NCBI GenBank assembly: GCA_031270845.1
Contig: JAISXF010000050.1
Span: 1-41,900 of the forward strand
DNA length: 41,900 nucleotides
Source: Prevotellaceae bacterium
Lineage (GTDB): Bacteria > Bacteroidota > Bacteroidia > Bacteroidales > UBA932
Reading direction: 5' to 3'
Shown here: piece by piece, positions 1 to 41,900 of the stretch
Layout of the letters: each line of letters opens with the position of its first letter
Numbering within the stretch: position 1 is the first letter of the stretch
The notes under the pieces: model-generated
Database searches by the model: none
What the model saw: the letters and a program-made list of their open reading frames with translations, nothing else
What the model was told of the DNA's origin: nothing
Position numbers and translations under genes: made by a program

Positions 1-50
1 ATGAACGGCCTGCGGCGGATACAATATATAAGGTTACTCGCCTGTCGCCG

Positions 51-127
51 TTCATACTTCATACTTCATACTTCATACTTCATACTTCATACTTCATACT
101 TCATACTTCATACTTCATAATTCATAA
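51..127. repeat. Heptamer tandem array: 9 perfect TTCATAC units (51-113) plus 2 TTCATAA units (114-127)
   Basis: Read directly; strict 7-bp period immediately upstream of the cdaA promoter. Confidence 0.95.
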
Positions 128-135
128 TTAATTCC

Positions 136-143
136 TACCTTTG
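136..143 (+). promoter_or_regulatory. TACCTTTG, Bacteroidetes -7 element (TAnnTTTG) for cdaA
   Basis: Exact consensus match 6 nt before the ATG at 150. Confidence 0.7.
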
Positions 144-149
144 CAGCCA

Positions 150-944
150 ATGTTTGACTTTATTCATATTAGCCTTTCCGATGTGCTCGATATTGCCTTC
201 GTGGCGTTGCTTGGATATCAAATCTACAAGCTCATTCGCGGAACGAATGCCGTGAATATTATTACCATCGTGTTGCTGCTGTACTTCCTGTGGTATGTAG
301 TGCAGGCCTTGCACATGGATGTTTCTTCGGCGATTCTCGGGCAGATTTTGGGCGTGGGGATTCTGGCGCTTATTATTCTGTTCCAGCAGGAAATCCGCCG
401 CTATCTGCTCTACCTCGGCACGCGGTTTAACATGCAGCGCTATGCCTGGCTGCAGCGCATTTTCAATCAACATACGACGGCGGCGGTTACGCTCGATTTG
501 GATGCCCTGACGATGGCCTGCCGCAATATGTCGGAAACGAAAACCGGCGCCCTCATTGTCGTCGGTCGCAAGTCGGAGATGGGCATGTACGCCGGCACCG
601 GCGATGTCATAGATGCGAAAATGAATAACCGGCTTCTCGAAAATATTTTCTTTAAAAATTCTCCGCTGCACGACGGGGCGGTGATTATTGTCAATAATAA
701 AATCCACGCCGCCCGCTGTACGTTGCCCATTACCGACCGTCAGATGCCGGCGCACTATGGTTTGCGGCACCGCGCGGCCGTTGGCCTCACCGAAAATACC
801 GATGCCATTGTCGTCGTTGTGTCGGAGGAAACGGGGCGCATTGCGCTGGTTTGCGACGGTGAAATTTCCCGCATCAGCGGCGCTAATGAATTGCGGGTGA
901 AGGTAGAAAATCTTCTGAATTATGAACGGCAAAGTATGAATTAG
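150..944 (+). CDS. cdaA: Membrane diadenylate cyclase, CdaA/DacA type
   Basis: N-terminal TM helices, DisA_N motifs HDGAVII and RHRAA. The ORF-track start at 141 is a TTG inside the promoter element; ATG at 150 preferred. Confidence 0.92.
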   Translation: MFDFIHISLSDVLDIAFVALLGYQIYKLIRGTNAVNIITIVLLLYFLWYVVQALHMDVSSAILGQILGVGILALIILFQQEIRRYLLYLGTRFNMQRYAWLQRIFNQHTTAAVTLDLDALTMACRNMSETKTGALIVVGRKSEMGMYAGTGDVIDAKMNNRLLENIFFKNSPLHDGAVIIVNNKIHAARCTLPITDRQMPAHYGLRHRAAVGLTENTDAIVVVVSEETGRIALVCDGEISRISGANELRVKVENLLNYERQSMN

Positions 945-959
945 GAACTTAAAATAAAT

Positions 960-1907
960 ATGGATACACATCAAATTAAAATCTTTTCGGGGCGCGGCTC
1001 GTTTTATCTGGCCGATAAAATTGCCTCTGCCCTGCAATCGGAGCTGGGACGGACAACCGTGCTCGAGTTTAGCGACGGCGAGTTCCAGCCGGCATTCGAC
1101 GAAAGCGTGCGCGGCTGTACGGTTTTCATTATCCAATCGACCTTCCCGCCGGTTGATAATCTTTTTGAGTTGCTGCTCATGATTGACGCCGCGCGCCGCG
1201 CTTCGGCCTATAAGGTGATGGCGGTGATACCCTATTTCGGCTGGGCGAGGCAGGACCGCAAAGACCGCCCCCGCGTGTCGATTGGCGCCAAGTTAGTCGC
1301 CAACTTGCTGCACGCCGCCGGCTGCGACCGCGTGATGACGCTCGACCTTCATGCCGACCAGATTCAGGGTTTTTTTGATTTTCCGGTCGATCATGTCTAT
1401 GCGAGTTCGATTTTTTTACCGTATATCCGTGATTTGAATCTCGAAAATCTCTCGATTGCGGCGCCCGATATGGGTGGCGCCAAGCGCGCCAATGCGTATT
1501 CCCGCATCCTGCAGTGTCCGATGATTATCTGTCATAAATCGCGTGAGAAAGCCAATGTTGTCGGGGAGATGACAGCCATCGGCGACGTCGAAAACCGCCA
1601 TATTATTATTGTTGATGATATGATCGACACCGCCGGCACGGTTGTCAAAGCCGCTGAGATGATGATCAGCAAAGGCGCCCGCAGCGTCCGCGCGATGGCT
1701 ACGCATGCCGTCCTCTCGGGGCCGGCTTATGAACGCATTGCCGACTCGATGCTCGAAGAAGTGCTGGTTACCGACACCATTCCCCTGTCGTGCCGCGCGG
1801 GTGTTGACACGGCGAAAATCAGGGTGCTGTCGGTAGCCGAGCTCATGGCCGATGTCATCAACAAAGTATATCTTAATAAATCAATCAGCACTAATTTTGT
1901 AATGTAA
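960..1907 (+). CDS. prs: Ribose-phosphate pyrophosphokinase
   Basis: FSDGEFQP, DLHADQIQGFF and IIIVDDMIDTAGT motifs. Confidence 0.95.
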   Translation: MDTHQIKIFSGRGSFYLADKIASALQSELGRTTVLEFSDGEFQPAFDESVRGCTVFIIQSTFPPVDNLFELLLMIDAARRASAYKVMAVIPYFGWARQDRKDRPRVSIGAKLVANLLHAAGCDRVMTLDLHADQIQGFFDFPVDHVYASSIFLPYIRDLNLENLSIAAPDMGGAKRANAYSRILQCPMIICHKSREKANVVGEMTAIGDVENRHIIIVDDMIDTAGTVVKAAEMMISKGARSVRAMATHAVLSGPAYERIADSMLEEVLVTDTIPLSCRAGVDTAKIRVLSVAELMADVINKVYLNKSISTNFVM

Positions 1908-1908
1908 T

Positions 1909-2739
1909 ATGACTTCCGAAATCATTCATGAGCGTTTAATTGAAGGCCTGCGGCAATTTTTTTTACAAAATAAAAAAACCGATGCCGTTGTCGGGCTGTC
2001 GGGAGGGATTGACTCGGCAGTGGTGGCTGCGTTGGCCGTCGAGGCATTGGGAAAGGAGCACGTTACGGGCGTGCTGATGCCGTCGCAGTATTCGACGCTG
2101 CATTCCGTAGCCGATGCCGTGATGCTGGCCGAGAACCTCGACATTACGCATTATCTGATACCGATTGAAAGTATTTATCATACCTTTATTAAAGAGCTGG
2201 CGCCGGTTTTCGGAAGCCGGAAAAAGATGGATGTTACCGAAGAAAACCTGCAGGCACGCATCCGCGCGACGCTGCTGATGGCGGTGTCCAATAAATATGA
2301 CTCGCTGGTGCTTAATACATCGAATAAGAGCGAGCTTGCGATGGGTTACGGCACCCTTTACGGCGACCTCATCGGCGCCCTGATGGTGATTGGCGACCTT
2401 TATAAAACACAGGTCTATGACACGGCGCGGTGCCTTAATCACAGCAGGCATGTTGTGCCGCTCAATACGTTGCATAAGGAGCCTTCGGCGGAGTTGCGCC
2501 CCGGGCAAAAGGATCGCGACACGCTGCCGCCTTATCCGGTGCTTGACCCCATCCTGCACGCCCTCATCGACGAGCAGCTGTCGCCCGACGAGGCCATTCA
2601 AAAGGGTTTTGACCCGACGACCGTCGGCCGTGTAGTCCGGCAAATGGAGCGTGTTGCTTTCAAAGGCCACCAGCTACCGTTGCTCCTCAAAATCGGAGAC
2701 CGTCCGTTGCTTGGCAGCGAGAAATGGTTTGTCTGTTAA
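1909..2739 (+). CDS. nadE: NAD+ synthetase (ammonia-type, synthetase domain only)
   Basis: VVGLSGGIDSAVVAALA P-loop, NTSNKSELAMGYGTLYGD. Confidence 0.93.
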   Translation: MTSEIIHERLIEGLRQFFLQNKKTDAVVGLSGGIDSAVVAALAVEALGKEHVTGVLMPSQYSTLHSVADAVMLAENLDITHYLIPIESIYHTFIKELAPVFGSRKKMDVTEENLQARIRATLLMAVSNKYDSLVLNTSNKSELAMGYGTLYGDLIGALMVIGDLYKTQVYDTARCLNHSRHVVPLNTLHKEPSAELRPGQKDRDTLPPYPVLDPILHALIDEQLSPDEAIQKGFDPTTVGRVVRQMERVAFKGHQLPLLLKIGDRPLLGSEKWFVC

Positions 2740-2790
2740 GTGTCGGAGAGCGGGTTTTCATTTTCAATTTTCAGGTAAAAAGATCCCTTC

Positions 2791-3063
2791 TTGGAGTTAA
2801 TAACTCCAAACTTGGAGTTAAAAGCCTCGCGCGCCGAGTTCCGAACTCGGCACGCCGAGTTCCGAACTCGGCACGTCGAGTTCCGAACTCGGCACGTCGA
2901 GTTCCGAACTCGGCACGTCGAGTTCCGAACCCCGCGCGTCGAGTTCCGAACTCGGAATTTGGAGTTCCGAACTCGGCACGTCGAGTTCCGAACCCCGTAC
3001 GTCGGGTTTTGAATGCAGCGCGCCGAGCTCCGAACTCGGCGTATCGGGTTTTGAGGATGTCCT
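2791..3063. repeat. 13 contiguous 21-bp units; canonical unit GCCGAGTTCCGAACTCGGC+AC (19-bp palindrome plus 2 bp)
   Basis: Parsed unit by unit from 2791 to 3063 with no indels. Confidence 0.95.
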
Positions 3064-3080
3064 GCCGGACGGAAAAGGAC

Positions 3081-3117
3081 AAAAAAAACGTGCGACATTT
3101 GCCGCACGCTCTTTTTT
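3081..3117. terminator. Bidirectional intrinsic terminator between convergent nadE and the 156-aa gene
   Basis: A8-CGTGCG-acatttgc-CGCACG-ct-cTTTTTT. Confidence 0.75.
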
Positions 3118-3136
3118 ACATCAGGAATTACTCCTG

Positions 3137-3607
3137 TTAGTCAATCTGACCGCCTCTTCCTGGCCTGTAAAAGCGTTCTTTCAGCTCGCTGTACACTGTC
3201 TGCGCGCCGGGTACATTCTGCGAAGCCAGCAACTTAACATTGTTGTAAAACCCAAGGGCTGCCAGGTAGGCTTCGCTGCCGGCTACCTTTTCGGTGTCAC
3301 TAATCATGTCAAAAAGCTGACGAACGGAGTTGGCAAGCGTCCGAAGATTGGTGGAGTCCTTAATGTCGGCCTGAAAATTAGTCATGTTAAGGAACGACGG
3401 GCGCAACGAAGGATTCGCCACCGCAAAATCATACGCTTTGCCCCCAAAGGCAATGGTCTTGTCGGCCATCTTCGGGATTGTTTGCCGTTCCTCAGGAGTC
3501 AACGGCGTTACATAAGTAAGCAGCGCCGTAATGACGGCCTCTACTTTTGTTTGTGCGTCCTCCAGCACTGTGGCTGGGATTGGGACGGGGTGTCTGTTTG
3601 AATTCAT
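3137..3607 (-). CDS. Conserved hypothetical, 156 aa, predicted mostly helical
   Basis: Intact ORF with TAnnTTTG promoter and terminator; no domain I can name. Confidence 0.75.
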   Translation of the reverse strand: MNSNRHPVPIPATVLEDAQTKVEAVITALLTYVTPLTPEERQTIPKMADKTIAFGGKAYDFAVANPSLRPSFLNMTNFQADIKDSTNLRTLANSVRQLFDMISDTEKVAGSEAYLAALGFYNNVKLLASQNVPGAQTVYSELKERFYRPGRGGQID

Positions 3608-3653
3608 ACTGCGTTTTTTTTAATTAATAAATAAATTTTTTATATAAACGCTG

Positions 3654-3661
3654 CAAATTTA
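3654..3661 (-). promoter_or_regulatory. TAAATTTG -7 element for the 156-aa gene
   Basis: CAAATTTA on + strand, matches TAnnTTTG. Confidence 0.5.
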
Positions 3662-3850
3662 CTGTAAAGTTTTCGATATACCAAATTTTTTTTTCGATCT
3701 GTTTCATTTTTTTTTCATTTTTTTTTCACCGGCGCGCCGCGCATTCGGAAACCGAATAAACACAGGGAGGGTGGGAGGTATGGCATCCGATTTTGAAACG
3801 CAAAATCGGAAGAAAAACGGAGCAGTCGGCATCAATTCAAAAAAAATTCC

Positions 3851-3858
3851 TACTTTTG
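3851..3858 (+). promoter_or_regulatory. TACTTTTG -7 element for rfbD
   Basis: Matches TAnnTTTG, 26 nt before ATG 3885. Confidence 0.6.
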
Positions 3859-3884
3859 TCGTTCTGAAAAAAAAGAAACAGCGC

Positions 3885-4769
3885 ATGAAAATTTTAGTAA
3901 CAGGCAGTAAAGGACAGTTAGGATACGCATTGCAAAGCCTTGCGGCGCATTTTCCGCAGTGGCGGTTTGTGTTTGTCGATATCGACGAGCTGGATATTAC
4001 CGCCGGCGATGAGGTGATGGAGTTTACAGGCCTGCACCGTCCCGACATCATTATCAATACCGCCGCCTACACGGCGGTCGATAAAGCCGAAGACGAGCCG
4101 GCGGCCGCCGAACAGGTCAATGCGTTTGCCGCCGGCAATCTGGTAAAAGCGGCGTTTGCGGTCAATGCCTATTTGTTACACATTTCGACCGATTATGTCT
4201 TCGACGGGGAAGCGACCGCGCCGTATCAGGAAACCGATGCCGTAAACCCGCTTTCTGTCTATGGCCGCACGAAGCTCGAAGGCGAGCGCGCCGTGCTGTC
4301 GTACAATCGTGGGATGGTCGTGCGGACATCGTGGCTGTATTCTCCGGGAGGAAATAACTTCGTCCGTACGATGCTGCGGCTGGGCTGCGAGCAGGATCAT
4401 CTGCGCGTGGTTGCCGACCAGACCGGCTCTCCCACTTTTGCCGCCGACCTGGCCGTCGCGCTGCTTCGGATAACGGAACAGATAGCCGCAGAACCGAAAC
4501 GGTTTGACGCCGGCATCTTTCATTATGCCAATGCCGGCGCCTGTAGCTGGTATGAGTTTGCGAAAAAAATCATGCACTGGGGCAAATGCAGCTGTCGGGT
4601 CGAGCCCTGCACGACGGCCGACTACCCGACAAAAGCCCGCAGGCCCCGTAACAGTGTGCTTGATTGTAATAAAATACAGCGTGTCTATGGCGTTGCCATT
4701 CCCGCATGGGAAGATGCCCTGAAACGCTGCCTCAAAGCAATGAACGCGCCACAGAGCGCCTCCGAATGA
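3885..4769 (+). CDS. rfbD: dTDP-4-dehydrorhamnose reductase
   Basis: MKILVTGSKGQLG Rossmann, DYVFDG, YGRTKLEGE; start moved to the ATG after the promoter. Confidence 0.92.
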   Translation: MKILVTGSKGQLGYALQSLAAHFPQWRFVFVDIDELDITAGDEVMEFTGLHRPDIIINTAAYTAVDKAEDEPAAAEQVNAFAAGNLVKAAFAVNAYLLHISTDYVFDGEATAPYQETDAVNPLSVYGRTKLEGERAVLSYNRGMVVRTSWLYSPGGNNFVRTMLRLGCEQDHLRVVADQTGSPTFAADLAVALLRITEQIAAEPKRFDAGIFHYANAGACSWYEFAKKIMHWGKCSCRVEPCTTADYPTKARRPRNSVLDCNKIQRVYGVAIPAWEDALKRCLKAMNAPQSASE

Positions 4770-4814
4770 GTATTAGAAACCAAATTACATAAATAACCTT
4801 ACAAAAACACAGAT

Positions 4815-6551
4815 ATGGAAAAACAGGTAGAACAGCGCGCGCAGGCGTGGCTCACCGGCAGCTACGACGCCGACACCAAAGCAGCCGTAAAAGCATTGAT
4901 GGAAACCAATCCGGACGAACTGACCGAGAGTTTCTACAAAAATATGGAGTTCGGCACCGGTGGACTGCGCGGTATCATGGGCGTCGGCACCAACCGGATG
5001 AATAAATATACGGTCGGCATGGCCACGCAGGGACTGGCCAATTACCTCAAGCGGTGTTTCCCGGAATTGCCGGAGATAAAAGTGGCTATCGCCTACGACT
5101 GCCGGAATAACAGCTCCTGCTTTGCGAAAATAACGGCGCATGTGCTGGCTGCAAACGGCATCAAAGCGTATATTTTTGAGGCGCTGCGGCCTACTCCCGC
5201 GTTGAGTTTTGCCGTAAGGCAGCTCGGCTGTCAAAGCGGCGTCGTGATTACGGCTTCGCATAACCCGAAGGAATATAACGGCTACAAAGCCTATTGGAAC
5301 GACGGCGCGCAGGTAACTCCGCCGCACGACAGGAATATTATGGACGAGGTGGAGAAAATTACCGGCCCCGAACAGGTAAAATTTGAGGGCAACGAGAGTA
5401 ATATTTTGCGTATCGGAAAAGATATTGATGAATTGTATCTGTCAAAAGTACTCTCGCTGGAGCTGTCGCCCGAAGCGGTCGCGGCGCACGGCAGCCTGCG
5501 GATTGTCTATACCCCGCTTCACGGCACGGGCGTAACGCTCATCCCGGAAGCCTTAAAGCGGAAAGGCTTTACGAATATCATCCGCGTGCCGGAGCAGGAT
5601 GTGTGCGACGGTAATTTCCCGACCGTCGAGTCGCCAAACCCCGAAGACCCGGCAGCGTTAAAGATGGCCATCGACAAAGCGACAACGGCCGGCGCCGACA
5701 TCGTGATGGCCTCCGACCCCGATGCCGACCGCGTGGGACTGGCTATCCGCAACCGCGAAGGCGAGTTTATACTGCTCAATGGCAACCAGACCAATGTGCT
5801 GCTCACGGCCTATATTCTGCGTCGCTGGCAGGAATTGGGCTTCCTGACCGGCACGGAATATATCATTAAAACCATCGTTACTACTGACCTCATGCGGCGC
5901 ATTGCCGACCACTACGGCGTGGAGTGTTATAACGTGTACACCGGTTTTAAAAATATCGCCGAGGTCATCCGCGATAACGAGGGCAGACGTACTTTTATTG
6001 CCGGCGGTGAAGAAAGCTTCGGTTACAACGTCGGCGAGTTTGTGCGCGACAAGGATGCCGTGACCACCTGCTGTACTATCGCCGAAATGGCGGCATGGGC
6101 TGCCGGAGAAGGCAAAACGCTCTTCGATATGCTGCTTGATATTTATGTCGAATACGGTTATTTCAAGGAAACACTGATTGCCCTCACGAAAAAAGGCAAG
6201 GACGGGCTGGCGCAGATAGAAAATATTATGAAACGCTTCCGTGAAAAACCCCTGCAAACGATTGACGGCGCCAAAGTAGTGCGGATTTATGACTACCAGA
6301 CCCTCGAAACCATCGACGTCGCCAGCGGCGCCCGCTCGAAAATTGATTTGAGGGAGCCGTCCAATGTGTTGCAATACGAAACCGATGACCATACCCTCGT
6401 CTCCCTGAGGCCATCGGGTACCGAACCGAAAATTAAATTCTACTTCAGCGTCGCCGCCGAACTGCCCTCAAAAGACGACTACGCCCGCGTCGCTGCCAAA
6501 ATGGACGCCAAGTTTGAACGCATAGCGGAAGAGTTAGGCATTGGGAATTAG
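4815..6551 (+). CDS. Phosphoglucomutase/phosphomannomutase (alpha-D-phosphohexomutase)
   Basis: TASHNPKEYNGYK, DPDADRVG, GGEESFGY, RPSGTEPKIKFY. Confidence 0.94.
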   Translation: MEKQVEQRAQAWLTGSYDADTKAAVKALMETNPDELTESFYKNMEFGTGGLRGIMGVGTNRMNKYTVGMATQGLANYLKRCFPELPEIKVAIAYDCRNNSSCFAKITAHVLAANGIKAYIFEALRPTPALSFAVRQLGCQSGVVITASHNPKEYNGYKAYWNDGAQVTPPHDRNIMDEVEKITGPEQVKFEGNESNILRIGKDIDELYLSKVLSLELSPEAVAAHGSLRIVYTPLHGTGVTLIPEALKRKGFTNIIRVPEQDVCDGNFPTVESPNPEDPAALKMAIDKATTAGADIVMASDPDADRVGLAIRNREGEFILLNGNQTNVLLTAYILRRWQELGFLTGTEYIIKTIVTTDLMRRIADHYGVECYNVYTGFKNIAEVIRDNEGRRTFIAGGEESFGYNVGEFVRDKDAVTTCCTIAEMAAWAAGEGKTLFDMLLDIYVEYGYFKETLIALTKKGKDGLAQIENIMKRFREKPLQTIDGAKVVRIYDYQTLETIDVASGARSKIDLREPSNVLQYETDDHTLVSLRPSGTEPKIKFYFSVAAELPSKDDYARVAAKMDAKFERIAEELGIGN

Positions 6552-6563
6552 GCACTGGAAATT

Positions 6564-6986
6564 ATGCACGAGACCACTATTCGCGTACAATATTATGAAA
6601 CCGACCTGATGGGCATAGTCCATCATTCCAATTATATCCGTTATTTTGAAACCGCCCGGACGGAATATATCCGCTCGCTGGGTATCCCGTATGCCGACAT
6701 CGAAGCCGACGGCGTGCTGATGCCTATTATCGCCACCGAATGCCGCTACTTCACCCCCGCCCGCTATGACGAAGAGCTCACTGTCCGTACCCGAATCAGC
6801 GGCGCCATTACCGCCCGCATTCGCTTTGAATATGGCATCGTCAATGCCGCCGGCGAGCTGGTCTGCACCGGCGCTACCGAGCTGGCATTTATTGACGCCC
6901 GCACGCGCCGCCCCTGCCGACCGCCAAAAACAATCAGAGAGTTGAAAGTAGAAAGTGAAGAGCGGAAAGTGGAGAATGAGCAATGA
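6564..6986 (+). CDS. YbgC/4-hydroxybenzoyl-CoA thioesterase-like acyl-CoA thioesterase
   Basis: RVQYYETDLMGIVHHSNYIRYFETAR hotdog motif. Confidence 0.9.
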   Translation: MHETTIRVQYYETDLMGIVHHSNYIRYFETARTEYIRSLGIPYADIEADGVLMPIIATECRYFTPARYDEELTVRTRISGAITARIRFEYGIVNAAGELVCTGATELAFIDARTRRPCRPPKTIRELKVESEERKVENEQ

Positions 6987-7097
6987 AAGAATGGCGTTGC
7001 CTGTCGGCAGAAACATGTTTCGGACATTATGACATATTTTCCCTGTCGGAAAAACCCAAAAGCAGACATATTGGCATAAGAAAATAAAGAATAGACA

Positions 7098-7706
7098 ATG
7101 CCGGAATTTTCATCTAAATTATTAAATGCCGCGGTCGATGCGTTTGCAAAGCTGCCGGGGATAGGCCGGAAGACCGCCCTGCGGCTTGCGCTGTACCTGC
7201 TCAAACAGTCGCAGGAGGAGGTGGAACGCTTCGGCCATGCTTTTATTTCGCTTCGCAGCGAAGTAAAATACTGCACGGAATGCCACACAATATCCGACAC
7301 CGACCGCTGTCCGATATGCGCCAGCCCGCGCCGCGACCACACGATTGTCTGCGTCGTCGAAACCGTCCGCGACGTGCTCAGTATCGAAAATACGCAACAG
7401 TACAACGGCGTGTACCATGTCCTTGGCGGTATCATCTCGCCGATGGACGGCATCGGGCCTCACGACCTGGCTATCGACTCCCTGGTGGCGCGCGTAGCCA
7501 CCGGAACGGTCAAAGAGGTTGTATTGGCTTTGAGTACTACAATGGAGGGCGAAACGACCTGCTTTTATCTCTATAAAAAACTGCATAATTTCCCGCTCTC
7601 CGTAACCACCATCGCCCGCGGCGTCGGCTTTGGCGACGAGTTGGAATATACCGACGAATTGACGCTGGGACGATCGATCAAAAACCGCCAACCGTTTACG
7701 GTATGA
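7098..7706 (+). CDS. recR: Recombination protein RecR
   Basis: [17 protein letters not shown] HhH, C4 zinc finger, Toprim VVE..RD. Confidence 0.95.
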
Positions 7707-7712
7707 AATGAA

Positions 7713-8993
7713 ATGATGAAAGAGGAGTTTCTGCATTTTGCGTGGGAATATGGTCTGTTCGACAAGTCGGACTTGCAGACAACGGAGGGCGAGCCGGTGG
7801 AAATCGTCGCCCCCGGGCAGCATAATACCGACGCCGGCCCCGACTTCTTCAACGCGAAAATCAAAATCGGCGATACGCTCTGGGCCGGCAATGTGGAAAT
7901 CCACTGCCGGGCTTCCGACTGGTCGAGGCACGAACACAGCCGCGACAGAAGCTACGACAACGTTATCCTGCATGTCGTGGCAGACAACGACCGGCCGGTA
8001 GCATGTCCCGACGGGCAGTTGCTGCCCACATTAGTCCTGCGCTGTGCTCCGGAACCGGAACAGCGCTATACCGCCCTGCTGCAATCGTCCGAATGGGTGC
8101 CATGCGGGACGGCGGTAGCGCAAATCGACCTGTTTCGAATAAAATATTTTTTGGGGCGCCTGCTGATCGAACGCTTGGAGCGGAAATCGCAGCAAATAAA
8201 CGGCGTCCTGCAAGCTACGCAGAACGACTGGCGCGAGGTTTTTCACCGCTTGCTCTTCCGTGCCTTCGGCTTTAGTGTCAATGCCGACCCGTTTGAGATG
8301 CTGGCAAAGGCCACTCCGATGGCCGCTATCGGGAAACACCGCCATTCGTTGATGCAAATAGAAGCCTTGCTGTTCGGGCAAGCCGGATTTTTGCAGGGCG
8401 AAGCAAACGACCCCTATCAGCAGGCGCTGCAAAAGGAATACGCCTTTCTGCAAGCCAAATTTTCGCTTACGCCGCTCGAAAAGCATATTTGGAAATTCCT
8501 GCGCCTGCGCCCCTACAACTTCCCTACGGTACGCATTGCGCAGCTGGCACGGCTACTGCAGCAATCCGACAACCTGATGGATAGAATCATTTATTTCCGC
8601 ACCACCGACGAGCTGTACACACTCTTCGACGTACAGGCCTCTGCGTATTGGGACACACATTTTACCTTTGAAAAAACCGCCGGGCAACTCCCCAAAACGC
8701 TCGGACGCACATCGGCCGAACAGATTTTGATAAATGTATTAATCCCCTTCCTCTTTGCCTGCGGCCGCCGGCAAGGCGACGACACACTTTGCCACAAAGC
8801 GATTGCCCTGCTGGAAACATTACCGCCCGAAAAAAACCGGATTACCAACGGATGGGCAAGCATCGGCCTGACCGCCGAAAACGCTTTTTGTACGCAGGCG
8901 TTCATCCAGTTGAAAACAAATTATTGTGATAAAAAACAATGCCTGAAATGCAATATCGGACATTTGAAATTGAAAGTTGCCCGCTTGCCGTGA
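7713..8993 (+). CDS. DUF2851 family protein
   Basis: Overall resemblance to Bacteroidetes DUF2851 proteins (GxHNTDAGPDFFNAKIKIGDTLWAGNVEIH). Confidence 0.8.
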   Translation: MMKEEFLHFAWEYGLFDKSDLQTTEGEPVEIVAPGQHNTDAGPDFFNAKIKIGDTLWAGNVEIHCRASDWSRHEHSRDRSYDNVILHVVADNDRPVACPDGQLLPTLVLRCAPEPEQRYTALLQSSEWVPCGTAVAQIDLFRIKYFLGRLLIERLERKSQQINGVLQATQNDWREVFHRLLFRAFGFSVNADPFEMLAKATPMAAIGKHRHSLMQIEALLFGQAGFLQGEANDPYQQALQKEYAFLQAKFSLTPLEKHIWKFLRLRPYNFPTVRIAQLARLLQQSDNLMDRIIYFRTTDELYTLFDVQASAYWDTHFTFEKTAGQLPKTLGRTSAEQILINVLIPFLFACGRRQGDDTLCHKAIALLETLPPEKNRITNGWASIGLTAENAFCTQAFIQLKTNYCDKKQCLKCNIGHLKLKVARLP

Positions 8994-8996
8994 TTT

Positions 8997-9419
8997 TCAA
9001 CGCTCAACTTTTTCCATAAACCGCTTCCGGTGGATGATGTATCGCGTGTGCGTGCCGCTACCGATTTCGCCTTTTTCATCGTGGGCGATGAGTTGGAAAA
9101 AGAGCTTCCGCCCATCGACTTTCACCAGCGTAGCGGTCGCTTCTATGGCGCTGCCTACCGGCGACGCCCTCTTGTGGCTCAAGGCAATCTCAACGCCTAC
9201 CGTACTCTCGTCGGGCGACAGGCAGGGGCTGACTGCCAGCATGGCGGCGTTCTCTAATAATGCGATAAGCGCCGGCGTAGCCAGCACGCTCAAATCGCCC
9301 GACCCGTGATGCCGCGCCGTGTCGTGCGGAGTTACGGTTTGGCGGGAGGTGTGTTGCAGGCCTTCTGTTTTATTGATTATTGATTTTAAATTTGGGATTT
9401 GGGATTGTTCATTTTTCAT
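8997..9419 (-). CDS. FlK-like/hotdog thioesterase family protein; start uncertain
   Basis: HGSGDLSVLATPALIALLENAAM...VGVEIALSHKRASPVG; first ~20 residues come from simple intergenic sequence. Confidence 0.8.
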   Translation of the reverse strand: MKNEQSQIPNLKSIINKTEGLQHTSRQTVTPHDTARHHGSGDLSVLATPALIALLENAAMLAVSPCLSPDESTVGVEIALSHKRASPVGSAIEATATLVKVDGRKLFFQLIAHDEKGEIGSGTHTRYIIHRKRFMEKVER

Positions 9420-9422
9420 TGT

Positions 9423-9983
9423 TTACTCCATCAAATGTTCTATCAAAATTTTCGTTCCGATGGCGATAAGCATGATGCCGCCTACGATTTCGGCGCGTTT
9501 GCCGATGCGAGCTCCTAATCGACGGCCACTCAAAAGGCCGGCAACCGTCGCCGCTACGGTAACAACAAACATCTGCAGGGCGGCAATGCCCATCATCGGG
9601 AGCAGAATGTGACTGCAGGCCAGCGAAACGCCTACGGCAATGGCGTCGATGCTGCACGCAAGCGCTATGATGAGCAGGACGTAGTTGTGCGCAAGGTTGG
9701 TTGAAGCAGCGCCCGGCTCGAAGCTCTCCTTAATCATCTTACCGCCGATGAAAGCCAGTAAGCCAAAGGCGACCCAATGGTCAACCGGCGCAATCCAGGT
9801 AAGCACCGACGTGCCTAACAGCCACCCGGCCGCCAGCATCGCCGTATGGAAAAAAGCGAAGACGCCACTGATTTTGGCAATTCTCATGGCTGTGGGTTTG
9901 GCGTCAATCCCGCCCGACAGCGAGACCGCAAAGGTGTCGAAACATAAGCCGACAGCCAATAAAAATAGAGAGAAGAGAGTCAT
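9423..9983 (-). CDS. mntP: Manganese efflux pump MntP family
   Basis: Six predicted TM helices, FDTFAVSLSGG and SIDAIAVGVSLA repeats. Confidence 0.9.
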   Translation of the reverse strand: MTLFSLFLLAVGLCFDTFAVSLSGGIDAKPTAMRIAKISGVFAFFHTAMLAAGWLLGTSVLTWIAPVDHWVAFGLLAFIGGKMIKESFEPGAASTNLAHNYVLLIIALACSIDAIAVGVSLACSHILLPMMGIAALQMFVVTVAATVAGLLSGRRLGARIGKRAEIVGGIMLIAIGTKILIEHLME

Positions 9984-10195
9984 TGTGGATTTGTTTATTT
10001 ACGGATTTACAGATTTAGGAATTGATTTATTTGTTCATTGTTATTTCACGAATACGCTATACGCTGTAGAAGCACCGGTGCTGTTCGTCGGTTGCGGCAT
10101 GCCGTTCTTCCGGACAGTGGTCTTTTTAGGAGATTGCCCCCCTGCCTGCTGGGGAACGTCTCCTCAAAAACTTGCCTATCGTCCATAATTCATAA

Positions 10196-11860
10196 TTAAC
10201 CATTAACCATTAACAACTCTTTGGCGTTGGCGATGGCAGCAGGGGTGATGTTTTGCCCGCTCAGCATTTTGGCGATTTCCATTATCCGTTCGTCGCGGGT
10301 GAGCAGTTTGATGCGGGTGGCAGGGTGGCCGTCGGTTGTCAGTTCCTTGTAAACGACATAGTGCCGGTCGCCTTTGCCGGCAATTTGCGGCAGGTGGGTA
10401 ATATTAATCACCTGCATGGTTTTCGAGAGGTCGTAAATGATAGAGCCCATCTTGTCGGCGATTTCGCCGGAGACGCCGGTGTCGATTTCGTCAAAAACAA
10501 TCGTGGGGAGGCCGGCGCCCTTTACCAGAAGGGATTTGAGGCAAAGCATCAGTCTCGACATTTCGCCACCCGACGCTACTCGCGATATTTCCTGTGGCGG
10601 TATTTCCCTGTTGGCCGAAAAGAGGAATTGCACGGTGTCGCGCCCGGTTGCGCCATACTGTTCGGCCGGTGTGATGGTAATGGTAAACACGGCATGGGGC
10701 ATCCCCAACGTCCGTAACATGCCGGTAACGTAGGGCATGATGGCGGGCGCCGTCCGCCGCCGCCCGTCCGAGAGGCCGGCGGCCAGTTCTTCGACCTGTT
10801 GCAGGCATACGGAGCAACGCGCTTGCAATTCCTCAAGGTTCCGGTCGAAACTGTCGATTGTATGCAGCCGTTCGCCGATGCTTTCCTTGAGGGCAATCAG
10901 CGCTTCGACGTCGCTAACGCGATGCTTGTGCTGGAGCGAGTAGAGGGTGTTCAATCGATCTTCGACCCATTGTTGCCGCACGGGGTCGCTCTCTATCCTT
11001 TCGCCGGCGGCGCCGATTTCGGCGGCGATGTCGCTCAATTCAAGGCGGCACGAGCCGACTCGCTCGGCCAGTGTCGATGCGGCCGGCCACACCGGTTCTA
11101 TCTTTTGCAATCCCTGCGCCACATCGCGCAAGGCGGCGATCGCTGCCCGCTCATCGTCCTGCAACAGGGCGAGGCTGTGCCACAAGGCCGTTTTTATTTC
11201 CCCGGCATGGGATAATTGTTGCAATTCTTCATCCAATGCCTGCTGCTCGCCGCTTTTCAGCTGCGCCGCCTGCAGCTCGCCGTACTGGAATTGCAGGTAA
11301 TCGTAATCGGCACGGCTGCGGTCGGCCTTATCCTGCAAGGTTTTCAGGGCAGTGCAAGCGGTTTTATAATCTGCGAATGCCCGACGGTAGCGCTGCAACG
11401 CCGCCGCATGACCCGCCTGCGCATCCAATACATCCAATTGAAATGCCGACGATCCCAACAGCAAATTCTGGTGTTGCGAATGAATATCAATCAACCGGTC
11501 GCCCAACTCTTTCAGCACATTCAGAGTAACGGGCACGTCGTTCACAAATGCCCGTGATTTGCCTCCCTGCATAATCAACCGGCGGATGGTTACCACCGGT
11601 GCATAGTCAATGTCTTTTTCCAGGAACAAGGCTTCCAGTCCGTACCCGTCGATGGTAAACTCGCCTTCCACAATACAATTGCGTGCGGCGTCCTGAACGG
11701 CAAGCGAATCGGCGCGTTGCCCCAATATCAACGACAGCGCACCCAATAAAATGGATTTCCCCGCGCCCGTTTCACCGGTAATAATACTCAGCCCGTCCGA
11801 AAACCCGATATGCAATTTGTCTATCAGAGCGTAATTTTCTATGGTCAGCGACTGTAACAC
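10196..11860 (-). CDS. recN: DNA repair protein RecN
   Basis: SIITGETGAGKSILLGAL Walker A, SRVASGGEMSRLMLCLK signature, VFDEIDTGVSG Walker B. Confidence 0.95.
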   Translation of the reverse strand: MLQSLTIENYALIDKLHIGFSDGLSIITGETGAGKSILLGALSLILGQRADSLAVQDAARNCIVEGEFTIDGYGLEALFLEKDIDYAPVVTIRRLIMQGGKSRAFVNDVPVTLNVLKELGDRLIDIHSQHQNLLLGSSAFQLDVLDAQAGHAAALQRYRRAFADYKTACTALKTLQDKADRSRADYDYLQFQYGELQAAQLKSGEQQALDEELQQLSHAGEIKTALWHSLALLQDDERAAIAALRDVAQGLQKIEPVWPAASTLAERVGSCRLELSDIAAEIGAAGERIESDPVRQQWVEDRLNTLYSLQHKHRVSDVEALIALKESIGERLHTIDSFDRNLEELQARCSVCLQQVEELAAGLSDGRRRTAPAIMPYVTGMLRTLGMPHAVFTITITPAEQYGATGRDTVQFLFSANREIPPQEISRVASGGEMSRLMLCLKSLLVKGAGLPTIVFDEIDTGVSGEIADKMGSIIYDLSKTMQVINITHLPQIAGKGDRHYVVYKELTTDGHPATRIKLLTRDERIMEIAKMLSGQNITPAAIANAKELLMVNG

Positions 11861-11927
11861 GAAAAGAATTATGAATTATGATAGGTGTCTATTGCTTACT
11901 GCTACTGCCTATTGTTACTGCCTATTG

Positions 11928-12845
11928 TCAAAAGGGGTTGACGGCTTCCTTCAGTTTTTTGTACTTGTTTTCGTTGGCCTTGTCGATTTCGAGCAGGATT
12001 TGATGCACGCGGCTGCGTTCCTGCTGTGTAGCTTCCGAAAAGATATTGACAATTTCGTCGGCTTTAGCATCGAAAAATATCTTGAGAAAAAACAAATAAT
12101 TGTCCGGGCGTTCGCGATAAACGCGCTGAATATCGAGGATGGCATTAAGCACTTCGTCACGCCCTTCGGACACCTGTTCGCTCATGCGGTCAAGTCCTAA
12201 GCGGTGGTATTTGTAATAGGCGCCCCGTTCTGGGTTATATTTTGTATTGAGGATATTTTCAATCATCCAATAGCGGTTGTTGCGCGAGCCGTCGTAAGGC
12301 TTCCAGCCGCTTTCTGTCGCATTTTGCGCAAGCAGTACGATTTGTTCCGCTTTCTTAAACCATTCTGTCCCCCCACGCAGCGAGAACGTGTCATAATCGA
12401 GGCCGATAATAATGTAGGCATAAAATGCCACCAGCGAAACCAGCGACGAATATTGATTCTCGTTAAACTCCAGCTTGTCGTATTCGAGGTATTGAAACGC
12501 AATGTCGTTGTCCATAAAATTGAATACCGGCGACGTATAGGCGCTGCCGTACACCGGCCGGCTCGCCTGCACCTGCAACGTGCCTTTGAAATCGCTTGTG
12601 CCGATTTGTTCGTTAATCGTGATAAAAATCGAACATTCGATACGTTCATCTTGTGCGAAAATGTTAGTCGTCCATGCTGTCGTATTGACAAACTCGTACA
12701 AATCCCGCTGCAGGGTATTGAATACCGATTTATTGGTTCCCTGAATGCGCGACGAATTGACGCTGATGTTGCAGCGTAATTCCTGCGCCTGCAAAACCGG
12801 CGCTACCGCTACCATCCAGACCAACCATAGTATTGTTCTTTTCAT
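11928..12845 (-). CDS. porD: DUF4835 family, PorD-type (type IX secretion-associated)
   Basis: Signal peptide, QELRCNISVNSSRIQGTNKSVFNTLQRDLYEFVN; neighbours recN and coaBC. Confidence 0.8.
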   Translation of the reverse strand: MKRTILWLVWMVAVAPVLQAQELRCNISVNSSRIQGTNKSVFNTLQRDLYEFVNTTAWTTNIFAQDERIECSIFITINEQIGTSDFKGTLQVQASRPVYGSAYTSPVFNFMDNDIAFQYLEYDKLEFNENQYSSLVSLVAFYAYIIIGLDYDTFSLRGGTEWFKKAEQIVLLAQNATESGWKPYDGSRNNRYWMIENILNTKYNPERGAYYKYHRLGLDRMSEQVSEGRDEVLNAILDIQRVYRERPDNYLFFLKIFFDAKADEIVNIFSEATQQERSRVHQILLEIDKANENKYKKLKEAVNPF

Positions 12846-12849
12846 TGAG

Positions 12850-14064
12850 TTATGATGTTACATGAGTTAGGTTTTTTTCCAATGTATCTATAATGATTTC
12901 CGCGACGGCCTGCTTGCTTTGCAGCGGATATTCGTACTGCCCGCCGCGGCTGTCGAGAATAGTGATTTTGTTCGTGTCCGTACCGAAGCCTGCGCCCTCG
13001 TCGTTAAGCGAATTGAGGACGATAAGGTCGAGGTTTTTGGCTTGCAGTTTTTGTTGGGCGTTGGTCGTTTCGTTGTCGGTTTCCAAGGCAAAGCCGACGA
13101 GGCGCTGGTTGTCCCGTTTCTGCCTCCCCAACGCCGCGGCGATGTCAATCGTTGGTTTCAGTTCGAGCAACAGGGTTTCCGGCGTGTGTTTGATTTTCTT
13201 TGTAGCCGGCGCCACAGGCGTGTAATCGGCCACTGCCGCGCAAAGGATAGCCGCGTCCGTATCGGGGAAACAGCGCAAGGTTGCTTCGTACATTTCCTGC
13301 GCGCCGGTTACGCACAGCCGTTCGATACCTGCGTGCACGGGTGTCAAGGCCGTAGGGCCGCTAATCAATGTAACCCGTACGCCGCGTTGCGCCAATGCTT
13401 CTGCCAGGGCATAGCCCATTTTGCCCGATGAGTGATTGCCGATATAGCGCACAGGGTCGATGGCTTCGTAAGTAGGACCGGCCGTTACGAGCGCCCGCTT
13501 AATCGGGGATGATTTTTTTTTAACCAACAGTTGTGCGGCGGCATCGGCGATGCATTCGGGTTCTTCCATCCGGCCTTTGCCGTCGAGGCCGCTGGCGAGC
13601 TCTCCAGCGGTCGGTTCGATGATATGTACACCGCGCTGGCGGAGGATTTGCAGGTTGTCCTGCGTCGCCGGATGCTGCCACATATCCATGTCCATAGCCG
13701 GCGCCGCCATCACCGGACAGCGTGCCGACAGGTAAGCGGTCAACAGCAGATTATCGGCAATGCCGGCGGCCATTTTTGCCAGGGTATTTGCCGTAGCGGG
13801 TGCAATGATAAACAAGTCGGCCCACAGGCCTAACCGCACATGACTGTTCCATTCTCCGTTTTCGGGGTTGTAAAATTCCGTCAGCACCGGATGCTTGGAG
13901 AGGGTGGCCATCGTGAGGGGCGTAATGAGGTGTTTGGCGGCCGGTGTCATCAACACGCGGACTTCCGCGCCGTTTTTGACCAGTGTCCGCACGAGCGTAG
14001 CCGTTTTGTAGGCGGCAATACCGCCCGTAACACCTATTATTATATGTTGGCCGTTCAAGTCCAC
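12850..14064 (-). CDS. coaBC: Bifunctional phosphopantothenoylcysteine decarboxylase/synthetase
   Basis: GVTGGIAAYK, PAMDMDMW, VTAGPTYEAIDPVRYIGNHSSGKMG. Confidence 0.95.
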   Translation of the reverse strand: MDLNGQHIIIGVTGGIAAYKTATLVRTLVKNGAEVRVLMTPAAKHLITPLTMATLSKHPVLTEFYNPENGEWNSHVRLGLWADLFIIAPATANTLAKMAAGIADNLLLTAYLSARCPVMAAPAMDMDMWQHPATQDNLQILRQRGVHIIEPTAGELASGLDGKGRMEEPECIADAAAQLLVKKKSSPIKRALVTAGPTYEAIDPVRYIGNHSSGKMGYALAEALAQRGVRVTLISGPTALTPVHAGIERLCVTGAQEMYEATLRCFPDTDAAILCAAVADYTPVAPATKKIKHTPETLLLELKPTIDIAAALGRQKRDNQRLVGFALETDNETTNAQQKLQAKNLDLIVLNSLNDEGAGFGTDTNKITILDSRGGQYEYPLQSKQAVAEIIIDTLEKNLTHVTS

Positions 14065-14112
14065 CGCGAAAGAGTTAAGATTTATCCGGTTATGGATTAC
14101 AACCGCATGCGG

Positions 14113-14448
14113 TTACTCTTTTTTGTCTTCGATTTTACGGTAGTAAATTTTGCCTTCCTCAAATTCGCGAACAGCGACCAGTGTGGCTTTCGGCAGTTTT
14201 TCGTACTGCCGCGAAACTTCAATCTGTTCGCGGTTTTCAAACGTTTCTTCAAGGCTGTCGGAGAAGCCGGAAAATTCTTCCATCCGGTGCGTCAGTTCCT
14301 GTTTCATTTCTGCCGCTATCTGGTTGGCGCGTTTGGCAATAATCATGGTGGTTTCGTACACGTTGCCCGTTGGTTGGGAGAGCTGGCTCATGTCGCGGGT
14401 AATCGTATCGTTGGTGAAAACCCCTGTGTTGTGTTTTTTTCTGCTCAT
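14113..14448 (-). CDS. rpoZ: RNA polymerase omega subunit, Bacteroidetes type
   Basis: TGNVYETTMIIAKRANQIA; position between coaBC and bamD. Confidence 0.82.
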   Translation of the reverse strand: MSRKKHNTGVFTNDTITRDMSQLSQPTGNVYETTMIIAKRANQIAAEMKQELTHRMEEFSGFSDSLEETFENREQIEVSRQYEKLPKATLVAVREFEEGKIYYRKIEDKKE

Positions 14449-14460
14449 GGTTGTTTTTTG

Positions 14461-15324
14461 TTAATTGTTGGTGTTTATTTCTGTCGGCGTATCTTTCGCT
14501 TGCCCTTTGCGTACTTGCCGCGAGGCATTTTCAAACATCCGTTCGACTTCCTTCCGGTGTTTCGAATCGGGAAATTCGCTGACAAAGTTATAATATTCGT
14601 CGATAACCGCCTGGTAGCGGTCTTTTTGCAGGTGCTGATAGCTTTGTTCGGCGTACTTATAGGCCGACGCGACCATCAGGTACAAAATTTCTTCGCGGAA
14701 GCGGCTGTCCGGGTAGTCGCGCATCGAGGTGCGCAAGGCGGCGGTGGCGGCTTTGTAGTCTTCCGTGAGGTAGTATAATTTAGCTGATTCGTATTGTTTT
14801 TCGTCAATCCGTTGCAGCAGTTCCTCTTTCATTTCTTTGCATCGGGCGGCGTATTCGCTCTTCGGGTAGGCGTAAAGAAATTCGTCAACCGCCGTAAGTG
14901 TTTTATAGCTCGGCGCCTGGTCTAATTCATAGCGGTAAGTTTGCTCGTAAAGCGAAACGATTTGCAGGTAATACGCCTCTTCGATAAACGGACTGCGGGG
15001 AAAGGCCGTACAGAACTGCGAAAAATAATATTCGGATGAGTAAATATCGCCGTATTTAAAATAGCTTTTTGCGAGGAAAAAATTCAGGCTGTCGTCCTGC
15101 GGAAGCCCGCGATAGTACATCGCCGCCTGCTCGTAGAGCGCCGATGCCTTCTGGTATTTACCGGCTTCGTAGTACTGCCCGGCCGTCCGGTATTTCAACG
15201 CATAATCGGTACTTTTAAGCACCTTGTCGTATTGCGTGGTACACGCGACGGCCAGCAGCATCGCGCACACTGCCGCGTAACTGCCTGCAACCCGTAAAAT
15301 CCTGAAACTGTTCCGTAAAATCAT
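14461..15324 (-). CDS. bamD: Outer membrane assembly lipoprotein BamD
   Basis: Lipobox LLAVAC, TPR repeats, YYFSQFCTAFPRSPFIEEAYY. Confidence 0.88.
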   Translation of the reverse strand: MILRNSFRILRVAGSYAAVCAMLLAVACTTQYDKVLKSTDYALKYRTAGQYYEAGKYQKASALYEQAAMYYRGLPQDDSLNFFLAKSYFKYGDIYSSEYYFSQFCTAFPRSPFIEEAYYLQIVSLYEQTYRYELDQAPSYKTLTAVDEFLYAYPKSEYAARCKEMKEELLQRIDEKQYESAKLYYLTEDYKAATAALRTSMRDYPDSRFREEILYLMVASAYKYAEQSYQHLQKDRYQAVIDEYYNFVSEFPDSKHRKEVERMFENASRQVRKGQAKDTPTEINTNN

Positions 15325-15360
15325 ATCTTCTTGCGTTAAAATGTATATGTAGCGTATTTG

Positions 15361-16299
15361 TTAGTTGAGCGCATTCAAAAAACGTTCGGCGTCGATGGCC
15401 GCCATGCAGCCCGATGCCGCCGCCGTGATGGCCTGTTTGTACGACGTATCCTGCACATCGCCGGCGGCAAACACGCCCGGCACATTGGTGTGCGAACTTT
15501 TCCCACGGGTTACGATGTAGCCTTGGTCGTCGGTTTCGACCGCGTGTTTGAACAGCTCCGAATTGGGATGATGCCCGATAGCGAGGAACAGTCCGTGAAT
15601 GTCGATCGTCCGTTCGCCGCCGTTTTTGCCGGCCAGCCGCAGGCCGGTTACGCCGCTCTCGTCACCCAATACTTCGGCAGGCTGGTGTTCCCACAGGATT
15701 TCGATTTTCGGATTACACATCACCCGTGCCTGCATGGTTTTCGAGGCGCGTAGCACATTGCGGCGGACAATCATATACACCTTCCGGCAAATACCAGCCA
15801 GGTAAACCGCCTCTTCGCATGCCGTGTCGCCGCCGCCAACTACCGCCACGTCGCGGTTGCGGTAGAAGAACCCGTCGCAGGTAGCGCAGGCTGAAACGCC
15901 CTGACCCCGGAAGCGCTGTTCCGACTCCAGTCCCAAATAGCGGGCTGTAGCGCCGGTTGCGATAATCAGCGCGTCGGCTTCTATTTGATGTGCATCGTCA
16001 ATCGTGATTTTAAAAGGCCGCTGCGACAGATCGGCGCGGGTCGCCATGCCGAAACGGATGTCGGCGCCAAAGCGTTCGGCCTGTGCCTTGATGTCGGCCA
16101 TCATCGCCTGCCCCGATACCCCGTTGGGGTATCCCGGAAAGTTTTCGACATCGGTGGTCGTGGTTAGCTGTCCACCCGGTGCCGAGCCTTCATACAGCAC
16201 CGGCTTCAGATTTGCCCGCGACAAGTAAATGGCCGCCGTATAACCGGCCGGCCCGCCTCCGATAATCAAACATGGTGTTTTCTCGACCTTGATACTCAT
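15361..16299 (-). CDS. trxB: Thioredoxin-disulfide reductase
   Basis: GGGPAGYTAAIY, CATCDG redox motif, GVFAAGDVQD. Confidence 0.95.
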   Translation of the reverse strand: MSIKVEKTPCLIIGGGPAGYTAAIYLSRANLKPVLYEGSAPGGQLTTTTDVENFPGYPNGVSGQAMMADIKAQAERFGADIRFGMATRADLSQRPFKITIDDAHQIEADALIIATGATARYLGLESEQRFRGQGVSACATCDGFFYRNRDVAVVGGGDTACEEAVYLAGICRKVYMIVRRNVLRASKTMQARVMCNPKIEILWEHQPAEVLGDESGVTGLRLAGKNGGERTIDIHGLFLAIGHHPNSELFKHAVETDDQGYIVTRGKSSHTNVPGVFAAGDVQDTSYKQAITAAASGCMAAIDAERFLNALN

Positions 16300-16335
16300 T
16301 TTTTATTTGCTTATTCTATTTAGTAAAATGGCCCG

Positions 16336-16343
16336 CAAAAGTA
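16336..16343 (-). promoter_or_regulatory. TACTTTTG -7 element for trxB
   Basis: CAAAAGTA on + strand. Confidence 0.6.
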
Positions 16344-16758
16344 CAATTTTTTTTTCAGTTATGAAAAAAAGATGAATAGATAAATGCGCTTCACACGACG
16401 AGAGGGCAGAATGCAGGGGCGCTCTCGCAGGCATCCTGTACTATCTGTGAGTATCTTTGTGCAGCCTATGAGGTTCTTTGTGTAATTTGATTTTTCTTAC
16501 ATAGAGAAACACAGAGACAATTAGGAATTATAAAATCACACACATTACAAAAATCAAAAAAATAAAAGTTCAGACAAAATAAAACGTGCCGGAAAAAAAT
16601 ACGCAGAAAAATGAAATACACACAATAGAAAAAAAGGAAACCATGCATGTTTTTTCCACTTTTTTCTACGATAAGCTGATTTTCGCGTATGGTTCGATTT
16701 TTTCTTCGTTTCGCAGGGGCGTTATTGCTATGTGAACTTAATTATCCATCATCCGTTT

Positions 16759-18819
16759 TTAATTTTCTATACGGATTCGGGCATCTACGGCGACGATTTT
16801 GCCGGCATCGGCGAGGAGGGGGTTCAAATCGAGTTCGGTTATTTCGGGAGCGGCCATGCACAGGGCGGCGACGCGGGTGATGATGCGGGCAAAGAGGGGG
16901 ATATTGACGGGTTTTTGTCCGCGCAGGCCGTTCAGTATTTTGTATCCGCGCAAGCGGAGAATCATGTCGTTGGCTTCGTCGAGGGAGAGAGGGGCGAGGC
17001 CGGCGCTTACGTCGTTAAGGGCTTCGATAAAGATGCCACCAAGGCCGCAGAGGAGCGTGTGTCCAAAGAGGCCTTCGCGCTTTGCGCCGATGAATAGCTG
17101 CTGGCCGCCGAGCATGGGCTGCAGGAGAACGGCGGTGGCGCCGGGGATGCGGATCATACGGTTGAACTCACGGTTGACGGCGGGGAGGTCGGTGATGTTG
17201 AGGGCGACGCCGCCGACATCGGTCTTGTGAACAGGGCCAACGACTTTCATGACTAAGGGGAAGCCTAATTGTGCGGCGGCATTGGTGGCATCGTCAGGAG
17301 TGGCGGCGAGGGATTCGGGGACACGGGGGATGCCTGCGGCGTCGAGGAGGATTTGTACCTGTTCGGGGGGGAGGTATCCGGTGGCGGCGCAGTCGATAAG
17401 GGCGCGCACGGTGACGATGTCGATGTGTGGCTGGGATTCGGGAGGATCGGACGGAAAGTTTTTAGTGTGTATGACCTTTGCGAGGGCGTTGCCGAGCAGA
17501 ACTTCGTCGGGGAAGGTGATATTTCCTTTGGAGACAAAGTCGTCTATTTCGTCACGCGAATTAACGACGGTGGGCATAACGGCATAAATTGGTTTGGGGT
17601 CGTGCAGGGCGTGGTGATGGATGATGTCATAGACGTCGAATACGCGGACGAGGCCGGGGTTTCCAAAGATGACGACGGTGGCGTCGATGCTTTCAAAGTC
17701 ATTTCGGCAAGCATCGAGGATGTGGTTGAGCTGGGCGGCGGTTCCGGTGGCAAGAAAGTCGATGGGATTGGCAACGGACGACCCGGGGTGGAGTTTTGCA
17801 AGGAGTTCGCAGGCCTTCGGGCCGGTGATGGGAGGAACATTGATGTTGTTGTGTGCAAGAGTGTCGGTGAGCATAACAGCGGGGCCTCCGGCATGGGTAA
17901 CGATGGCGATATTGCGGCCTTTTGGCAAGGGATGCATGAGCACCGCGGCGACGGCAATGAGTTCGCTCCGGCTGTGGCACCGGACGATGCCGGCTTTTCG
18001 GAAAAGAGCATCGACGGCGGTGTCGGGGGTAGCGATTGCGCCGGTATGAGAGGATGCAGCGCGACTGCCGGCTTCGCTGCTGCCGGCTTTAATGGCGGCA
18101 ATGCGAGCACCTTTGCGGATGAGGGAGTCAGCGTGTTTGAGCAGTTTTTGAGGATTGCCAATATGTTCAATATAAAGCATCTTCACGGGAGCGCTTTGGC
18201 CGTGCCGGTAGGTGATGTCGAGGTGCTCGAGAATATCTTCAACGCCTGTTTGGGCAGAGTTTCCGACAGAGTAGATGCCGGCGAACCGCAAGCCGTATTG
18301 AATGGCGGCATCGATGATAAATACGGCGGTGGCTCCGGAACCGGTGATGAAATCGATGCTACAGGGGTCGAGGACGGGGACAGGAGTGGTGAATATGCCG
18401 GCATAATGCGTGGTCAGGACGCCAATGCAATTGGGGCCGATGAGACAGGCTCCGGCATCGTTGACGGTTTCGACGAGTTTTGCTTCAAGGGCAGCTCCTG
18501 CGGGGCCTTCTTCGTGGAACCCGGCAGAAAGGACGATAAACGCTTTGGTTTGTTTCTGTTTTGCGAGGATATCGACGGCGGCAGGGCAAGCTATTGCAGG
18601 GATAGCGAGGATAGCAAGATCGACCGGGGGCAGATCGTTAACGGTGCGGCAGGCAGGGATGCCCTGTATGCTGTCAGCTTTGGGGTTTACGATGTGCAGA
18701 CGGCCGTTGAATCCGTGATCGATGAGGTTTTTTATAATTTTTCCGCCGGGCTTGCGGATGTCGTCAGAGCCTCCGACGATAACAATACTGGCGGGCATCA
18801 ATAATTGCTGGGGTATCAT
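16759..18819 (-). CDS. ADP-forming acetate/acyl-CoA synthetase, fused alpha-beta
   Basis: CoA-binding domain, SHTGAIA phospho-His loop, HKTDVGGVALNI ATP-grasp motif; start reset to the ATG at 18819. Confidence 0.92.
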   Translation of the reverse strand: MIPQQLLMPASIVIVGGSDDIRKPGGKIIKNLIDHGFNGRLHIVNPKADSIQGIPACRTVNDLPPVDLAILAIPAIACPAAVDILAKQKQTKAFIVLSAGFHEEGPAGAALEAKLVETVNDAGACLIGPNCIGVLTTHYAGIFTTPVPVLDPCSIDFITGSGATAVFIIDAAIQYGLRFAGIYSVGNSAQTGVEDILEHLDITYRHGQSAPVKMLYIEHIGNPQKLLKHADSLIRKGARIAAIKAGSSEAGSRAASSHTGAIATPDTAVDALFRKAGIVRCHSRSELIAVAAVLMHPLPKGRNIAIVTHAGGPAVMLTDTLAHNNINVPPITGPKACELLAKLHPGSSVANPIDFLATGTAAQLNHILDACRNDFESIDATVVIFGNPGLVRVFDVYDIIHHHALHDPKPIYAVMPTVVNSRDEIDDFVSKGNITFPDEVLLGNALAKVIHTKNFPSDPPESQPHIDIVTVRALIDCAATGYLPPEQVQILLDAAGIPRVPESLAATPDDATNAAAQLGFPLVMKVVGPVHKTDVGGVALNITDLPAVNREFNRMIRIPGATAVLLQPMLGGQQLFIGAKREGLFGHTLLCGLGGIFIEALNDVSAGLAPLSLDEANDMILRLRGYKILNGLRGQKPVNIPLFARIITRVAALCMAAPEITELDLNPLLADAGKIVAVDARIRIEN

Positions 18820-18850
18820 AAAAGATTTGTTCGTTTTTACAAATTTTATA

Positions 18851-18858
18851 CAAAGATA
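18851..18858 (-). promoter_or_regulatory. TATCTTTG -7 element
   Basis: CAAAGATA on + strand upstream of 18819. Confidence 0.6.
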
Positions 18859-18979
18859 GCAATTAAATTCTAAATTCGAGATTGGCAATTACACATTGCC
18901 TGCAGAAGGAGCAGGGTGCCGGGTGAAAGGTGCGGAGTCATTCATCATTCATATTTTATCATTCATAATTATTAATTTG

Positions 18980-18987
18980 TATCTTTG
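18980..18987 (+). promoter_or_regulatory. TATCTTTG -7 element
   Basis: 16 nt before ATG 19004. Confidence 0.6.
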
Positions 18988-19003
18988 CGGACAATTTTAG
19001 ATA

Positions 19004-20320
19004 ATGAAAATGAAAAAAGTGTTTTTGGTCATTGAACGCGAGTTTTCTACGCGAGTGAAGAAGAAATCGTTTATTATTACAACGATTTTGGTGCCGTTGC
19101 TGATGGCAGGGCTGATGGTAGTGCCGTTTTTGGTGCAATCGTATTTGAAAGATACGGAAAAGAAGACGATTGTGGTAACAGACCGGTCGGGTTTGGCGCG
19201 TGAAGCGCTGGTGGACAGCGAAGATTTAACGTTTGTGTTCGCAGACGGTGCGTCGCCGGACTCATTGAGGGAGCTGTTCGGAGAATCGGGCTGGTACGCG
19301 GTGGTAGATGTGGGGGTTTTGGGAGATAATGGAACTCCTTCGATAGAGATTTATTCGTTTAAGCAAACAAATATGGACGTGCAGCAGCGCATTGAGGCGA
19401 GCATGGGGAAAGCCGTCGAGCGCTCGAAGATGAAGGCATACAACATAGAAGGACTTGAGGAGATGCTGGCGTCGATACAGACGAGCTTGCATGTTAAGAC
19501 GTACCTTTGGGGAGAAGACGGGCAGGAGAAGGCGAGTTATACGTTTGTTTATATGGGAATTTCATACCTTTTCAGTTTTTTGATTTACATATTTATCGTA
19601 CTGTTCGGGGGCATGGTGATAAGAGGGGTGATTGAGGAAAAGACGAGCCGGATTGTGGAAGTAATAGTGTCGTCGCTTAAGCCATTTGAGCTGATGATTG
19701 GGAAAATTCTGGGGGTTGCTTCGGTAGGACTGCTGCAATTTGTGATATGGGTGGCGTTGACGGCAGGTATTTATGCGGTGGCGATGGGCACGTTGCTGAG
19801 TTCGGCGGATACTTCGTCGCTGGGGGCGGCGACGGGCGAGGCCGGGGCGATGGCGACGGGGTTGCTGCCGGATATTCGGTCGATTGTGGAGAGTATTGAC
19901 TTTGTGTCGATAATAGGCGCCTTTATTTTATATTTTCTTTTCGGGTATTTGCTGTATGCGGCGCTGTATGCGGCGATAGGTTCGGCGGTTGAGAGCGAAG
20001 CGGATACGCAACAGCTGATGCTTCCGGTGACGATTCCGTTAATGATCGGGATATTTATCATGCTTCATACGTTTCAGTACCCGGACAGCTCGTTATCGTT
20101 CTGGTGTTCGATGATTCCGTTCACATCACCGATGGTGATGATGGCACGTATCCCCTTTGGGGTACCATTTTGGGAGATTGCGCTGTCGCTTTCGCTGTTG
20201 CTGGTTACATTTTTGGGGGTTGCGTGGTTAGCCGGAAAGATTTATCGCACAGGCATACTGATGTACGGAAAAAAAGTCAGTTTTAAGGAAATGTGGAGAA
20301 TAATCATTCACTATAAATGA
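19004..20320 (+). CDS. ABC-2 type transporter permease (NatB-like)
   Basis: N-terminal TM, large extracytoplasmic loop, VIEEKTSRIVEVIVSSLKPFELMIGKILG. Confidence 0.88.
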   Translation: MKMKKVFLVIEREFSTRVKKKSFIITTILVPLLMAGLMVVPFLVQSYLKDTEKKTIVVTDRSGLAREALVDSEDLTFVFADGASPDSLRELFGESGWYAVVDVGVLGDNGTPSIEIYSFKQTNMDVQQRIEASMGKAVERSKMKAYNIEGLEEMLASIQTSLHVKTYLWGEDGQEKASYTFVYMGISYLFSFLIYIFIVLFGGMVIRGVIEEKTSRIVEVIVSSLKPFELMIGKILGVASVGLLQFVIWVALTAGIYAVAMGTLLSSADTSSLGAATGEAGAMATGLLPDIRSIVESIDFVSIIGAFILYFLFGYLLYAALYAAIGSAVESEADTQQLMLPVTIPLMIGIFIMLHTFQYPDSSLSFWCSMIPFTSPMVMMARIPFGVPFWEIALSLSLLLVTFLGVAWLAGKIYRTGILMYGKKVSFKEMWRIIIHYK

Positions 20321-20401
20321 TAGTCGGTTAGAGGTTGGGTTGAGTATTTTTCATTCCCGACAGGGATTTTTTAATTATTAAAATAAAAACAGTACATATT
20401 T

Positions 20402-21385
20402 ATGAAAAAAGTTGGAAAATATTTGGTGTTCCTGTCGTTGACAGGGGTGTTGCTGTACTTTTCGTTTAAGGGCGTTTCGTGGAAAGAGCTGTTGTCGGGC
20501 ATAAAAGAAGCGAACGGGTGGTGGATTGGCGCGTCGATGGCGGCAGGTTATGCGGCTTTTTTGATACGTGCGCGGCGCTGGCAGTTTATTATTCATCCAT
20601 TGGGATATAATCCGTCGTTCAAGCACACATATGATGCGGTGATGATGACTTATTTAGCGAATTTTGCGATGCCTCGCATGGGCGAGGTGGTTCGATGCGG
20701 GGTTTTGCAGCGGACGGAGAAGATTCCGTTTGAATCGTTGCTGGGCACGGTGGTGATGGAGCGGGCATTCGACTTTATTTGCCTGTTGTTGATCTCAATT
20801 AGCGTGATCTTTTTACAATTTGATACGTTTGTGGCGTTTTGGGGCGAGTTGCAGGCCGCAGAATCGGCGTCGGCGGCGGGAACGGCGGCGAGCGGGGGCG
20901 CTCTTTTATATATATTGGCGGGAACGGCGGCGTTTTTGGCGATAGCGGTTGGGTTGTTGGTGTTTGGTAAGAAGATTGCGGCGTTATCGCTTGGGATGAA
21001 GGTGAAAAAACTGTGGTTCGGGCTGCTCGATGGGCTGAAAGCGGGGTTTCGACTGGAGCGCAGGGTATTATTTTTAACGTACACGGTGGGATTGTGGGTG
21101 ATTTATTTTTTGCAGGCCTACACCGTGATGTTAGCGATGCCGGACACGGTGCATCTTGGGGCGAGCGATGCGCTGTTTTTAATGGTTGTGGGGGGGCTTG
21201 GCTGGGTTGCTCCGGTAAATGCGGGGATTGGGGCGTATCATTTTCTGATAAAGAGCGCACTTTTGATTTACGGGGTGGAAAATGGTGTGGTATTCGCCAC
21301 CATTTCGCATGAGACACAATCATTAATAATGATTTTGTTCGGGCTTGTATCGTGGGTGAGCGTAATGGCCATGCGCAGGCGCTAA
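20402..21385 (+). CDS. Lysylphosphatidylglycerol synthase TM-domain/YbhN-like flippase family protein
   Basis: Multi-TM, RARRWQFIIHPLGYNPSFKHTYDAVMMTYLANFAMPRMGEVVRCGVL. Confidence 0.88.
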   Translation: MKKVGKYLVFLSLTGVLLYFSFKGVSWKELLSGIKEANGWWIGASMAAGYAAFLIRARRWQFIIHPLGYNPSFKHTYDAVMMTYLANFAMPRMGEVVRCGVLQRTEKIPFESLLGTVVMERAFDFICLLLISISVIFLQFDTFVAFWGELQAAESASAAGTAASGGALLYILAGTAAFLAIAVGLLVFGKKIAALSLGMKVKKLWFGLLDGLKAGFRLERRVLFLTYTVGLWVIYFLQAYTVMLAMPDTVHLGASDALFLMVVGGLGWVAPVNAGIGAYHFLIKSALLIYGVENGVVFATISHETQSLIMILFGLVSWVSVMAMRRR

Positions 21386-21540
21386 AAATTAAGGTACTGG
21401 GGGACAGCGTTTGAGATTGGGGCGCGAAAAGGGGAGATCTACGTAAAATTTCTTAAGTTTAAGGCATTATGTGCGGAGTGCATGATGATAATTCTCGTGT
21501 GCACGGCGAGAAGAGGGGAGTTTTTTCTTATATTTTTTAA

Positions 21541-22065
21541 GTGCGTTCTAAAATTTTTTAAGTTTTTTCTAAAATTTTAGAAGTTTTTTCTAAGATTTTT
21601 TAAGTTTTTTCTAAAATTTTTGAAATGCGTTCTTAGATTTTTTAAGTTCTTTCTAAAATTTTGGAAGTTTTTTCTAAAATTTTGGAAGTTTTTTCTAAAA
21701 TTTTGGAAATTCGTTCTAAAATTTTGGAAGTTTTTTCTAAAATTTTGGAAATTCTTTCTAAAATTTTGGAAGTTTTTTCTAAAATTTTGGAAGTTTTTTC
21801 TAAAATTTTGGAAGTTTTTTCTAAAATTTTGGAAGTGCGCGGAGAGATTTGGGGGGGGCGCGATGAGATGAGGCAGGTGCACGATGAGATGAGGCAGGTG
21901 CACGATGAGATGAGGCAGGTGCACGATGAGATGAGGCAGGTGCACGAAGAGATGAGGCAGGTGCACGAAGAGATTTTGCGAGTGCACGATGAGATGAGGC
22001 AGGTGCACGAAGAGATGAGGCAGGTGCACGAAGAGATGAGGCAGGTGCACGATGAAAACTTCTTC
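21541..22065. repeat. 25 contiguous 21-bp units: 15 AT-rich (GTTTTTTCTAAAATTTTGGAA), 1 hybrid, 9 GC-rich (GTGCACGATGAGATGAGGCAG)
   Basis: Parsed unit by unit with no indels; hybrid unit GTGCGCGGAGAGATTTGGGGG at 21835-21855. Confidence 0.95.
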
Positions 22066-22223
22066 CTCCGCGCTGTGAACAGGCGAGATAGCGCCGGCGA
22101 GAGGAGAGAATGAGCGAAGAGGAACAGGGATTTTTAGGGGACTTTTGGGACTTTGGGGACTTTTGGGACAGATGGGGCAAAGAGTAGAGGGGGAGGAAGC
22201 AAAGAATAGAGGAGAGAAAGGAA

Positions 22224-22263
22224 GGAACCACCCCGCCCTGCGGGCACCCCTCCGAAGGAGGGG
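22224..22263. repeat. GC-rich double-hairpin element, copy A
   Basis: GGAACCACCCCGCCCTGCGGGCACCCCTCCGAAGGAGGGG. Confidence 0.9.
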
Positions 22264-22297
22264 AAAAGGAGGGGGAGTTTTGGGGAGAGGAGGGGGA

Positions 22298-22337
22298 GGA
22301 ACCACCCCGCCCTGCGGGCACCCCTCCGAAGGAGGGG
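22298..22337. repeat. GC-rich double-hairpin element, copy B (identical 40-mer)
   Basis: Same 40-mer, 74 bp after copy A. Confidence 0.9.
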
Positions 22338-22399
22338 AATGGAGGGGAAAAGGAGGGGAGTTTTAATGCGGAATTTAGTTGGCGGAAGCCGTTTGTTAC

Positions 22400-22486
22400 A
22401 TGCGAATTGAGAGGCACGAATTAAGAACATGCGAATTAAGAGGCACGAATTGAGAACAGCGAATTGAGAGGCACGAATTTAAAATG
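22400..22486. repeat. Three 29-bp units (ATGCGAATTRAGAGGCACGAATTRAGAAC)
   Basis: Read directly; the third unit is diverged at its end. Confidence 0.85.
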
Positions 22487-22584
22487 AGGGAATTAGAGGT
22501 ATTGATTTTTCTTTCATGGGTCGTAAGATTTTTTTTTAAAATGGGTGAAATTTTTTCCAAAAGTAGTAATTTTTTTCTTATAAA

Positions 22585-22773
22585 ACGTAAAACGTAAGAC
22601 GTAAGACGTAAGACGCAAGACGTAAGACGTAAGCCGTAAGACGTAATTCATCCGGCGGAAGCCGTCTATGTTCTATTATCTATTGTCTATTGTCTGTGTT
22701 CTTTCGTAATTCGTAATTCGTAATTCGTAATTTATCCGGCGTAAGCCGTAATTCGGAATGCGGAATGCGGAAT
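22585..22773. repeat. 27 heptamers in one unbroken register (ACGTAAG, TTGTCTA, TCGTAAT, GCGGAAT classes)
   Basis: Parsed heptamer by heptamer; ends at the stop codon of the RSH gene (22774-22776). Confidence 0.9.
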
Positions 22774-24972
22774 TTAGTTGAGGCGGCTGATTTTTTCGAG
22801 GCCACGGAGGTTTCGGAGATGGTGCATGAGCATGTCAAGATGCTTGTTGTCCTTGACCATGACCTGCAAGTAGCCGGTGAAGGAACCATTGTTGTTATCG
22901 GTAAGGTTTATCGAGCGGAGCGAGCAGTGCAGCTTGGTTATTGTTTCGGTGATGGTGGCAATTAAACCGGTTTCGGTCTCACCGGCGATGCGGAGCTTAA
23001 CAGGAAAGTTGGACGCGAGGGTAGCTGCACGCCACCGTGCCTGTAGTATCCGGTAGGGGTACTTTTCGAGCAGGCGCGCGGCGTTGGGACATGAATGCCG
23101 GTGAATTTTAATCCCTTCGGCAACGGAGACAAAGCCGAAGACGTCGTCGCCATAGATGGGATTGCAGCATTTTGCCAGTTTATAGTCAGTACTTCGCAGT
23201 TTTTCATCAATAATTATATAGTCGTTGTCGGCAGGAGCGTCGGCAGGGGCGGGAGAAAGCGGGAGCTTGCTGCCGGACGCGGCGAGCGGGGCATTAGCGG
23301 CCGCGAGCGGGCTGTCGGCGGTGATGATTTCCTTAATTTGTGCAATGTCAATCTGTTCATTTGCCAAGCCGGCGTAGAGATCGGTAATGTTTTTCAGCTT
23401 ATAATGCTTGAGGAGGCGATTTAATGCTTCGTCGGGGAGGGTAATTTTCCAGTTTTTGAGGCGTCTTTCAAGGAGTTCTCTACCTTCACGCGCGCGCCTT
23501 GCCTCTTCTTCGCGAAGCCGCTGCTTAATTTTCGACCTTGCTTTGGAAGTGATGACGTAATTTAGCCAATCGGCTGCGGGCAGGCGGTTTTTTGCGGTGG
23601 TTATCTCCACGGTATCGCCGGTGTGGAGGGTTTCTTTGATGGCTGCCATGCGACCGTTAATTTTTGCGCCAACGGTATGGAGGCCAATGTTGGTATGGAG
23701 GTCGAATGCAAAGTCAAGGACGGATGCTCCGGCGGGAAGCCGCCGTAAATCGCCGGCAGGCGTGATGACAATTATCTCATTGAGCGCGATTGGTTCGGGT
23801 AAACGGTTGTGGGTGTCGTTGGGCGCTTCGAGCAACTGACGAACCTGGTCGAGCCATGCCTGCATACTTCCTAAATGATGAATACCCTTGTATTTCCAGT
23901 GTGCAGCGACGCCGCGCTCGGCGGCCTCGTCCATGGCGGTGGTGCGGATTTGGACTTCGAGGGGGTGCCCATCGGGGGTTTTGACGGTGGTGTGCAGGGA
24001 TCGGTAACCACTGCTTTTGGGCTGACTGATCCAATCACGAAGCCGGCTGATGTCGGTTTCGTAACATTTCTCGACAATGGAGTAGGCTTTCCAACAGGCG
24101 GCGTCTTCGGCGTCACGAACGGGGGGCGTGTCAATAATTATGCGGATGGCGAAAATATCATAGACTTTTTCAAAGTCAATTTTCTGGTTTTGCATCTTTT
24201 TCCAAATGGAATAGATGGATTTTGTGCGGCTTTTGATGTCAAAAGCAAATCCATCATTCTTTAAAGCGGCTTCAATCGGCCGGATAATATGCTGCAAGAA
24301 CTTTTCACGCTCGGCGGCGGTAGTTTTTAGCTTGTTTGTGATGTGTCTCCAGGCTTCGGGTTCGGTAAATTTGAGGGATAAGTCCTCCATTTCGGATTTG
24401 ACGTTATAAAGACCAAGCTGATGAGCGAGAGGCGCGTAGAGGAGGAGGGTTTCGGTGGCTTTCTGCTGCTGTTTTGCTTTGGGGAAGGCGTCAAGTCGGC
24501 GCATTACTTCGAGACGATCGAGGAGTTTGATGATGACGACGCGGGGGTCTGTGGAAAAAGAAAGTATCAGTTTACGAAAGTTTTCGGCCTGGAGGCTTGT
24601 TTGCTTGATGTCGATGGCGGCGATGCGGTTTAGTCCGTCAACGATGGCGGTTATTTCATCACCATATACTTTACGGATGTCGATTTCGCGCTTTTTCTGC
24701 ATGGCTTCGCATTCCTTCGGCGTTTTTCCGGCGTATTCCTTCTCTTCATGGCGCATTGTTTCGTGCAAAAGAATGGCAATGACGGGAGCGGCCATCAGTC
24801 CGATATCCTCGACGGCGATTTTCGCGACAGCGAGGGCGTGATACAACATGGGATCGCCGTTGTGGCGGAACTTTCCGGCCATGGCCGTGGCGGCGTCGTT
24901 GCAGGCGCGGAGAATGAGTGCGCGCTCGTGTTCAGAAAAATGGGCAGCGGACTGTAAGAGCTGGTGTTGCAT
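22774..24972 (-). CDS. RelA/SpoT homologue (RSH), long form with TGS and ACT domains; probably synthetase-competent
   Basis: RLRDWISQPKSSGYRSLHTTV, EVQIRT..MDEAAERGVAAHWKYK; TTG start at 24996 lies in the promoter, ATG at 24972 preferred. Confidence 0.93.
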   Translation of the reverse strand: MQHQLLQSAAHFSEHERALILRACNDAATAMAGKFRHNGDPMLYHALAVAKIAVEDIGLMAAPVIAILLHETMRHEEKEYAGKTPKECEAMQKKREIDIRKVYGDEITAIVDGLNRIAAIDIKQTSLQAENFRKLILSFSTDPRVVIIKLLDRLEVMRRLDAFPKAKQQQKATETLLLYAPLAHQLGLYNVKSEMEDLSLKFTEPEAWRHITNKLKTTAAEREKFLQHIIRPIEAALKNDGFAFDIKSRTKSIYSIWKKMQNQKIDFEKVYDIFAIRIIIDTPPVRDAEDAACWKAYSIVEKCYETDISRLRDWISQPKSSGYRSLHTTVKTPDGHPLEVQIRTTAMDEAAERGVAAHWKYKGIHHLGSMQAWLDQVRQLLEAPNDTHNRLPEPIALNEIIVITPAGDLRRLPAGASVLDFAFDLHTNIGLHTVGAKINGRMAAIKETLHTGDTVEITTAKNRLPAADWLNYVITSKARSKIKQRLREEEARRAREGRELLERRLKNWKITLPDEALNRLLKHYKLKNITDLYAGLANEQIDIAQIKEIITADSPLAAANAPLAASGSKLPLSPAPADAPADNDYIIIDEKLRSTDYKLAKCCNPIYGDDVFGFVSVAEGIKIHRHSCPNAARLLEKYPYRILQARWRAATLASNFPVKLRIAGETETGLIATITETITKLHCSLRSINLTDNNNGSFTGYLQVMVKDNKHLDMLMHHLRNLRGLEKISRLN

Positions 24973-24993
24973 GACGGGTTCGATTGTTTTTTG

Positions 24994-25001
24994 CAAAGGT
25001 A
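24994..25001 (-). promoter_or_regulatory. TACCTTTG -7 element for the RSH gene
   Basis: CAAAGGTA on + strand. Confidence 0.65.
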
Positions 25002-25025
25002 TGAAAAAAAATGGAGTTTTTTTTT

Positions 25026-25154
25026 AGACTTTAGACTTTGAGACTTTAGACGGAGAGACTTTTGGGGGAGACTTTAGACGGAGAGACTTTTTGGGGAGAC
25101 TTTAGACGGAGAGACTTTAGACAGAGAGACTTTAGACGGAGAGACTTTGGGGGG
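25026..25154. repeat. AGACTTT / AGACGGAG alternating array with TTGGGG interruptions
   Basis: Read directly; dominant 15-bp period AGACTTTAGACGGAG. Confidence 0.85.
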
Positions 25155-25165
25155 AGAGAGGGGGG

Positions 25166-25205
25166 AGAACCACCCCGCCCTGCGGGCACCCCTCCGGGGG
25201 AGGGG
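25166..25205. repeat. GC-rich double-hairpin element, copy C
   Basis: AGAACCACCCCGCCCTGCGGGCACCCCTCCGGGGGAGGGG. Confidence 0.88.
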
Positions 25206-25238
25206 AATGGAGGGGGAGAGGAGGGGAAAGGCGGGGGA

Positions 25239-25278
25239 GGAACCACCCCGCCCTGCGGGCACCCCTCCGGAGGAGGGG
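25239..25278. repeat. GC-rich double-hairpin element, copy D
   Basis: GGAACCACCCCGCCCTGCGGGCACCCCTCCGGAGGAGGGG, 73 bp after copy C. Confidence 0.88.
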
Positions 25279-25359
25279 AATGGAGGGGAATTTTTGGGGA
25301 GAGGAGGCGGGAGGCGGGATGAAACGCTTAGTTCTTAACGCTTAGTTCTGAACTGAAGG

Positions 25360-26406
25360 TTAACGGAAGAGATGCAGCCGGTCGAGTGCACGGCGATAAC
25401 GCACGGCATTGCTGTTGTGCTGGGCGAGGGTGCGAGCAAAGACGTGATAGCCGCTAAAATCGTCGTTGGCACAGAAATAGAAATAGTCGTGCTTCTCGTA
25501 TTGCAGGACGGCATCGATGGCGGCGATGGAGGGTATGCAGACGGGGCCGGGTGGTAATCCGGTATGCTTGTAGGTGTTGTAGGGCGAGTCGATGTTTTTG
25601 TGGCGGTCGAGTATGCGCTTGATGGTAAAATCGCCGGCGGCGTACTTAAGCGTGGGGTCTGCCTGGAGAGGCATCCCGCTGTGGAGACGATTGATGTAAA
25701 CACCTGCGATACGGGGCATTTCATCGGTCATATTTGTTTCTTCATTGACGATGGAAGCGAGGATTGCGACGTCATTTGGCGTCAGTCCGATGGCATCGGC
25801 GCGGGCGGTGCGGGTATCATTCCAGAACGTTTTCATTTCTTTATGAAGCCGTTGGAGAAGAAGCTCGGGCGAGACCGTCCAATAGACCTGATATGTGTTC
25901 GGTATCACGATGAGGGCGACCGTTTCGGGGGCATAGCCGAGAGAGGCAAGGAGCTGTGTGTCGGCGAGGGCGTTGAAGATGGATGCGGAGTCGGCCTCGA
26001 TGGTTCGGGCGAGAATGGCGGCGAGTTTTTCGCTGTTGCGGATATGCCCTGCGATGGTGATGTTTACAGGTTCCTGGTCAGCGGTTTTAAGTTTTCGGAT
26101 GAGCTGCTTATTGGTCATTCCGGCGGTGATTTTATACCGCCCCGGCCGCACTTTTCGGGGGTAGTTTTCGTCGGCAGCGGCGCGCAGGAAGGTATTTTCG
26201 CTGTGCATGATGCGAGCTTCGCGGAGACTGTCGATAACATTGTCGAAGGTGGCGCCGGAAGGGATGAGGAGGATGGCATCGGCAGAGACGTTTTTGGAAT
26301 AAAAGGTGGTGTATATGCGGATTATGCCTTCGGCGATGTATCCGATACAAAGCAGGGAGATGAAGAGGATAATCAACAATAAATAACGTTTGACTTTGCG
26401 GCTCAT
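25360..26406 (-). CDS. mltG: Endolytic transglycosylase MltG
   Basis: N-terminal TM, LASIVNEETNMTDEMPRIAGVYINRLHSGMPLQADPTLKYA (YceG family). Confidence 0.93.
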   Translation of the reverse strand: MSRKVKRYLLLIILFISLLCIGYIAEGIIRIYTTFYSKNVSADAILLIPSGATFDNVIDSLREARIMHSENTFLRAAADENYPRKVRPGRYKITAGMTNKQLIRKLKTADQEPVNITIAGHIRNSEKLAAILARTIEADSASIFNALADTQLLASLGYAPETVALIVIPNTYQVYWTVSPELLLQRLHKEMKTFWNDTRTARADAIGLTPNDVAILASIVNEETNMTDEMPRIAGVYINRLHSGMPLQADPTLKYAAGDFTIKRILDRHKNIDSPYNTYKHTGLPPGPVCIPSIAAIDAVLQYEKHDYFYFCANDDFSGYHVFARTLAQHNSNAVRYRRALDRLHLFR

Positions 26407-26445
26407 TGGGAGGTGCTGTTTGGGGATGTGCGGGCTATTTTTATT

Positions 26446-28521
26446 TTAAAAGGCGAGACCGACACCGAGGAAGAGACCGCCGGAAGCATCGGTTTCGTCC
26501 TCTGTAAGAATGGAATGGTAGCCGAAAGAAAGGTAGAAAATAGAATAAAGATAGCTTAAGCCGGCTTCAATTTCAAGGCCGCGCTGGAGGTCTGGAGAAT
26601 AGTATTCGGCACTGTTTGTTAATGACTTATGAACCGTTCCGCACTCCCCGTAACCCAGCCCGCCATGCAGGTAAAGACTGCCGCCGAGATTATAGATTAC
26701 GCCGGCAGAAAGGGACTCATAACGGTATTTTTTGGTATCCATATCATAATCGGAGGTATTTATTGCATCATCATCGTTATCGGTCAAAATACTGTTGTTA
26801 TTGGACTCACTCTTCGCAACAAGAGAAAAGAGGGCATCGCCCTTATATCGCAGATAAAAACCCCATTGTTTACAGTATCCGACGGAAGCCCCGTAGGGCG
26901 CCTTGAAGGAGAAAATGTACTCCGCCAAAATCTTACCACGATCGCTGTAGGAATAGCGTTTCGGTTCCATATTTCCGTAGATTTCGTTGTCTCCGGCCTT
27001 GAGGATGACGGTCTGTTTGAGGTTTTTGTAACCTGAACTGCTAAACTCGACGGTTGTTTTACCGAGCGGGAGGCCGGTTTTAGTGAGGGGCGTGTTTCCG
27101 GCATTGGTTCCGTTGATACTTACGGCGGCACTGCCGACATTGGCGTCGATACGGAGGGTTGCGAGCGAGGGTTTCTCGAGGAGCGTGGCGTTGACGGAGG
27201 TCATTTGATTTTCTTCTATCGTTACGGTCTGGCTCCAGGTGATATATCCTTCGGCCTGGAGGGTTATTTTTCGGGTTCCGGTGAGAATTTTGTCAATCAC
27301 GACGGGCGTTTGGCTCGGCCATTGGCTATCATCAATGAGGACGGTGGCATCGACATTGGACCGGATGTCAATGATGCCGTATATGGGGACAGGCGGGTCG
27401 AGGGTTCGGGTAAACGTGTCGCCATTGCGGGCTTCGATGGTGGTGAAGGAGGAACGGTGCGAGGGCTTTCGGACTTCAACCCTGTAGAGGCCGGGGGTGA
27501 GGCGGGTGTTCCAGGTATTGGCGGCCTTGCGTTCGTCATTGAGGTAGATGTCGCCGTCGGCGATGAGGGTGACGGTGGCAAAGTTTGACGGCAACGTGAT
27601 TTGGACGGTTGTATCGGCGCCATCACGGACGGTTATTTTTTGAGCTGCGGGCATGAAGAGGTTTTTTACGGCGCGGACGGTGTGTTCACCGCCGGGTATC
27701 CGCTCGATTGTTAAGGGAGATAGTCCACGCCGTTCGCTGTTGATAAAAATTTCGGCGCCCTGTTCGGGCAGTGTGTGGATGATTAGCTTACCAAAGGCGG
27801 GTCGGAGGATTGCATTCAAGGGTTCGGGCTTTTCGGCGGTGATTTCTATCATACCTGTGCTGGAGTGGTAAAGAGGCGCTTCGATGGTGTAGGTATGTTT
27901 TCCGTAGGGGAGGAGTTTTTGAAAACGCCCGCCGTCAAACGGTTCGGGCGCGGCGGTATCAATCTTAATAGTCGCGCCATCGATGGCGCAATTGGCAACG
28001 AGATACTGGAACATCGGGCGATCGTCGATGGTTGTACGGATAGTTGCGGCGGTGAGTTTCATAATATATACGGTTGCTTCGCGGAGAGGCTCGCCGAACT
28101 CGTAGTTTCGCACGGTTCCGAGATAAGTATGGGTGAGCGTGAGGCGTCGTGCGCCGGGCGAGAGGAAAACCCATATTTCCCCTTTCTCCTGTTGCGAGTG
28201 CTCGATGCCGGTCATGCCGGCATCGAAGGTAAAGTCGGCGAGCGCGAGCGGGGTTTCGATTTTGAGTATCGCACAGGTTTTGTTGTTTCTATCAATTCGC
28301 TTGTGCGTGATCCTTGCAGCCTGGTCGGCCTCGTCAAGATAAAAGCGCTCGACGGCAAGCTCCTGCGCCGCGGCGGGGATGGAAAGGATTAAAAAAAGGA
28401 AAAGAAGAAAATAGCTAAAAATGGAAGAAAAAGAGGAAAGAGGATGACCGTTGGAGAAGATGGGAGAAATGACCGGGAGCGGATGCAAATGGTTGAAAGA
28501 GGCAGGTGAAAGCTGTTTCAT
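26446..28521 (-). CDS. Secreted protein with multiple PEGA-like repeats and a possible C-terminal outer-membrane strand region
   Basis: Signal-like N-terminus ending AAAQ, repeated P.GA.I.IN...G.TPL motifs, C-terminus GGLFLGVGLAF. Confidence 0.8.
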   Translation of the reverse strand: MKQLSPASFNHLHPLPVISPIFSNGHPLSSFSSIFSYFLLFLFLILSIPAAAQELAVERFYLDEADQAARITHKRIDRNNKTCAILKIETPLALADFTFDAGMTGIEHSQQEKGEIWVFLSPGARRLTLTHTYLGTVRNYEFGEPLREATVYIMKLTAATIRTTIDDRPMFQYLVANCAIDGATIKIDTAAPEPFDGGRFQKLLPYGKHTYTIEAPLYHSSTGMIEITAEKPEPLNAILRPAFGKLIIHTLPEQGAEIFINSERRGLSPLTIERIPGGEHTVRAVKNLFMPAAQKITVRDGADTTVQITLPSNFATVTLIADGDIYLNDERKAANTWNTRLTPGLYRVEVRKPSHRSSFTTIEARNGDTFTRTLDPPVPIYGIIDIRSNVDATVLIDDSQWPSQTPVVIDKILTGTRKITLQAEGYITWSQTVTIEENQMTSVNATLLEKPSLATLRIDANVGSAAVSINGTNAGNTPLTKTGLPLGKTTVEFSSSGYKNLKQTVILKAGDNEIYGNMEPKRYSYSDRGKILAEYIFSFKAPYGASVGYCKQWGFYLRYKGDALFSLVAKSESNNNSILTDNDDDAINTSDYDMDTKKYRYESLSAGVIYNLGGSLYLHGGLGYGECGTVHKSLTNSAEYYSPDLQRGLEIEAGLSYLYSIFYLSFGYHSILTEDETDASGGLFLGVGLAF

Positions 28522-28533
28522 AATTCGTTGATA

Positions 28534-30336
28534 TTAAAAATAAGAAATGTCGTATAGTCCGAAGTCAGGGTCTTTTTCGGGCTGCCAGGTTCGGATGTGA
28601 ATGAGGGGTTCGTCGGTTTTGTTCAAATCGACCATGAGGAACAGGTAGCCGGTGTCGCCGTACGAGGTGGAAAAATAATCCTGCTTGAGCTGGATTCCAT
28701 ATATTTCGCCGCCGGCACCGGCCTGCTTGACGCTGATGTCGGTGAAATGGAGATTGACGTACTCGTTGCTTCGGAATACGGTTGCGAGCTGCCGGATATA
28801 CTGTTCCTTTTTGTATTGCGTGAGGCGGACAGAGTTGGGAATAAAGGGCTGGTCGGGGCCGGTATAGTTTTTGACTACCTTACCGACGATGATGAGGGCG
28901 TTTTCGGAGAATATTGACTCGATAAAATCAAGTCTTTTCAAAGCGTAGGCGGTTTTGTAGGTTTCGATAAAGTGGATGATTGCGATGCGGGAGTAGGTTC
29001 CCCACTGATCGTGCTGCGCTATTTCGTTGCAGACGTTGTCGGAAAGGGCAAAAGAAAGGGATCGGATTTTACCGCTGTCCTTCGCGATGTGAAATACCAC
29101 GTTTTCGACAAATTGTTTTCGGTTGTTGCTAAAACTGAAACGCATTGGGAGGGATCGCGCCATGATGCCGTCCTCGAATGCGACGAATTGGTAGTCAGGC
29201 TGAGCGATGATCAGGGCTTTTCCGTATTGCACGAGCCGGATAAAGATTTCATATCCCTCATCGGTAAAGCAATCGCGCACGGAATCGTACCGGCGCGAGC
29301 GGATGGCGTTTTCGACGCGCATGAGCATGGAGATATAGGGCGTATTGTCGAGTTCCTGCCGGGGTAAGGGCTTTAATTCCTGTAAAGACTCTAAGGCCGG
29401 AGAAGGCATTAAAGAAGGCGAAGGCGCAGAAGGCTCTAAAGCGACATCCATATAACTTTTCTTAAAGATGACGGGTTCGATTTTCCTGAGGACGTCGTCG
29501 ATTTCCTTGTCGATTCGCCATTCGTTTTCAAAAGCGTACTCTATTTTGATGCGGAGGTTTTTGTGGAGGCTGTTGTCTCCGGTCATTTCGGCGATTCCTT
29601 TACCGTCTTTTGCGGCAATTGTTTCCGACCAGTTTCGCCCGTCGAAGAAGGCATAGTCGCAATTGACGGCCGGGTGGTCGCGATAGCGGATTTCGAGCAG
29701 ATAATGCGTGAGGTTTCCGTCGATCTGTTTGCCGGTAACGGTTACCGAAAGGTTATCGAGCAGCGCATTTATGCGTTCGGGAATATATACGTCCAACTTG
29801 CGGGAAGCCCCGTTGAGGTCGGCAGTCATTTCGGTGGCATCGGGGTGGCTTTGCAGCAGCAGCAAAGCCCAATAGTAGTAACGGAGAGCATCGGCCACCT
29901 GCCACTGGGCATCGGCGCGGGAGGCTATCGCGACAAATTCTTTGATTTTGTTTTCGCGGTCGGCAAAAATTTTATAGACTTCCGTTCGTTTGACAAATCG
30001 AAATACGTGCACATCCGGTTCCTCTCCCCAGCTTAGGATTTCGGTATTTTTGACAGCGGCGCTCGAATAGGTTTGCACCAGGGAGTGGACATATTGGTTG
30101 TGTTGCGCCCGCCCGTCGCGCATTTCCTCGCTGCTTTGCACACTGAACCTGCTTTCCACGGTTGTCGAAATGCTTCCGATAAGCATCGCCATGGCTTCTT
30201 TGTCGGCCTGCGCGGTGGTTTTGCCGACGCCTTCGCCCCAGTAGTACTGTTTATTGTTTTTTACCTGTTCGACGGTCTGCGCGCAGGCGCCTATTGCCGC
30301 CGCGGTAAAGAAGAACCATATAGCTATGCGTTTCAT
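28534..30336 (-). CDS. Secreted 600-aa protein, LPP20-like N-terminal region, function unknown
   Basis: Signal peptide ending GACAQ, YWGEGVGKTTAQADKEAMAMLIGSIST; 12 bp upstream of the PEGA gene. Confidence 0.75.
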   Translation of the reverse strand: MKRIAIWFFFTAAAIGACAQTVEQVKNNKQYYWGEGVGKTTAQADKEAMAMLIGSISTTVESRFSVQSSEEMRDGRAQHNQYVHSLVQTYSSAAVKNTEILSWGEEPDVHVFRFVKRTEVYKIFADRENKIKEFVAIASRADAQWQVADALRYYYWALLLLQSHPDATEMTADLNGASRKLDVYIPERINALLDNLSVTVTGKQIDGNLTHYLLEIRYRDHPAVNCDYAFFDGRNWSETIAAKDGKGIAEMTGDNSLHKNLRIKIEYAFENEWRIDKEIDDVLRKIEPVIFKKSYMDVALEPSAPSPSLMPSPALESLQELKPLPRQELDNTPYISMLMRVENAIRSRRYDSVRDCFTDEGYEIFIRLVQYGKALIIAQPDYQFVAFEDGIMARSLPMRFSFSNNRKQFVENVVFHIAKDSGKIRSLSFALSDNVCNEIAQHDQWGTYSRIAIIHFIETYKTAYALKRLDFIESIFSENALIIVGKVVKNYTGPDQPFIPNSVRLTQYKKEQYIRQLATVFRSNEYVNLHFTDISVKQAGAGGEIYGIQLKQDYFSTSYGDTGYLFLMVDLNKTDEPLIHIRTWQPEKDPDFGLYDISYF

Positions 30337-30380
30337 AATTTCGTTGAGTTGTTGAGTCGTTGAGTTATAATTTTAGAAGA

Positions 30381-30388
30381 CAAAGGTA
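30381..30388 (-). promoter_or_regulatory. TACCTTTG -7 element for the 28534-30336 operon
   Basis: CAAAGGTA on + strand. Confidence 0.6.
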
Positions 30389-30462
30389 GAAAAAATAATG
30401 CCAATATCCATAAATAAAAATAATTGCCGGAGGATAAGGATTCAGCAATTCGACAAAATAAT

Positions 30463-30470
30463 TACCTTTG
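30463..30470 (+). promoter_or_regulatory. TACCTTTG -7 element for mnmD
   Basis: 4 nt before ATG 30475. Confidence 0.6.
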
Positions 30471-30474
30471 TATC

Positions 30475-31200
30475 ATGAATTGCCAACAACCAACAGCAAC
30501 AGCCGACTTCCGACTGATTATTACCTCCGACGGCTCGCACACGCTTTATGTGCCGTCATTGAACGAGCATTATCATTCGGTGAGGGGAGCGGTGCAGGAA
30601 TCGCGGCATGTATATATCGGGTCGGGGTTTCGCTATATCTGCAAAAACATGCTTCACGATTCGTTGAAGATACTGGAGGTGGGGTTCGGAACAGGGTTGA
30701 ATGCGCTGCTCACCCTGCTTGAGGCAGAACACGCCGGAGTCGAAGTCTATTACGAAGCGCTGGAGAAATATCCGCTACCGATGGAGGTGGTTGCAGAATT
30801 GAATTACGCTACGGCTTCGGGACTGCCCGACAAGCGCCTGTTTATGCGCCTGCACAGCACGGCATGGGATCAACAGGTGTGTCTGTCGCCGTATTTCACG
30901 CTCCACAAACGCCTTGCCGACCTTCTTGCGTATGAACCGGAGATGCTGTTTGACCTTATCTACTTCGATGCCTTCGCTCCCGACGTCCAGCCCGACCTGT
31001 GGACAGAGGCCGTATTCCGCAAACTTTACGAGTGCCTCTGCCCCGGCGGCACGCTGGTAACTTACTCTTCCAAAGGAGCAGTCAAAATCGCCCTTCGACA
31101 GGCCGGCTTTAACCTCTGGCGACTGTCCGGCGCCGGAGGAAAACGGCATATGCTGAGAGCCGTAAAATCAGGAATTACAGTCCCCGCAGGCAATTCGTAA
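30475..31200 (+). CDS. mnmD: tRNA (5-methylaminomethyl-2-thiouridine)(34)-methyltransferase MnmD (stand-alone)
   Basis: LEVGFGTGLNALLTL, LIYFDAFAPDVQPDLWTEAVFRKLYECLCPGGTLVTYSSKGAV. Confidence 0.88.
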   Translation: MNCQQPTATADFRLIITSDGSHTLYVPSLNEHYHSVRGAVQESRHVYIGSGFRYICKNMLHDSLKILEVGFGTGLNALLTLLEAEHAGVEVYYEALEKYPLPMEVVAELNYATASGLPDKRLFMRLHSTAWDQQVCLSPYFTLHKRLADLLAYEPEMLFDLIYFDAFAPDVQPDLWTEAVFRKLYECLCPGGTLVTYSSKGAVKIALRQAGFNLWRLSGAGGKRHMLRAVKSGITVPAGNS

Positions 31201-31203
31201 TTC

Positions 31204-31959
31204 CTAATTCCTGAACAGCGATGCCGAGGCTTGGGCAGCGGGAAGCACCAGCACATCGGCTACGTTGACGTGCGGCGGACAGCCGACGATGTAGCCGACA
31301 ACATCGGCCACGTCGGCGGCGTGCAGCGGTTCAAAGCCTTTGTACACATTGTCGGCGCGGGAGTGGTCGCCCTTGAAGCGCACCGTCGAAAACTCCGTCT
31401 CTACCGCCCCCGGCGCTACCTGCGAGACGCGGATGCCATACGGCAAAAGCTCCATCCGCAGGCCTTTTGTGAGGGCATCGACGGCGTACTTCGTTGCACA
31501 ATAGACATTGCCGTTTGCATATACTTCGCGGCCGGCTATCGACCCGATATTAATAATGTGTCCTGTCCGACGGGCTATCATGTGCGGCGCCACGGTGCGC
31601 GTAACATAAAGCAGCCCGTTGATATTGGTGTCGATCATCCGTTCCCAGTCGCCGGTCAGGCCGTCGTGCAGGGGGTTGAGGCCGACGGCGAGGCCGGCAT
31701 TGTTCACCAGCACGTCGATATTCTGCCAGCGTTCGGGCAGGCAACCGATGTGCTCCTCGACCTGCTGCCTTTCGCGCACATCGAAGCACAGCGGCAGGGC
31801 AGCCACGCCGCAGTCGCCCGACAGGCGCCCGGCCAGCGCGTTCAGGCGGTCGTGGCGGCGACCGGTAATAATAATATCAAAATGATCGGCAGCCAGCCGC
31901 AAGGCTACGGCCTCGCCAATGCCCGACGTCGCGCCGGTAATACAAGCAATTTTATTCAT
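31204..31959 (-). CDS. SDR family NAD(P)-dependent oxidoreductase (YdfG-like)
   Basis: TGATSGIGEAVA, NNAGLA, YCATKYAVDALTKGLR. Confidence 0.93.
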   Translation of the reverse strand: MNKIACITGATSGIGEAVALRLAADHFDIIITGRRHDRLNALAGRLSGDCGVAALPLCFDVRERQQVEEHIGCLPERWQNIDVLVNNAGLAVGLNPLHDGLTGDWERMIDTNINGLLYVTRTVAPHMIARRTGHIINIGSIAGREVYANGNVYCATKYAVDALTKGLRMELLPYGIRVSQVAPGAVETEFSTVRFKGDHSRADNVYKGFEPLHAADVADVVGYIVGCPPHVNVADVLVLPAAQASASLFRN

Positions 31960-32110
31960 GATTATTGGATATTAGAATTTGTGGAGCCTCTTGTGAGGGA
32001 TAAATATTACACCACGCCCAAACGCCAGCCGAATCCCTATGAAATGCAGGCTGGAACGGAATGCAAGAGTGCGACAATTTGAAATGCACCCCCGATGATT
32101 GCTGTAATGC

Positions 32111-32938
32111 CTAATTGATTTCTCCGAAGCTACTATCGACGAGGATCCGGCCGCAGTATTCGCAGACGATGATTTTTTTGCTTAATGCGATGTCAAGTTG
32201 GCGTTGGGGCGGGATTTTGTTGAAGCATCCGCCGCAGGCATCACGCTGTACGGTTACTACCGCCAGCCCGTTGCGGGCGTTCTGGCGCACTTTGAGGTAG
32301 GCGGTCAACATGCGTGCGTCGAGCAGCGATTGCAGTTCGGACGATTTTTTTTCCAGTTCTTTTTCTTCCTTAGCGGTTTCGGAGACAATTTCGTCGAGTT
32401 CCTTTTTCTTCACATCGAGGTCTTCGCTGCGTTCGGTCATGCGTTTTTTGGTTTCGTCGAGCAGGGCTTTGCGTTCTTTCAGCTGTTCGGAATATTCTTT
32501 CATACGCTTGTTGGCCAATTCGATTTCCAGATTTTGGTATTCGATTTCTTTTGACAGCGAATCATATTCACGGTTATTTTTCACGTTTTTTTGCTGTTCG
32601 CCGTACCGTTTTACTGCTGCCGTGGCCGTTTCGATATCTAATTTTTTCTTTGTAATATTCGACTCCGTATCCTTGACGTCGGACTGCAAGTTCGAGATAC
32701 GGGTTTTCAGCCCGTGGATTTCATCTTCGAGGTCGCGTACTTCGAGGGGCAGCTCGCCACGCAATAGCCGCAGCTGGTCGATTTGCGAATCGGTTTGCTG
32801 CATTTGAAAGAGGATGCGCAATTTTGCTTCGGGCGAATCATTGTCGCCGATTGTTTTTTTAGGCGGGGCTGTTTTAGCCGCTGCCGGGTCCGTTTCCTGT
32901 TTTACGGATGTTTTCTTTGTTGTTTTTGTTGTTGCCAT
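32111..32938 (-). CDS. Coiled-coil protein with C4-type zinc ribbon
   Basis: Long coiled coil then CGGCFNKIPPQRQLDIALSKKIIVCEYCGRIL. Confidence 0.88.
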   Translation of the reverse strand: MATTKTTKKTSVKQETDPAAAKTAPPKKTIGDNDSPEAKLRILFQMQQTDSQIDQLRLLRGELPLEVRDLEDEIHGLKTRISNLQSDVKDTESNITKKKLDIETATAAVKRYGEQQKNVKNNREYDSLSKEIEYQNLEIELANKRMKEYSEQLKERKALLDETKKRMTERSEDLDVKKKELDEIVSETAKEEKELEKKSSELQSLLDARMLTAYLKVRQNARNGLAVVTVQRDACGGCFNKIPPQRQLDIALSKKIIVCEYCGRILVDSSFGEIN

Positions 32939-32940
32939 AT

Positions 32941-33732
32941 TTAATAATAGTTTATAGCGTTTGTAGTATTTTTTGTTAATCGGACGGCAAAGGTAGGCAT
33001 TTTTTTCGTAAGACAGCGGTAAAAAATATGCATGACTTCCTGTTCACTTTCGTAGTGGCCGACATCGACAATCATCAGGTGGTTGTCGGCATCGAAAAAG
33101 TCGTGGTATTTAAAATCGGCGCTGACGAATGCCTGCACGCCGTCGGCTGCTGCTGCCGGAAGCAGGAATGCCCCGCTGCCGCCGCATACGGCCACCCGCG
33201 CCACAAGCCCCGCCGGCGGATGCGAATAGCGGAGGGTCGGCGTGCCGAAGGTGTTTTTTACTGTTTGCAGGAAATCGGCCGGCGGCAGCGGTTGCGGCAA
33301 GTCGCCCGTCATGCCGAAGCCTGTGTCGGCGCCGGCGTCGCGGGGCGAAAGGATGCGGGCATGGCGCAGCTTCAATCGTTCGCACATGGCTTCGCTTACG
33401 CCGCCGCGCACGCTGTCGATATTCGTATGGGCGGCGTAAAGCACAAGGTTGTGCCGGATGGCCTGCTCGACTATCCGTTCTGCGCGGGTTTGCCCGGTGA
33501 GGTGTTTCAATCCTTTAAAAATAACGGGATGGTGTGAAATGATAAGGTTCGCGCCGGTGTCGATGGCTTCGCGGAGCACGGCTTCGGTTACATCGACGCA
33601 TAAAAGCGCCGCCGTAACTTCGGCGTGCGGATTGCCTACGCAAAACCCGGCATTATCGTAAGATTCCTGATAATGCAGGGGCGCCAGTTCTTCTATGGCA
33701 GCGGCGATGCAGGCGGCGGTCGGTCGGTTCAT
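32941..33732 (-). CDS. Nif3-like dinuclear metal centre protein
   Basis: YDNAGFCVG, IISHHPVIFKGLK, AAHTNIDSVRGGVSEAM, MIVDVGHYESE. Confidence 0.92.
   Translation of the reverse strand: MNRPTAACIAAAIEELAPLHYQESYDNAGFCVGNPHAEVTAALLCVDVTEAVLREAIDTGANLIISHHPVIFKGLKHLTGQTRAERIVEQAIRHNLVLYAAHTNIDSVRGGVSEAMCERLKLRHARILSPRDAGADTGFGMTGDLPQPLPPADFLQTVKNTFGTPTLRYSHPPAGLVARVAVCGGSGAFLLPAAAADGVQAFVSADFKYHDFFDADNHLMIVDVGHYESEQEVMHIFYRCLTKKMPTFAVRLTKNTTNAINYY
32988..32995 (-). promoter_or_regulatory. TACCTTTG -7 element inside the 3' end of the nif3-like gene, probably driving the zinc-ribbon gene
   Basis: CAAAGGTA on + strand, ~50 nt before the downstream ATG at 32938. Confidence 0.45.
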
Positions 33733-33747
33733 GGGGCAGGGTAGGGA

Positions 33748-34086
33748 TTAGAGCAGTTCTTTTACTTCGAGCAGTTCCTGTTTAATGGCTTTCAGCGATG
33801 CAATGATTTCGAGGGTATGATTTTCGCCGTGCTTGTTTTCCCTGATTCGTTTATGTGCGCCGTCGAGGGTCATTCCCTGTTCTTTGATAAGGCGGTGCAG
33901 GATTTTCAGTGTTTCCACATCGTGCGGCAAAAACAGCCGGTTTCCCTTACGGTTTTTCGCCGGGCGGATAATGTCGTCCATTTTGTTTGACCAGAAACGC
34001 ACCAGCGAGGTCGCTTCGCCCAGTATCTCGGCGACTTCGCCAATGGTGTAGTACAGTTTTTCGATGTTTGGTTCTTTGTATGCCAT
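33748..34086 (-). CDS. MerR family transcriptional regulator
   Basis: YYTIGEVAEILGEATSLVRFWSNKMDDIIRPAKNRKGNRLF. Confidence 0.92.
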   Translation of the reverse strand: MAYKEPNIEKLYYTIGEVAEILGEATSLVRFWSNKMDDIIRPAKNRKGNRLFLPHDVETLKILHRLIKEQGMTLDGAHKRIRENKHGENHTLEIIASLKAIKQELLEVKELL

Positions 34087-34144
34087 TTAGTTTACCTCCG
34101 AATATATTTTATCCATTTTCATCTTTTCATCGCGCGTAGCGCAT

Positions 34145-35113
34145 CTAATCCAGCGACTGCCCGCTGTTGGTTGCTAACTGTATCATCCGGTCGCGCTCGT
34201 CGGGCATGATGTCGATGATAAAAAAGTTCAGCGGGTCTTGAAATTTGCCATCCTTCAGTACTTCGTAATGCAGGTGGGGGGTCATGGCCATGGCCATGCC
34301 GGAGTTCCCGACCGTAGCGATCACCTGTCCGCGCGTTACCCGCTGTCCTTTTGTTACGAGAATGGTATTGAGGTGGGCGTACACGGTGGTGTAGCCGTTG
34401 TCGTGGTCGATAACGACTTTGTTGCCGTACCCGCGCATCGACCGTTCGACAGTGGCGACCGTGCCGTTGGCCGTAGCCATGACATCGACGCCCATCGCCG
34501 AAATAAAATCAATGCCCGTATGTTCCCGCAGCACTTTGTAGAAGGGGTGAATACGCAGGCCGACCGATGCGCCGGTGCGCGACAGGTCTTTGTTTTGTAT
34601 GGGCTGTATGGCCGGCAGGTTGAGGAATGCCGCTTCGGTATGTTGCAGCATGGCGGTAATGCTGTCGAGCGAAGCCGATTGCCTTTGCACACGGAGGGCG
34701 AGGTTACGCAGGCGCCGGTCGGTAGTTATTACCAAATCTTTATTGCTAAACAGCTCCAGCTCTTCGTAGCGATCGACGCCGCCAATGCCCGTGCCTGTAT
34801 AGGGCAGCGGGTCGGCCTGAAAAATGGTACGATAAATCTGGTTATCGCGCCGGCTGATGTCGTTCAATACGGTTTCGAGCTGGTCGAAGCGCCGGTCGAG
34901 CGCGTCGTACTGCTGTGTGAGCATTTGATTTTCGCGCAGCAGTCCGCGTTCTTCGGGCGTGTAGAAGAAGGCGGAAAACACAAAATAATAGACAATGGCG
35001 AGCAGTACGCTACCTGTGAAATACAGCGCAAAGCGCCGTATTCCATGCCAGATACCCCGGCGGACTTTAACGAAATCGAGCAGCTCATGGCTGTATTTAT
35101 ACCGGTATTGCAT
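34145..35113 (-). CDS. M23 family metallopeptidase
   Basis: N-terminal TM, HTGIDFISAMG, YTTVYAHLN, HLHYEVLKDG. Confidence 0.92.
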   Translation of the reverse strand: MQYRYKYSHELLDFVKVRRGIWHGIRRFALYFTGSVLLAIVYYFVFSAFFYTPEERGLLRENQMLTQQYDALDRRFDQLETVLNDISRRDNQIYRTIFQADPLPYTGTGIGGVDRYEELELFSNKDLVITTDRRLRNLALRVQRQSASLDSITAMLQHTEAAFLNLPAIQPIQNKDLSRTGASVGLRIHPFYKVLREHTGIDFISAMGVDVMATANGTVATVERSMRGYGNKVVIDHDNGYTTVYAHLNTILVTKGQRVTRGQVIATVGNSGMAMAMTPHLHYEVLKDGKFQDPLNFFIIDIMPDERDRMIQLATNSGQSLD

Positions 35114-36081
35114 CAGTCAAATTCTTTATTGCCCTGCGCATTGGCCAGGATTTGTTCGTATTCATCAATGTCAATATCACTGCTGAAATAATTCATCGGA
35201 TTTTGAGGTTTGTCGCGATAACGTACCTCATAGTGCAGGTGCGGGCCGGTGCTTTTACCCGTATTGCCCGACAGGGCTACCTGTTCGCCCCGCTTAACCG
35301 GCTGACCTTCGGTTACCATAATTTTACTCAAATGCGCATAGGTCGTGGAATAGCCGAACCCGTGATTGATGATGATATAATTTCCATATCCAAAAAACGA
35401 ATATTTGGCGGTTTGAACCACTCCGTCGCCGGTGGCGAATATGGGCGTTCCAACAGGAATGCCAATATCAATGCCATTGTGGTTCTGAGGCGTACCGGCC
35501 ACCGGATGCACCGCCCGGAAACGAAACACATCCGTGATACGCATTTGATTGGTCGGCACCGGCTGGATAGCCGGAACGCAATAGCTCATCTGCTCGGTCA
35601 TGATAGCCAGCTTGGCAATCGTATCAAAAGAAATGGACTGAATGTACGCTTTCTTCAAAAGAATATCCAGCTGTTTCGAGGTTTGGATTAAAACCGGTGC
35701 GTAAGTCGATTCTTCGAGATGGCTGTAGCGGTCAATACCGCCGAAGCCGGCGTCGCGTATCGAAGCGGGGATAATATCAAGGCCGAAAGTAGCGCGGTAC
35801 ATGTTATTGTCGCGGCGCTGTATATGGGTGAGGAAGGCATTCGTTTCTTCAAAGCGTTTATTGAGCAAATCGTATTTAACCAATAAATCGGCATTGCTGC
35901 GGCGCATCGACAGCAGATGCGGCGTATCGAAATACTGAATATAGACCGTGTAATAGCCAACCGTCAACAGTACGCTCACGAAAAAGCCGCATAGAAAACG
36001 TTTGAATTTCGTTCTGCGGGAAATGTGAGTTACCTCAAACAAAAGCGTTTCCGTATTAAACCGATAATGTGATCGAGCCAT
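35113..36081 (-). CDS. M23 family metallopeptidase (tandem paralogue)
   Basis: HNGIDIGIPVG, STTYAHLSK, HLHYEVRY; start reset to the ATG at 36081. Confidence 0.92.
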   Translation of the reverse strand: MARSHYRFNTETLLFEVTHISRRTKFKRFLCGFFVSVLLTVGYYTVYIQYFDTPHLLSMRRSNADLLVKYDLLNKRFEETNAFLTHIQRRDNNMYRATFGLDIIPASIRDAGFGGIDRYSHLEESTYAPVLIQTSKQLDILLKKAYIQSISFDTIAKLAIMTEQMSYCVPAIQPVPTNQMRITDVFRFRAVHPVAGTPQNHNGIDIGIPVGTPIFATGDGVVQTAKYSFFGYGNYIIINHGFGYSTTYAHLSKIMVTEGQPVKRGEQVALSGNTGKSTGPHLHYEVRYRDKPQNPMNYFSSDIDIDEYEQILANAQGNKEFD

Positions 36082-36112
36082 GTAAATTGGTAAAATTCTT
36101 TTTATTGAGGTG

Positions 36113-36120
36113 CAAATATA
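36113..36120 (-). promoter_or_regulatory. TATATTTG -7 element for the M23 pair
   Basis: CAAATATA on + strand. Confidence 0.5.
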
Positions 36121-36151
36121 AGGATTTTTTCTAATAACACGAAAAAAATTG

Positions 36152-36159
36152 TAATTTTG
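36152..36159 (+). promoter_or_regulatory. TAATTTTG -7 element for alaS
   Basis: Matches TAnnTTTG; ~110-nt leader to ATG 36272. Confidence 0.55.
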
Positions 36160-36271
36160 CACAAAATTTATCATAGTCTTTAACGCATGTTATATCGTAC
36201 ATTTTCCCCTGCAAGTTATAAAAGGCCGGCGCCCGGCGGGTGTTGCCCTTTTCATTTTAATCTTTAAAAAT

Positions 36272-38902
36272 ATGATGTCATCTCAGGAAATCCGTCAAAC
36301 CTTTCTTCAATTTTTTGCAAACAAACAGCACGCCATTGTTCCGTCGGCGCCGATGGTGGTGAAAAACGACCCGACGCTGATGTTCACCAATGCGGGCATG
36401 AACCAGTTTAAGGACTGGTTTCTGGGTAATACGCCGCCCGACCATCCGCGCGTAGCCGATACGCAAAAATGCCTGCGCGTAAGCGGCAAGCACAACGACC
36501 TCGAGGAGGTCGGGCATGATACCTATCATCATACGATGTTTGAAATGATGGGCAACTGGAGTTTTGGCGATTATTTCAAACAGGAAGCCATTGCGTGGGC
36601 GTGGGAGCTGCTCACGGAGGTGTATAAAATCGACCGCGAGCGGCTGTACGTCACCTTTTTTGAAGGCCATGCGTCGGAAGGGCTGGAGGCCGACACGGAG
36701 GCGCTGGCGTTCTGGCGGCAGTTTTTGCCCGACGAGCGTATCCTGCGCGGCGCGCGGAAAGATAATTTTTGGGAGATGGGCGATGTCGGTCCCTGCGGCC
36801 CGTGCAGCGAAATACATGCCGACCTGCGCGACGCCAGCGAGCGGCAGGCCATCGACGGCGCCACGTTAGTCAATCGGGGGCATCCGCTGGTGGTTGAAAT
36901 ATGGAATCTCGTATTTATTCAATATAACCGTAAAGCCAGCGGCGAGCTGGAGCTGCTGCCCAAAAAGCATGTCGATACCGGCATGGGGTTCGAGCGGCTT
37001 TGCATGCTGCTGCAGGGCGTCCAGAGCAACTACGATACGGACGTGTTCCAGCCCGTTATCCGCGAGATTGCCCGCCTGAGCGGGAAAATTTATGGCGCCC
37101 AGCCGCAGCAGACCGTTGCGATGCGCGTCATTGCCGACCATCTGCGTGCCTGCTGTTTTTCGATTGCCGACGGGCAGCTGCCCTCGAATGCGAAGGCGGG
37201 GTATGTCATCCGGCGGATTTTGCGGCGCGCGGTGCGCTATGGCTATACGTTTTTAGGCTTTAACGAACCGTTTATCTGCCGGCTTGTGCCGGCGCTGGTA
37301 GCGCAGATGGGCGCCGCCTACCCCGAACTGCAGGCGCGGCAGACGCTCATCGAGCAGGTGCTTCGCGAGGAGGAAACGGCCTTCCTGCGGACACTCGAAA
37401 CAGGCATCCGGCTGCTTGAGACGGTGATGGAAAAGAATGCGGCGACGAAAATCATCGCCGGCAAGGAAGCTTTCCAGCTCTATGACACCTACGGGTTCCC
37501 GGTTGATTTGACAGCCCTGATGGCGCGTGAAAAGGGCTTCGAGGTCGATATGCCGGCGTTTGAGAAGGAGCTGGAAAACCAGAAACAGCGCAGCCGCAAC
37601 GCCGCCGCCACCGAAGAAAGCGACTGGATAACCGTGCGACCGGCCGCCGGACCGACCGTGTTTGTCGGGTACGATATGGTGACGGCCGGCGTGCATATCG
37701 TCCGTTACAGGACGGTGAAAACCAAAGGAAAGGAGCAGGTACAGCTGGTATTCGACCGGACGCCCTTCTACGGCGAAAGCGGCGGCCAGACAGGCGACGC
37801 GGGCGTCATCGGCAACGACCGGGAACAAATCATCATCGTCGATACGAAAAAGGAAAACAAACTGACCGTCCACCTTGCCGACCGCCTGCCCGACGACGTT
37901 GCCGCCGGCTTCACGGCGCAGGTCGATACCGCACGCCGGCAGGCCACGGCCTGTAATCATACGGCGACGCATCTGCTCCATCATGCGCTGCGGAGCGTGC
38001 TCGGCGGGCATGTCGAGCAGAAGGGTTCGCTGGTGAGCGCCGATTATCTGCGATTCGATTTTTCGCATTTTCAAAAAGTAACCGACGAGGAAATCCGCCG
38101 CGTCGAGCATCTGGTCAATGCCATGATACGCGCCAACAGTCCGCTCGAAGAGCATCGCCGGATGCCCGTTGCCGAGGCGCAGGCGATGGGCGCGATGGCG
38201 CTGTTCGGTGAAAAATATGAACCGCAGGTGCGGGTTGTGCGCTATGGCGAGTCGGTCGAACTGTGCGGCGGGACGCATGTGGGGGCTACGGGTGAGATTG
38301 GTTTTTTCCGCATCATCGGCGAGAGCGCGGTGGCGGCCGGCGTCCGCCGGATTGAAGCCGTTTCGGCCTCTGGCGCCGAAGCCCTTATCGACGGCCTGCA
38401 GGATATGGTGCGCAGCGTCGGGGCGCTGTTCAACAACGCGCCGAATGTCGTGCAGGCCATCCGCAAGGTGATTAGCGACAATACGTCGCTCGAAAAACAG
38501 GTGCAGGCCTTTGTCGCCGAGCGGGTGGAGCAGCTTAAGGCAAGTCTGGAGCGGCATCTGCGGGTGGTGAATGGCTGTTATGTGGCGGTGTTGCAGGCGC
38601 ATATTCCGCCCGATATGGTTAAAGACCTTGCCTTCCGCATCCGCAACGCGCATCCGGCGCTGCTCTTCGTGGGCGGCGTTGTGCATGACGGCAGGCCCTC
38701 ACTCACGGTGGCGCTCTCGGACGATATGGTCGAAAGAGGCCTCAATGCGGCGCTTGTCGTCCGCGAAGCGGCCAAAGAAATCGGCGGCAGTGGCGGCGGT
38801 CAGAAGTTCCTTGCTACTGCCGGCGGAAAAAATCCCGATGGCCTCCAGGCGGCCATCGACAAAGTGATAGCCTTAAGCTGCGGCGAACCCGATAAAAACT
38901 GA
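36272..38902 (+). CDS. alaS: Alanyl-tRNA synthetase
   Basis: [35 protein letters not shown]-terminal [15 protein letters not shown]. Confidence 0.97.
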
Positions 38903-38933
38903 CCGTCGCCCCCGCGCCCGCTATCCAACGTTT

Positions 38934-38954
38934 AAAAAAGGGGCTCCCTTTTTT
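38934..38954. terminator. Intrinsic terminator-like hairpin after alaS
   Basis: AAAAAAGGG-gct-CCCTTTTTT. Confidence 0.6.
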
Positions 38955-39026
38955 AATTACGAATTACGAATTACGAATTACGGCTACGCAGGAAAAACGT
39001 AATTCGTAATTCGTAATTCGTAATTA
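38954..39026. repeat. Perfect 29-bp inverted repeat built from heptamers, 15-nt spacer
   Basis: TAATTACGAATTACGAATTACGAATTACG at 38954-38982 and its exact reverse complement at 38998-39026. Confidence 0.95.
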
Positions 39027-39075
39027 AATCCGGCATAAGCCAAAGGGGAGGGGAGGCTCCTTAAAAATTATTATT

Positions 39076-39083
39076 TACCTTTG
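39076..39083 (+). promoter_or_regulatory. TACCTTTG -7 element for plsY
   Basis: 13 nt before ATG 39097. Confidence 0.65.
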
Positions 39084-39096
39084 CACAAAAAAAATC

Positions 39097-39786
39097 ATGA
39101 GCGTTATTCTTTTTATTACATTAATTGCGGCGGCCTATCTGACAGGCTCGATCTCCAATGCCCTCTGGATTGGCAAACTGTGTTTCAATACCGATGTCCG
39201 AAAGCACGGCAGTAACAACGCCGGAGCGACCAATGTCATGCGCGTCCTCGGCTGGAAGGCGGCCGTGCCGGTGTTTGTCCTCGATATTGCCAAAGGCGTG
39301 CTCGCCGTATGCCTGATACTGTTTACGCCGTTGGAAAAGAACCCCGCCAATTACGTTGAGGCCAATGGCTTTGTGAGCTTCCAGATTGCGCTGGGCATTG
39401 CGGTGGTTGTCGGGCATATTTTTCCGGTATTTGCGTCGTTCAGAGGCGGCAAAGGGGTGGCCACTACGGCCGGCGTGGTGCTGGCGATATTTCCGGTGGC
39501 GATGCTGATGGTATTCGGTGTTTTTCTGGTTTGCCTGCTCGTTACCCGTTATGTTTCGCTCAGTTCGCTGATTGGCGCGCTGTTTCTGCCGCTTATTGTT
39601 ATTGTTTTATTCGATTTCATTATCGGTACTTATGAGCCGCTGATGCTGGAGATATTCAGCGTCCTTGTTACGGTAACGATTTTTATTACGCATCGTAAAA
39701 ATATCCGGCGCCTGCGCGCCGGCACGGAACACAAAATCGTTATCCGCAAAAACCCTTCAATTGATATTTCAAGGGAGAGACGTTAG
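39097..39786 (+). CDS. plsY: Glycerol-3-phosphate acyltransferase PlsY
   Basis: TGSISNALWIGK, HGSNNAGATNVMRVLG, FRGGKGVATTAGV. Confidence 0.94.
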   Translation: MSVILFITLIAAAYLTGSISNALWIGKLCFNTDVRKHGSNNAGATNVMRVLGWKAAVPVFVLDIAKGVLAVCLILFTPLEKNPANYVEANGFVSFQIALGIAVVVGHIFPVFASFRGGKGVATTAGVVLAIFPVAMLMVFGVFLVCLLVTRYVSLSSLIGALFLPLIVIVLFDFIIGTYEPLMLEIFSVLVTVTIFITHRKNIRRLRAGTEHKIVIRKNPSIDISRERR

Positions 39787-39975
39787 ATTTTTAGACTTTT
39801 AGACTTTTAGACAATGGACTTTTAGACGTTGAGACGTTGTCTCTTTGTCTATGTTCTCAAAGTCTAACGTCTCAACGTCTCAACGTCTCAACGTCTAAAC
39901 GTCTAAACGTCTAAAAGTCTAAACGTCTAAAAGTCTATGTTCTCAAAGTCTATGTTCTCAAAGTCTATTGTCTCT
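39787..39975. repeat. Octamer array: TTTTAGAC then the complementary-sense CAACGTCT/AAACGTCT/AAAAGTCT
   Basis: 8-bp period read directly; the two halves are largely reverse-complementary. Confidence 0.85.
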
Positions 39976-41203
39976 GTTCTCCAAGGCACAGCTCGACGGC
40001 CACTTCTGCGGCTTTCTGCATGCTTTCGACAGGCAGAAATTCGTATTTCCCGTGCGGGTTATGGCCTCCGGCAAAAATATTGGGGCATGGCAGCCCCATG
40101 AACGAAAGGCGTGCGCCGTCGGTGCCGCCGCGTGCGGCGGTAATCACCGGTTCGACACCCGCACGGCGCATCGCCGCGGCCGCCCGCTCGACAATATAAA
40201 AATGCGGGAGGATTTGCTCAATCATATTATAATACTGGTCTCGCAGTCGGACGATCACCGTCGCCGCGCCGTATTGCTCATTGACCTGCCGGACAATGAG
40301 CCGCAGGGTCTCTTTGCGCTGCTCGAAGGCCTGACGGTCGAAATCACGGATGATATACTGCATCGTCGCCTGCTCTTCGGTGCCATGCAGGGCGGTGAGG
40401 TGATAAAAACCGGCGCGGGCGTCGGTTGTTTCGGGGCGCTCGTCCGGCGGGAGCGCGAGGTGAATCGTGGCCGCGACATTGAGGGCATTCACCATGCGCC
40501 CTTTCGCATAGCCGGTGTGGATGTTATTCCCTCTGATGGTGAGGCGGGCTTCGGCGGCATTGAAGTTCTCGTATTCAAGCTCTCCAAGCTCGCCGCCGTC
40601 GAAGGTGTAGGCGTAGTCGGCGGCGAAGCGCCGGATGTCGAAGCGGTCGGTACCCCGTCCGATTTCCTCGTCGGGCGTAAAGGCGATGCGTATCTTGCCG
40701 TGCTTGAGTTCGCCGTGCGCAAGGAGACAGGCGGCGGCGCTCATAATGGCGGCGATGCCGGCCTTGTCGTCGGCGCCGAGGAGGGTGGTTCCGTCGGTGG
40801 TGATGATCGTCTGGCCAATATAGCGCGCCAGCTCGGGGAACTCAGCCGGGCGGAGCAGTATCTTTTTTGTTTCATTGAGGACAATATCGCCGCCGCCGTA
40901 CCGTTCTGTGATTTGCGGGCAGACGTTGGCGCCGCTCATGTCGGGCGACGTGTCGAGATGGGCAATGAGGCCGATAACGGGGACTTCGCTGTCCGTATTG
41001 GCGGGGATGGTGGCCGTCAGGTAGCCGTTTTCGTCGAGCAGGACATCGGCGGCGCCCATCGCACGCAGTTCGGCGGCTAAGGCTTCGGCCAGCGCCAGCT
41101 GCGTCCGCGTGCTGGGGACGGTTTCCGACGCCGGGTCTGACTGGGTATCGTAGCGCGCATAGCGCAGAAATCGCGCCATTATTTCTTCCTTGTCAATGTT
41201 CAT
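39965..41203 (-). CDS. pepT: Peptidase T (tripeptide aminopeptidase)
   Basis: GLIAHLDTSPDMSGANV, LLGADDKAGIAAIMSA, FTPDEEIGRGTD, ARGGTDGARLSFMGLPCPNIFAGGHN. Confidence 0.95.
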   Translation of the reverse strand: MNIDKEEIMARFLRYARYDTQSDPASETVPSTRTQLALAEALAAELRAMGAADVLLDENGYLTATIPANTDSEVPVIGLIAHLDTSPDMSGANVCPQITERYGGGDIVLNETKKILLRPAEFPELARYIGQTIITTDGTTLLGADDKAGIAAIMSAAACLLAHGELKHGKIRIAFTPDEEIGRGTDRFDIRRFAADYAYTFDGGELGELEYENFNAAEARLTIRGNNIHTGYAKGRMVNALNVAATIHLALPPDERPETTDARAGFYHLTALHGTEEQATMQYIIRDFDRQAFEQRKETLRLIVRQVNEQYGAATVIVRLRDQYYNMIEQILPHFYIVERAAAAMRRAGVEPVITAARGGTDGARLSFMGLPCPNIFAGGHNPHGKYEFLPVESMQKAAEVAVELCLGEQRQ

Positions 41204-41652
41204 AGCGGTTGATTTTCGTTCGATGGTAATGTGATGATTATTTTTTTACCGAAGCCCAGCCGGTTGTCGGTATATTTAAAGAATGTCGGACGCAGCGCCC
41301 AGAGCGGGGAGCCTTTCAGTACGGCAAACGGGAACCGGCGCAGGTATGCGCGGCGGGCTTTGCGTTTGAGGTCTTTGTCGGGCAGCAGCAGCGCGCCCTG
41401 CCATTGCAGGCCGCGAATCAACCCGACGGTGGCTGTTTCCAGCGCCACCGCCCCCGCCACCGTATGGCTGTGCAGGGCTTCGCCGATGTGGCGCGTGGAG
41501 GCGCTGGAGGTCACGACAAACACATTCTCGGCGTCGAGATACACGTAAAACAGATGGGCGCAGTAGGGGATACCGTTTACGCACGTGGCGAGCGTAAGGA
41601 CATGATGTTCGTGGATAAAGGCGATTATACGTTTGTCGATGATGGAATACAT
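41200..41652 (-). CDS. Pyridoxamine 5'-phosphate oxidase-fold protein (YhbP-like)
   Basis: HHVLTLATCVNGIPYCAHLFYVYLDAENVFVVTSSASTRHI. Confidence 0.82.
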   Translation of the reverse strand: MYSIIDKRIIAFIHEHHVLTLATCVNGIPYCAHLFYVYLDAENVFVVTSSASTRHIGEALHSHTVAGAVALETATVGLIRGLQWQGALLLPDKDLKRKARRAYLRRFPFAVLKGSPLWALRPTFFKYTDNRLGFGKKIIITLPSNENQPL

Positions 41653-41656
41653 GCTG

Positions 41657-41664
41657 CAAAAGTA
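41657..41664 (-). promoter_or_regulatory. TACTTTTG -7 element for the 41200-41652 gene
   Basis: CAAAAGTA on + strand, 4 nt before the ATG. Confidence 0.55.
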
Positions 41665-41671
41665 GGAAAAA

Positions 41672-41831
41672 TAATTACGAATTACGAATTACGAATTACG
41701 GACGTAAGGGCGAAAAATTTTTCGCCCCTACCTTTAATTACGAATTACGAATTACGGACGTAGGGGCAACACATGTGTTGCCCCTACAATGAACGGGGAA
41801 CCCGTAATTCGTAATTCGTAATTCGTAATTC
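41672..41831. repeat. Composite element: heptamer inverted-repeat arms enclosing two 28-bp palindromes
   Basis: Arms 41673-41700 and 41803-41830; palindromes 41704-41731 and 41760-41787. Confidence 0.92.
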
Positions 41832-41836
41832 ATCCG

Positions 41837-41882
41837 GCTGTCATTTTGACAGCGTATAGAATATTTTATGTCATTTTGACAG
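41837..41882. repeat. Two copies of the palindrome TGTCATTTTGACA, 30 bp apart
   Basis: GCTGTCATTTTGACAGC at 41837-41853 and TGTCATTTTGACAG at 41869-41882. Confidence 0.9.
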
Positions 41883-41900
41883 GAAAGCACCCTCGTACCA

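Follow-up and report, generated by a model that had tools for sequence, protein, structure and literature searches.

The tandem array described here, which lies in a stretch of 41,900 nucleotides from a Prevotellaceae bacterium (the window), is very probably a non-coding satellite of constant size belonging to the 20-21 nt class. According to the part of the study by Subirana and Messeguer that was consulted (PMC8161180), certain bacterial satellites have a constant size (20-21 or 52 nt) and a variable sequence; they are species-specific and mostly non-coding, a genome can carry several families of equal length and different sequence, the short class corresponds to two helical turns, and the function is given as unknown. 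The arrays of this genome share the features of that class, namely, a fixed length of 20-21 nt, several same-length families of differing sequence, a mostly non-coding nature, and species specificity. They differ from the satellites in the part of PMC8161180 consulted in that they belong to a Bacteroidales genus, their units are often palindromic, and the arrays switch unit in register. Furthermore, the same part of that source refers to a "characteristic short sequence," whereas here the commonest 4-mer, GAAA, was present in 28 of 58 units (shuffle maximum, 23), and no longer motif was common to most arrays. Neither palindromic cores nor in-register switches were found to be mentioned in the portion of PMC8161180 covered, and no Bacteroidales example of the class was found in the portion of PMC6749651 covered. 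Relative to those portions, palindromic cores and in-register switches are provisionally new for constant-size satellites.

Structure and register of the array

The core of the array occupies positions 21541-22065 and was confirmed to consist of 25 units of 21 bp, with no indels, running from AT-rich to GC-rich (tandem-repeat copy number is unreliable in short-read assemblies). The signal was far above chance, with TRF scores of 440 and 327. Fourteen AT-type units (21541-21834; consensus, GTTTTTTCTAAAATTTTGGAA) share a palindromic core, TTCTAAAATTTTGGAA, with 7/8 dyad pairs. They are followed by the hybrid unit GTGCGCGGAGAGATTTGGGGG at 21835-21855, which is single, as had been claimed, and which matches the AT consensus at 9/21 positions and the GC consensus at 14/21. 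Ten GC-type units complete the series (21856-22065; consensus, GTGCACGATGAGATGAGGCAG), the final one being decayed; the dyad symmetry of this block was not significant (4/8 pairs). No strand is assigned to the array features given here and below.

The original prediction had the array start at 21541. The units at 21541-22065 are real, but the array begins further 5', and weaker matches carry it out to 21436 on that side and to 22086 on the other. Immediately upstream, at 21499-21540, are two in-register units, one GC-like at 21499 (15/21) and one AT-like at 21520 (17/21); the GC-like score of the former was reached by none of the ~41,000 other positions in the window. Probable decayed units, also in register, occupy 21436-21498 (single-site probabilities of 0.001 to 0.03) and comprise an AT-like unit at 21436 (13/21), a weak one at 21457, and a GC-like one at 21478 (12/21; P ~0.002). 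On the other side, a probable decayed GC-like unit (12/21) lies in register at 22066-22086. The full span of the array is probably 21436-22086.

The AT and GC types had been taken for two unrelated families fused in one register, which was not borne out. When the two consensus sequences were compared over all 21 rotations, the best match was obtained at zero rotation (8/21). There are units intermediate between the two types (GTGCGTTCTAAAATTTTTTAA, GTGCGCGGAGAGATTTGGGGG, and GTGCACGAAGAGATTTTGCGA), and GC-like units lie in register on both flanks of the AT block. These three observations suggest that this is one array whose units diverged and underwent homogenization in blocks.

The switch of unit in register had also been regarded as unusual. 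However, further in-register mixed arrays were located at L140, L018, and, in a congener (G005), L193. At L140 (7714-7851), the cores change from GTGCGCAC to TCACGTGA and the linker ...CCCGATAT is unchanged; at L018 (232-316), the core changes and both AACC and the phase are kept. The clearest of these cases, and a sharper parallel to the switch in the window, is L193 (G005:C4, 210-776), in which three families (CCCGTTGACGGTAACGCGCGG, CTCGGAGAGGTCTCTGAGCGA, and CCCATTCCCGGGAATGAACGG) occupy one lattice, with a hybrid unit at 357, dyad centers within ~1 bp, and stops in several units. This array was recognized on visual inspection of neighboring TRF entries; with the strict thresholds used, automated detection of sharp switches picked up the window and a single 7-bp case and nothing else. 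At L144, outer and inner units both carry GCGGGCG and the outer core is different. Because in-register core changes are seen at L140, L018, L193, and L144, the switch in the window is one of several.

These data also bear on the possibility that a short-read assembler joined two separate arrays. The sequence does come from a metagenome assembly, and 23 of 68 arrays of the 21-bp class are located at contig ends. Against this, GC-like units flank the AT block on both sides, intermediate units exist, everything is in register, and similar in-register patchworks are found in G005 L193, L140, and L018. We therefore consider an artifactual join highly improbable, although the copy number may still be wrong.

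Flanking genes and coding potential

Gene calls, which followed a simple ORF rule, place the array between two convergent genes. The upstream gene (20402-21385, + strand) encodes a YbhN-like member of the lysylphosphatidylglycerol synthase TM-region family (PF03706), and the downstream gene (22774-24996, - strand) encodes RelA/SpoT (PF04607, PF13328, PF02824, and PF13291). Both genes are conserved in three congeners (G004, G006, and G008; 67-75% identity), in which the spacer between them is 38-59 bp long, as opposed to 1388 bp here, and contains no array. Given this absence in three congeners, we infer that the array was probably gained in this lineage. For the L144 array, the flanking genes are separated by ~200 bp here and by only ~12-15 bp in G004 and G008.

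Two other intergenic elements were observed in the same spacer. A block of ~190 bp lying 3' of the array (window 22390-22590) is 96% identical to G000:C7:21131-21318, and on contig C7, where the AT unit was found again, an AT-type 21-bp array and GGGACTTTT repeats precede the block in the same order as in the window. Since the order of the elements is also the same, a composite intergenic block seems to have been duplicated. A dispersed intergenic block, GGAACCACCCCGCCCTGCGGGCACCCCTCCGAAGGAGGGG, is present in several copies, including window 22220-22345 and L017 9459-9722.

The array is non-coding DNA, and the protein reading is refuted for practical purposes. The original prediction had raised the possibility of selection on a heptad-repeat protein, in which the array would be part of a coiled-coil gene. 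There is indeed a 150-amino-acid + strand ORF at 21661-22113, with longer open frames on the minus strand, and comparison of the 150-residue product with Pfam returned weak coiled-coil matches, but these amounted to noise, every one of them falling under the curated cutoffs. The ORF has only a TTG start, and six units between 21436 and 21625 carry stops in the + frame; the stops in units 1, 3, and 5, the TTG-only start, and the open minus frame had all been correctly reported at the outset. The comparison of synonymous and nonsynonymous changes between units that had been proposed gave no synonymous excess in either block. Of 28 changes in the AT block, 18% were synonymous, where 21% would be expected; of 11 changes in the GC block, 9% were, where 14% would be expected. 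The numbers are small, and the units share ancestry. The a/d-like spacing of hydrophobic residues, originally held to be unusual, is what 21-bp periodicity would be expected to give, as any open frame of a 21-bp unit yields a seven-residue repeat, and 97.8% of random 21-mers from the same genome had hydrophobics 3-4 apart in at least one open frame. Lastly, the spacer of 38-59 bp leaves no room for the ORF in the relatives, and no homologous ORF was found at the same place in G004, G006, or G008. A coiled-coil gene at this locus is accordingly the least credible of the explanations considered, with next to no chance of being correct. Satellites of 21 bp thus generate spurious "heptad-repeat" ORFs, which is a warning for annotation.

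Avoidance of stop codons was considered as a separate signal and rejected. On average, 4.70 of 6 frames were open per array unit, compared with 3.97 in mononucleotide shuffles, but most of the difference was gone against dinucleotide shuffles (4.48) and circularized random 21-mers of the genome (4.84).

Fixed repeat length in the genome and the genus

The source assembly (2.01 Mb, 85% complete) was sampled as stretches totaling 549 kb, or ~27%. Within this sample, tandem arrays numbered 53 at period 21, 22 at period 42, 5 at period 63, 3 at period 22, and 0 at period 20, and a lag scan assigned 10.3 kb to lag 21, compared with 0.47 kb to lag 20 and 0.57 kb to lag 22. Among the remaining tandem repeats of this genome, many periods are seen (7, 8, 9, 14, 15, 17, and others). 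The 42-bp arrays inspected were composed of two different 21-mers in alternation. Two of the period-63 arrays, L137 (135-903) and L023 (7291-7564), look like 21-residue leucine-rich repeats of the TALTLLNCDSNQLSALDVTQN type when translated; these are probably coding, unrelated to the satellites, and to be excluded from the class. Unit sequences were mostly unrelated between the 21-bp arrays of the genome, with the core AAACGGACGTCCGTTT present at two loci and a 42-bp unit with CTCTCTCGCA found again at several.

The window contains a second 21-bp array between convergent ORFs (2835-3040; unit, CGAGTTCCGAACTCGGCACGT; dyad, CGAGTTCCGAACTCG). A tRNA-Pro called by ARAGORN (minus strand, 2846-2942) falls inside it and was taken as a false hit. 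The two arrays of the window suggested a preference for convergent genes; overall, however, arrays were found in 19 co-directional, 11 convergent, and 6 divergent contexts, which is near background, and no clear difference was seen between array contexts and other intergenic gaps (divergent, Fisher p = 0.19). The preference was therefore discounted.

Period 21 or 42 was detected in 9/9 genomes sampled from the genus, with consensus units that differ among congeners, and periods 22, 23, and 41 also occur in the genus at low frequency. No arrays of period 21 or 42 turned up in the 213 kb sampled from the family's other genera; other Bacteroidales have scattered arrays of period 21 and period 22. 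The period-41 arrays G006 L208 (3302-3549) and L211 (19121-19256) look like reverse complements of each other and members of one family, and another period-41 array is present at G008 L231; period 41 may be a second locked length in the genus. For AlaRS, the nearest named records were Bacteroidales and Prevotellaceae MAGs, at ≤64% identity, which we take to derive from termite guts.

Among diverged arrays of the 21 class, 33/49 were free of indels by TRF, compared with 10/24 for other arrays. Because TRF recorded indels in the remaining 16/49, the lock on length, though strong, has exceptions. The earlier suggestion of helical phasing holds as a pattern, in that period 21 and its multiples dominate among arrays of differing sequence in the genome and the genus, and this class of repeat is known from the literature.

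Three known types of repeat invite comparison. Plasmid iterons are helix-phased direct repeats of ~17-24 bp that are bound by protein and lie beside the rep gene at the origin. The arrays here are likewise direct repeats of similar length phased on the helix, but they are spread over many chromosomal loci and differ in sequence, whereas iterons adjoin a rep gene at an origin. STRR-like heptanucleotide repeats are short simple tandem repeats, and intergenic heptamers are abundant throughout this genome as well, often as inverted pairs (AATTACG/CGTAATT, TAAGACG, and TTCGTAA); the 21-bp arrays, however, are not made of three 7-mers. Heptamer repeats flank many genes, and within the window they are seen at 38955-39025, 41673-41831, and 22581-22732. 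REP and BIME elements are short intergenic palindromes that are species-specific and have possible structural roles (PMC3733652), and in being short, intergenic, species-specific, and palindromic the arrays resemble them. REPs, though, are dispersed copies of one conserved sequence, tagged by GTAG or CGTC, and those with the GTAG tag are associated with RAYT transposases (PMC3733652), whereas here the sequences differ between arrays. REP membership was rejected because the AT unit occurs at only two loci in the genome and the GC unit at one (≤3 mismatches), which is not the distribution of one dispersed palindrome family. An origin through RAYT was rejected as well, as a search of the 85%-complete genome gave no match to a Y1 transposase (PF01797).

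Dyad symmetry and candidate mechanisms

The mean number of dyad pairs at the best center was 6.19/8 in units, compared with 4.9 in shuffles. Dyad symmetry was significant (p < 0.05) in 19/43 units, including that of the AT block, where ~2 would be expected; in roughly one-half of the 21-bp arrays, the GC block among them, no dyad reached significance. Cores were less variable than linkers between units (17 arrays versus 6; Wilcoxon p = 0.005). The central pairs of the dyad were intact in 25/31, and intact centers suit DNA sites better than RNA hairpins. Compensatory changes between the arms were considered, and fine examples exist (AACGTACGTACGTT and TGTGGAGCTCCACA), yet paired cross-arm changes were complementary in 34% of cases compared with 36% of control pairs, so there was no excess and the idea was set aside.

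An element acting at the RNA level, whose hairpins would end or stabilize the convergent transcripts or give rise to small RNAs, is unlikely. RNA from the + strand of the AT block is predicted to fold much more strongly than its shuffled counterparts (z = -10.6), and the same holds for two other palindromic arrays (z = -8.8 and -7.7), and the part of PMC8161180 consulted reports transcription of 52-nt arrays and proposes small RNAs for the class. However, a strong fold of the AT block is to be expected because tandem palindromes fold well by construction, and the GC block folds weakly (z = -1.9 and -2.6). Moreover, single-arm changes showed no sense-strand G-U bias (28 G-U versus 43 A-C), the dyads are mostly loopless, as seen from the intact central pairs noted above, and the array has no terminator-like site.

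The explanation that we tentatively prefer, while giving it somewhat less than an even chance, is that the arrays are phased sites for a putative, probably dimeric DNA-binding protein that reads spacing, and that they were grown and homogenized by slippage or recombination. Either process would enlarge the arrays, make them uniform, and spread local variants as blocks; the position of the AT block inside GC-like units could be the product of such spreading. One or more putative homodimeric proteins of the nucleoid type would bind as one dimer per two helical turns, along one face of the helix. A protein of this sort would recognize how its sites are spaced, and their symmetry, more than the bases they contain, so that the 21-bp spacing would be kept. 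The GC block, which lacks a strong dyad, may represent a portion that has decayed or is under less constraint. This explanation is consistent with the dominance of periods 21 and 42, the unit dyads, the lower variation of cores than of linkers, the in-register switches, and the empty spacers in relatives. Weighing against it are cross-arm complementarity no higher than in controls (34% versus 36%), the lack of a significant dyad in about half of the arrays, the absence of a clear context preference, the indels in some diverged arrays, and the periods of 22, 23, and 41 in the genus.

Nearly as likely as phased protein sites is a purely mutational ruler, that is, a neutral satellite with no cell function. 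In such a satellite, 21 bp would be set by a copying process (either a ruler in the form of a polymerase, a nuclease, or recombination, or else hairpin-assisted slippage), and template switching at quasipalindromes would sharpen the palindromes. Arrays that are present in one species, absent from the same spacer in others, and different in sequence are in keeping with neutrality, as is the finding that cross-arm changes are not preferentially complementary. In odd dyads, the central base had changed to its complement in 13/22 cases, versus 150/606 substitutions overall, or about a quarter (Fisher p = 0.0005), a possible sign that palindromes invert or that templates are switched. Ordinary slippage, on the other hand, would be expected to spread periods, as in the other repeats of this genome, which have many, and cores that vary less than linkers are not readily accommodated. 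The lock is explained only by the polymerase-ruler form, and we know of no polymerase ruler of the kind needed.

A broader proposal, which we regard as doubtful, is that of a genus-wide satellite in which a cellular ruler, either a lattice of protein or the copying machinery, would fix both the 21-bp length and the dyad phase while the core is repeatedly replaced in register. If this were true, what is read in the DNA would be its spacing and symmetry and not its sequence. The core switches, together with the congeners that have empty sites, provide a natural experiment on why some bacteria have a fixed repeat length with differing sequences, since sequence has been exchanged with length and symmetry kept. 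In the 42-bp arrays at L023, L029, L142, and L145, the central base of odd dyads was observed to flip to its complement from one unit to another (CGCACCGTGCG/CGCACGGTGCG and ATTAT/AATAT), as if the cores invert.
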